Below are positions 1 to 39,584 of a DNA stretch of 39,584 bases, piece by piece. The notes under the pieces are model-generated. The model had not been told where the DNA came from. It worked only from the letters and a program-made list of their open reading frames with translations, and made no database searches. Both the position numbers and the translations under genes were made by a program. This stretch comes from a virus. Positions within the stretch are counted from its first letter, which is position 1. Each line of letters starts with the position of its first letter. The stretch spans positions 1 to 39,584 of IMG/VR virus record IMGVR_UViG_3300031251_000059. One strand, given 5' to 3'.

Positions 1-117
1 GATGCGATGCACCGGGCCCTCGACCTGTTAGTGGATGAGGTCCTCGGCGAACTCTCGACGCCGCTCGACGGGTCCGAACCCGACGCGCACGCACCCGCAC
101 ACGAGGACCCGGCGTGA
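1..117 (+). CDS. terminase small subunit, C-terminal 38 codons (redundant copy)
   Basis: This frame is open from base 1 and ends at the TGA at 115-117. It encodes the same last 38 residues as the complete gene at 38881-39471, because of the end overlap. It should be merged with that gene when the genome is circularised, and it is not a separate gene. The stop overlaps the GTG of the large subunit as GTGA, so the two terminase subunits are probably translationally coupled. Confidence 0.93.
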   Translation, partial: DAMHRALDLLVDEVLGELSTPLDGSEPDAHAPAHEDPA

Positions 118-230
118 TCGACCTCGCCAGATACTCGGCGCCCGTCGCCGACGTGGCGGCCCGGTTCCTCGAGGCGCTTCGCCCGTCAACTCGGCTCACG
201 ATCTCGCAGTTCGCCGACGCCGAACTTGTC
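1..230. repeat. terminal direct repeat (copy 1 of 2)
   Basis: Bases 1-230 are repeated at 39355-39584. I aligned both copies by eye and found one difference: C at 128 against T at 39482. The difference is at the third base of TerL codon 5 (GCC/GCT, both Ala). The overlap implies a circular or terminally redundant molecule of about 39,354 bp, linearised inside the terminase operon. It is most simply an assembly overlap of a circular contig; a true packaged terminal repeat cannot be excluded. Confidence 0.95.
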
Positions 231-2021
231 GTCACGTCGGGCCCGCTGGCCGGTACGAAGTGGCGCACCGATACGGCGCCGTATCAACGCGGGATTCTCG
301 ACGCCTTTCTCGAACCCGGCGTCGAGTTTGTGATCGTGTGCAGTTCGGCCCAGGTCGGTAAAACGTCGCTGACGCTGGCCGTTGTGGCGTATCACGTGGT
401 ACACGACCCGTGTTCGATCCTCGTGATCGCGCCGACCGTGCAACCGATGGCGCAAGATTGGTCGAAAAATCGCCTCGAACCCTTGATCGCCGCGTCGCCC
501 GCCCTGGCCGGCGTGTTCGCGAAACGTCGGGCGAAGGATGCGAGCAATACCGTCCTTGCGAAAACCTTTCGCGGCGGGTCGCTCTCGATTGGCGGCGCGA
601 ACTCGGCGGCCGGCCTGGCCTCGAGAACGATCCGGTTACTGATTCTCGACGAAGTCGACCGGTACCCGACGGAACAACGCGGCGAAGGATCGACGATCTC
701 GATCGCGCTGAAACGGACGGCAACGTTCCTCGGCAGTCGGCGGATCTTCATGGTTTCGACGCCGACACAAAAGGATGCACCGATCGACACGTGGCACCGA
801 CGCGGCGATCAACGCGTGTTCGAGGTACCGTGCCCGGCGTGCGGGTCGCTGTTCGCGTTCGAGTGGGCACAGGTCCGATGGATCAACGGCGATCCCTCGA
901 CGGCCCTGATTCACTGTCCGCATTGCGATCACGGCCTCGACGATCCGGCACGCGCCGACGCGTTGCGCGCCGGCGCCTGGACGCCGACACAACCGGACCG
1001 ACCCGAAACGAACATCGTGTCGTTCCATTTATGGGAAGCGATGTCACCGTTCGCGCGTCTATCCGAGATCGTCGCGACATTTCTACGGGCCCGGGCCGCG
1101 CAACTCGCCGGCGACCGGTCCGAACTTCACACGTTCATCAACACGGCCCTCGGGCAAGTGGTCGACGATGTCGAAAAGGGCGACGGCCTCGACGCCGAGG
1201 CGCTACTCGAGCGGCGCGAACCGTTCGACGCCGATGTTCCCGCTGGCGCGTGCGTGCTCACCGCCGGAATCGACGTGCAGGACGATCGGCTCGAGGTCCT
1301 CGTGATCGCGTGGGGTCCATCCGAGGAATGTTGGATCGTTGATCGCCGCACGTGCGACGGCGACACGTCACAGTCGGCGCCGTGGTCGGCGCTCGACGCC
1401 GTCCTCGATCGACGGTATCGACACGCATCCGGCCCGTTGCTCGGGATCGCCGCGGCCTGTATCGACTCGGGCGGCCACCGGACCGGCGAGGTCTACGCCT
1501 ACGGGCAACGCCGCGCCGCGCGTGGGCTGTACGTGATTAAAGGCGACTCGGGCGCCAGGGCGATTATCGAAAAGGCGTCGCCGATACAAAAGGGCGCCGG
1601 CGGGCGCCGCGTGAAACTGTTCCCGGTCGGCGTCGACTCCGCCAAAGCGTTGATCATGGGGCGCCTCAGAGTCGAGGCCGGCCCCGGCGCGATCCATTTC
1701 CCGGACGCCGACTGGATCGATCGCGCGTTTTTCGACGAACTCACGTCAGAACGCCAGTTCAAGCGGTACACGAAGGGGCGCGCGGTCCTCGAGTGGCGCA
1801 AGATTCGCACCCGCAACGAGGCGCTCGATTGTTTCGTGTACGCGATCGCCGCGTTGCGAATCTGGCGACCGTCATTCGAACAGGCCGCGGCGCACCTGGC
1901 CGCCGAGGCCGCGGCCCTCACGCACGCCACGCCGACATCGGCGCCGCACGTGCCGACCGCACAGGCCGCGCGGCCGTGGATTGCGCCGCGTCGGGATTGG
2001 TTCCGGGGGTCCCGTGTGTAA
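114..2021 (+). CDS. terminase large subunit, lambda GpA family
   Basis: This is the DNA-packaging motor and nuclease that cuts concatemers and drives DNA into the prohead by ATP hydrolysis. The 635-residue length matches lambda gpA (641 residues). The ATPase half shows a Walker A-like loop SSAQVGKTS at residues 77-85 and Walker B LLILDE at 175-180. Two CxxC pairs follow (C240/C243 and C268/C271), probably a zinc ribbon. The C-terminal nuclease half has acidic residues in conserved-looking strands: D387 in GIDVQD, D451 in CIDSGG and D572 in LDCFVYA. The GTG start at 114 overlaps the TerS stop and is the natural coupled start. GpA-type terminases usually act at cos sites, which suggests cohesive ends (inference). 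Packaging family assignment is secure; subfamily is not. Confidence 0.95.
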   Translation: MIDLARYSAPVADVAARFLEALRPSTRLTISQFADAELVVTSGPLAGTKWRTDTAPYQRGILDAFLEPGVEFVIVCSSAQVGKTSLTLAVVAYHVVHDPCSILVIAPTVQPMAQDWSKNRLEPLIAASPALAGVFAKRRAKDASNTVLAKTFRGGSLSIGGANSAAGLASRTIRLLILDEVDRYPTEQRGEGSTISIALKRTATFLGSRRIFMVSTPTQKDAPIDTWHRRGDQRVFEVPCPACGSLFAFEWAQVRWINGDPSTALIHCPHCDHGLDDPARADALRAGAWTPTQPDRPETNIVSFHLWEAMSPFARLSEIVATFLRARAAQLAGDRSELHTFINTALGQVVDDVEKGDGLDAEALLERREPFDADVPAGACVLTAGIDVQDDRLEVLVIAWGPSEECWIVDRRTCDGDTSQSAPWSALDAVLDRRYRHASGPLLGIAAACIDSGGHRTGEVYAYGQRRAARGLYVIKGDSGARAIIEKASPIQKGAGGRRVKLFPVGVDSAKALIMGRLRVEAGPGAIHFPDADWIDRAFFDELTSERQFKRYTKGRAVLEWRKIRTRNEALDCFVYAIAALRIWRPSFEQAAAHLAAEAAALTHATPTSAPHVPTAQAARPWIAPRRDWFRGSRV

Positions 2022-2226
2022 GGCCCGGCACCCGACGCCGAAGTTCGCCTGTCCGCGGTGCGGCGCCTACGTGGCGCGTGTGAAGGATTCGCGCCCGCTC
2101 GTACGACGGGACGGCGTCGAACGGCGCCGGGAGTGCGTCGCGTGCGGGTTCCGATTCACGACACAGGAAACGATCGTCGGGCCGCGCCAGGTTGGCCCTG
2201 GGCCCTCAAATCGCCACAACCGATAG
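2014..2226 (+). CDS. stand-alone NrdR-like zinc-ribbon protein
   Basis: This 70-residue protein starts at GTG 2014, inside the end of TerL, behind a GGGGG ribosome binding site. Its core reads like the N-terminal zinc ribbon of the ribonucleotide-reductase repressor NrdR. It has C13/C16 and C41/C44 pairs, a K-DSRP segment (residues 24-28), then RRRECVACGFRFTTQE (37-52). Bacterial NrdR continues into an ATP-cone domain of about 100 residues; that domain is absent here. The gene lies between TerL and the gpW-like gene, so a role in head assembly or in late gene control is equally possible. A nucleic-acid-binding function is likely from the fold, but the target is unknown. Small zinc proteins recur through this genome. 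Confidence 0.8.
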   Translation: MCKARHPTPKFACPRCGAYVARVKDSRPLVRRDGVERRRECVACGFRFTTQETIVGPRQVGPGPSNRHNR

Positions 2227-2281
2227 TGGTTCGACCGCGTCGAGTCAGTTTCAGAATGGATCCTCGAAAGGATCCAAACGT

Positions 2282-2488
2282 ATGAATCCGACCCAGGCCG
2301 ACGTGGACGCCATGTACCAACAGATCGTTTCGGCCGGCGGGGCCTCTGTGATCCGTGAGGGTAATTCGGAGGTTCGGTTCGAGACGAACACGGAACGCCT
2401 CAAAGTGATCTCGATGCTACAGGCACGGGTCGACGCGCAAACCGGGATCGTGCGTACGCGATTCGCGGCGACCTCGAAGGGGTTCTAA
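2282..2488 (+). CDS. head-tail joining protein, gpW-like
   Basis: A 68-residue protein starting at ATG 2282 behind an AAAGGAT ribosome binding site at 2267-2273. It has the layout of lambda gpW: an N-terminal helix, a short beta hairpin (about residues 24-38, containing EVRFET), then a helix with LKVISMLQARVDAQTG and a basic, disordered tail. gpW completes the portal vertex after DNA packaging so that the tail can attach. Size (lambda gpW is 68 residues) and position directly before the portal support the call, as in lambda, where W lies between A and B. The two proteins share only weak identity by eye, so the family call rests on order, size and pattern. Confidence 0.8.
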   Translation: MNPTQADVDAMYQQIVSAGGASVIREGNSEVRFETNTERLKVISMLQARVDAQTGIVRTRFAATSKGF

Positions 2489-2490
2489 CC

Positions 2491-4032
2491 GTGGCCGCGC
2501 CTCCCGGGATTGTCGATCGCGTGATCGGGTCCGTTTCGCCGGCCTGGCAGTTACGGCGGATCCGCGCGCGCCACGCGGCCGACCTCCTACAACGGCATTA
2601 CGAGGCGGCGAACGTCGGGCGCCGCACGCAAGGATGGGCGCAAGCTGGCACGGACGCGAACACGGCGAACGCCGGCGCCGCGCTCGCACGTGTGCGGAAC
2701 GTCGCGCGCGATCTCGTGCGGAACAACGGATACGCCGAGTCCGCGTTGACGACGATCGCCGATCATGCGATCGGATGGGGTATTTCGCCGCGACTCGGCA
2801 AGGCCTCAAACGCGGCGCTCGACGCCTGGCGCAAGTGGGCCGAGTCGACCGATTGCGACGCCGACGGCCGTTGCGATTTCTACGGCCTCCAAAAATTGAT
2901 CATGCGGTCGATCGTCGAGTCGGGCGAGGTCCTGATTCGTCGGCGCCGGCGCCTGGCCTCGGACGGGTTCGCCCTCCCGATGCAATTGCAAGTCCTCGAG
3001 GCCGATTTCCTCGACGCCTCGAGAACCGCGCAATTGCCGAACGGCGGCAAGATCATACAGGGCGTCGAATTCGATCCCATCGGGCGCCGCGTGGCGTACT
3101 GGCTGTTCCCGAAACACCCGGGCGCGGCGATCATCAATACCGTACAAGCCTCTCTGTTTCCGGCGTCGGCGCGGGTCGACGCGGCCGAAATTCTCCATAT
3201 CTACAAACCGAATCGGCCCGGCCAGGTCCGGGCGATCACGTGGTTTGCGCCCGTGCTCGTGCGGTTTAAGGATTTCGACGAGTACGAGGACGCGGCGCTG
3301 ATGAAAGCAAAGATCGCCGCGTGCCTGGCCGTGGTTACGTCTGACGTGGACGGATCGAACATGCCGCTCGGCACGGCCGACCCGTCGACCGAACCGGAGA
3401 TCGATACGCTCTCGCCTGGCGCGATCTTGAACATCGCACCGGGCCGTACCGTCGAAGTCGTGCAACCGCCGAACTCGGGCGACTATCCCGAATTCTCGAA
3501 AGTGTCCCTGCGGGCGATCGCAACCGGCCTCGGCGTCACGTATGAGGACCTCACCGGCGATTATCAGAACTTGCCGTTTTCCGCGGCCCGGATGTCCCGG
3601 TTACGGCATTGGGCGCGCGTTGAGGATTGGCGTTGGCGGTTGATCGTGCCGCAGTTGTGCGCGCCCGTGTGGAAGTGGGCGATGCAGGATGCGTTCCTGT
3701 TGACCGGCGTGCAGGGGCCCGACGTGATCGAATGGACGGCGCCGCCGTTGCCGATGCTCGATCCCGACAAGGAAGGCCTCGCGTACATGCGAAACGTGCG
3801 GGCCGGGTTGCAAACCCTCAGTGAAGCCATTCGGGAACGCGGCGGCGATCCGCGTACGCAGCTCGAGGAAATGGCCGCCGACAACAAGCTGCTCGACGAA
3901 CTCGGGATCGTCCTCGACTCCGATCCGCGATACATGACACAGGCCGGCCAGGCGCAACCCGCGCCGACCACGACGGCCTCGAGCGCCGGGGCCGAGGCGC
4001 CCGCGATCGCAGGGTCCGAGGTCGGCGCGTGA
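2491..4032 (+). CDS. portal protein, lambda gpB family
   Basis: This 513-residue protein forms the dodecameric ring at one capsid vertex through which DNA enters and leaves. Length is close to lambda gpB (533). Family-like features are an N-terminal helical segment, the region around residues 80-100 (ARDLVRNNGYAESALTTIAD), the stem/clip region with EILHIYKPNRPGQVRAITW (about residues 231-249), and the segment TYEDLTGDYQNLPFSAARMS (about 350-369). GTG 2491 follows the gpW-like stop by two bases. The C-terminus is Ala/Thr/Pro-rich. The stop overlaps the next gene as GTGA. Lambda gpB is trimmed at its N-terminus by the protease; whether this occurs here cannot be seen. Confidence 0.93.
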   Translation: MAAPPGIVDRVIGSVSPAWQLRRIRARHAADLLQRHYEAANVGRRTQGWAQAGTDANTANAGAALARVRNVARDLVRNNGYAESALTTIADHAIGWGISPRLGKASNAALDAWRKWAESTDCDADGRCDFYGLQKLIMRSIVESGEVLIRRRRRLASDGFALPMQLQVLEADFLDASRTAQLPNGGKIIQGVEFDPIGRRVAYWLFPKHPGAAIINTVQASLFPASARVDAAEILHIYKPNRPGQVRAITWFAPVLVRFKDFDEYEDAALMKAKIAACLAVVTSDVDGSNMPLGTADPSTEPEIDTLSPGAILNIAPGRTVEVVQPPNSGDYPEFSKVSLRAIATGLGVTYEDLTGDYQNLPFSAARMSRLRHWARVEDWRWRLIVPQLCAPVWKWAMQDAFLLTGVQGPDVIEWTAPPLPMLDPDKEGLAYMRNVRAGLQTLSEAIRERGGDPRTQLEEMAADNKLLDELGIVLDSDPRYMTQAGQAQPAPTTTASSAGAEAPAIAGSEVGA

Positions 4033-4277
4033 TCGTGAGCAAGGCCGATCGCGCTCAGTTTCGCGATCAACTCACCCGACGCCGCGGGCGCCCGCGTGTG
4101 TACGAGGGCACGGTCGAACGCGTAATGATTCGAATCCCGGCGCCACTCTACGATCGCCTCGACCGCGCGGCCCGTACGCGCGATCTATCCGTGCCCGACG
4201 TGATTCGTCACTTATTGACGGCGCGCCTCGAGGCCCTCGAGGACCGGGGCCCTGCCGGCGGATTTTCGGCAACGTAA
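4029..4277 (+). CDS. ribbon-helix-helix DNA-binding protein
   Basis: An 82-residue basic protein starting at GTG 4029, overlapping the portal stop; GTG 4035 is an alternative. Residues about 33-68 form an Arc/CopG-type ribbon-helix-helix: a strand VMIRIPAPL, then two helices YDRLDRAARTR and SVPDVIRHLLTARLEAL. Such proteins dimerise through the strand and bind DNA with it. There is no toxin-like partner beside it, so an antitoxin role is not supported. Its place between portal and capsid suggests a late-gene regulator or a DNA-organising role (inference). The N-terminus is Arg-rich and probably disordered. Confidence 0.75.
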   Translation: MIVSKADRAQFRDQLTRRRGRPRVYEGTVERVMIRIPAPLYDRLDRAARTRDLSVPDVIRHLLTARLEALEDRGPAGGFSAT

Positions 4278-4307
4278 AATCGGCCCTCCCTCCGCGCGCA
4301 GCACGCT

Positions 4308-6368
4308 GTGGGCGTGAATCCCGAACCGCAGATCGTAGAACTGCCGCCTCTCGATCGTCGGGCCGACGTTGGACACGTCAACGCCGATACCCGCACGGTC
4401 GATCTTGTGTTTTCCACGGGCGCCGCGGTCGATCGCACCGATTACTGGACGGGCAAGCGGTACCGAGAGGTCCTCAGTATGGACCCGAAGGCGGTACGCC
4501 TCGATCGACTCAACGCCGGCGCGCCTCTGCTCGATTCCCATTCCTCGTATTCGCTCGATTCCGTCATGGGCGCCGTTGTGGACGGGTCGGCGAGTGTGTC
4601 GAAGGGCGCCGGGCGCGCGTCGGTTCGGTTCTCGAAACGCGCGGCCGTGGATCCCGTGTTTCAGGACGTGACCGACGGGATCATCCGGTCCGTGTCGGTC
4701 GGGTACCGGGTGCACAAGTTCGAGGAATCGCAGGGCGCCGACGGCGTCCTCGTGCGTACGGCCCTCGATTGGGAACCGTACGAAGTTTCGCTCGTCGCGA
4801 TGCCGGCCGATGTCGGCGCGCGCGTGCGATCGGGCGACAAGGGAACGGACGTCAATTTGTGCGTGATTGTCACGCGCGAAGTATCAGAGGACACAAGCAT
4901 GGCAACCGAAACGAAGGCTGCACCGACCACCGAACCGCCGGCGACGCCGGCCACTCGGGCCGCCGAACCCGCGGCGCCCGCGGCGCCCGCTGTCGACGTG
5001 GCCGCCGTTCGGGCCGAGGAACGCGCCCGCGCACTCACGATCCGCACGTCGGCGAAAGTGGTTGGCCTGGTCGACGAGGCGTTCGTGGACGGGTTGATCG
5101 GATCCGACAAGAGCCTGGACGCGTGCCGCGCCGAGATCATCAACGAACTGGAGGCGCGGCAGCGTAAGACGCCGAACACCGACCACCGGCACACGGCCGG
5201 GATCGTCGCCGGCGAGGACGAACGCGACAAGTTCGGCCGCGGCGTCGGCGCGTGGCTGCTTCACAAGGCCGGCCTGGCGCCGCAGTTCGCCCGCCTGGCC
5301 GAACAGGGCAAGGTCGACAAGCTCGAGGACCCGGGCGAGTACCGCGGCCTCTCGCTCATGGACCTGGCGCGCCTGTGCCTGGACCGTGCGAACGTGCGGA
5401 CGCGCGGCCTCGACAAGATGCAGGTCGCCGCGCTCGCGTTCACGACGCGCGACGGCGGGATCATGCAGTCGACCTCCGATTTCGCCGTGCTGCTCGAGAA
5501 CGTGATGCACAAGGTTCTGCAGATGGCGTACGGGATCACGCCGGACACATGGCGCCGGTTCTGTGCTCAGAGCACGGTGCCCGATTTCCGCGCGTCGAGT
5601 CGGTACCGCATGGGCTCGCTCTCGGTTCTCGACTCGCTCACCGAGAACGGCGAATTCAAGAACAAGCCGATCAACGACGTCGAAAAGGCGACGATCACGG
5701 CGACCACGAAGGGCAACATCATCGGGATCACGCGTGCCATGATCGTGAACGATGACATGGCCGCGTTCACGCGGTTGCTGTCCATGCTCGGCCGCGCCGC
5801 GGCGCTCTCGATCGAGGCCGACGTGTACAACCTGATCGGGCTGAACTCGGGCCTCGGTCCGACTCAGTCGGATTCACAACCCTTGTTCCACGCGAACCGC
5901 TCGAACGTCTCGACCGGCGCCGCCTTGTCGGCCGCGGCGATCGACGCCGACCGCGTCGTGATGGCACAACAGAAGGAACCGAACGGCAACGACTACACGA
6001 ACCTCAAGCCCTCGATCCTGCTCGTACCGATCGGCCTCGGCGGCGTCGCTCGCGTGATCAACATCTCGCAGTACGACCCGGACAACATCAGCGGCGCGTC
6101 AAGCAAGGCGACCATGAAGCCGAACGTCGTTGCCGGCCTGTTCGCCGACGTGGTCGACACGCCGCGCCTCACGGGCACGCGCCGGTATCTGTTCGCCGAC
6201 CCGTCCCAGGCGCCCGTGATCGAGGTCGCGTTCCTCGAGGGCGCGCCGGCGCCGGTCCTCGAGTCTCAGGATGGCTGGAGATCGGACGGCGCCGAAATGC
6301 GCGTTCGATTCGACTACGGGGTCGCGGCGATCGACTGGCGCGGCGCCGTCACGAACGCTGGCGTGTAA
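4308..6368 (+). CDS. prohead protease-major capsid protein fusion
   Basis: One 686-residue frame joins two normally separate head proteins. Residues about 20-170 resemble the HK97/Mu-type prohead serine protease: H78 in LLDSHSSYSLDSVMG and the SVSVGY segment (S128 or S130) are the likely catalytic pair. Residues about 198-285 are Ala/Pro-rich then helical, like a scaffold or delta domain. Residues about 300-686 look like an HK97-fold capsid subunit, with SVLDSLTENGEFK, EADVYNLIGLNSG and the C-terminal RVRFDYGVAAIDWRGAV. Protease/capsid fusions are known in phages with GpA terminases. The upstream GTG 4308 (or 4314) has no clear ribosome binding site. An internal ATG at 4899 could give capsid protein alone. 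Self-cleavage after assembly is expected from the family. Confidence 0.9.
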   Translation: MGVNPEPQIVELPPLDRRADVGHVNADTRTVDLVFSTGAAVDRTDYWTGKRYREVLSMDPKAVRLDRLNAGAPLLDSHSSYSLDSVMGAVVDGSASVSKGAGRASVRFSKRAAVDPVFQDVTDGIIRSVSVGYRVHKFEESQGADGVLVRTALDWEPYEVSLVAMPADVGARVRSGDKGTDVNLCVIVTREVSEDTSMATETKAAPTTEPPATPATRAAEPAAPAAPAVDVAAVRAEERARALTIRTSAKVVGLVDEAFVDGLIGSDKSLDACRAEIINELEARQRKTPNTDHRHTAGIVAGEDERDKFGRGVGAWLLHKAGLAPQFARLAEQGKVDKLEDPGEYRGLSLMDLARLCLDRANVRTRGLDKMQVAALAFTTRDGGIMQSTSDFAVLLENVMHKVLQMAYGITPDTWRRFCAQSTVPDFRASSRYRMGSLSVLDSLTENGEFKNKPINDVEKATITATTKGNIIGITRAMIVNDDMAAFTRLLSMLGRAAALSIEADVYNLIGLNSGLGPTQSDSQPLFHANRSNVSTGAALSAAAIDADRVVMAQQKEPNGNDYTNLKPSILLVPIGLGGVARVINISQYDPDNISGASSKATMKPNVVAGLFADVVDTPRLTGTRRYLFADPSQAPVIEVAFLEGAPAPVLESQDGWRSDGAEMRVRFDYGVAAIDWRGAVTNAGV
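4886..4901 (+). promoter_or_regulatory. internal ribosome binding site and start codon inside the protease-capsid fusion
   Basis: An AGAGGA Shine-Dalgarno-like motif (about 4887-4892) lies six bases before an in-frame ATG at 4899. It sits exactly where the protease domain ends and the Ala/Pro-rich linker begins. Initiation here would produce a 489-residue scaffold-capsid protein without protease. This would let the phage make many capsid subunits per protease, much as lambda makes Nu3 from inside gene C. The motif is seen directly; its use is inferred. Confidence 0.5.
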
Positions 6369-6390
6369 CGCCGGCGACTCACGATTGACA

Positions 6391-6427
6391 CTCGAGGGCC
6401 TCCGGGCCCGGCCTCGAGGCCCTCGAG
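6391..6427 (+). terminator. strong hairpin after the capsid gene
   Basis: CTCGAGGGCCT at 6391-6401 is repeated as its exact reverse complement at 6417-6427, around a 15-base loop; GGCCTCGAGGCC at 6410-6421 is an alternative perfect palindrome. It lies 23 bases after the capsid stop in a 120-base gap. No T-run follows, so it is more likely an attenuator or an mRNA 3'-end stabiliser than a classical intrinsic terminator. The rest of 6369-6488 holds only the next ribosome binding site. Confidence 0.55.
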
Positions 6428-6488
6428 CACGATTCGACAACCACGGCGCCGGCGGCGGGCCTCATACGCCGCAACGAGGGATCGAGCA

Positions 6489-6821
6489 ATGGCAAAGACT
6501 TACGTGCAGGACGGCGACATCCTCACGCTGGCGGCTCCCTACAGCGTCACGCCGGGCGGCGGCGCAAAGATCGGATCGATCATCGGGATCGCCCTGGACA
6601 CGACGGCAAGCGGCGCGACCGGCGATTTCGCCGTCGAGGGCGTGTTCATCGTCCCGAAAAACTCGGCCGAGGCCTGGACGGTCGGCGTCCTGCTCTATTG
6701 GGACGACACGAACAAGGTGTTCACGATCACCAGTTCGGGCAACACGAAGGCGGGCGTCGCGACCGTCGCCGCGGCGAACCCGTCCTCGACCGGGTACTGT
6801 CGCCTGAACGGCGCGTTCTAA
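6489..6821 (+). CDS. DUF2190-type capsid decoration (cement) protein
   Basis: A 110-residue protein starting at ATG 6489. It has the DUF2190 pattern: an N-terminal MAKTYVQDGDILTLAAP strand, a Gly-rich loop, GSIIGIALDTTASGATGDFAVEGVFIVPK in the middle, then AWTVGVLLYWDDTNKVFTI and a short C-terminal strand. DUF2190 proteins are found directly after the capsid gene in many siphophages. They are thought to trimerise on the capsid surface and stabilise it, like lambda gpD. The position immediately downstream of the capsid fusion, past a hairpin, supports this. Expression is expected to be high. Database entries sometimes mislabel this family as RecA-like; nothing of that is visible here. Confidence 0.82.
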   Translation: MAKTYVQDGDILTLAAPYSVTPGGGAKIGSIIGIALDTTASGATGDFAVEGVFIVPKNSAEAWTVGVLLYWDDTNKVFTITSSGNTKAGVATVAAANPSSTGYCRLNGAF

Positions 6822-6840
6822 ATCCGAGAGGGCGGGATCA

Positions 6841-7185
6841 ATGCCGACGCTAACACAGAAGGCGCTCGTCGCGGATCTCGCCCTCGCGGCACACGGCGTG
6901 CCGATTACGGTCACACTCCCGGACGCGGGCGGTACGTACACCGACGCCGGGATCTGGCTCGACCCGATCGACGAACCGCAACCGTACGGCCACGACTACG
7001 GCCGACGCGAACCACGCCGGGCCCTGAAGATCCGGCGCACGGTCGCACACGAGGCGATCCCGCGTGGCGCGACGATCACGGCCGCGGATCGCCTGGACGC
7101 CTCGGCGCGCACGTATCGGGTGGACGGCCTCGTGCACCCGGACGATCCCATGTGGACGGTTCTCTCGTTGACAGTGCTCGCATGA
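6841..7185 (+). CDS. head-tail joining protein, gpFII-like (putative)
   Basis: A 114-residue protein starting at ATG 6841 behind GAGGGCGGGATCA. The predicted character is almost all beta: VPITVTLPDAG, YTDAGIWLDPIDE, RALKIRRTVAHEAIPRGATITAADRL, then TYRVDGLVHPDDPMWTVLSLTVLA. Lambda gpFII (117 residues) and related head-closure proteins share this length, the beta-barrel pattern and this position between decoration protein and tail genes. The protein would sit at the neck, joining gpW-like and tail-terminator rings. The stop overlaps the next ATG. No catalytic motif is visible. Confidence 0.65.
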   Translation: MPTLTQKALVADLALAAHGVPITVTLPDAGGTYTDAGIWLDPIDEPQPYGHDYGRREPRRALKIRRTVAHEAIPRGATITAADRLDASARTYRVDGLVHPDDPMWTVLSLTVLA

Positions 7186-7760
7186 TCACCGTACAGATCG
7201 ACGACCTCGAACAGTTGACGATCGACCTGGCGCAGTATCCCGATCGTGTGGATACCGCGATGGTGCGCGCGTTGAACCGCGCGATCCTCGCGGCTCGTAC
7301 CGCGATGGTCAAAGAGGTTGCCGCCGATACGGGCCTGAAGTCGGCCGCCGTCAAAGCCGCGATGATTATGAAGAACGCCACGCGGGCCGATCCCTCGTGC
7401 GAACTCGGCGCGGGAACCAAACGGATCCCGTTGATCCAGTTCAACGCCAAGGGCCCGGAACCCTCGCGCGGGAAGGGGCGCGGCGTCACCTACAAGATCG
7501 GCACGTCGCCGAGGACCGCGATCGCGAACGCGTTCATCGCGACCGTTGGCGCCGGGCACCGGGGCGCGTTCGTCCGCACGGGCAAGGGCCGACTCCCGAT
7601 CAAAGAACTGGCCGGTCCGTCACTCGGGCACGTGTTCGCGAAATACCGGCCGATCGGCCTGGCGCGGGCCCAGGATTCGTTTACAACGACATTCGCGCAC
7701 GAGATCGACCTCGCCACGCCGGACGGCGACACGAGCGTACCCGATGACACCACCGATTGA
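7182..7760 (+). CDS. minor tail protein Z (gpZ-like)
   Basis: A 192-residue protein starting at ATG 7182, which overlaps the preceding stop as ATGA. It resembles lambda gpZ (192 residues) and Mu-type neck proteins: VRALNRAILAARTAMVKEVAADTGLK near residues 28-53, a middle region with a Ser/Gly/Lys-rich loop, then FVRTGKGRLPIKELAGPSL (about 126-144) before a long C-terminal helix. gpZ is needed for correct joining or completion of the tail. In lambda the order is FII-Z-U-V, and the same order is kept here, which strengthens the calls of the neighbours. Confidence 0.85.
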   Translation: MITVQIDDLEQLTIDLAQYPDRVDTAMVRALNRAILAARTAMVKEVAADTGLKSAAVKAAMIMKNATRADPSCELGAGTKRIPLIQFNAKGPEPSRGKGRGVTYKIGTSPRTAIANAFIATVGAGHRGAFVRTGKGRLPIKELAGPSLGHVFAKYRPIGLARAQDSFTTTFAHEIDLATPDGDTSVPDDTTD

Positions 7761-8223
7761 GTACGCGATCGTCGCCGACGTGCAGGGCGCGCTCCACGGG
7801 ATCGCCGTGGCCGCGGGCTATCACGCCGATCTGGCGGCTACTGCCGTAAAACTCGATCCGAACCACAAGATCGAGGATTTGATCGCGCCAGGGGGCCCGC
7901 GGCCATTCGCGATCCTTGAGGTACTCCCGGGTTCATGGGCCTACGATGAATCGCCGTTACAGGTAACGCGGATTCTCCCGATCACGGTGCACTACATCAC
8001 CGACTCCGATCCGACCGATGACACAAGCCGGATCCGGGTGTTTTTCGAATCGGCCGCCGACGTGGAACGGGCGATCGCGGGCGATGTCACGCGATCCGGC
8101 CTGGCGAGTCTGACGACGATCAAGTCGACGAATTACGACACGAACCCGGACGGGTCGCAGATTTGGACCCGCATGGAACTCGAGATCCTGTACCGGCGCA
8201 CGTTCGGCGCGCCGGACCTGTAA
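7744..8223 (+). CDS. tail terminator / completion protein, gpU-like (putative)
   Basis: A 159-residue protein. ATG 7744 overlaps the end of the gpZ-like gene by 17 bases and is the best start; the open frame upstream is only read-through. It starts with a helix (EYAIVADVQGALHGIAVAAG), then alternates strands such as FAILEVLPGSW and ILPITVHYITDSD, a helix VERAIAGDV and a final strand MELEILYRRTFG. This alpha/beta pattern fits tail-terminator proteins that cap the tail tube (lambda gpU, 131 residues). Position between Z-like and tube genes agrees. Sequence identity to gpU is not evident by eye, so the name rests on gene order and fold pattern. Confidence 0.6.
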   Translation: MTPPIEYAIVADVQGALHGIAVAAGYHADLAATAVKLDPNHKIEDLIAPGGPRPFAILEVLPGSWAYDESPLQVTRILPITVHYITDSDPTDDTSRIRVFFESAADVERAIAGDVTRSGLASLTTIKSTNYDTNPDGSQIWTRMELEILYRRTFGAPDL

Positions 8224-8233
8224 GGGGTACGCA

Positions 8234-8476
8234 ATGGCGGATATTCGTATCAGTCGAGTCGAGGCGACCGCGACGATCCCGAACGTCGGCGGGCGCAACA
8301 TCGGGCCCGGGCAACCCGTCGATCTCGACGCGCCGATCGGTGGCGGCCTCACGGTGCGCGACGTGTTCCCGCTCGAGTGGTTCGAACCGGTCACACCGAT
8401 CACGCCGGCGACCTCCGCGGCGCCCGTGCTCACAATCGACCCGGCCACGCCGGCCGGGCCTGAATCTGAGGGGTAG
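8234..8476 (+). CDS. small protein of unknown function in the tail cluster
   Basis: An 80-residue protein starting at ATG 8234 behind AAGGGGTACGCA. I do not recognise the family. Residues 1-55 alternate strand-like stretches and Gly/Pro turns (GRNIGPGQPVDLDAPIGGGL). The last 25 residues are a low-complexity Pro/Ala/Thr tail. It lies between the tail terminator and the tail tube, so a structural accessory role is likely. It ends four bases before the tube gene and is probably translated with it. Confidence 0.7.
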   Translation: MADIRISRVEATATIPNVGGRNIGPGQPVDLDAPIGGGLTVRDVFPLEWFEPVTPITPATSAAPVLTIDPATPAGPESEG

Positions 8477-8479
8477 ATC

Positions 8480-9685
8480 ATGGCGTTGAACATCGGCCGT
8501 AAGGGCCGCCTCTACGTGGTACAGGAAGCCGGCACGCTCGGCGGCAACGGGGCCGGGTACGGCCAGAGTCAGACCGGGGCGAGCGGATCGAACACGCTGT
8601 CGGCCGCGGCGCGCGCGATGCGTCACACCGATTTCAAGGCCGTATTCGACCCGTACAACCGCGTCAATTCGAACGAAAAGAAAACGTCGCCCGGCCGCGT
8701 GGTCGACCTCGATCGGCGTCGCACGGCGGCGCTCTCGAACGTCGCCGGCCTGTTGCGTCCGTCGGGCACGGTCGGCACACGCCCGGAGTGCGATCCGATT
8801 CTGCTGGCGGCGCTCGGCACGTCGACCCTGGCCGCGCTGTCAACGACCGTCAACGACGCCGCGGCGACCACGACAAGCTGCACGTTCACGGCCGTAACGG
8901 GATTGACGATCGGCGATGCGATCGCGCTCGTGGCCGGCGGGAAGACGTACGTGCGGTTCGTGACGAACATCGCGTCGCTTGTCGTCTCGTGGGCGCCCGC
9001 GTTACCCGTCGCCCCGTCGAACTCGTCGGCGGTCAAGTCGGGGGTCACGTACAAGCTGACGACGGGCCTCGCGCTCTCCCTGGCGTTCCTCCATTGCCTC
9101 GACGGGTTCCGGCGGGAACTCAGGGGCGCCGCGGTCGACAAGTTCGCGATCGCCCTCGACGCGAACGCCGAACCCTCGTTCACGGCCTCCGGGCCGGCCT
9201 CGGATCAAGTCTCCGACGCCGCGGCCGTCGCCGACCCGGGCACGTTCACACAGATCGGCGGGAACCCGCCGTCGGGGCTCGTTGGCGAAACCTACATCGG
9301 CGCGACGGCCTATTTGATCAAAAAGGCCGGGCTCTCGATCTCGAACGGGCTCGTCGTTCGAAACGAGGAATACGGCGCGAACGCCGACGCCGGGATCGCG
9401 TCGGAAGTCGTCCGGGCGACGCGGCGCGACGTGGCGCTCACACTCGAGGCCTACACCGAAACGGCGGCGACCCTGTACGACCTGACGAAAGCCGGGACCC
9501 GATCGTCGTTTTTTAATCAGACCGGCCGAACACTCGGCAACATCGTGGCCGTGTACTGTCCGAACGTCTACTGGCACCCGGCCGATACCGACAACCCGGA
9601 AACGGCCGTGTCATGGGCGTTCAAGGGCGAGGCGCGGGAATCGGCCGACGGGCAGAACGACGAAGTGTTCCTCGGGTTGGTCTAG
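8480..9685 (+). CDS. major tail tube protein (putative)
   Basis: A 401-residue protein starting at ATG 8480. It lies between the tail-terminator region and the tail assembly chaperone, where the tube protein stands in lambda-like phages (gpV). It is rich in Thr, Ser, Ala and Val with many short beta stretches. It has no transmembrane or enzyme motif. It begins with a family-like MALNIGRKGRLYVVQE and ends with AVSWAFKGEARESADGQNDEVFLGLV, the kind of C-terminal strand expected for tube subunits. It is longer than gpV (246), leaving room for a surface domain, perhaps around residues 120-200 (inference). A strong hairpin follows the gene, as after the capsid gene, consistent with high expression. 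Confidence 0.72.
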   Translation: MALNIGRKGRLYVVQEAGTLGGNGAGYGQSQTGASGSNTLSAAARAMRHTDFKAVFDPYNRVNSNEKKTSPGRVVDLDRRRTAALSNVAGLLRPSGTVGTRPECDPILLAALGTSTLAALSTTVNDAAATTTSCTFTAVTGLTIGDAIALVAGGKTYVRFVTNIASLVVSWAPALPVAPSNSSAVKSGVTYKLTTGLALSLAFLHCLDGFRRELRGAAVDKFAIALDANAEPSFTASGPASDQVSDAAAVADPGTFTQIGGNPPSGLVGETYIGATAYLIKKAGLSISNGLVVRNEEYGANADAGIASEVVRATRRDVALTLEAYTETAATLYDLTKAGTRSSFFNQTGRTLGNIVAVYCPNVYWHPADTDNPETAVSWAFKGEARESADGQNDEVFLGLV

Positions 9686-9723
9686 GTCCGGGGTCGGTCC
9701 TCAATTCGCGCCCATTCGAACAG

Positions 9724-9750
9724 GGCCCGGCGCACTCCTGGCGCCGGGCC
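9724..9750 (+). terminator. strong hairpin after the tail tube gene
   Basis: GGCCCGGCGC (9724-9733) and GCGCCGGGCC (9741-9750) form a perfect 10-bp stem with a 7-base loop. Flanking CGAAC and GTTCG can extend it with a small bulge. It lies 38 bases after the tube stop in a 169-base gap and is not followed by a T-run. It is probably an attenuator or mRNA end-protector reducing read-through to the chaperone and tape measure genes. Another perfect palindrome, GGCCTCGAGGCC, lies at 9805-9816. Confidence 0.6.
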
Positions 9751-9854
9751 GGTTCGACCCTCCCGGGCGCATCGGCAGAACGGCACGCACCACGGCACGC
9801 GCCCGGCCTCGAGGCCTCCCGGCACGGCGCCGCGGGCCATTCACCGAAGGACCC

Positions 9855-10598
9855 ATGAAGATCCAGACCTTTTACCCGATCACGCTCGACCTCGAGGACC
9901 CGGACACCGGCGAACGCCAGGCGATCCGCGCGCGTGTCGCGCGCCTCACGCTCGAACAGTGCGCGGCGTTCAATCGCGATCTGTACCGGTCGGCGAACCC
10001 GCCGTCGGCCTCCCTTATTGCCAGGCAACCGGACGGCCCGGAACAGGCCCGGCGCACGCTCACGCTCGAGCCAGGGCGCACGATCGAGGGCGCGTTCATC
10101 GTGCCGGCCGACGAAGTCCGCGCGCGTCGCCTGGCCGAAATGGCGCCCGATGCGCGGGCCGCGTTCGAGGCCCTCGAGGACGCCGAAGCCTCAGCGGCCG
10201 ACCGGTTCGTGCGGGAGTCGATCACGGCCTACGTGTCGATTGAACCCGGGCAGTTGTTCGAGGACGGGCCCGACGGCGCGCCCGTGCCCATTGTCACCGG
10301 CGCCGACGTGGTACGGGCGTTCGGCGGGCGGGTCGACGTGCTCCAAGCGTGTTTGCGATCGATTCGCAACGAAAACACCCTGAGTCCCTCAGCAAAAAAA
10401 GCCTTGAGGTCGCGATCCGATTCCGCGCGTATCTCGGACGCGCCGGTGACGGTACCGCCTGGCGCGACACAGGCGCCGACTGTCAGCGGTGCAGGGATCG
10501 CGGCCTCTGTCGTGACCGAGGATGCGGCGCACCCGCAACCGATCCCGTGTTCCGGCTCGAACTCACCGGCGGCGCCGATCGAGGGGATCGGCCGGTAG
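9855..10598 (+). CDS. tail assembly chaperone, short form (gpG-like)
   Basis: A 247-residue protein starting at ATG 9855 behind GAAGGA. It lies between tail tube and tape measure, the fixed place of the lambda G/GT chaperone. The N-terminal 180 residues are charged, with a beta start (IQTFYPITLDLEDPDTGERQAI) and helices (LTLEQCAAFNRDLYRSA, then ARAAFEALEDAEASAADRFV). The last 65 residues, after the A7 run at 10394-10400, are low-complexity Ala/Pro/Ser. Chaperones of this class coat the tape measure protein and recruit tube subunits, and are absent from the mature tail. A -1 frameshift at A7 would replace the low-complexity tail by the next frame. Confidence 0.75.
   Translation: MKIQTFYPITLDLEDPDTGERQAIRARVARLTLEQCAAFNRDLYRSANPPSASLIARQPDGPEQARRTLTLEPGRTIEGAFIVPADEVRARRLAEMAPDARAAFEALEDAEASAADRFVRESITAYVSIEPGQLFEDGPDGAPVPIVTGADVVRAFGGRVDVLQACLRSIRNENTLSPSAKKALRSRSDSARISDAPVTVPPGATQAPTVSGAGIAASVVTEDAAHPQPIPCSGSNSPAAPIEGIGR
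10394..10400 (+). other. A_AAA_AAA slippery heptamer for -1 frameshifting
   Basis: Seven A residues fall as GCA AAA AAA GCC in the chaperone frame, the classical X_XXY_YYZ arrangement. A -1 slip continues at 10400 in a frame open to 10858, ending just inside the tape measure gene. Such sites between chaperone and tape measure genes are nearly universal in siphophages. A7 runs inside genes are very rare in this GC-rich genome. No downstream pseudoknot was worked out. Confidence 0.7.
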
Positions 10599-10858
10599 TG
10601 GACCTGTATACGTGCCCGGTGCTCGATCTCCGCGCGGCCTCGGCCGATCTCGAGGCGTTCGACGCCTGTTATCGCGTCGAGGCGGTCGGCATGACGGCGC
10701 GGTTTGCGCGTATCAGCCTCCCGGCCTCGGGCGGCGTGCTCGAACAGCCGGCGCGCACGTTCGAGGCGATCGGGTTCCTGGCGCGAATCGCTGACGAGGA
10801 ACTCCGCGTGGAACTCGCGAACCGGCGTCGCAGTAACGAGGCGGGGATCGATGGCTGA
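10400..10858 (+). CDS. -1 frame extension of the tail assembly chaperone (gpT-like part), or separate 86-residue gene
   Basis: Read after a -1 slip at 10394-10400, this frame adds 152 residues to the first 182 of the chaperone, giving a 334-residue gpGT-like product. Its codons look used throughout. It contains a cysteine cluster (ADCQRCRDRGLCRDRGCG), then a folded-looking region (VDLYTCPVLDLRAASADLEAFDACYRV and ARIADEELRVEL). In lambda, the T part binds tube subunits while the G part binds the tape measure. The alternative is an independent start at GTG 10598, which overlaps the stop of the short form (TAGTG) and has GAGGGG upstream; this would give only the last 86 residues. Both could operate. 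Confidence 0.65.
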   Translation, partial: SLEVAIRFRAYLGRAGDGTAWRDTGADCQRCRDRGLCRDRGCGAPATDPVFRLELTGGADRGDRPVVDLYTCPVLDLRAASADLEAFDACYRVEAVGMTARFARISLPASGGVLEQPARTFEAIGFLARIADEELRVELANRRRSNEAGIDG

Positions 10859-13800
10859 CGATAAACAGATCACGCTCAAGATCCTCGCCCAGAACGCCGC
10901 GCGCGACGCGTTCCAACAGGTTCGCGACGATGCGAAGGCGGCAGGCCAGGGCGTACAGGATTCGTTCGGCGACGGGATGAAGTCGACGTTCTCGCAGTTC
11001 GAAGCGTTGGCGAAACAAGCCTTCGAAAACCCGGGCGAAGCCGCGAAAAACTTCGCCGAGGGGATCAAGGGCGGTCTGCTGGAATCGCTCACGGGTGCGA
11101 CCGGCGCGATGATCGCCGGCGGCGCCGCGGCTGTGGCGCTGGCCGCCGGCCTGTTCGAACTCGCGAACAAGGCCTCGGAGGTCGGTGAAAACTTACACGA
11201 CATGGAACTCAAAACAGGGATCGGCGTGCCGGCCCTGTCGAACTTGAAAGGCGCGGCCGAACTCGCCGGCGGCACGCTCGATCAAGTCTCGAATGCGATA
11301 TTCAAACTCGAGGCGAACATCGGGTCGGATTCCGCGAAAACGGCCGGCGGCCTGGCGCAGATCGGGCTCTCGCTCGAGGACATCAAATCGCTTTCGCCCG
11401 ATCAACAGTTCCTCGCGATCGCCGACGCGATCAAGCGAACAGAGGACCCGGCGACCCGGGCCGCGGCCGCGGTGGCGATCTTCGGGAAGCAAGGGCGGGA
11501 TCTGCTCCCACTTATGCTCGAACCGCTCGACGATTTGATCCAAAAGTCGCGCGATCTCGGGCTCACGTGGACCGATGAGGAAGCTACGGCGGCGAAAGAA
11601 TTCGAAACGGCGACGCGCGCGCTCAAGCTGGAATTGACGGCGACCGGCACGTCGATCGGGCGCGACCTCACGCCCGCTATGACCGATCTAGTCGCGGCGC
11701 TCGGGTTCGTGGGAGAGAAAACCTCGCTCGTGATCCAGTGGCTCACGCCGCTCGGCCTGGCCTGGAAGGAAACCGCGGCCGAACTCGCGCTATTCAACGC
11801 CGCGGCAGCCGTCTATAACGGAACGGTTGGCGCCGTTCCGACCGTCACGGGTCCGGCGTCGACCTCAGTCAAGGATTGGACGAAAGCGGTACAGGATCGT
11901 GCCGCGGTGCCGCTCGCGCTCGGGCTCGGCGAGGAAAAAACCGCGACACGCGAACTCGACGCACAGATCCAAGCGCACGAGGCCGAGGTTAAGAAAGCCC
12001 AAGCCGAGGAAATCAAGTGGCAAGCCCTGTTACACGAGTTTGCCACGGTCGGCGCGACGGTACAGGACACGATCAACGGGATGGATGGGTCCGTCGTCGA
12101 GGGCACGAAGTACTACCTCGATCACGGCGTCGCCGTCGACAAGATCGCGAAGCTGTACGGGATCACAACGGAACAGGTCAAGGCCGTTCAGACGCAGCTC
12201 GCCTTTACGAATCAGGTCGGCCAGGACACGAACAAAACCTTCAAGGACGCCGCGCCGATTATTGGCCTGATGAATGACCGGTTTGGCGATTCGCACGCGG
12301 CCCTCACCGGATTAGCGAACGACGGGCAGACGCTCACGGCCACGATGATCGGGAACGATTCGGCCGTGTTCAGGTTCGCGAATCAAGAGGCGTACGCGGC
12401 CGAACAGTCGGCCGGGTTGCGATCGGCCCTGGCCGAAGTCAACGCCGAATCGAAGTCGCTCGGCGACGTGCTCGAGGGCACGTTGAAGGGCTCGCTCGGC
12501 GACGTGAACAACCTACTATCGGCCGCGCTCAGTGGCGGCAACGTCGGCCAGGCCGCGAAATCGCTGGCAACGAACCTCGGATCCTCGCTACTCGACGCGA
12601 TCCCGGTTGTCGGCCCGTATATTTCTCAGTTCGCCGGCGCGATCACGTCGGCGCTCTCGAACCTATTCGGCGGGCCCTCGCAGACGGAACTCGACGGCCG
12701 AAAGATCGAGGCCTCGTTCGAACAGGGGTTCGGCGGGTTTCAGGGCATGATGGATCAAGTCGGGGCCGCCTACGCTGCCACGGGTCGATCCGCGCAACAG
12801 GCCCAAGCCGACGTGAAAGCCCTACTCGACGCCGAAAAAGCCGGCGGGCCGGCCGTACAGGCCGTGATCGACCAAATCAACAAGGCCTTTACCGACGAAA
12901 AAACGAACGCCGCGAACGTCGCGACGGGCGTCAACGCGATTGTTACCGCAGTCAAAGCCGTAGGCGCCTCGGCGCCGGCCGCACTACAGGGCATGATCAC
13001 GGCCCTGGAAACATCAACACAACTCACGGCCGACGAAAAAGCGGCGCTCGACGGCCTCGTGCAGAGTGCGACGCCGAACTTCGCGGCGCTGCAACAGACG
13101 GCCGCCAACTATGGGATCTCGCTGGCCGCGTTGGGTCCGAAGTTCCAACAGGCGAACCTCGACGCCTCCGCCAAGACGATTTTTCAGGATTTTACCGACC
13201 TCACGAACGCCGGCGCCGACGTGGGCGGCGTGCTTCAGGGGATGTCCGGCGCGATCTCGCAACTCGTGACCGACTCGATCAAGTTCGGCACGGCGATCCC
13301 GCTCAATATGAAACCCTTGATCGATAACCTCGAGGAATCGGGGCAATTGCTCGACGCCAACGGGCAGCAGATTACAGACATTTCGGGCCTCACGTGGGAG
13401 GACACGCCGCTCGACAAGGGCACGCAAGCGATTGTCAACGCGATCCATGACCTCAATACCACGCTGGCGAACCTGCCAGGCGTGGCGGCGACGGCCGCGG
13501 CCGGGATCGGGTCGGCGCTCACGAGTGCGGCGAACAACGTACCAACGATCCACGTCCCGTACGAGTTTGATCAACAGGGATCGGGCGTGCCGGCGTTCGC
13601 CGACGAGGCGTTCGTGCGGCGGCCGACCCTCGCGATCGTCGGCGACGCGCCCGGCGGCGAATTCGTCTTAAAACCGTCGACCGTGCAGCGGTTGATCGAC
13701 CGCGCGGCAACCCTCGGCGCGTCCGCGGCGCCCGGGATCGATCTATCGGGCCTCGAGGCCGGGATCGCGGGCCTCGGCGATCAACTGGCCGGCCACGTGG

Positions 13801-13877
13801 CGGCGATCTCGCGCATGATGGGCGCGCAACCGTACTTGATTCGCGACGCGATCCTGGCCTCGGGAGGCGGGCGCTAG
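10851..13877 (+). CDS. tape measure protein
   Basis: A 1008-residue protein starting at ATG 10851, overlapping the stop of the chaperone extension, behind GAGGCGGGG. It sets tail length and is ejected with DNA. It shows the usual features: long Ala/Gln/Asp-rich helices, a hydrophobic Gly/Ala segment at about residues 83-105 that could span a membrane, a second one near the middle (around DAIPVVGPYISQFAGAITSALSNLFGG), and a C-terminal part with a short conserved-looking stretch GGEFVLKPSTVQRLIDRA. At about 1.5 angstrom per residue, the tail would be near 150 nm (inference from the general rule). No lytic transglycosylase or peptidase motif is obvious. Confidence 0.9.
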   Translation: MADDKQITLKILAQNAARDAFQQVRDDAKAAGQGVQDSFGDGMKSTFSQFEALAKQAFENPGEAAKNFAEGIKGGLLESLTGATGAMIAGGAAAVALAAGLFELANKASEVGENLHDMELKTGIGVPALSNLKGAAELAGGTLDQVSNAIFKLEANIGSDSAKTAGGLAQIGLSLEDIKSLSPDQQFLAIADAIKRTEDPATRAAAAVAIFGKQGRDLLPLMLEPLDDLIQKSRDLGLTWTDEEATAAKEFETATRALKLELTATGTSIGRDLTPAMTDLVAALGFVGEKTSLVIQWLTPLGLAWKETAAELALFNAAAAVYNGTVGAVPTVTGPASTSVKDWTKAVQDRAAVPLALGLGEEKTATRELDAQIQAHEAEVKKAQAEEIKWQALLHEFATVGATVQDTINGMDGSVVEGTKYYLDHGVAVDKIAKLYGITTEQVKAVQTQLAFTNQVGQDTNKTFKDAAPIIGLMNDRFGDSHAALTGLANDGQTLTATMIGNDSAVFRFANQEAYAAEQSAGLRSALAEVNAESKSLGDVLEGTLKGSLGDVNNLLSAALSGGNVGQAAKSLATNLGSSLLDAIPVVGPYISQFAGAITSALSNLFGGPSQTELDGRKIEASFEQGFGGFQGMMDQVGAAYAATGRSAQQAQADVKALLDAEKAGGPAVQAVIDQINKAFTDEKTNAANVATGVNAIVTAVKAVGASAPAALQGMITALETSTQLTADEKAALDGLVQSATPNFAALQQTAANYGISLAALGPKFQQANLDASAKTIFQDFTDLTNAGADVGGVLQGMSGAISQLVTDSIKFGTAIPLNMKPLIDNLEESGQLLDANGQQITDISGLTWEDTPLDKGTQAIVNAIHDLNTTLANLPGVAATAAAGIGSALTSAANNVPTIHVPYEFDQQGSGVPAFADEAFVRRPTLAIVGDAPGGEFVLKPSTVQRLIDRAATLGASAAPGIDLSGLEAGIAGLGDQLAGHVAAISRMMGAQPYLIRDAILASGGGR

Positions 13878-16060
13878 TGGCGTGGGTCACGCCGACATCG
13901 GCGATCCGCGTGCAACTCGGCGGCGACTACGACGCGCTCGTGAAAGCGGACGGGGCGATCGGGTACTGGCGCCTCGGCGACGCGGTCGGATCCCTCACGG
14001 CGACCGATGCGAGCGGAAACGGGCACACCGGTACCGTCGTGGGCGGCGTGACGTTCGGCCAGGCGACGCCGCAACCGGACACGAACGGCGGCGCCCTGTT
14101 CGACGGATCGACCGGGAAGATCACCCAAAGTGATTCCGCGTTCAATCTCACGCGCGGCCCTCTATCTGTTGAGGCGTGGGTCAAGCGAGGCGCCGGCAGT
14201 TCGGACGCCGGGATCGCCGGCGTCGGGTACGCGAACGGCTATCAATTGAATTGGCACGCCGGCGCGACCTTGTATTTCTACATCGGCGGCGGCGGCAACT
14301 CAGCGAACTTTAATTTCTCGGACGGGACGATCTGGCATCACATGGTCGGCACGTGGGACGGCACGACGGCGACGAACGGGATCAAGCTGTACCTCGACGG
14401 CGTTCTCGTGGCGCAGGGTACCGCGGCCGTAACGACCTTGTCGGCCTCGGGATTCAAGATCGGCCAGAACACGACGTATTTTGCGGGTGCTCTCGACGAT
14501 GTCGCCGTGTACCCGGTCGCCCTTACGGCCGCGCAAGTCGCGGCGCACTATCTCGCGGGCCAGTGGACCGATCTGTCAAAGGACCTCACCGGCGATCCGA
14601 TCGTCCTCGACTACGGGGTTCGAGACACGAACCCGGCGACTCGGATCGCGGGTACGGGAACGCTGACGTTCGGCCTCCGTAACGACGTCAAAAACTCGGG
14701 CGGCGTGCTCGGTTGGTACTCGCCATTCAACGCGAACCGCCGGCCCGGCTGGCAGCACGGCAACCGGGTGCAATACGCGCTAACGTACGGATCGGCCGGC
14801 ACCGTGTATTGGTGCGGGCGCCTCCGCGGGATCGATGCCGCGCCGGGCCAGTGGGAGGCCCGCACGGTGACGTGTACCGCGCTCGATTGGCTCGACGATG
14901 CGGCGCGGCAGAACATGACCGTCGGGATTAGCGCGAACGTGCGCGGCGATCAAGCGGCGTCAGCGTTGATCGCGATTGTCCCGAAGTCACCACTCAGAAC
15001 CGCGATCGGTGTCGGGTCGGACACCTACGTGTACGCGTTCGATAATCTATGGGTCACGTCGACCGTCTTTGCGGGCCTGGCCGACCTGGCGCGATCGGAA
15101 CTCGGGTACATCGGGCAACGCCGCGACGCCGTTGTCGGGCAAACCGTGTTTTACGAGAACCGACACGCCCGCGTCTCGAATAGCGCGCTCCGGGTGACGG
15201 TCGACGGCCTGATGACCGGCCTCGACATCCTCCCGAACGCGGCCGAGATCTATACGCGGTTTCGCGTGACCGATTACCCTCGTACGATCGTCCCACGCGC
15301 GAGCCTCTCGGGCCCGGTCGCCTCCCTCGGGATCTCGAGTGGTCGGGCCGCGCTCTTGCCGGGCCAGTCGATCGCGATCACGTTGAACTATACCGACCCG
15401 GCGAACCGCGGATCATTCATCGGCGCAACTAACATCGTCCCGCCGGCGGCGACCACCGATTACACGGCGAACACGGCGCCCGACGGATCGGGTCTCGACT
15501 GTACCGGGTCGCTCTCGGTCACGCTGACGGCGTGGGCCTCAGCGGCGAAGTTACTGGTCACCCTCGGCGGGGCCCAGGCCGCCTATATCACGAAGTTACA
15601 GGTCCGGGGCGATGCCGTGTTCGCGTTGAACCCGGCGATCGGCGAGTCGGCCGCGTCCGCCTTTCAAGCCCTATACGGCGACAACCTCGCCGACGTGGAT
15701 ATGCCCTATCAAGGGGATCCCGCGTTCGCGTCGAACGCCGCGGCCTATCTGTCACACGTGTACACCCGCACGTCGCCGACGCCTCAGATTAAGACGCTCA
15801 AGTTTTGCGCGAATCGGTCGGACGCGTTCATGGTCGCCGCGGTCCTCGGCGACATTTCCGACCGCGTCGCCGTCGGCGAGATCGTCTCTGGCGTGACGAC
15901 CGATCGGATCTACTACATCAACGCGGTAAAGCTGACGCTCTCGGAACGCGGGCGCCTGGATTGCGAGTGGCAACTTGTTCCCGGCGACGGTAATCACTAT
16001 TGGGTCCTCGGTACCGCGAGCGCGTCTGAACTTGGGTCAACGTCGATCCTGGCCTTGTGA
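13877..16060 (+). CDS. tail tip/hub-like protein with an inserted LamG domain
   Basis: A 727-residue protein starting at GTG 13877, overlapping the tape measure stop. Residues 6-14 (TPTSAIRVQ) and 230-265 (WTDLSKDLTGDPIVLDYGVRDTNP) look like the two halves of the first domain of a siphophage tail protein that normally runs on continuously. Between them, residues about 18-226 form a LamG/concanavalin-like jelly roll: AIGYWRLGDAVG, DASGNGHTG, ALFDGSTGKI, SVEAWVKRG, WHHMVGTWDG, IKLYLDGVLVAQGT and ALDDVAVYPVALTAAQV. LamG domains bind glycans, so this part probably touches cell-surface sugar. The remaining 460 residues are beta-rich and probably form the tail hub or baseplate. No separate lambda M, L, K or I homologue is visible. 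Confidence 0.8.
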   Translation: MAWVTPTSAIRVQLGGDYDALVKADGAIGYWRLGDAVGSLTATDASGNGHTGTVVGGVTFGQATPQPDTNGGALFDGSTGKITQSDSAFNLTRGPLSVEAWVKRGAGSSDAGIAGVGYANGYQLNWHAGATLYFYIGGGGNSANFNFSDGTIWHHMVGTWDGTTATNGIKLYLDGVLVAQGTAAVTTLSASGFKIGQNTTYFAGALDDVAVYPVALTAAQVAAHYLAGQWTDLSKDLTGDPIVLDYGVRDTNPATRIAGTGTLTFGLRNDVKNSGGVLGWYSPFNANRRPGWQHGNRVQYALTYGSAGTVYWCGRLRGIDAAPGQWEARTVTCTALDWLDDAARQNMTVGISANVRGDQAASALIAIVPKSPLRTAIGVGSDTYVYAFDNLWVTSTVFAGLADLARSELGYIGQRRDAVVGQTVFYENRHARVSNSALRVTVDGLMTGLDILPNAAEIYTRFRVTDYPRTIVPRASLSGPVASLGISSGRAALLPGQSIAITLNYTDPANRGSFIGATNIVPPAATTDYTANTAPDGSGLDCTGSLSVTLTAWASAAKLLVTLGGAQAAYITKLQVRGDAVFALNPAIGESAASAFQALYGDNLADVDMPYQGDPAFASNAAAYLSHVYTRTSPTPQIKTLKFCANRSDAFMVAAVLGDISDRVAVGEIVSGVTTDRIYYINAVKLTLSERGRLDCEWQLVPGDGNHYWVLGTASASELGSTSILAL

Positions 16061-16072
16061 GGAACTGAGGTT

Positions 16073-16519
16073 ATGCCTGTCACCACGTGGTCGCCCTATG
16101 CTCGGATCGGTCGCCCGCTCGAGGCGCATGAAGTCGACTCGATCGAGGCCTATCGGGCGCGCCAGGCGGCCACGATCGCGACGCTACAGGCGGCCCGTCC
16201 CTCGATGCGGTTGCGGTCTCCGTTCGACGCCGAGGACAAGCCGATCCCGTTTGTGTCGGCCGGCCGATGGGTATGTCTCTGTCCGCACTGTGGCAACGCG
16301 CCGAGTTTCGATCCGACCTGGCGCGCGGCCCTCTGTTTCGAGTGTGGCGCCCGGTTCCTCGATCTCGACCCGCCGGCGGGATGGGAACAGGCTGAGGCGA
16401 TCCTCATGCGTCGGCCGGCGATGAATTCGCGTCATTGGTTCCCGTGGGCGGAACCGCTCGCGGCCCTCGAGGCCGAAAACCTGGCGCACGGGATCGCGCC
16501 ACTCGGATCGGAGGCGTAA
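16073..16519 (+). CDS. zinc-ribbon protein of the tail region
   Basis: A 148-residue protein starting at ATG 16073 behind GAGGAACTGAGG. The middle holds a treble-clef or zinc-ribbon-like site: C70/C73 (CPHC) and C88/C91 (CFEC), with C68 close by. The C-terminal region has RHWFPWAEPLAALEAENLAHG, a motif I associate with small tail-region proteins of related phages, but I cannot name a family. The gene lies between the hub-like protein and the fibre-like genes, so it may be a tail component or an assembly factor. The exact function is unknown. Confidence 0.75.
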   Translation: MPVTTWSPYARIGRPLEAHEVDSIEAYRARQAATIATLQAARPSMRLRSPFDAEDKPIPFVSAGRWVCLCPHCGNAPSFDPTWRAALCFECGARFLDLDPPAGWEQAEAILMRRPAMNSRHWFPWAEPLAALEAENLAHGIAPLGSEA

Positions 16520-16523
16520 GTAT

Positions 16524-16823
16524 ATGGGGTGGACGGTTCCGACGGTTCGCACGACCGGCGATTTGATTACGGCCTCGATTTGGAACACGGATATCGTCAA
16601 TAACCTTGCCGCGTTGCAAGGCGGCCTCGTGGGCTCTGGATTCGCCGAACTCGATTTACTTGGTACGGGTTCGGCGCCGGCAGTCTCGACCGCAGGGCAC
16701 GCAACGCTGTATTTCGACAACACCCTCGGTCTGTTGATTTCGAGCAATGGCGCCGCGTATTTTTCGGTCGGGGCTGGTCCCGATGCCGCGGCTCCGATTC
16801 TCGCTCAAGCGATGCTCGGCTAA
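16524..16823 (+). CDS. small tail fibre-type protein (putative)
   Basis: A 99-residue protein starting at ATG 16524 behind GGAGG. It begins with WTVPTVRTTGDLITASIWNTDIVNNLAAL, a pattern common at the N-terminus of phage fibre-like proteins, with a trimerisation-type helix ending in NNLAAL. The rest is Gly/Ser/Ala-rich with short strands (HATLYFDNTLGLLISSNGAAYFS), resembling the short beta repeats of fibre shafts. A structural role at the tail tip is likely; receptor binding is possible. It is too short to be a whole receptor-binding fibre, so it may work with the next genes. Confidence 0.65.
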   Translation: MGWTVPTVRTTGDLITASIWNTDIVNNLAALQGGLVGSGFAELDLLGTGSAPAVSTAGHATLYFDNTLGLLISSNGAAYFSVGAGPDAAAPILAQAMLG

Positions 16824-16841
16824 GGGAAGGGGAACACACGC

Positions 16842-17210
16842 ATGGCGGCCACGTTCACACCGATCGTACTCTCAGGGTCGACTCAAGGGCGCGCGATTAA
16901 GTTGACGGCGACCTCGATCGGCACGGCGCAAACGCTTCACACGGGGCCGAGTGTCGCCGGCCAGTTCGACGATCTCGAGCTGTGGGCCGCGAACACGGGA
17001 TCGGGCCTCGAGACAGCCACGATCTGTAACGGTGGCACCACCGATCCCGACGATCGCGTGCCTGTTCCGATCCCGCCGATCGTCGGCCCTATCTGCCTCG
17101 GGCGCTATCGTGTACCCGGCAACGGCACGCCGAACGTGCTTAAAGCATTTGTGACAACCGCAAACGTGATCAACGTGTGGGCGGTTCAAGCGACGCACTA
17201 CGCCCCGTAA
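16842..17210 (+). CDS. small beta-rich virion protein, unknown
   Basis: A 122-residue protein starting at ATG 16842 behind AAGGGAAGGGG. It is made of short beta stretches (TPIVLSGSTQGRAIKLTATS, DDLELWAANTGS, NVLKAFVTTANVINVWAVQATHYAP) with three cysteines. The pattern resembles small head-fibre or tail-tip beta-sandwich proteins that occur beside fibre genes. I do not recognise the family. It ends 14 bases before the LamG-like gene and probably belongs to the same adsorption set. Confidence 0.6.
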   Translation: MAATFTPIVLSGSTQGRAIKLTATSIGTAQTLHTGPSVAGQFDDLELWAANTGSGLETATICNGGTTDPDDRVPVPIPPIVGPICLGRYRVPGNGTPNVLKAFVTTANVINVWAVQATHYAP

Positions 17211-17224
17211 GAGAAGGATTTCCG

Positions 17225-18157
17225 ATGCAGAGCAGTCTCCGGGCGCGGTTCGCACCGACGCAATTACAGAGTGCGCGCGGGTATCCCTATGCCTACGGGT
17301 ACAAGTTGCAATCGCGCAAATTCACGGCGGCGAACGGGCAGGGGCTCTACAACCCATCATCGTTGACGACCAACTCGTCTCTGAATCGGTACGTGATGAT
17401 GTCGGCGTGGTTCAAGCCGACCGCGACGGGGTTGACTAGTTCACGTGCGATCGCAGGATTCGCCAGTGCCACGGACACAACCGGCGCAACCTGTGCCTAT
17501 CTCATGTTGTCGGCGGGTCGCCTTGTCGCGTATCAAAGTTCGGCCGGCGGCGCGGCGGTATCCGACTGTATTAGTCCGGTTGGGGCAGTCGTGCAGGATG
17601 GGTGGAACTTCGCGATCGCGATGTTCAACGGCTACACGTCGCGTGTGCTGTGGCTCAGGAACAGTAATGGGATCTTTACCGCTACGGGTTCCGCAAGCGC
17701 CGGGAACTCGAATGACGAATGTATCCCGAACGTCGGGGATCGGATCTGGTACAACGGGGCGACCTGGCAACGAAACATCTGGCCGTTCGATGGCCTCATT
17801 GCGGACGTCGCGATCTGGCCCTCGCCAGGCTCGACGGCGGCGTTCAACTCGATTGCCCAAATCCTCTTGAATCCGTACGAGATCAATGGGATGGCGGGCC
17901 ATCCTCCCGCGTCGCTGATTTATCCGCAAAACCTAACGGGGTACTGGCCGTTACTCGGACGCGATCAAACGGTCGGCAACATCGCTGAGTACTCGTACAC
18001 GAATTCGGCCGGGTGTTACGGGTGGGTCAACTACATAGTCGGGGCCTCCAATATCACGGCCAGCGCAACAAACAATCCGACGGTTGCCAGTGACCGTCCG
18101 CCGGTCCTGTATCCGCCTGGAACTTGGGCCTCAACATACAACGTCGTTAACTGGTAG
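17225..18157 (+). CDS. LamG-like (concanavalin fold) tail adhesin
   Basis: A 310-residue protein starting at ATG 17225 behind GAGAAGGA; the longer open frame upstream overlaps the preceding gene and is rejected. The middle shows the LamG pattern: RYVMMSAWFKPTATG (about 57-71), GRLVAYQSSAGG, DGWNFAIAMFNGYTSRVLWLRNSN (about 126-149), RNIWPFDGLIADVAIWPSPGS (about 186-206) and then PASLIYPQNLTGYWPL. It would bind glycans on the host surface. Third codon positions are less GC-biased than in the head genes, which hints that this adsorption gene was exchanged more recently. It is the second LamG-type protein of the tail. Confidence 0.75.
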   Translation: MQSSLRARFAPTQLQSARGYPYAYGYKLQSRKFTAANGQGLYNPSSLTTNSSLNRYVMMSAWFKPTATGLTSSRAIAGFASATDTTGATCAYLMLSAGRLVAYQSSAGGAAVSDCISPVGAVVQDGWNFAIAMFNGYTSRVLWLRNSNGIFTATGSASAGNSNDECIPNVGDRIWYNGATWQRNIWPFDGLIADVAIWPSPGSTAAFNSIAQILLNPYEINGMAGHPPASLIYPQNLTGYWPLLGRDQTVGNIAEYSYTNSAGCYGWVNYIVGASNITASATNNPTVASDRPPVLYPPGTWASTYNVVNW

Positions 18158-18169
18158 GGAGTACCCATC

Positions 18170-18577
18170 GTGTCCTTAAAAACGTCGACGCTTCGCCCCA
18201 TGCTCGCGCCGGTCGGACAGTGCAACGAATGGCGGACAAGCCGGATCACGATCGATACGAGTGACGATCTCGACGCGCAAGGGATCGCCGCGCGGATCTC
18301 TGTGATTGTGTCCGGCTACAACAACGCGGTTGACGGCGACACGCCCACGCGCACGAAAGCCGGCGAGGTCGAGATCGTGCTCGAACAGCCGATCGGGAGT
18401 GCGGGCACGGCAACCGCCATGCTCGCGACGGGATGCGGCGCGATCTTGTCGGCGGTCGGAATCGACCCGGCAGGGTACAAACCGGATCAACTCGCCGGCG
18501 CGATTTACATGGGTATTCGATCGGCCGCCGACGCTCAGATCAAGGCATCTGGTATCGCGCCCTCGGACGCAAAATGA
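18170..18577 (+). CDS. unknown protein before the lysis genes
   Basis: A 135-residue protein starting at GTG 18170 behind TAGGGAGT. I do not recognise the family. The first half is beta-like (SRITIDTSDDL, ARISVIVSGYNNAV, GEVEIVLEQPIG). The second half is helical (GTATAMLATGCGAILSAVGID, then DQLAGAIYMGIRSAADAQIKASG). There is no signal peptide. It may be a tail-tip or adsorption accessory or a small cytoplasmic protein. Its stop overlaps the start of the membrane protein that follows, so it is translated with the lysis genes. Confidence 0.65.
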   Translation: MSLKTSTLRPMLAPVGQCNEWRTSRITIDTSDDLDAQGIAARISVIVSGYNNAVDGDTPTRTKAGEVEIVLEQPIGSAGTATAMLATGCGAILSAVGIDPAGYKPDQLAGAIYMGIRSAADAQIKASGIAPSDAK

Positions 18578-18945
18578 CGCCGCAACGACCTCACGCGGAA
18601 TACACCGAGGACGCCGCACCCGTCGAGATCGTCGAACGTGAATCGTGGTTCGGGCAAAACCTGTTACCGCTCGCCACGATCGGGATCCTAGTGATCTCGC
18701 AGATTTTCACGTGGGGCGGCTGGTTCTCGGCGGCTAGTCGCGACGGCGCAACACAGGATCGTCGGCTCGAGGCCCTCGAGATAGAGTTACGCGCGCATTT
18801 GAAGGACGAATCCGCGATCTACGAACGGCGCGACGTGCTCGAGGCTCGGTTGAAAGCGATCGATGATCACCTGGCGAACATCGATCGCATCCTCACGTCC
18901 GATCCGCAACTGGCCCACAGCCGTGTCGGCGGGGTGCTCCGATGA
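18574..18945 (+). CDS. membrane-anchored coiled-coil protein, holin or inner-membrane spanin candidate
   Basis: A 123-residue protein starting at ATG 18574, overlapping the preceding stop. One clear membrane segment, LLPLATIGILVISQIFTWGGWF (about residues 28-49), is followed by a charged coiled coil (about 60-110, with LEALEIELRAHLKDE and RRDVLEARLKAIDDHLANIDRIL). A single membrane anchor plus a coiled coil directly before the endolysin gene fits an i-spanin topologically, or a single-pass holin. In the first case a small outer-membrane lipoprotein partner would be expected; none is nested here. The gene overlaps the endolysin start by four bases. Confidence 0.6.
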   Translation: MTPQRPHAEYTEDAAPVEIVERESWFGQNLLPLATIGILVISQIFTWGGWFSAASRDGATQDRRLEALEIELRAHLKDESAIYERRDVLEARLKAIDDHLANIDRILTSDPQLAHSRVGGVLR

Positions 18946-19334
18946 TCGGGTATGGCGTGGTCTACAAGCCTGGCGTGCGGTTCGACGTGATCGCGCCGGC
19001 CGGGTTTCGCATCCTCGAGGCCCTCGGCGCGACGGCGCGCACGTTCGGGCGCGTGCTGATGATCACGTGTGGCACTGAGGCGCACCCGGCCACCGACCCG
19101 CACACGCTCGGCGAAGCGTACGACCTTCGGACGCACGAATTCGACGACGCCGGCAAGGATGCGTTCTTACGTGAACTGGTAACGGTCCTCGGCGACGGCG
19201 AATCACCGACCGCGATCGGCGGCGGCCTCGGCGTGGCGTGGTTCTGGGGGTGGATCGAGAACCGCGGCCAGGCGAACGAACACTTACACGTACAACGGCG
19301 CAAGGGCACCGTGTACCCGGTCACGGAAGGATAG
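18942..19334 (+). CDS. M15-family peptidase endolysin
   Basis: A 130-residue zinc peptidase starting at ATG 18942, overlapping the preceding stop as ATGA. It matches the M15 (VanY/D-Ala-D-Ala carboxypeptidase) signature closely: DPHTLGEAYD at residues 52-61 gives the zinc ligands H54 and D61 (family pattern SxHxxGxAxD), and EHLHVQ at 113-118 supplies H116. Phage enzymes of this type cut peptide cross-links in peptidoglycan and cause lysis. The size suits a single catalytic domain without a cell-wall-binding domain, usual in phages of Gram-negative hosts. It has no signal peptide, so it needs a holin to reach the wall. Confidence 0.88.
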   Translation: MIGYGVVYKPGVRFDVIAPAGFRILEALGATARTFGRVLMITCGTEAHPATDPHTLGEAYDLRTHEFDDAGKDAFLRELVTVLGDGESPTAIGGGLGVAWFWGWIENRGQANEHLHVQRRKGTVYPVTEG

Positions 19335-19339
19335 ATCCC

Positions 19340-20830
19340 ATGTTCGAGACTCGACGCGTCACCCTGGCCGGCCTCGCCTCGGCCCTGTTCGTCTTCGTTG
19401 CGTGCGCGACGGTACCGCCTCCGCGCGTCGCGCCTCCCGTGTCGCCGGCGGCCGTGGCGCCCGCGGCGCCCGTCCTCGGCCCACTGGCGATCGACATCGT
19501 CACGTGTGACGCGGCCTCGGACACGGCGACGGCGCCGGGGGCCTGTACGTATCCGGTTCCGGGCCTCGCCGTGCACGTGAACGTCGCCCCTGGCGTGTTC
19601 GTCGACGGCGTCACGAACGCCGACGGTTACGCGTTGATCACGATCCCGGCGGCCCGGCGCCCATTGCCGGATGCGTATGTGGTAGTCGACGCGGCCGACG
19701 GGTGGAACGCGGCCGAGACGCAACTACACCCGGAAACGTGCAACGGGTCGACGGTCGGCGGGTGTCATAACCGGATCGCGATCGAGGCGACCCATGTTGA
19801 TCCGCTCACGGCCTACACGTTGCCGCAACTGGCCGCCGTCCGCGGCGCCATGTGGCCGACGGCCTCGTTGTGCCCGGGGTTATCGATCCCGTGGGGGCCG
19901 CGGCCCGGCGCGCCCGACAACATCATCGCGACCGATTTCTTCGCGAACTACACGGCCGATCAACAGACCGCGATTATTCATTGCCTCCGGGACACGCTCC
20001 ACTATACGCACGTCGTGATCGGTCCGATTGTCGATTCGGACGGCTACCACGGCCAGTACGCGCCGCACGATTGGAGATGGGAAGATCCCGCCCACGCGAA
20101 CGGCGATAACTTCGAAAAGTTCCTCGACATCGCGCAAACCTTTTACGATGCCGGCCTCGTGCCGATCGTGTTCCTACACCCGGACGGGTGGACGGTCGAT
20201 CAAACGATCTCGACGCTAACGCCGCTCTTGTCGCGGCCTCGAGCGCAGCGGTTGATCCGGTTCGCCGTTCCGTACGGATGGGAACCCGGGAAGTACGAAA
20301 TCAGCTCGTGTTCATGGGGCAAGCTCGAACAGTGGGGTCGGGCGACGTTACCGTCGGCGATCATCGCGATCCATATGACGTCCGATGTCGACGCGCCGGC
20401 CGGCACGGACGCGTTGTGCAACGATGACGATCACACGTGGAACCCGGACGGCAACGCCGGCGCGTGGTCACGGGTCGCGCCGTTCGTGCACGTGTGGCTG
20501 ATACAGAACGGCCCGTACGCGGGCACGCCAGGCGACGATCCACAACTCGCGACGAACTTCGCCGCACAGTTCAAGGCCGACGGCGTCGGCGCCGATCAAC
20601 ATTCGATCGCCTGGCACCTGGCCGGCCACGCCGGGGTCGGCTGGACGTTGTCGGCGTGGGGTCCCGGGATCCCGCTGTGCCTCGTGGCCGCAGAGCACAC
20701 GAGCTATGAGGCCTATTGGTACGCCAGGCCACCGGAAGCGGGCCGGCAACAGTGGGGCGACCTCGCCGTCGCCTCGGGCGCGTGCGGCTATCTCGACGGC
20801 GGGACAGTGCCCGTTCCGCTGAAACGCTAA
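19340..20830 (+). CDS. large secreted or lipoprotein-like protein, glycosidase-like (putative)
   Basis: A 496-residue protein starting at ATG 19340 five bases after the endolysin. The N-terminus is a secretion signal (RRVTLAGLASALFVFVACA), with a near-lipobox ending at C22, then a Pro/Ala linker. Residues about 60-125 look like a beta-sandwich (GVTNADGYALITIP). The C-terminal 350 residues alternate strands and helices like a TIM barrel, with GPIVDSDGYHGQY, LVPIVFLHPDGW, SAIIAIHMTSDVD and HSIAWHLAGHAGVGWTL. These recall glycoside-hydrolase-type barrels, but no named family or catalytic pair is certain. Export of a phage protein at this position suggests envelope degradation or modification of the infected cell, or a virion-associated depolymerase. 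Confidence 0.65.
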   Translation: MFETRRVTLAGLASALFVFVACATVPPPRVAPPVSPAAVAPAAPVLGPLAIDIVTCDAASDTATAPGACTYPVPGLAVHVNVAPGVFVDGVTNADGYALITIPAARRPLPDAYVVVDAADGWNAAETQLHPETCNGSTVGGCHNRIAIEATHVDPLTAYTLPQLAAVRGAMWPTASLCPGLSIPWGPRPGAPDNIIATDFFANYTADQQTAIIHCLRDTLHYTHVVIGPIVDSDGYHGQYAPHDWRWEDPAHANGDNFEKFLDIAQTFYDAGLVPIVFLHPDGWTVDQTISTLTPLLSRPRAQRLIRFAVPYGWEPGKYEISSCSWGKLEQWGRATLPSAIIAIHMTSDVDAPAGTDALCNDDDHTWNPDGNAGAWSRVAPFVHVWLIQNGPYAGTPGDDPQLATNFAAQFKADGVGADQHSIAWHLAGHAGVGWTLSAWGPGIPLCLVAAEHTSYEAYWYARPPEAGRQQWGDLAVASGACGYLDGGTVPVPLKR

Positions 20831-20855
20831 CCGGACACTTCGAAAGGATTGGATC

Positions 20856-21560
20856 ATGTTGTCGAAGCTATTCGCCGGGTTCGGTTGGACCTCGGACGAT
20901 CTCAAATGGAACATCGCGATCGCCGCGGCCGTGATCGTGGGGCTCTCAACGGCGTTCACGTCGCCCGAAGTCGCCGCGTACTACGGTCTGCCGCCGGCCT
21001 GGCTCCCGAAATTGCGCGGCCTGGCGTTGATCATCGGGATCGTATCGGGCGTGATGCGGACGTCGGGCCTCCCGAACAAGATCGGCGCGTGGTTCCTGGC
21101 GGTGGCCGTCGGCCTCGGCGCCCTCAGCACGGCCGCGTGCGGGCAAACGGCGACCGCGATCAAGGCCGGATCTGTGGTCACGCTCGAGGCCGCCGAAACG
21201 GCCCTCGAGGCCGCGCACGACCTCGAGCGGTCGACCTGTAACGCCCTGGCTGACCAAACGCAACCGATCACGACGTGTACGCCCGACGCCGCGGCGCTCG
21301 GCCTCACGACGGCGAAACATCAAGCGATCGCGAAAGCGTTCGCGAAAGCGTTCACGGTCAACGAACAGGCCGCGGCGGCCCTGAAGCTATGGAAACCGGG
21401 CGACCCGGCGCCGGCGTCGTTCGTGGCCTACGTGGCCGCGGCGAATGACATCGCGACGGCCGCGGCGACCCTGGCGCCCTCGTTGCCATTCGTGTCCAAA
21501 CTGACGAACGCGCTCGGCCAGATTCAAACCATCAACACAACCGTGGGGGGGACGAAATGA
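20856..21560 (+). CDS. multi-pass membrane protein, holin-like region with a lipobox-like motif
   Basis: A 234-residue protein starting at ATG 20856 behind GAAAGGA. Three hydrophobic stretches lie at about residues 18-34, 54-68 and 77-94. The third ends in LSTAACG, close to a lipoprotein box (C95). The remaining 140 residues are an Ala-rich helical tail. The first 90 residues fit a class I holin (three membrane segments). The combination of holin-like head and lipoprotein-like junction is unusual; the region may be two fused functions. A G7 run lies just before the stop (21545-21551). Confidence 0.6.
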   Translation: MLSKLFAGFGWTSDDLKWNIAIAAAVIVGLSTAFTSPEVAAYYGLPPAWLPKLRGLALIIGIVSGVMRTSGLPNKIGAWFLAVAVGLGALSTAACGQTATAIKAGSVVTLEAAETALEAAHDLERSTCNALADQTQPITTCTPDAAALGLTTAKHQAIAKAFAKAFTVNEQAAAALKLWKPGDPAPASFVAYVAAANDIATAAATLAPSLPFVSKLTNALGQIQTINTTVGGTK

Positions 21561-21763
21561 CGATCGCCGCGGCTCTCGCCTGGATCGAATTCGGTCAAAA
21601 GTTGGTCACGGTCGGCGCGGCCACCGTTGCCGAAATTCGGCAGTTCATCGGGTCGCAGAACGGCACGCTGACACCGGCCGACCTTGACGCGATCTGTGAC
21701 CATATCGCCGCGGGCGCGGCGAAACACGCGGCCCTCGCGACGGCCGACGCCGGCGGATCGTGA
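21557..21763 (+). CDS. small helical protein of the lysis region
   Basis: A 68-residue protein starting at ATG 21557, overlapping the previous stop as ATGA, with a GGGGGGG run five bases upstream acting as a ribosome binding site. It is mostly helical (AALAWIEFGQKLVTVGAATVAEIRQFI, then TPADLDAICDHIAAGAAKHAALA). I recognise no family. The first helix is amphipathic rather than membrane-spanning. It may act with the membrane protein before it. The 148 bases that follow hold only a weak -10-like TATCCT at 21860. Confidence 0.65.
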   Translation: MTIAAALAWIEFGQKLVTVGAATVAEIRQFIGSQNGTLTPADLDAICDHIAAGAAKHAALATADAGGS

Positions 21764-21911
21764 ATCACTGAGGCCTCGATCCGGGCTCTCGGGTTCTATC
21801 AGCCGGGGTACACCGGTTGACGTGCTCACGCGCGGCCGGCCCACAACCGACCGATCGGCTATCCTCCGGGCCGTTCGGGGCGCCGGCCGCGCGTGCCTTT
21901 CTCTCGAACGT

Positions 21912-22157
21912 ATGTCGAGGTCGATCCTTGTGTCGCGAGTGCCCGATCTGTCGTGTCCCTCGTGCGGCGCGTGCAACGCGGGCCGGGCGATCCTCGTGCG
22001 GCGCGTCGAGGACGAACGCGGCGCCGGCCTCGAGTGCGACGTATGCGGGCGACGCGCGGCACTAGCGCCAGGACCGGCGGCCGTGGATAATAGAACGCGG
22101 GGCGAACACGGCGACCACTCGCGAAAAATTGCCCGCACAGTTGCCCGGCTCGCGTAA
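21912..22157 (+). CDS. small zinc-finger protein next to attP
   Basis: An 81-residue protein starting at ATG 21912, without a clear ribosome binding site. It carries CPSCGAC and CDVC motifs (C15, C18, C21 and C42, C45), which fit a zinc ribbon, and a basic C-terminus. It is the last plus-strand gene before the attachment site, so it would lie at one end of the prophage. The start is uncertain: the frame is open further upstream but looks non-coding there. Function unknown; nucleic acid binding is likely from the motif. Confidence 0.5.
   Translation: MSRSILVSRVPDLSCPSCGACNAGRAILVRRVEDERGAGLECDVCGRRAALAPGPAAVDNRTRGEHGDHSRKIARTVARLA
22129..22147 (+). repeat. paired TTGCCCG repeats left of attP (possible arm-type sites)
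   Basis: TTGCCCG occurs at 22129-22135 and 22141-22147, starts 12 bases apart, in non-coding or gene-end DNA about 50 bases left of the attP core. The same heptamer occurs three times on the other side of the core (22359-22386). Lambda-type integrases use short arm repeats placed like this. Binding is inferred. Confidence 0.45.
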
Positions 22158-22191
22158 ACGGCGCAACGGCTATCGGTTACAGGCGTCCTTC

Positions 22192-22241
22192 CTCGCCTCC
22201 TAAGCGGGGGGCCGCCGGTTCAATTCCGGCCGGGCGCGCCA
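22192..22241 (+). other. attP core: 3' part of tRNA-Arg(CCU)
   Basis: These 50 bases form the 3' part of a tRNA. The anticodon stem CTCGC/GCGGG surrounds loop CTCCTAA (anticodon CCT at 22199-22201). Then come a five-base variable loop, a T arm GCCGG-TTCAATT-CCGGC (22214-22230), the 3' acceptor strand CGGGCGC, discriminator G and encoded CCA (22239-22241). No matching D arm or 5' acceptor strand (GCGCCCG) is present upstream, so it is not a full gene. A tRNA 3' half beside an integrase gene is the classical attP: after integration it restores the host tRNA. The host target is therefore tRNA-Arg(CCU). Confidence 0.88.
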
Positions 22242-22258
22242 CTCACAACCCCATAAAA

Positions 22259-23581
22259 TCAGACGTTTTCCGGCGATTCTGACATCATCATGCTGCTGTC
22301 GGCATGTACCTCAGATGGTCGCTTCTGGCCCGTCGTGGACGGTTGCGGCGCCGCAATGTTGCCCGTTTCGTTGCCCGGATTGCCCGGTCCGAACCCGGCC
22401 GCGTTCAAGGCCTCGACGGCCGCGCGCATGGCGGGCGCGACGCCGGCCAGGGTGTACCGGTCCGACGTGCGCGGATCGGCGTGCGATCCGAACGCCTGGA
22501 CGATCGACCGATCGGCGACGGCGTACACGGCCGTTAGAAACGAATGGCGCAGATCGTAGGGGCGCACGTCGGCCAGTTGTACCCGGAGGGCGACGCCGGC
22601 CTCGTGGGTCGCCGGATCGTCCTCGAGGCGCCGGCAGTAGCGATCGACGGCCCGACGGAACGCATGATGGGCGCTCGAGGTATTGAACGGCCCGAACGCG
22701 TCGACCGCGGCGAACGCCTCAAGGGCGGCCAGGCCGGCGGCCGTGAGGGGGTGCCGGCGGGGCGGCGCGCCGGCGCCCTTGCGACGCGGGCGCACGAGGA
22801 CCGTACCGCCCTGCCAGTCAATGTCCGCACGCTGTAGGGCGCCGATTTGGGCCGGCGGGATGCCCGTGTAGGCGAGGACCCGCAACCGGGCCGCGGTTTT
22901 CGCCGGCGTGGGGTCGCCCGCCTTGCGGGCGCCTCGGATGATCTTAGACACGGCGGCGTCGGTCACGCCGAACGCCCGCGCCAGGGCCCGTTGCGGCTCA
23001 CCGGCCGCGCACCGGGTACGAATCTGCTCGAGCGCCGCGGCGTCGAGTTTCCCGTGCCGGTGCGTCGCGAACTCGGCCAGGATGCCCTCGATCACGGGAT
23101 AGGGGATCGCGCGTGGCAAGGGCGCCGGTTGACGCGGGCGCGGCACGTCGCGTAACGGGTTCGGCGCGGCGCGCCCGTCGAGTGTCGACCATAAATGATG
23201 CAAGGCCGTGAGGTAATGGCGCACGGTCGACGCCGCGCGGCCCGTGTTCAAGAGATCGGCGACGCCGATCCGAATCTCGACGGCCGTGATTGACCGGCGC
23301 GGCCGTTTCGGGAACCGCGCGATCCAGTACGCCAACTGCACGCGGCGTTCGGCCTCCCGTTTCGGTCGGTCGGCCAGGGTCGCCAGGTAGACCTCGACGT
23401 CGGCGGCCAACGTGCCCGCGGCTGGTTCGTCCACGGTCGCATCGATCCACGCGCGCCAGGTTTCCCGCGGCGTGTCGGCCGGAAACATCTTGGAATACAG
23501 GACGCCGGCGACGCGCACGTACGCCTGGAGGCCGGATCGTTTGCGGCGCACGTTCCCGCGTTCGCGCCGTCGGCGGGCCAT
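22259..23581 (-). CDS. int: tyrosine site-specific integrase with an inserted HTH
   Basis: A 440-residue recombinase that would integrate the phage at tRNA-Arg; its 3' end lies 18 bases from the attP core. The N-terminal part (about 60-135) is a SAM-like core-binding domain. In the catalytic domain I see K268 (RRKG), R345/H346 (YDLRHS), H367 (GSHADP) and nucleophile Y376 (DRYT). The first catalytic arginine is expected at residue 242 of TGIPPAQI, but Pro stands there; I recall phage integrases with similar TG-x-P motifs. Residues about 178-218 hold an extra helix-turn-helix (LDAAALEQIRTRC, GVTDAAVSKIIRG) of the kind found in invertases and HNH endonucleases. The C-terminal 50 residues are low-complexity. 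ATG at 23581; transcription is leftward with the two genes before it. Confidence 0.92.
   Translation of the reverse strand: MARRRRERGNVRRKRSGLQAYVRVAGVLYSKMFPADTPRETWRAWIDATVDEPAAGTLAADVEVYLATLADRPKREAERRVQLAYWIARFPKRPRRSITAVEIRIGVADLLNTGRAASTVRHYLTALHHLWSTLDGRAAPNPLRDVPRPRQPAPLPRAIPYPVIEGILAEFATHRHGKLDAAALEQIRTRCAAGEPQRALARAFGVTDAAVSKIIRGARKAGDPTPAKTAARLRVLAYTGIPPAQIGALQRADIDWQGGTVLVRPRRKGAGAPPRRHPLTAAGLAALEAFAAVDAFGPFNTSSAHHAFRRAVDRYCRRLEDDPATHEAGVALRVQLADVRPYDLRHSFLTAVYAVADRSIVQAFGSHADPRTSDRYTLAGVAPAMRAAVEALNAAGFGPGNPGNETGNIAAPQPSTTGQKRPSEVHADSSMMMSESPENV
22359..22386 (+). repeat. three TTGCCCG repeats in the 3' end of int (possible arm-type sites)
   Basis: TTGCCCG occurs at 22359-22365, 22371-22377 and 22380-22386, same orientation as the two copies at 22129-22147. 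The first two are spaced 12 bases, exactly as on the other side. They fall inside the int C-terminal codons for a Gly-Asn-rich stretch, which could explain them as coding repeats. As arm sites they would give P and P' arms about 50 and 120 bases from the core. Confidence 0.4.
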
Positions 23582-23585
23582 TGGA

Positions 23586-24026
23586 TCACCGGGCCGGGAA
23601 GTCGATCGCCGCGCGACACGGTTCGCCGCGTAACGTGGCGACGATCTCGACCTCGGCGGGTTGCATGGTCAACGCCGACCATCGGGCGCCCGTCGACGTC
23701 TGCAAGCTGTCGACGCCGATCGCGTTGAGGCCACGATCGACCGTCGGCCGCGTGGTTTCATGCGGGCCCGTGGGCGCTGACCGGCCGGCGACGTGCTCGA
23801 ACCCGCGCACGACGATCCGCGCATCCTGCCACGGGACGGCGTCGAGGTTCTCGAGGGCGATCACGCGGCCCGCCACGGCGGCGCGCGCCCGCAATTCGCA
23901 AGTGCCGTCGGTCCGATGCGTGTTTCGCAGGGCCGGAAACGCCCGCACGAGGCCGAACCCGACGGCGGCGGCGCCGACCACCACGATCGCGCCAACCGTG
24001 ACCGCTGACACTCCGCGCGTGCTCAT
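23586..24026 (-). CDS. membrane-anchored protein expressed with the repressor, possible lysogenic conversion or exclusion factor
   Basis: A 146-residue protein starting at ATG 24026. Residues about 8-28 form one membrane segment (AVTVGAIVVVGAAAVGFGLV). The rest is a soluble beta-rich domain with two cysteines (C43, C137) that could form a disulfide if exported. It lies four bases from int and 24 bases from the repressor on the same strand, so it should be made in the lysogen. Single-pass membrane proteins placed there are often superinfection-exclusion or lysogenic-conversion factors, but no family is recognised. Function is inferred only from place and topology. Confidence 0.7.
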   Translation of the reverse strand: MSTRGVSAVTVGAIVVVGAAAVGFGLVRAFPALRNTHRTDGTCELRARAAVAGRVIALENLDAVPWQDARIVVRGFEHVAGRSAPTGPHETTRPTVDRGLNAIGVDSLQTSTGARWSALTMQPAEVEIVATLRGEPCRAAIDFPAR

Positions 24027-24050
24027 AACAAATCGACCTCCAACAACAGA

Positions 24051-24569
24051 TCATCGACGAGGCGTTCGACCACGTTTGCGGCTTTTGGCACTCGGGCCCG
24101 TAGCCGCTCGATCTTGTTCGCCAATGACAGCGAGGTTAACGAGGCGCACGGCGAGATCGCCGGCGGCGTCGAGTCGCTCCGTAAGGTCCTTGTTCCGTCG
24201 TTCGAGTGTCTCGAGTTTGCCGAGTAGTTCCTTGATACGAGTCGAAGGGATCGCATCCGTGCCACCTTCCGCGGTTGAGTGTGCCGTACCAAATTGACGG
24301 ATTAGGTCAACCGCTGTCGGTCTATCGGCAAAGAGGGCGGCGAGCGCCTCGTGCAACGTACGTCCGTAGACGAGGCTCAAGGCCAGGAATCGCGAGAGAT
24401 CCGGGTTCCCGCTCCAACCGTATTCCCATCCTCGCAACGTCGCCCCGTCGAACTTGAGGCCCAACTGGCGCACCTGGCGCGCGATTTCCTCGACATCGCG
24501 ATCGCCACGCCAGGCGCGCAGTTGATCGCCGAACGCGCCATAGGTTCGCACCCGTACCCGGTTCGGCAC
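24051..24569 (-). CDS. phage repressor, HTH plus coiled coil
   Basis: A 172-residue DNA-binding protein on the minus strand, starting at GTG 24569 and facing away from the Cro-like gene. Residues about 12-82 form an XRE-like helix-turn-helix domain (FGDQLRAWRGDRDVEEIARQ, then GATLRGWEYGWSGNPDLSRFLALSLVYG). Residues about 108-147 are a coiled coil (RIKELLGKLETLERRNKDLTERL), a probable oligomerisation segment, and the end is basic. There is no S24/LexA-type protease domain, so RecA-driven self-cleavage is not expected. The gene starts about six bases after a putative -10, so its mRNA may be leaderless as for lambda cI from PRM. It probably controls the operators at 24593-24671. Confidence 0.78.
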   Translation of the reverse strand: MPNRVRVRTYGAFGDQLRAWRGDRDVEEIARQVRQLGLKFDGATLRGWEYGWSGNPDLSRFLALSLVYGRTLHEALAALFADRPTAVDLIRQFGTAHSTAEGGTDAIPSTRIKELLGKLETLERRNKDLTERLDAAGDLAVRLVNLAVIGEQDRAATGPSAKSRKRGRTPRR

Positions 24570-24575
24570 GCCTCA

Positions 24576-24605
24576 AATTTACTGCCGTCGGCATTGACAC
24601 GGCAA
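24576..24605 (-). promoter_or_regulatory. leftward promoter for repressor, membrane protein and int
   Basis: On the minus strand TTGCCG (24605-24600) and TAAATT (24581-24576) are separated by 18 bases, fitting a sigma70-type promoter. Transcription would begin at about 24569, the first base of the repressor GTG, so the message would be leaderless. The -35 lies inside operator-like site 1. Visible by sequence only. Confidence 0.55.
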
Positions 24606-24606
24606 C
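24593..24606. promoter_or_regulatory. operator-like site 1
   Basis: ATTGACACGGCAAC, an imperfect palindrome of half-sites RTTGMC with a 2-base centre. It overlaps the -35 of the leftward promoter. The same 14-base pattern recurs 31 and 65 bases further right. Confidence 0.6.
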
Positions 24607-24623
24607 AGGCGACCAAAAAAGAC

Positions 24624-24637
24624 ATTGACGCGGCAAC
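24624..24637. promoter_or_regulatory. operator-like site 2
   Basis: ATTGACGCGGCAAC differs from site 1 at one base. It contains the -35 TTGACG of the rightward promoter. Binding here should block rightward transcription (inference from lambda-type switches). Confidence 0.6.
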
Positions 24638-24654
24638 GCGTCCGATCGTATTGT
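24625..24654 (+). promoter_or_regulatory. rightward early promoter for the Cro-like gene
   Basis: TTGACG (24625-24630) and TATTGT (24649-24654) are 18 bases apart. The start of transcription would be near 24661, three bases before ATG 24664, and no ribosome binding site precedes that ATG. The early message may thus be leaderless or nearly so. Confidence 0.55.
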
Positions 24655-24657
24655 CTC

Positions 24658-24671
24658 GTTGCAATGGCAAC
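24658..24671. promoter_or_regulatory. operator-like site 3, over the Cro-like start codon
   Basis: GTTGCAATGGCAAC is the most symmetrical of the three sites (five of six half-site positions pair). Its centre is the ATG of the Cro-like gene. It begins 34 bases after site 2 and could serve autoregulation by the repressor or the Cro-like protein. Confidence 0.55.
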
Positions 24672-24948
24672 GAACCCACTTCCGCGCGTTCGGTTCAACG
24701 GGCAATTAATGACAGAGGACGCCGCGGCGGCCGGCCTCGATCCGCGGGATCTGGCCGATCGGACGAACGGCGCGATCGCGCATCGGACCGTGTACCGGTT
24801 CCTCGCCAACGACACGCAAACGGTGCGAACGGCGCGCGCACTCGCCGCGGTGCTCGGGTTTCCCGTCGGGCGGTATGTCGTCAACGCCTCACCTGTCAAG
24901 ACCGTAAGCGAAGCGGCCGATCGGTCGGGCGCTGAGGTCGACCGTTGA
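24664..24948 (+). CDS. Cro-like XRE-family regulator
   Basis: A 94-residue protein starting at ATG 24664, within operator-like site 3. It has a helix-turn-helix of the XRE type (about residues 24-68): LDPRDLADRTNGAIAHRTVYRFLANDTQTVRTARALAAVLG. This is the order of helices seen in Cro-like proteins and in small phage repressors. Divergent orientation to the repressor gene and the shared operator region suggest that it opposes the repressor at the lytic decision. The C-terminal 25 residues are polar. It is the first gene of the rightward early transcript and is coupled to the next gene through a TTGA overlap. Confidence 0.75.
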   Translation: MATNPLPRVRFNGQLMTEDAAAAGLDPRDLADRTNGAIAHRTVYRFLANDTQTVRTARALAAVLGFPVGRYVVNASPVKTVSEAADRSGAEVDR

Positions 24949-25187
24949 ACCGCTGGCTTGTGGGCGATCGAATTCCGGCGGTGCTCACGCGTGAAGAACT
25001 CGCCGAGGGCCTCGGCTGGACGTTGCGCCAGGTCGACAACGCGCGGCGCCGTGCACACCCGGCGATCCGGCCAAAGTCGGGCCCGGGTCGCCTATTCGAC
25101 GGAGTCGCGGTTCAACAGTGGATCAACGAACACACGCCGGCCGAAGTGGGGCGGCGATTTTTCGGCGCCGCGCGCCGAACGGGATAG
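24945..25187 (+). CDS. excisionase-like small HTH protein
   Basis: An 80-residue protein starting at TTG 24945, which overlaps the preceding stop as TTGA, with GAGG seven bases upstream; GTG 24960 is an alternative start. Residues about 13-62 match a MerR/AlpA-type winged HTH: VLTREELAEGLGWTLRQVDNARRR, then a wing with KSGPGRLFDGVAVQQWI. Such proteins serve as excisionases or early activators in temperate phages. The gene follows Cro directly, away from int, so it may be xis or a CII-like regulator. The 191 bases after it contain a -10-like element and a hairpin (see below). Confidence 0.65.
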   Translation: MNRWLVGDRIPAVLTREELAEGLGWTLRQVDNARRRAHPAIRPKSGPGRLFDGVAVQQWINEHTPAEVGRRFFGAARRTG

Positions 25188-25315
25188 GGGCGGCCGGTAC
25201 GCGTCGGCCGCGGCACTGACGCCGCGCGACGTGGGCCAGGTCGGCGGGTTGCCACGCCTGGCCGTTTTCGCAAACCGGGCGCCGGGATTCGGAAATAGAG
25301 ACACCCGGCCGCCTC

Positions 25316-25321
25316 TATAAA
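25316..25321 (+). promoter_or_regulatory. TATAAA -10-like element before the early operon
   Basis: TATAAA is an unusually AT-rich hexamer in this genome and lies 63 bases before GTG 25379. No good -35 lies 16-18 bases upstream, so an activator or extended form would be needed. Transcription would begin near 25328, at the foot of a perfect hairpin. Confidence 0.35.
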
Positions 25322-25325
25322 CGAA

Positions 25326-25349
25326 AGGCCCACGCGGGAACGTGGGCCT
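25326..25349 (+). promoter_or_regulatory. 9-bp hairpin at the start of the early operon leader
   Basis: AGGCCCACG (25326-25334) and CGTGGGCCT (25341-25349) form a perfect stem with a six-base loop. No T-run follows. It can be a terminator-like end for the Cro/excisionase transcript, an antitermination site or, if TATAAA at 25316 is a promoter, a 5' protective hairpin. The rest of 25188-25378 shows nothing else recognisable except a ribosome binding site AAAAGAGG. Confidence 0.5.
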
Positions 25350-25378
25350 AACTCAGCGAACGAAAAGAGGTTTCGAAC

Positions 25379-25621
25379 GTGAGCACACCGATCGTAACAC
25401 GCTCTCAACCCGCACGCGCCGCGGTCCTCGCGCTCGAGGTCACGACGATCGACCACGCCGGTACCGTCGAGGTCGGTGTTTTCCCCTACTTCGTTGAGGG
25501 CGAGGACGGGATCGAGATCGAGGCGCCGGCGCAGTTCGATCAGGCCGATTTCATCAACCCGGACGTATACGCGTCGGTCGCCGTGCGACCTGTGATGTTG
25601 AGCACGAGGTACACCCGATGA
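25379..25621 (+). CDS. small early protein, unknown
   Basis: An 80-residue acidic protein starting at GTG 25379 with a strong AAAAGAGG site upstream. Strand-like stretches (AAVLALEVTTIDHAGTVEVGVFPYFVEG) suggest a small beta domain; the rest is acidic (EGEDGIEIEAPAQFDQADF). Its size, acidity and first place in the early operon are features often seen in host-takeover or DNA-mimic proteins, but there is no family match to support this. Its stop overlaps the next start. Confidence 0.65.
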   Translation: MSTPIVTRSQPARAAVLALEVTTIDHAGTVEVGVFPYFVEGEDGIEIEAPAQFDQADFINPDVYASVAVRPVMLSTRYTR

Positions 25622-25809
25622 CCGGGCAGAACGCGCCCGCGTGCGTGCACGCCTGGCAACCCGTCGCCGATGGTTCATGGGCCGGCAACGAACGCGGGTA
25701 TCGGGTCCTCGAGCGGTGCCAGAACTGCCAGGCCGAACGCATGGGCGATCTTGTGCCGTTCGACACGCTCGAACGCGTGCGCGTCGACCTCGGCCGCCGG
25801 GAGGAATAG
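25618..25809 (+). CDS. small zinc-binding early protein
   Basis: A 63-residue protein starting at ATG 25618, overlapping the previous stop as ATGA. It has a probable zinc site formed by C9, H11 and C34/C37 (CVH and CQNC). In between lies WQPVADGSWAGNERGYRVLERC, like the short knuckles of zinc-ribbon proteins. The end is charged. Function unknown; it is one of six or more small zinc proteins in this genome. It is followed after four bases by the J-domain gene. Confidence 0.65.
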   Translation: MTGQNAPACVHAWQPVADGSWAGNERGYRVLERCQNCQAERMGDLVPFDTLERVRVDLGRREE

Positions 25810-25813
25810 GCCA

Positions 25814-26485
25814 ATGACGACACACGAAACGGCCACGCGGTATCCGCTGACCTGGCCGACGGGATGGGCGCGGACACCGGCGTCGTGGCGTAAGCGGGCT
25901 CGATTTTCATCGTCTACCATTCGCACGCACACGCGCGCCGATGGCACGTCTACGTACCACCGGCGATCGCGAGAACTCACGATCGCCGAAGCCCTCGACC
26001 GACTCGCGATCGAATTGCGTCGCCTCGGCGCCAGGTTCGAACTCGTAAGTACAAACGTCGAACTTCGGAACGACGGCATCCCGCGGTCGAATCGACGCGA
26101 TCCTGACGATCCGGGCGCGGCTGTGTATTTCCTGTTGAACGGGAAACCGCGGTGCCTGGCGTGCGACCGATGGGATCGGGTCGCCGACAACATCGGATCG
26201 ATCGCGGGGCATATCGACGCGATCCGCGCGATCGACCGGTACGGCGTCGGCACGCTCGATCAAGCGTTCGCCGGATATACCGCGGCGTTACCACCGGATC
26301 CCGGCCACGATTGGCGCCTCGTGCTCGGGTTCGGGGCGGCCGAGGCCGTGAGTGTGGCAGCCGTGCAGGCTCGGTTCCGGGCGCAATTGCCGCGCGTTCA
26401 TCCAGATAACGCCGGCGGATCGCACGACGCGATGGTGCGGTTGAACAACGCGCGCGACGCCGCGTTCCGGGAGTTAGGGGCGTGA
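25814..26485 (+). CDS. J-domain (DnaJ-like) phage protein
   Basis: A 223-residue protein starting at ATG 25814 behind GGAGGAA. The C-terminal 60 residues look like a J-domain: DWRLVLGFGAAEAVSVAAVQARFRAQLPRVHPD, with the diagnostic HPD at 196-198, then helix NNARDAAFRELGA. A J-domain activates the ATPase of host DnaK. The N-terminal 155 residues form a separate unknown domain with a lone CxxC (CLAC, 114-117), perhaps the part that chooses the client. In lambda the host DnaJ/DnaK frees the helicase at the origin, so a phage J-protein may serve replication or assembly. The longer upstream frame overlaps the previous gene and is rejected. Confidence 0.75.
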   Translation: MTTHETATRYPLTWPTGWARTPASWRKRARFSSSTIRTHTRADGTSTYHRRSRELTIAEALDRLAIELRRLGARFELVSTNVELRNDGIPRSNRRDPDDPGAAVYFLLNGKPRCLACDRWDRVADNIGSIAGHIDAIRAIDRYGVGTLDQAFAGYTAALPPDPGHDWRLVLGFGAAEAVSVAAVQARFRAQLPRVHPDNAGGSHDAMVRLNNARDAAFRELGA

Positions 26486-26634
26486 CGGGCGCCGATCTAT
26501 TCGGCCACGCCTCGACGTGGGCGGCCGTCGCCGTCGTCACGGCCGCGCTCGTGCTCTGGTCACACGCCGTCGACCGCGGCCTCGATATTTTCCATTCATA
26601 CGCGGCGCGCCTATTCGGCCGCCGGAAGGATTGA
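26482..26634 (+). CDS. 50-residue single-pass membrane protein
   Basis: A short gene from GTG 26482 (overlapping the previous stop as GTGA) to TGA 26634. The product has one membrane segment at about residues 12-28 (STWAAVAVVTAALVLWSHAV) and a basic C-terminal tail (RLFGRRKD). It would sit in the inner membrane with the tail inside by the positive-inside rule. No family is recognised. Its tight coupling and GC-rich third positions support that it is real. Membrane miniproteins in early operons can block superinfection or affect host physiology, which is only a guess here. Confidence 0.65.
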   Translation: MTGADLFGHASTWAAVAVVTAALVLWSHAVDRGLDIFHSYAARLFGRRKD

Positions 26635-26639
26635 TCCCG

Positions 26640-27764
26640 ATGTCACCGAACGAACACGCGGCGCCGCACGCGGGCGCCGAACTGGTCGACGTGCCGACGG
26701 TCGGCGCCCTCGAGGCGCAAACCCGCGGCGAGATCGACATTCAGATCGTGACGGCGCGCCGGTTCCCGCGCTCGATCGAGACGTTCATGCGTAAGGCGTC
26801 GGGCATGGCCACGCTCGACGAGGACACGGCGGCCTCGTGTTTCTACGTGCTCCCGAAACGCAAGGGCAGCGAGAAAGCGATCGAGGGACCCTCGGCGCGA
26901 CTCGGCGAAATCGTCGCGGCCGGGTGGGGGCATATGCGGATTCAAGGCCGGATCGTGGACGTCGACGATCGGTTCGTCACGGCGTGCGGCGTGGCATGGG
27001 ATCTCGAAAACAACGTCGCCCGGTCCGTCGAGATCAAGCGCCGGATCACCGACAAGAACGGGCACACGTACAGCGAGGACATGATCGCGACCACGGCGAA
27101 CGCGGCGATCGCAATTGCGACACGAAACGCGATCTTTCAAGTCATACCGAACACCTACACCCGCCAACTGTTCAACCTGTGTAAGAAAGTGGCGATCGGC
27201 AAGGCGGAAACGCTCTCAACCCGGCGCGCCGAGTCGATCGAGTATTTCGGCAAGATGGGGGTGCCGGCCGCGCGCGTGTTCGCCGCGCTCGAGGTTCGCG
27301 GGCTCGAGGACATCACCGGCGATCACCTTGTGACGTTGCGCGGCCTGGCGACGGCGATTCGTGAGGGCGACACGACGGTCGATGAAGCGTTCCCGGCCGC
27401 GTCGACCGCGGCGCCGTCGGCCAGTGGGACCGACGCCACGGCCGCGGCGATTCGGGAGGAACTCACCGCGTCTCAATTACCCGACGCCGGGGCCGATATC
27501 GATCGCGCGCTCGCCGATCGGCGCCTGTCACCCGGGCAAGCCCTCGCCCTATTGCGCCAGTACCGCGGGAACGTGGCCGGTCTGTCCTCGGCCCTGCTCG
27601 CACTCGACGCGCCGGCGGGGAAGTCGCCCGCGGCGAAGTCACCCGCGGCGCCGGTCACGTCGGCCGTGTCTACGCCCGCGCCGTCGACCATGCCCGCGCC
27701 GGCCGCGGCGGCGGCGCCAGGCGTTCACGCGAACCCGGCGGCGCCCTCGGCCTGGTTGATCTAG
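26640..27764 (+). CDS. putative recombination protein (ssDNA-annealing type), uncertain
   Basis: A 374-residue protein starting at ATG 26640. The folded core (about 30-250) contains IEGPSARLGEIVAAGWGHMRIQ, VTACGVAWDLENNVARSVEIKRRIT, then MIATTANAAIAIATRNAIFQVIPNTYTRQ. I associate this family with phage clusters holding a PD-(D/E)XK nuclease, as here. The C-terminal 100 residues are Ala/Pro-rich and disordered. By gene neighbourhood it would be a Beta/RecT-like annealing protein with the nuclease and ATPase that follow. I cannot verify the family by search, so a different DNA-maintenance role remains possible. The longer upstream frame would cover the membrane miniprotein gene and is rejected. 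Confidence 0.6.
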   Translation: MSPNEHAAPHAGAELVDVPTVGALEAQTRGEIDIQIVTARRFPRSIETFMRKASGMATLDEDTAASCFYVLPKRKGSEKAIEGPSARLGEIVAAGWGHMRIQGRIVDVDDRFVTACGVAWDLENNVARSVEIKRRITDKNGHTYSEDMIATTANAAIAIATRNAIFQVIPNTYTRQLFNLCKKVAIGKAETLSTRRAESIEYFGKMGVPAARVFAALEVRGLEDITGDHLVTLRGLATAIREGDTTVDEAFPAASTAAPSASGTDATAAAIREELTASQLPDAGADIDRALADRRLSPGQALALLRQYRGNVAGLSSALLALDAPAGKSPAAKSPAAPVTSAVSTPAPSTMPAPAAAAAPGVHANPAAPSAWLI

Positions 27765-27773
27765 GGGCGCCCG

Positions 27774-28916
27774 ATGGATACCGCCCTCACCGCAACCAGG
27801 CGCCGCTCGGCCCTCGAGACGTTCGCGGCGTGTTCGTACCGATGGGATCAACTCTATCGGCGCGGCGTAGTCGACGAATCGGCCGCGGCTCGACGCGGTA
27901 CGACGTTTCACGCGTGCGCGCATACCTACATTCAAGCCCTCTGGTCACGGCGAGAGTCCTTGAACCAGGACCTCGCCCCGATCGCGTTCCGGGCCGCCGT
28001 CGCCGCGTCGCCGTGTCCGGCCGATCTACTCGGCGAGGTCGACGATCTGTTCGCGCGATGGGTCGAATCCTTCGAATTGGACCTCGACGCGTACGTACTG
28101 GCCGAGGAAAACCCGGCCGACCCGGACGGGTACCAATTGCGGATCGATCTCGCCTACGCCCGCGGCGAGGTCCTCGAGATCGTCGACTGGAAAACACACT
28201 ATCAGGTTTGGACGGCCGACCGGGTCCGCGCGTCCTTTCAGGCGCAGTTCTACGCCGCACGGGCCCGTCGGATCTGGCCCGGGTTCCGGGTCTACCGCGT
28301 GATCCTCGTGTTCGTGCGGTTCGGCGCGGCCGTGCCCGTCGAGTACACGGCCGCCGATCTCGACCGGGTCGATACGTACGTCGAGGCCCTTGAAGCCGGC
28401 CAGGCCGCGGCGATCCGTGAGCACGAGGCGACCGGCGCCCCGTGGCCGGCGACGCCTGGCGATCACTGTGGGTATTGCTCGCTCGCGTGTCCCGTGGTCG
28501 ACGAACCAACGGCCCTCGATCCCGTCCGCGTGGCGACCCGGGCCGAGGCGGAACAGGTCGCCGGCCAGTACATCGCGCTCATGCACGCGATCGCCGCTCG
28601 GCGCGCGGTCCTGGCCGGCTACACGGCGCAGTTCGGCCCGCTCGACGTGGCCGGCGTCACGTTCGAACACCGGCCTTCGCAATCGATCAAGTACCCGGCC
28701 GCGGCCGTGGTCGACGTGATCCGCGGTGCCGGCGTTGAACCCGGGATCGAGATCGGGAAAACCGCGATCCGGCCGTATGTCACGGCGAAAAAGTGGGCCC
28801 ACGTGCGCGCCGATCTCGAGGCCCTGGCCCGCGCGAAAACCTCGACACGGTTCGGGATGCACCGAACGACCGACACGGCCGGCGACTCCGGCGAGGACGG
28901 CCACGATGAGAATTGA
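27774..28916 (+). CDS. PD-(D/E)XK nuclease, RecB/Cas4-like with iron-sulphur cysteines
   Basis: A 380-residue nuclease starting at ATG 27774. The catalytic site is visible: H46 (RGTTFHA), D125 (LRIDLAYA), and D138 with K140 (EIVDWKTH). One cysteine near the N-terminus (C20, AACSYRW) and three near the middle/C-terminal part (C232, C235, C239 in HCGYCSLACP) match the iron-sulphur staple of AddB/Cas4-type nucleases. It would resect DNA ends to give ssDNA for the annealing protein encoded just before it. An extra C-terminal domain (about 250-380) is unassigned. The ATPase gene starts 11 bases inside its end. Confidence 0.87.
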   Translation: MDTALTATRRRSALETFAACSYRWDQLYRRGVVDESAAARRGTTFHACAHTYIQALWSRRESLNQDLAPIAFRAAVAASPCPADLLGEVDDLFARWVESFELDLDAYVLAEENPADPDGYQLRIDLAYARGEVLEIVDWKTHYQVWTADRVRASFQAQFYAARARRIWPGFRVYRVILVFVRFGAAVPVEYTAADLDRVDTYVEALEAGQAAAIREHEATGAPWPATPGDHCGYCSLACPVVDEPTALDPVRVATRAEAEQVAGQYIALMHAIAARRAVLAGYTAQFGPLDVAGVTFEHRPSQSIKYPAAAVVDVIRGAGVEPGIEIGKTAIRPYVTAKKWAHVRADLEALARAKTSTRFGMHRTTDTAGDSGEDGHDEN

Positions 28917-30699
28917 CGAGATCGCGATCGAACACTTCGGCTGTTACGCGGGCGTCGTCCTCGACACGCCAACTCCGCTCACGTTGATCTATGGCGAAAA
29001 CGGCGCCGGCAAGTCGACGGTGCTCGAGGCGATCGCGTGGGCGTTTACCGGCCAGGCCCGCGGCCTCGACGCGCGCGGCGTCGGCGTCGAACGGATCCAA
29101 CAGGCCGGGACGGATGCCACCACGCCGGCCCGCGTCACGCTCACGCTCTCACAGGCGAACAACGGGGCGTTGTTTACCCGGACGCGCACCGACAAGGGAT
29201 CGCGCGTCGAGACAGAGGGCGTCGAACGCCTGGCCGCGTCCCTCGAGGCCGGGCGCGACGTGGTCGCGGCGTGCTGTCACACAACCGCCTTTCTCGACCT
29301 GGCGCACGCCGACGCGAAAGCGATTCTCCTAAAAGCCCTCGCCGTGCGGATTCCGGTCGACGGCGTTGATCGCACACTTGAACAGGTCGACGCGTTGTTT
29401 GCGGAAGCGTTCGAGGGCCGGCGCAAGGCGAAGGCGGAATTTGGCGCAATTCGGATCCCGAACCGGCCGGCCGACCCGGCGCCCGACGTGGCGGCGCTCG
29501 AGGCCCAACTGGCGACGCTACAGGCTGAGGAACGGGAACGCCTCAGCCGGGCCGGCGCCGAGGCCGGGCGCCGTGAGGGGCTCGAGGGCGCGATCCGACA
29601 CGCCGAGGCCGGGCTCGCACACGCCCGGGCGAACCTGGCGACGTGTGCCGAGGTCGGCCCGCCCGATCCGGACCGCGTCGATCACGCTGACAGGGAGGCC
29701 GCGGCGCAGGACGTGGTCGACGCCGAACGGCGCGCGTACGCACACGCACAAGGCGAGGCGCACCGGATCACGGTCGCAATCGCCGAAATCGAGGCCCACG
29801 ATCCGAAACGTGGCTGTGTGATCGATGCCTCGATCCCGTGTCGGACGGCCGCGGCCCACTTCGCCGGCGCCGTACCGGCCTTGCGGCGCCAGGTCGACGA
29901 ATTACTCGCACGGGTGCAGTCAGCCGAGGCCGGGATCGCCGCGGCGCTTCGCACGATCGACTCGATCCATGAGGCCGACGCGCGCGCCAGGCGATGCGAA
30001 CAAGCCAGATCCGACCGGGACCGCCTCGTGGCAACCGTCGCCACGGCCGAAACCGACCTCGCACGCCTCCGGGCCGACCTCGCGGCACTCCCGGCGCCGG
30101 ACGCCGACCTGTCGACACTCCGCGCCCGGATCGCTCGCGGCGAGCACGTGATCCGAGAGGCGCGCGCCCTGGCCGCCGAGTGGACCGCGTACACCGACGC
30201 GAAAACGCGGGCGACCGCGGCCCGGAAGCGGGTTGACGATCTCGAGGCGCGGGTCGAACTACTCGGCCCGAAGGGCGCCCGCGTGGCGGCCCTCGGCGCG
30301 GCCCTCGAGGCGTTCGCCGTCGAGGTCAATACGGCGCTCGGCCCGTTCGGCCTGGCCCTGGCGTTCGCCCTCGATCCGTGGGACCTCACCGTCAACGGCC
30401 GATCGATCGCGCGCCTCAGTGGATCCGAACGGTTCCGGGTCGGCGTCGCCGTCCAACTCGCGATCGCCAGGCGTTCGGGGTTGGGGTTCGTGCTCGTTGA
30501 CGGGGCCGACATCCTCACGCCGGCGAATCGGTCGATCCTCACGGCGTTGCTACTCGCGTTCGACGGCCAGGCGATTGTGACGGCGACGCGGGCCGATGGC
30601 GATCCCGTGGGCCCGGTCGACGGCGTCACGATCTACCGGCTCACGGCCGGCGGCGACGGGGCCCGACGGGCGGTTCGTCTCGAGGCGGTGCACGCATGA
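28906..30699 (+). CDS. SMC-like ATPase (SbcC/Rad50 type)
   Basis: A 597-residue ABC-type ATPase starting at ATG 28906 with GAGGACGG before it, overlapping the nuclease end. The head is split as in SMC proteins: Walker A YGENGAGKST (29-38) at the N-terminus, signature LSGSERFR (504-511) and Walker B VLVDGAD (529-535) at the C-terminus. The middle (about 190-460) is coiled coil, broken near residues 300-315 by CVIDASIPC (C304 and C312), which may act like a Rad50 zinc hook but with wider spacing. Such proteins hold DNA ends for a nuclease partner. Together with the preceding two genes it suggests a phage recombination module. Confidence 0.87.
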   Translation: MRIDEIAIEHFGCYAGVVLDTPTPLTLIYGENGAGKSTVLEAIAWAFTGQARGLDARGVGVERIQQAGTDATTPARVTLTLSQANNGALFTRTRTDKGSRVETEGVERLAASLEAGRDVVAACCHTTAFLDLAHADAKAILLKALAVRIPVDGVDRTLEQVDALFAEAFEGRRKAKAEFGAIRIPNRPADPAPDVAALEAQLATLQAEERERLSRAGAEAGRREGLEGAIRHAEAGLAHARANLATCAEVGPPDPDRVDHADREAAAQDVVDAERRAYAHAQGEAHRITVAIAEIEAHDPKRGCVIDASIPCRTAAAHFAGAVPALRRQVDELLARVQSAEAGIAAALRTIDSIHEADARARRCEQARSDRDRLVATVATAETDLARLRADLAALPAPDADLSTLRARIARGEHVIREARALAAEWTAYTDAKTRATAARKRVDDLEARVELLGPKGARVAALGAALEAFAVEVNTALGPFGLALAFALDPWDLTVNGRSIARLSGSERFRVGVAVQLAIARRSGLGFVLVDGADILTPANRSILTALLLAFDGQAIVTATRADGDPVGPVDGVTIYRLTAGGDGARRAVRLEAVHA

Positions 30700-31022
30700 T
30701 CGCCGAGGTCCTCGAAACGGCCGGATCCCGGGCCGGCGCGTGGGTAGGGCGGGCGATCGGGTTGGCCCTGGCCTGTTGTGCCGACGTCGCGCGCGGCCTC
30801 GTACGCGGGCTCTGGCGCCTTGTCGCGCGTCACCCGCTCGCGGTCATTCGGATCGTCGTGGTCGGCCTCGTGACCGCGTTCGCCTATACCGGCTATATCG
30901 CGACGATCTACCACAACGAACCGGAGGACGGGTTGATCTGTTTCTGCCTGGCCGTGGGCCTGTTGTTCGTCGGGTTCGGGGTAGACGAGATCGAAACCGA
31001 CCGGCCGGGAGGCGCGCAGTAA
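30696..31022 (+). CDS. two-pass membrane protein, unknown
   Basis: A 108-residue protein starting at ATG 30696, overlapping the ATPase stop as ATGA. Two clear membrane segments: about residues 47-67 (AVIRIVVVGLVTAFAYTGYIA) and 80-95 (LICFCLAVGLLFVGFG). The N-terminal 45 residues form an amphipathic, Arg-rich helix with two adjacent cysteines; the C-terminus is acidic. No family recognised. Placed between recombination and methyltransferase genes, it is expressed early. It may alter host membrane properties, but no evidence for a specific role is visible. Confidence 0.65.
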   Translation: MIAEVLETAGSRAGAWVGRAIGLALACCADVARGLVRGLWRLVARHPLAVIRIVVVGLVTAFAYTGYIATIYHNEPEDGLICFCLAVGLLFVGFGVDEIETDRPGGAQ

Positions 31023-31589
31023 ATGGCGCGCCGACCGCTCGACGCCTATTTCACGCCACGATGGCAGACCGAGGCCCTACTCGCGCGCGTGCCCGTCACC
31101 GGGATCGTCCTCGAACCGTGCGCGGGCGATTACTCGATCGTCAATGTGATCAACGAACGGGGCGCCGTGACGTCGATTCTGACGAACGATGTCGGACGCC
31201 AACATCTCTACGATTGGACCCTCGACGCGACGCGCCCGGACCTGTACCGGGTCGCCGCTCCGGTCGATTGGATCGTAACGAACCCGCCGTACAAGTCGCC
31301 CGACTGTCTCGCAATCGTACAGCGGTCCGTCGATACCGCTCGGGTCGGCGTGGCGATGCTGTTGCGGCTCTCGTTCCTCGAACCGACCGATACGCGCAAC
31401 CCGCGCGGGCCCTGGCTGGCCGCGCATCCTCCCGACGGATTACTCGTGCTCCCGCGGCACTCATATACCGGCGACGGGCGATCCGATTCGGTCACGACGG
31501 CCTGGGTTGTGTGGTACCGGGCAAACCGGTCGAAGTACCGGCCGATCCAGTGTCTACACGGCGCCGACGCGCTCGAGGTCCACGCATGA
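31023..31589 (+). CDS. DNA adenine-type methyltransferase (putative)
   Basis: A 188-residue protein starting at ATG 31023, directly after the previous stop. It has the SAM-binding motif EPCAGD (31-36) and the catalytic motif NPPY (87-90) in the alpha-class order. This fits N6-adenine methyltransferases, which transfer a methyl group from SAM to adenine. It has little room for a target recognition domain, so either a small site is read or it works with a partner. The C-terminal part ends with VTTAWVVWYR, like the last strand of the fold. No restriction endonuclease is seen near it, so it is probably an orphan methylase that protects phage DNA. Confidence 0.82.
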   Translation: MARRPLDAYFTPRWQTEALLARVPVTGIVLEPCAGDYSIVNVINERGAVTSILTNDVGRQHLYDWTLDATRPDLYRVAAPVDWIVTNPPYKSPDCLAIVQRSVDTARVGVAMLLRLSFLEPTDTRNPRGPWLAAHPPDGLLVLPRHSYTGDGRSDSVTTAWVVWYRANRSKYRPIQCLHGADALEVHA

Positions 31590-31750
31590 TCGCGCCGATC
31601 TCTGTGAGGGCCGCGGCCGTGGCGATCCTTGTCGCGTTGTCGGGCGCCGCGTGCGGGTATCAAACCTGCTCAATTTGGAACCTCGATCCGAAGCTGCTCG
31701 GACTACCGACGCAACCGACGGGCGTATGGGTCTGCAAGGGGCCGAAATGA
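31586..31750 (+). CDS. 54-residue lipoprotein-like peptide
   Basis: A short gene from ATG 31586 (overlapping the previous stop) to TGA 31750. It has a signal-like N-terminus with a hydrophobic core (AAAVAILVALSGAACG) that ends near a lipobox-like SGAAC (C23). The mature part is about 30 residues and holds two further cysteines (C28, C50) and a short Pro-rich piece. It could be a small exported lipoprotein, similar in size to phage outer-membrane lipoproteins such as lambda Bor or o-spanins, but it lies among early genes. The lipobox is imperfect, so the call is tentative. Confidence 0.55.
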   Translation: MIAPISVRAAAVAILVALSGAACGYQTCSIWNLDPKLLGLPTQPTGVWVCKGPK

Positions 31751-32100
31751 CCGAACAACCGAGTCTGTTTGAACCGCCGGCGCCGCACGCGTCGGGCCCA
31801 CTCGTACCGGTGGAACGCTTCACCGGAACGCCGTACGCGGCCGGATCGGACACGTCACAGGCCGCGGCCGTGTCAATCGCCCTCACGGCCGGCACGTTGA
31901 ACGCGCGGATCTTCGACTATCTCGAGGCGGCCGGCGCGGCCGGCGCCACGTGCGCCGAACTTGAGGACGCGTTCGGCCTCAGACACCAAACCGCATCGGC
32001 GCGTGTGTGGGACCTTCGCACGCGGGGCTATATCCGAGATAGCGGTGCCCGTCGGCGCACGTCCTCGGGGCGCCTGGCAACCGTGTGGATCGCGCGGTAA
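31747..32100 (+). CDS. winged-helix DNA-binding protein (putative)
   Basis: A 117-residue protein starting at ATG 31747, overlapping the previous stop as ATGA. The N-terminal 50 residues are Pro-rich and probably flexible. Residues about 51-115 form a winged helix: LNARIFDYLEAAGAAGATCAELEDAFGLRHQTASARVWDLRTRGYIRDSG, with a wing ARRRTSSGRLATVWIAR. This matches small phage MarR-like or replication-associated wHTH proteins. It precedes the initiator gene, so a role in controlling replication genes or binding the origin is plausible. The 103 bases after it hold no gene. Confidence 0.72.
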   Translation: MTEQPSLFEPPAPHASGPLVPVERFTGTPYAAGSDTSQAAAVSIALTAGTLNARIFDYLEAAGAAGATCAELEDAFGLRHQTASARVWDLRTRGYIRDSGARRRTSSGRLATVWIAR

Positions 32101-32203
32101 TCGACCTGTGGGGCGGCTCGCGCGCGGGGCTGGAACCGGTCGCCCCGATCGGAATGTCCGCGTGTGAGTCGCCCTCAGCACAAATCGAAGGCGGATCGAA
32201 GAA

Positions 32204-33079
32204 ATGGCACAGAATCCGAAAAGTCCGGCGTTCCAATTTTACCCGGCCGACTGGCTCGCCGATGGTCACGTCGCCGCTATGAGCCTCGCCGAACGCGGCG
32301 CGTACATCACCCTGCTGTGTTTCTATTGGCGCGAACGGACGTTGCCGAACGACCCGATCCGCCTGGCGCGCCTGGTCGGTCTGTCGCCGGCGCAATTTCG
32401 CAAGTACTGGCCCGCGATCGCGCCGTGTTTCTCGGTTGACGGCGACACGTTGCGCCAGGGACGCCTCGACGCCGAACGGCAGAAACAGGACGCATTTCGG
32501 GCCGGGCAACGCCAGAAAGGCCTCGCATCGGCCACGGCCCGGCTACAACCCGACGGCAGCCACGCCGTAACCGATACCGCAACCGAACAGCAACCGAACG
32601 AGAACCACGGTTCAACCGCGGTTCAACCGAACGGGCAACCGAACGCCAAGTCTTCTATCTTCAGTCTTCCGTCTTCTCTCCGTCCTCACGGACGGACGGC
32701 CGCGCGTGACGGCGTCATGGCCGGCCAGTTACCGCGGGATCACGCCGATCACGAGGCGTGCGATCCGACGATGTCGTGGTGCGTGCCGCGGGCCGTGCAC
32801 ACGCGCCTCGTGGCGGCCCTGGCGCCGAAGTTTGGCGGGAACCGTGAACAGGCCGGCCAGGCGTTGATCGCGTTCTACGGGCGCACGTGGGCCGGCCTGG
32901 CGCCCGATTTCGTGATTGTCGACGCGTTCAAGTTCTGGCGCGCTCGGGCCGACGCCGAATTCAGCACGCCCGATCCGGCCGCCGTGCGGAAACGACCCGA
33001 CGAACCGCGATCGAACGTGCCCGGACCGGAGGAAACCCGCCGATACATGGCCGAACTCCGATCGGTGGGGCAATCGTGA
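32204..33079 (+). CDS. replication initiator-like protein (DUF1376)
   Basis: A 291-residue protein starting at ATG 32204. Residues 8-90 match DUF1376: AFQFYPADWLADGHVAAMSLAERGAYITLLCFYWRERTLPND. This is a winged-helix-like domain common in phage initiators, found like lambda O before DnaB or DnaC genes. Residues about 110-165 are a low-complexity Gln/Asn/Pro/Ser linker, and its DNA carries repeats described separately as a possible origin. The C-terminal part (about 185-291) is helical and ends with a basic, Pro-rich tail that may bind the helicase. The next gene but one is DnaB, as expected for an initiator-loader pair. Confidence 0.82.
   Translation: MAQNPKSPAFQFYPADWLADGHVAAMSLAERGAYITLLCFYWRERTLPNDPIRLARLVGLSPAQFRKYWPAIAPCFSVDGDTLRQGRLDAERQKQDAFRAGQRQKGLASATARLQPDGSHAVTDTATEQQPNENHGSTAVQPNGQPNAKSSIFSLPSSLRPHGRTAARDGVMAGQLPRDHADHEACDPTMSWCVPRAVHTRLVAALAPKFGGNREQAGQALIAFYGRTWAGLAPDFVIVDAFKFWRARADAEFSTPDPAAVRKRPDEPRSNVPGPEETRRYMAELRSVGQS
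32573..32696 (+). other. candidate replication origin inside the initiator gene
   Basis: Four copies of AACCGAAC begin at 32581, 32592, 32625 and 32637; a perfect palindrome AACCGCGGTT (32614-32623) and its near copy AACCACGGTT (32603-32612) lie between them. A pyrimidine-rich, less GC stretch follows (32651-32680), then a 7-bp stem TCCGTCC/GGACGGA (32679-32696). Iterons plus a weakly paired stretch inside the initiator gene is the lambda O arrangement. The linker coded here is low-complexity, so the repeats could also be just codon repetition. Confidence 0.5.
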
Positions 33080-33324
33080 CGATCCGCAACGTCCGCAACG
33101 ACAACCTTGATCGGTTCCGTGCGAGTCTCGAGGCGATCCGCGACGTGTTCGACGTGGCGCCCGGCCCGCGGTGCCACGGGTGCGGCGACGTGTCGGCGAC
33201 CCTGTATTGCGCCTCATGCGCGCCGTCGGCCCGTTGCCCGCACGATCGGCCGATCGGTACGTGTGACGCGTGCGACCTGGCCGCCGATGTCGCGTTTGAC
33301 GTCGCGCGTGAGGGCCGGCGATGA
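33076..33324 (+). CDS. small zinc-finger protein between initiator and helicase
   Basis: An 82-residue protein starting at GTG 33076, overlapping the previous stop as GTGA. The middle and end carry a dense cysteine set: CHGC, YCASC, RCPHD and TCDACD. These suggest two zinc-binding knuckles. The N-terminus is a short helix (RDNLDRFRASLEAIRDVF-like). It lies between initiator and DnaB, where helicase loaders or accessory primase-like zinc proteins are often found. It is too small for a loader ATPase. Nucleic acid binding is likely from the zinc fold; a direct replication role is inference from place. Confidence 0.7.
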   Translation: MTIRNVRNDNLDRFRASLEAIRDVFDVAPGPRCHGCGDVSATLYCASCAPSARCPHDRPIGTCDACDLAADVAFDVAREGRR

Positions 33325-34727
33325 CCGAGGGGATCGCCGCGCGGGTCCTCCCTCACTCGCTCGAGGCCGAACGGGCGATCCTCGGCGCCGTGCTGTTGCA
33401 CGCCGACGCCTGGCATGAGGCCTCCGAATTCGTGCGGCCTGGGGATTTTTTCCGCGACGGCCACCGGCGGATCTGGTCCGCGATGCTACGCCTTTCAGCC
33501 CTCGGCACGGCGATCGACTACGTGACGATCAAAGACGCGCTCGGCCGTTCGGGCGACCTCGAGGAATCGGGCGGCCCGGCCTATCTGGCCGCCTTAACCG
33601 ACGGGATGCCACGCCGGGCGAACGTCGAACACTACGCCCGGATCGTGCGGGAAAAGGCCGATCTTCGGGCGTTGATTTTCGCCGGCCAGAAAATGATCGG
33701 CGCCGCGTACGAGGCCGGCGAGGACGCGCGCGACGTGCTCGAATCAGCCGAACAGACGATTTTTCAGATTACATCCGGGAACGGGCCCGGGTCCGGGTTC
33801 GTGGGCGTTGGCGCCGTCATGGGTGAAGTCCTCGAACGCCTCGAGGCCTCGCAGGGCGCCAGGCGTGGGCAACTGGCCGGCCTCCCGACGGGATTCGACG
33901 ATCTCGACAACATGACGCGGGGATTACAGCCAGGCCAGATTGTGCTCGTGGCCGCGCGCCCGTCGATGGGGAAGTCCGCCTTCGCGGTCAACATCGCGGA
34001 ACACGTCGCGACGGTTGCCGGCCGAACCGTGGGCGTGTTCTCGCTCGAAATGTCCCGGGAGGAACTCGCGATCCGGTCGGTCACGTCGATCGCGCGGGTC
34101 GATTCGCACCGGTTACAGGGCGGATACCTCGGCGCCGGCGAGTGGGCGCGGGTATCCGAGGCGATCGCGACGCTGTCGGGCGCGAACCTCCATATCGACG
34201 AAACCGGCGCGATCGGCGTGTGGGAAATGCGATCCCGGGCCCGGCGCCTACAGGCCGAACACGGCCTCGACCTGTTGATCGTCGATTACGTACAGCTCAT
34301 GGCCGGCACGTCGAAACGCGCCGAAAACCGGACAATCGAACTCGGCGAAATTTCGCGCGGGTTGAAACAGTTGGCGAAGGAACTACGGATTCCGATCGTC
34401 GTGCTGTCGCAGTTATCGCGCGCGCCCGAACTGCGAACCGACCATCGTCCGATGCTCTCGGATCTTCGTGAATCGGGCGCCCTGGAACAAGACGCCGATC
34501 TCGTGCTGTTCCTCTACCGTGATGAGTATTACAACCCGGGCGGCACGTTGCGCGATGGCACGCCGAATGCCGGGATCGCCGACGTGATCGTCGCGAAACA
34601 CCGAAACGGCCCGATCGGCGCCGTGTCGTTACGGTTCAACAAGCAATACACCCGATTTGACAACCTCGACACGGCGCCCGGGGCCTCTACGCCCGCGTTG
34701 CCGTACCAGACGGCCGAAAGGATCTAA
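33321..34727 (+). CDS. dnaB: replicative DNA helicase DnaB
   Basis: A 468-residue hexameric helicase starting at ATG 33321, overlapping the previous stop as ATGA. Residues about 8-110 are the DnaB N-terminal domain (LPHSLEAERAILGAVLLHADAW). The C-terminal RecA-like motor has Walker A ARPSMGKSA (212-220), the SLEMS motif (241-245), Walker B LLIVDYVQLM (318-327), and LSQLSRAPELR and DLRESGALEQDADLVLFLYR. Length and motifs are as in bacterial DnaB (471 in E. coli). It unwinds DNA at the phage fork, probably loaded by the DUF1376 protein. No phage primase or polymerase is visible, so host enzymes must do the rest. Confidence 0.97.
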   Translation: MTEGIAARVLPHSLEAERAILGAVLLHADAWHEASEFVRPGDFFRDGHRRIWSAMLRLSALGTAIDYVTIKDALGRSGDLEESGGPAYLAALTDGMPRRANVEHYARIVREKADLRALIFAGQKMIGAAYEAGEDARDVLESAEQTIFQITSGNGPGSGFVGVGAVMGEVLERLEASQGARRGQLAGLPTGFDDLDNMTRGLQPGQIVLVAARPSMGKSAFAVNIAEHVATVAGRTVGVFSLEMSREELAIRSVTSIARVDSHRLQGGYLGAGEWARVSEAIATLSGANLHIDETGAIGVWEMRSRARRLQAEHGLDLLIVDYVQLMAGTSKRAENRTIELGEISRGLKQLAKELRIPIVVLSQLSRAPELRTDHRPMLSDLRESGALEQDADLVLFLYRDEYYNPGGTLRDGTPNAGIADVIVAKHRNGPIGAVSLRFNKQYTRFDNLDTAPGASTPALPYQTAERI

Positions 34728-34731
34728 GCCT

Positions 34732-34980
34732 GTGCAGCTATTCCCGAAATTAGGGCCGATCGTGCCACGGCCTCCCGCGCCGATCGCGCCAGGCGCCGAT
34801 GCCCATGAATTCGATTGGCGCGACGTGGCCGCGGCCCTGGCGCGCGTGCTCGAGGTTCGCGGCGAGCACGCGTTCGAGTGCCCGGCGAAGCGGATCAAGT
34901 CGGCCACGTGCGCGTGCGGGCTGACGGGCGTCCTCGAGGCCGCCGAGGCCGCGGGCCTCTTGAAAGGCGGCAAACGATGA
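34732..34980 (+). CDS. small Cys-containing protein, unknown
   Basis: An 82-residue protein starting at GTG 34732 with GAAAGGATC upstream. It has a Pro-rich start, a helix (WRDVAAALARVLEVRGEH), a cysteine cluster (C55-P...C65-A-C67) and a final helix (GVLEAAEAAGLLKGGKR). The cysteines may bind zinc. I recognise the type as a common small neighbour of phage RusA genes, but I cannot name a family. It overlaps the RusA start by four bases. Confidence 0.65.
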   Translation: MQLFPKLGPIVPRPPAPIAPGADAHEFDWRDVAAALARVLEVRGEHAFECPAKRIKSATCACGLTGVLEAAEAAGLLKGGKR

Positions 34981-35486
34981 CGCCGCGCCTCATGTTCGCC
35001 GTGCACGGGATCCCGCAACCGAAAGGATCGGCCCGGGCGTTTGTGGTGAAAAGTCGATCCGGCCGCGCGCGGGCCGCCGTCGTCAACGACAACCCGAAGG
35101 GGAAAGGCTGGCAACAACTAGTCGCCGAGGCGGCCAGTCGTACGATCGACGCGTGCCCGGGATTTCGCATGATCGACGGGCCGATTCGACTCGTGATCGA
35201 TTTCGCGTTGCCGCGGCCGAAGGACATCAAGGCCCGGGCCGTGCCGCACACGAAAAAACCGGATCTCGACAAATTGATCCGATGCGTGGCCGACGCTTTG
35301 ACCGGCGTGGCCTGGCCCGACGATTCGCGCGTGGTCGCCGTGTCCGCTGAAAAAGCCTACGCCCCGTTCGGACAACCTCCGGGCGCCGTGATCCGCGTGT
35401 TCGACGCCTCGAACGCCTGGCCCGGGATGGCCGGCGACCTGTTCCTCGCACCCACCACCACGAAACCGGAAGGGATACCCGCATGA
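34977..35486 (+). CDS. rusA: RusA-family Holliday junction resolvase
   Basis: A 169-residue endonuclease starting at ATG 34977. It begins with the RusA strand (MFAVHGIPQPKGSARAFV), includes IRLVIDFALPRPKDI and the catalytic region KKPDLDKLIRCVADALTGVAWPDDSRV. The acidic residues D96, D98 and D115/D116 correspond to the three catalytic aspartates of RusA. The enzyme cuts four-way junctions left by recombination so that packaged DNA is linear. It is longer than E. coli RusA (120) through a C-terminal extension. It complements the annealing protein/nuclease/ATPase set upstream. Confidence 0.93.
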   Translation: MTPRLMFAVHGIPQPKGSARAFVVKSRSGRARAAVVNDNPKGKGWQQLVAEAASRTIDACPGFRMIDGPIRLVIDFALPRPKDIKARAVPHTKKPDLDKLIRCVADALTGVAWPDDSRVVAVSAEKAYAPFGQPPGAVIRVFDASNAWPGMAGDLFLAPTTTKPEGIPA

Positions 35487-36262
35487 GTCAACGTCTATTC
35501 GCTGTCTCCAAAATCGGCCTGTTTCTCGACTCGATCACGCATGGCACGGAGGAACGCCGCGGCGAGGAAGTCAAGATCGTTACGCTGACGCTTCGCGCGC
35601 AACCGTTCGACGCGACGATGGCGATCGCGCTCGACGATGGGATCGGCGGCGACTCGCACGTCCGATCCACGCTGTTCAAGCTCGATCACCCGGACCCGCG
35701 GCCCATGTTGCGGCGCGTCGATTTCGCCCTCGGCTGTCCTCGCCAGGAATTGTACGTATACGCGTCGCCCGACACGCCGAACGCGTCGATCTTGCTCGGC
35801 CAGGTCAAGATCGGCCACGTCTACGCCCGGACCGAAAAGAACGTGAACGGGTTCGCGCTCGTGTTTCGCGCCTCCCTCGGCCCGGTCGGCCGTGCCGAAC
35901 TCGAGTTTGTGCAGGAATGGCTCCTCGGGCAGAAGTTCGTCACGTTCGAGCAATCCGAACCGAATCTGTTCGACGTGGCCGCCGACGAACTCGACGAAGC
36001 CGACGAAAAGGCCCGCGCGGCCGCGCCGACGCCGATGTTCGACGACATCGGCGCCGACACGCTCGACGGCGACGCGCCGCGGCCGGCCAGTGCGCCCGAA
36101 CCCGTGCGTCAGCGGTTGCGAAGTCACGCCGAAGGCCGGAAACGGCGCTCGGCACGCCAGGCCGACCCGGCGCCGGAGACAGCCGACACGCTCGAGGCCG
36201 AGGGCGACCCGGCGCCGGCCGATCCTGGCGCGATCGACGCGATCGAGGCGGGGGATCTGTGA
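35483..36262 (+). CDS. unknown protein with acidic C-terminal tail, possible ssDNA-binding
   Basis: A 259-residue protein starting at ATG 35483, overlapping the RusA stop. The N-terminal 165 residues are a beta-rich domain (EEVKIVTLTLRAQPFDATMAIALDD, then ILLGQVKIGHVYARTEKNVNGFALVFRASLG). The rest is disordered, with an Arg/Lys patch (RQRLRSHAEGRKRRSARQ) and an acidic end (AIDAIEAGDL). A beta domain with a flexible linker and acidic tip is the plan of SSB proteins, and the place among recombination genes agrees. There is no recognisable OB-fold signature, so the suggestion is weak. Confidence 0.6.
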   Translation: MSQRLFAVSKIGLFLDSITHGTEERRGEEVKIVTLTLRAQPFDATMAIALDDGIGGDSHVRSTLFKLDHPDPRPMLRRVDFALGCPRQELYVYASPDTPNASILLGQVKIGHVYARTEKNVNGFALVFRASLGPVGRAELEFVQEWLLGQKFVTFEQSEPNLFDVAADELDEADEKARAAAPTPMFDDIGADTLDGDAPRPASAPEPVRQRLRSHAEGRKRRSARQADPAPETADTLEAEGDPAPADPGAIDAIEAGDL

Positions 36263-36579
36263 TCGGCCCGATGCTCGACGCCTGGCTCGGCGTCGCGTGC
36301 GGGATCGTCGCCGTTCTGTTTTGGCGTACGCGCGCCCGCGTCGCGGCCCTCGAGGACGGGCTTGTGCTCGCGCTAACAGAGTGGGCGTATGCGTCGCAGT
36401 TCAAACCCGACGGCCTCCCGTCGAAGCAATCCGATCCGAAACGGATCGCCGCGGCGTGGGATCTGCTCTCGAGTCGGGCGACGAACGGCCACCGGCGCGG
36501 GCCGCTCGACTCGGCGAAAACGGCCGCCGACGTGCTCAAACACATCGCGGCGATCGAGGGGCAGCCGTGGCCGTACTAA
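36259..36579 (+). CDS. small membrane-anchored protein
   Basis: A 106-residue protein starting at GTG 36259, overlapping the previous stop as GTGA. A membrane segment (MLDAWLGVACGIVAVLFW, about residues 5-22) is followed by a basic-acidic helix and a soluble helical domain (about 40-100, with PKRIAAAWDLLSSRATNG and SAKTAADVLKHIAAIEG). Residues suggest N-out, C-in topology. No family recognised. The last 13 bases overlap the next gene. Confidence 0.65.
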   Translation: MIGPMLDAWLGVACGIVAVLFWRTRARVAALEDGLVLALTEWAYASQFKPDGLPSKQSDPKRIAAAWDLLSSRATNGHRRGPLDSAKTAADVLKHIAAIEGQPWPY

Positions 36580-37013
36580 CCACGGGCGCCCGTCGGCGCG
36601 GCCCTCGGCCAGATCTGACGTTATGGGAACGGCGCCGGGCGCGGGTCCTCGAGTTTCTCGAGGCCGGCCCGGCACGCCCGGATCGCCTCTGTGCCCTGAC
36701 CGGCTATTCGTACGCGGTCATGTACCGCGTGCTGTGTGAACTTCGCGCCGTCGGTGAAATCATCCTGACCGGGAAAAGCCAGGATCGGCGCGCGGCGCTG
36801 CCACAACCGACCCGGGCCCGGACCGCGGATACCGTCACGGTTGACGATGTCCTATGGTGCCTCGGCCGGGCGCGCGTGGCGACCGCGCACGAGATCGCCG
36901 GCCGCCTCGGCGTCGAGGTCGGCGACGTACGGCCGATTCTGGCCCATCTCCAACAGGCGGGTCTAGTCGGTCGCACGTCGGACACGTATACCTTGCAGGG
37001 GTTGGATCGATGA
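36567..37013 (+). CDS. double winged-helix DNA-binding protein
   Basis: A 148-residue protein starting at GTG 36567 behind GAGGGG, slightly inside the previous gene. Two winged-helix units are visible: ARVLEFLEAGPARPDRLCALTGYSYAVMYRVLCELRAVGEIILTG (about 24-68) and VDDVLWCLGRARVATAHEIAGRLGVEVGDVRPILAHLQQAGLVGRT (about 92-137). Both resemble small ArsR/MarR-like units. The protein could regulate late genes or guide the methyltransferase encoded next (overlapping ATGA). Its place far along the early operon makes it a candidate late-gene activator (inference). Confidence 0.7.
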   Translation: MAVLTTGARRRGPRPDLTLWERRRARVLEFLEAGPARPDRLCALTGYSYAVMYRVLCELRAVGEIILTGKSQDRRAALPQPTRARTADTVTVDDVLWCLGRARVATAHEIAGRLGVEVGDVRPILAHLQQAGLVGRTSDTYTLQGLDR

Positions 37014-37612
37014 CCTGGCAGGAACGCGCCGCGGCCTGGCGCGCCCGGTTCCCGTGGACGCACGGCGATCAACCGCCGGCCGACTGGCCTGTGATCGTCG
37101 AGGAAAAAGGCGCGCCCGTCATGTATGCCCGATGGCTTGGCGGCCAGGACTACCGCAACCGGTCGGCCTACTATGGCGCGTACCCGCATCGATACCTCGA
37201 ACGGGTCCTCGCGTTTTTCCCGGACGTGGACCCGGGCGACGTATTGCACGTGTTCTCGGGTTCACTCCCGGCCGGCCCGTACTCCCGGTGCGACCTTGTG
37301 CAACCCGCTGAGTATCAATGTTCCGTGTACGACCTCCCGCGCGTGGCGGGTCGCCGATGGCCGTTGATCCTCGCCGATCCGCCGTACTCGGCCGCCGACG
37401 CCGCAAAGTACGGCACGCCGGCACTCGATCGCGGGCGCACGTTGCGCGCCCTGGCCGACGTCGCCGAACCCGGCGGCGCCCTCGTGTGGCTCGACGTGTG
37501 CTGGCCCATGCACCGGCGCGCCCAATGGCGAACCGCCGGGCGGATCGCGATCACCCGCTCAACGAACCACCGACTCAGGGACGCGACGATCTTCGAAAGG
37601 GTCGCCGAGTGA
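37010..37612 (+). CDS. DNA methyltransferase-like protein (DPPY type)
   Basis: A 200-residue protein starting at ATG 37010. It shows HVFSGSLPAG (80-89), which stands where the SAM-binding DxFxGxG motif lies, and ADPPYS (122-127), the catalytic motif IV of amino-methyltransferases. The C-terminal strand region (GGALVWLDVCWPMHRRAQW) fits the same fold. The N-terminal 60 residues may recognise substrate. Motif I is degenerate (Ser and Leu in place of the usual Gly-rich pattern), so activity is uncertain. It is the second of three methyltransferase-like genes. It overlaps the next start by one base (TGATG). Confidence 0.78.
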   Translation: MTWQERAAAWRARFPWTHGDQPPADWPVIVEEKGAPVMYARWLGGQDYRNRSAYYGAYPHRYLERVLAFFPDVDPGDVLHVFSGSLPAGPYSRCDLVQPAEYQCSVYDLPRVAGRRWPLILADPPYSAADAAKYGTPALDRGRTLRALADVAEPGGALVWLDVCWPMHRRAQWRTAGRIAITRSTNHRLRDATIFERVAE

Positions 37613-37833
37613 TGGGATACCCACCATTGAAACCGCCACGGCCGCCGGCGACGTGCCAGGGGCCGCCGAAAGCGAACCCGCCGGCGCCCGCCTCGAGGCC
37701 GGCCGAGGCCTGTCTCGGGTGCGGCTCGCGCCAGGTTCGGATCGACCGCGACGGCGTCACCGTGTGCGCGTACTGTGGCGCCTGGCGCCGCGGGTATCCT
37801 CCGATGCCGGCAAACACGAAGATCGTTAAGTGA
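37612..37833 (+). CDS. small zinc-ribbon protein
   Basis: A 73-residue protein starting at ATG 37612. The first 33 residues are Pro-rich and disordered. Then comes a clean zinc ribbon: CLGCGSRQVRIDRDGVTVCAYCGAWRRG, with the pairs C34/C37 and C51/C54. The zinc ribbon is of the type seen in transcription- or replication-linked proteins. It lies between two methyltransferase genes and may assist one of them or act alone. No larger domain is present. Confidence 0.7.
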   Translation: MGYPPLKPPRPPATCQGPPKANPPAPASRPAEACLGCGSRQVRIDRDGVTVCAYCGAWRRGYPPMPANTKIVK

Positions 37834-38021
37834 CGGGCGCCAGGTCGCCCCGTCGCCCGATGCCGGCGCCCGTGCCCACGTTCACGCCGGCCGAACAGGA
37901 CGCGTATGAGGAACGCGCGGCGATTATGGAATTCGACGCCGGCCTCCCACGATCCGAGGCTGAACGCCTGGCGCGCGCGTGTGTCCTGGCTGAACGCAAC
38001 CATCCGAGGTTATTCGAGTGA
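37830..38021 (+). CDS. small helical protein, unknown
   Basis: A 63-residue protein starting at GTG 37830, overlapping the previous stop as GTGA. It contains DAYEERAAIMEFDAGLPRSEAERLARA (about 24-50), a helix-turn-helix-like stretch that I recall as a recurrent motif in small proteins and C-termini of mobile-element proteins, without known function. The N-terminus is Pro/Arg-rich. It is coupled by overlap to the methyltransferase that follows. Confidence 0.62.
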   Translation: MTGARSPRRPMPAPVPTFTPAEQDAYEERAAIMEFDAGLPRSEAERLARACVLAERNHPRLFE

Positions 38022-38797
38022 CACCCTATTACACCGACGGCCAGGCGACCATCTACCACGCCGACGCGTTCGACATCCTCCCACGCCTCGAGGGCGTCGG
38101 CGCCCTTGTCACCGATCCGCCGTATTCGTCGGGCGGCGCGTTCCGGGGCGACCGGATGACGACCGCACTGTCGAAGTACGCCTCGTCTGACAGTTCCGCA
38201 CAACGGGGGATCGGGTTCACCGGCGACAACCGCGATCAACGTGCGTTCCTGGCGTGGTGCTCCCTCTGGCTGACGGCGTGCCGGGGCGCCTCTGTCGAGG
38301 GCGCGACGTTCGCGATCTTCACCGATTGGCGCCAGTTACCGACACTCACCGACGCGGTACAGGTCGCCGGGTACGTGTGGCGCGGCGTCGGCGCGTGGTC
38401 GAAAAAGTTCGGACGGCCACGCGCCGGCGGGTTCTCGGGCGCGTGCGAGTTTCTCGCGTGGGGCTCACACGGCGCGCTCGACGCGGTCCCAACCTATCCG
38501 GCCGGCGTGTTCGAGTGTTCGGCGCCTCCGGTCCGAACACGTGCACACCTTACCGAGAAACCCGAACCCGTGATGGCATGGGCCCTCGGCAACGTCGCAC
38601 CCGGGCGCCTCGTGCTCGATCCGTTCATGGGGTCCGGGTCGACGTTGATCGCCGCGCGCCTCCGCGGGTGCTCAGCGGTCGGCGTTGAGATCGACGAACG
38701 GTATTGTGAGATCGTCGCGCGTCGATTGTCGCAGGAGCTACCGTTCGACCCGCCGACCATGCCCTCGCCGGGCCTATGGGGTAGGGGGGCGCTATAG
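38018..38797 (+). CDS. DNA methyltransferase, beta class (N4-cytosine or N6-adenine)
   Basis: A 259-residue enzyme starting at GTG 38018. Catalytic motif TDPPYS (32-37) precedes the SAM-binding motif LDPFMGSGST (200-209), the permuted order of beta-class amino-methyltransferases. HLTEKP (177-182) and GVEIDERYCEIVARRL (about 221-236) are further family motifs. It would methylate adenine N6 or cytosine N4 in a short site, which is not predictable from here. No cognate restriction enzyme is present, so the phage probably uses it to escape host restriction. It is the last early gene before the packaging genes. Confidence 0.93.
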   Translation: MTPYYTDGQATIYHADAFDILPRLEGVGALVTDPPYSSGGAFRGDRMTTALSKYASSDSSAQRGIGFTGDNRDQRAFLAWCSLWLTACRGASVEGATFAIFTDWRQLPTLTDAVQVAGYVWRGVGAWSKKFGRPRAGGFSGACEFLAWGSHGALDAVPTYPAGVFECSAPPVRTRAHLTEKPEPVMAWALGNVAPGRLVLDPFMGSGSTLIAARLRGCSAVGVEIDERYCEIVARRLSQELPFDPPTMPSPGLWGRGAL

Positions 38798-38880
38798 GTT
38801 CTCCGCGACCGTCTCGCCATGCGGGTAAACGAGGCCCAAAAATTCATCGGTTTTTCGAACGACATTAGGGGCATTGGGCA
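38798..38880. other. gap before the terminase genes, possible cos region
   Basis: This 83-base gap contains AAAAA (38838-38842) and TTTTT (38851-38855), unusual AT-rich tracts for this genome, and no gene. In lambda the cos site lies before the small terminase gene, so this is the natural place to look. No pair of cohesive-end sequences or IHF site was proven by eye. A promoter in the AT-rich tracts is also possible. Confidence 0.3.
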
Positions 38881-39471
38881 ATGGGGCGACGAACAGCGAC
38901 CACGGCGCGGCGACCAAAAACACCCACGAAATCAACGAAACCGCCGGTTCGGCGGCGCGTGCCGGGATTGATTACCCGTCTCACGCTCGCGCGACGGGTC
39001 GGCGTGGACGCTCGCACCGTCGCGAAATGGATAGAAATCGGCCTCCCGGTTGCGGTGCGTGGCCGTGGGGGACGGGCAAGCCTGTACAACGTCGCCGATT
39101 GTGAGCGGTGGATCGCCGATCACACGGCGCCGACGGCCTCCGGCGGCCTCGACGTGGCACAGGAACGGGCGAAGCGTGAACGGGCCCAGGCGAAACTTGC
39201 CGAACAGGCATATCAGATCAAGGCGCGTACCCTATTGCCGGCGGCCGAGGTCGATAAGGCATGGACGGCGATCGCGACGGCGATCCGGGCGAAATTGGTC
39301 GCCGTGCCGCAAGCCTACACAGATCGGATCATGCGCGCGGCCCTCGGCGGCCGGGATGCGATGCACCGGGCCCTCGACCTGTTAGTGGATGAGGTCCTCG
39401 GCGAACTCTCGACGCCGCTCGACGGGTCCGAACCCGACGCGCACGCACCCGCACACGAGGACCCGGCGTGA
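38881..39471 (+). CDS. terminase small subunit, Nu1-like
   Basis: A 196-residue protein starting at ATG 38881. The N-terminal 30 residues are basic and flexible. Residues about 33-80 form a winged HTH: TLARRVGVDARTVAKWIEIGLPVAVRGRGGRASLYNVADCERWI, as in lambda Nu1, which binds cos DNA. Residues about 90-125 form a coiled coil (ERAKRERAQAKLAEQAYQIKA) for self-association. The C-terminal part should contact the large subunit. Its stop overlaps the TerL GTG. The last 117 bases are repeated at the start of the window, so this is the complete copy. Confidence 0.9.
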   Translation: MGRRTATTARRPKTPTKSTKPPVRRRVPGLITRLTLARRVGVDARTVAKWIEIGLPVAVRGRGGRASLYNVADCERWIADHTAPTASGGLDVAQERAKRERAQAKLAEQAYQIKARTLLPAAEVDKAWTAIATAIRAKLVAVPQAYTDRIMRAALGGRDAMHRALDLLVDEVLGELSTPLDGSEPDAHAPAHEDPA

Positions 39472-39584
39472 TCGACCTCGCTAGATACTCGGCGCCCGTC
39501 GCCGACGTGGCGGCCCGGTTCCTCGAGGCGCTTCGCCCGTCAACTCGGCTCACGATCTCGCAGTTCGCCGACGCCGAACTTGTC
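39355..39584. repeat. terminal direct repeat (copy 2 of 2)
   Basis: Second copy of bases 1-230, with T at 39482 where copy 1 has C at 128. Both give alanine in TerL codon 5. The single difference in 230 bases suggests population variation or an error, because one closed molecule would give identical copies. Confidence 0.95.
39468..39584 (+). CDS. terminase large subunit, first 39 codons (redundant copy)
   Basis: This GTG-started frame encodes the same N-terminus as the complete gene at 114-2021 and runs off the window end. It is the same gene seen twice through the end overlap, and not a second terminase. The only difference is the synonymous GCT codon at position 5. Confidence 0.93.
   Translation, partial: MIDLARYSAPVADVAARFLEALRPSTRLTISQFADAELV

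Follow-up and report, generated by a model that had tools for sequence, protein, structure and literature searches.

In the OR region of phage lambda (cI-PRM-OR3/2/1-PR-cro), divergent repressor and Cro genes flank three related operators that overlap two divergent promoters. The lambda operators (17 bp, at 23/24-bp steps) lie within 64 bp, the start codons are 100 bp apart, and the repressor message is leaderless. A cleavable S24/LexA-like repressor domain is typical of lambda, but it is not universal among such switches. In the immB regions of N15 and phiKO2, the corresponding genes are separated by 81 and 80 bp, respectively, with three OR sites in this interval, while in PY54 the cI and cro messages both begin at the AUG, as determined by RACE, and are hence leaderless, and there is a single Cro site (PMC4488713). 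In the Staphylococcus phage phi11, three homologous 15-bp operators are located between divergent cI and cro; CI binds O1 and O2, and Cro binds only O3 (PMC3991615).

We analyzed a virus record of 39,584 nucleotides (IMG/VR IMGVR_UViG_3300031251_000059, positions 1 to 39,584; here, the window). Judging from the sequence, positions 24576 to 24671 very probably form the immunity region of a temperate soil phage, its lysis-lysogeny switch, with divergent promoters and presumed mutual repression; the phage is probably one of Vicinamibacteria (Acidobacteriota). The genes, dyads, promoter matches, and attP on which this reading is built can be read directly from the DNA and are as follows.

22194..22241, plus strand: attP core, 48 bp, identical to the 3' end of the tRNA-Arg(CCU) of several Vicinamibacteria
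22259..23581, minus strand: tyrosine integrase, 440 aa (PF00589, E 2e-8; phrog_1, E 1e-18)
23586..24026, minus strand: 146-aa protein with an N-terminal hydrophobic segment, between repressor and integrase
23660..23673, unstranded: possible fourth operator, GTTGCATGGTCAAC, inside the 146-aa gene and 79 bp before the integrase start
24051..24569, minus strand: putative lysogeny repressor, 172 aa, with a degenerate XRE-type N-terminus, a C-terminal coiled coil, a basic tail, and a GTG start
24576..24605, minus strand: P-rep, predicted promoter, TTGCCG (24605-24600), 18 bp, TAAATT (24581-24576); predicted start 24569
24593..24606, plus strand: O1, operator-like dyad ATTGACACGGCAAC, covering the leftward -35
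24624..24637, plus strand: O2, operator-like dyad ATTGACGCGGCAAC, covering the rightward -35
24625..24654, plus strand: P-cro, predicted promoter, TTGACG (24625-24630), 18 bp, TATTGT (24649-24654); predicted start 24661-24664
24658..24671, plus strand: O3, operator-like dyad GTTGCAATGGCAAC, covering the cro start codon (24664-24666) and the predicted transcription start
24664..24948, plus strand: Cro-like protein, 94 aa, weak HTH_3 match (E 0.008, below the curated cut-off)
24945..25187, plus strand: small excisionase-like/winged-helix-like protein, overlapping the cro stop, with a weak phrog_66 match

As in lambda-type CI/Cro switches, divergent repressor and Cro-like genes are present, the latter with a weak HTH match and the former recognized by alignment to a protein with a clear HTH_3 domain. 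On its own, the repressor had no family match in Pfam, PHROGs, or NCBIfam. It aligned at 32% with a 185-aa Vicinamibacteria protein whose HTH_3 domain is unmistakable (E 1e-10); the pairwise match spans the coiled coil (E 3e-4 as a single comparison), and the alignment places the degenerate XRE domain at the repressor N-terminus. AlphaFold2 models built without an alignment were both too poor for a fold search. Unlike in lambda, no S24/LexA-like peptidase domain was found in the 172-aa repressor with Pfam, PHROGs, or NCBIfam; therefore, lambda-like SOS induction by cleavage is not expected. Between the repressor gene, the gene for the 146-aa protein, and the integrase gene, there are gaps of 24 and 4 bp, and the three probably constitute a single leftward unit. 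The 146-aa protein had no family match in the same three databases; judging by its position and shape, it may act in superinfection exclusion or lysogenic conversion.

Between the two divergent genes, there are three 14-bp dyads of the form RTTGMM-NN-KKCAAY, with a 6-2-6 geometry and symmetric arm positions of 4/6, 4/6, and 5/6. An earlier note on this DNA had placed sites at 24593, 24624, and 24658 and had them overlapping the leftward -35, the rightward -35, and the Cro ATG; all three were recovered there with zero mismatches and with these overlaps, and the exact 14-mers occur nowhere else in the record. De novo repeat finding returned the identical three copies, spaced by 31 and 34 bp. The site cluster is far beyond chance. 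Four exact symmetric matches were observed in the window versus 0.08 expected from 500 dinucleotide shuffles, none of which (0/500) had three sites within 100 bp, and more than one site never appeared in 20,000 shuffles of the region itself. Since the motif had been read off the sites themselves, we added a motif-free three-site score, the sum of shared arms and dyad symmetry, which reached 43 versus a best of 36 among 400 regional shuffles and a best of 42 among 386 other 102-bp stretches of the window. The fourth match, at 23660, codes for LTMQP in the 146-aa gene; one such site has a chance of about 8%, and as an operator it is a possible candidate from its sequence. Two other features touch O2. 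A perfect 6-bp inverted repeat (GACGCG-GCAA-CGCGTC, 24628-24643) overlaps this site only and may either represent a second site, overlapping O2, or have arisen by chance. A terminator-like hairpin spans O2 on the minus strand; it was discounted, as there are four such sites in 4 kb versus three expected.

The three dyads are not equally alike, as O1 and O2 agree at 14 of 15 bases and O3 differs at 4 of 15. This difference, together with the degenerate HTH of the repressor, leaves considerable room for a phage switch in which only one protein uses all three dyads and the other binds one site or elsewhere; we consider this somewhat less probable than its opposite. There are precedents in PY54, with Cro on one site, and in phi11, with the two proteins dividing the operators between them. 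However, the right half-site GGCAAC and the 6-2-6 geometry are common to O1, O2, and O3, which suggests that at least one protein reads them all. This alternative is a variant of the switch proposed here and does not exclude it.

Several related operator-like dyads overlap both predicted promoters, again as in lambda-type switches. With a rough sigma-70 matrix of the E. coli type, P-cro ranked first and P-rep third among all sites on both strands of the 39.6 kb. Both spacers are 18 bp, as the earlier note had it, and the -35 boxes are 19 bp apart. By the usual 7-nt rule, transcription would start at 24569, which coincides with the G of the GTG codon of the repressor, and at 24661, leaving 3 nt ahead of the Cro ATG; the predicted leaders of 0 and 3 nt agree with the note's claim that both predicted transcripts start at or within three bases of the start codon. 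These starts are about 93 bp apart, and the start codons are separated by 94 bp, in keeping with the claim that the whole switch occupies under 100 bases. It is also plain from the DNA that neither the repressor nor the cro start has a usable Shine-Dalgarno (SD) site, a clear one being present in roughly two thirds of 37 inspected genes of the window; the GAGG one base before the repressor GTG is too close to serve. The starts of both genes are SD-less and probably leaderless. In three Acidobacteria genomes, an average of 13.3% of the genes are predicted to be leaderless (PMC3160421), so leaderless starts would be unremarkable there.

Transcription from other promoters further upstream, followed by SD-independent translation, would instead make these starts led. 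Led genes without an SD do exist, and the leftward promoter matches the consensus at only 8/12 positions and was missed by a simple consensus scan, which picked up only the rightward one (9/12). However, the best promoter for each gene puts transcription 0 to 3 nt from the start codon, and an in-frame stop at 24575-24573, two codons upstream of the GTG, excludes a longer repressor, making led starts unlikely. Hardly credible is the notion that the three 14-mers are a by-product of similar -35 boxes plus chance rather than operators, for although both O1 and O2 contain a -35 hexamer, they serve as -35 on opposite strands, O3 has no -35 in use, and the similarity spans the whole 14 to 15 bp and forms a dyad.

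In the divergent repressor/Cro switch that we favor, the leftward promoter would drive a message that begins with GTG and encodes the repressor, the 146-aa protein, and the integrase, and the rightward promoter would drive one that begins with ATG and encodes Cro, the small excisionase-like protein, and the early genes; the two back-to-back promoters would probably not be occupied simultaneously. With repressor bound to O2 and O3, the rightward promoter would be obstructed at its -35 and at its start; occupation of O1 by a protein would obstruct the leftward -35. If lambda and phi11 are a guide, O2 and O3 may be the preferred sites of the repressor and O1 that of Cro, leading to mutual repression; operator binding, these preferences, the transcript ends, and bistability are what we infer from the arrangement. 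A very improbable elaboration follows from the spacing, since each of O1 and O2 is located roughly 31 bp upstream of the nearer predicted start and roughly 62 bp upstream of the farther one: a protein bound there might repress the near promoter and activate the opposite one by a class-I-type contact at about -61.5, with the fourth dyad at 23660 adding direct control of the integrase. If this were true, O1 and O2 would repress and activate symmetrically.

Among the closest described systems is lambda, with which the window shares divergent repressor and Cro genes, three related operator-like sites overlapping two divergent promoters, a similar distance between start codons, and a repressor message predicted to be leaderless. 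It differs in its operators, of 14 bp at 31/34-bp steps, in the dyad on the cro start codon, and in cro also appearing leaderless. The latter property would recall the leaderless switch of PY54, given the predicted leaders of 0 and 3 nt and the missing SD sites. The proteins and operators of PY54, N15, and phiKO2 are unrelated to those of the window, and their prophages are linear plasmids, in contrast to a phage with an integrase and an attP. In the case of phi11, the sequences and host are different, and its binding preferences are known while those of the window are by analogy only.

The 185-aa protein belongs to a prophage-like region of the Vicinamibacteria genome G173 (locus L202) that has the same layout, with the cro-like gene diverging from repressor, membrane protein, orf, and integrase, and in which the repressor coiled coil and the integrase are related to those of the window. 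Its dyads are different, as expected of immunity regions, and its cro-like gene has a possible short leader. Within L202:3600-3800, a palindrome (ATGTTTGC-N6-GCAAACAT) overlaps the cro-like start codon.

Elsewhere, relatives were scarce. No relatives of the repressor, Cro, or integrase turned up in viral contigs or phage records, nor any of the integrase in plasmids. A single-sequence search of 193 Vicinamibacteria genomes found no repressor, a two-row profile of it returned only generic XRE proteins apart from G173, and Cro gave only weak partial matches inside long reading frames. Among 43 records, mostly capsid relatives, the repressor had one weak match, located within a 687-aa frame (E 9e-5), and clusters of the sites were absent; the phages with a related capsid do not have the sites and repressor in common with the window. 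With no close relative found, the operators are without support from conservation. When viral contigs were scanned for two spaced operators, there were five matches, which on reading appear to be coding-sequence repeats (L004, L006 to L008) or a short tandem repeat (L005), with no evident switch. Rfam gave no match.

The integrase adjoins an attP that matches the end of a host tRNA, which shows that the phage is temperate. The attP core lies 17 bp beyond the integrase stop and 1.8 kb from the repressor; this location, outside the repressor gene, does not correspond to integration-dependent immunity of the mycobacteriophage BPs type. A 45-bp core was matched within 3 mismatches in 17 of the 193 Vicinamibacteria genomes (13 of them exactly) and in none of 190 Alphaproteobacteria, and ARAGORN confirmed the tRNA gene in seven of the matching Vicinamibacteria loci. 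Among the matches listed in prokaryote genomes, the highest identity to the capsid (54%) belongs to a Vicinamibacterales relative, and integrase relatives of up to 48% are present in Vicinamibacteria. Considering the attP/tRNA matches and these capsid and integrase relatives, the host is probably a member of the class Vicinamibacteria, phylum Acidobacteriota, and the attP match supplies a probable host class for a virus record that had none. Between its core-binding and catalytic parts, the integrase has some 45 additional residues (roughly 175-222) that form a helix-turn-helix segment, and its Vicinamibacteria relatives align in separate pieces on either side of this segment. ARAGORN also called a tRNA-Arg(ccg) at 13691-13786 (plus strand), inside the tape-measure frame 10704-13877, which is probably a false call.

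The interpretation of the earlier note, a compact divergent repressor/Cro switch with three putative operators, two predicted promoters, and probably leaderless starts that lack an SD, fits the sequence and the gene neighborhood and is supported as the best reading of both. The unusualness that the note implied is not supported, since the short operator regions of lambda, N15, and phiKO2 and the leaderless messages of PY54 came before it. Every property that it named has a precedent, and lambda and PY54 together cover all the features. The switch is a well-formed but ordinary example; the novelty lies in its sequences, including those of the proteins, in an O3 that sits over the cro start codon with steps of 31/34 bp between the dyads, and in a host that is probably one of the Acidobacteria, the principle being known. 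Few if any switches have been studied in phages of Acidobacteria, for which this region gives compact, testable coordinates, and it suggests that the lambda plan of divergent repressor and Cro, three operators, back-to-back promoters, and leaderless starts may operate in an Acidobacteria phage too.
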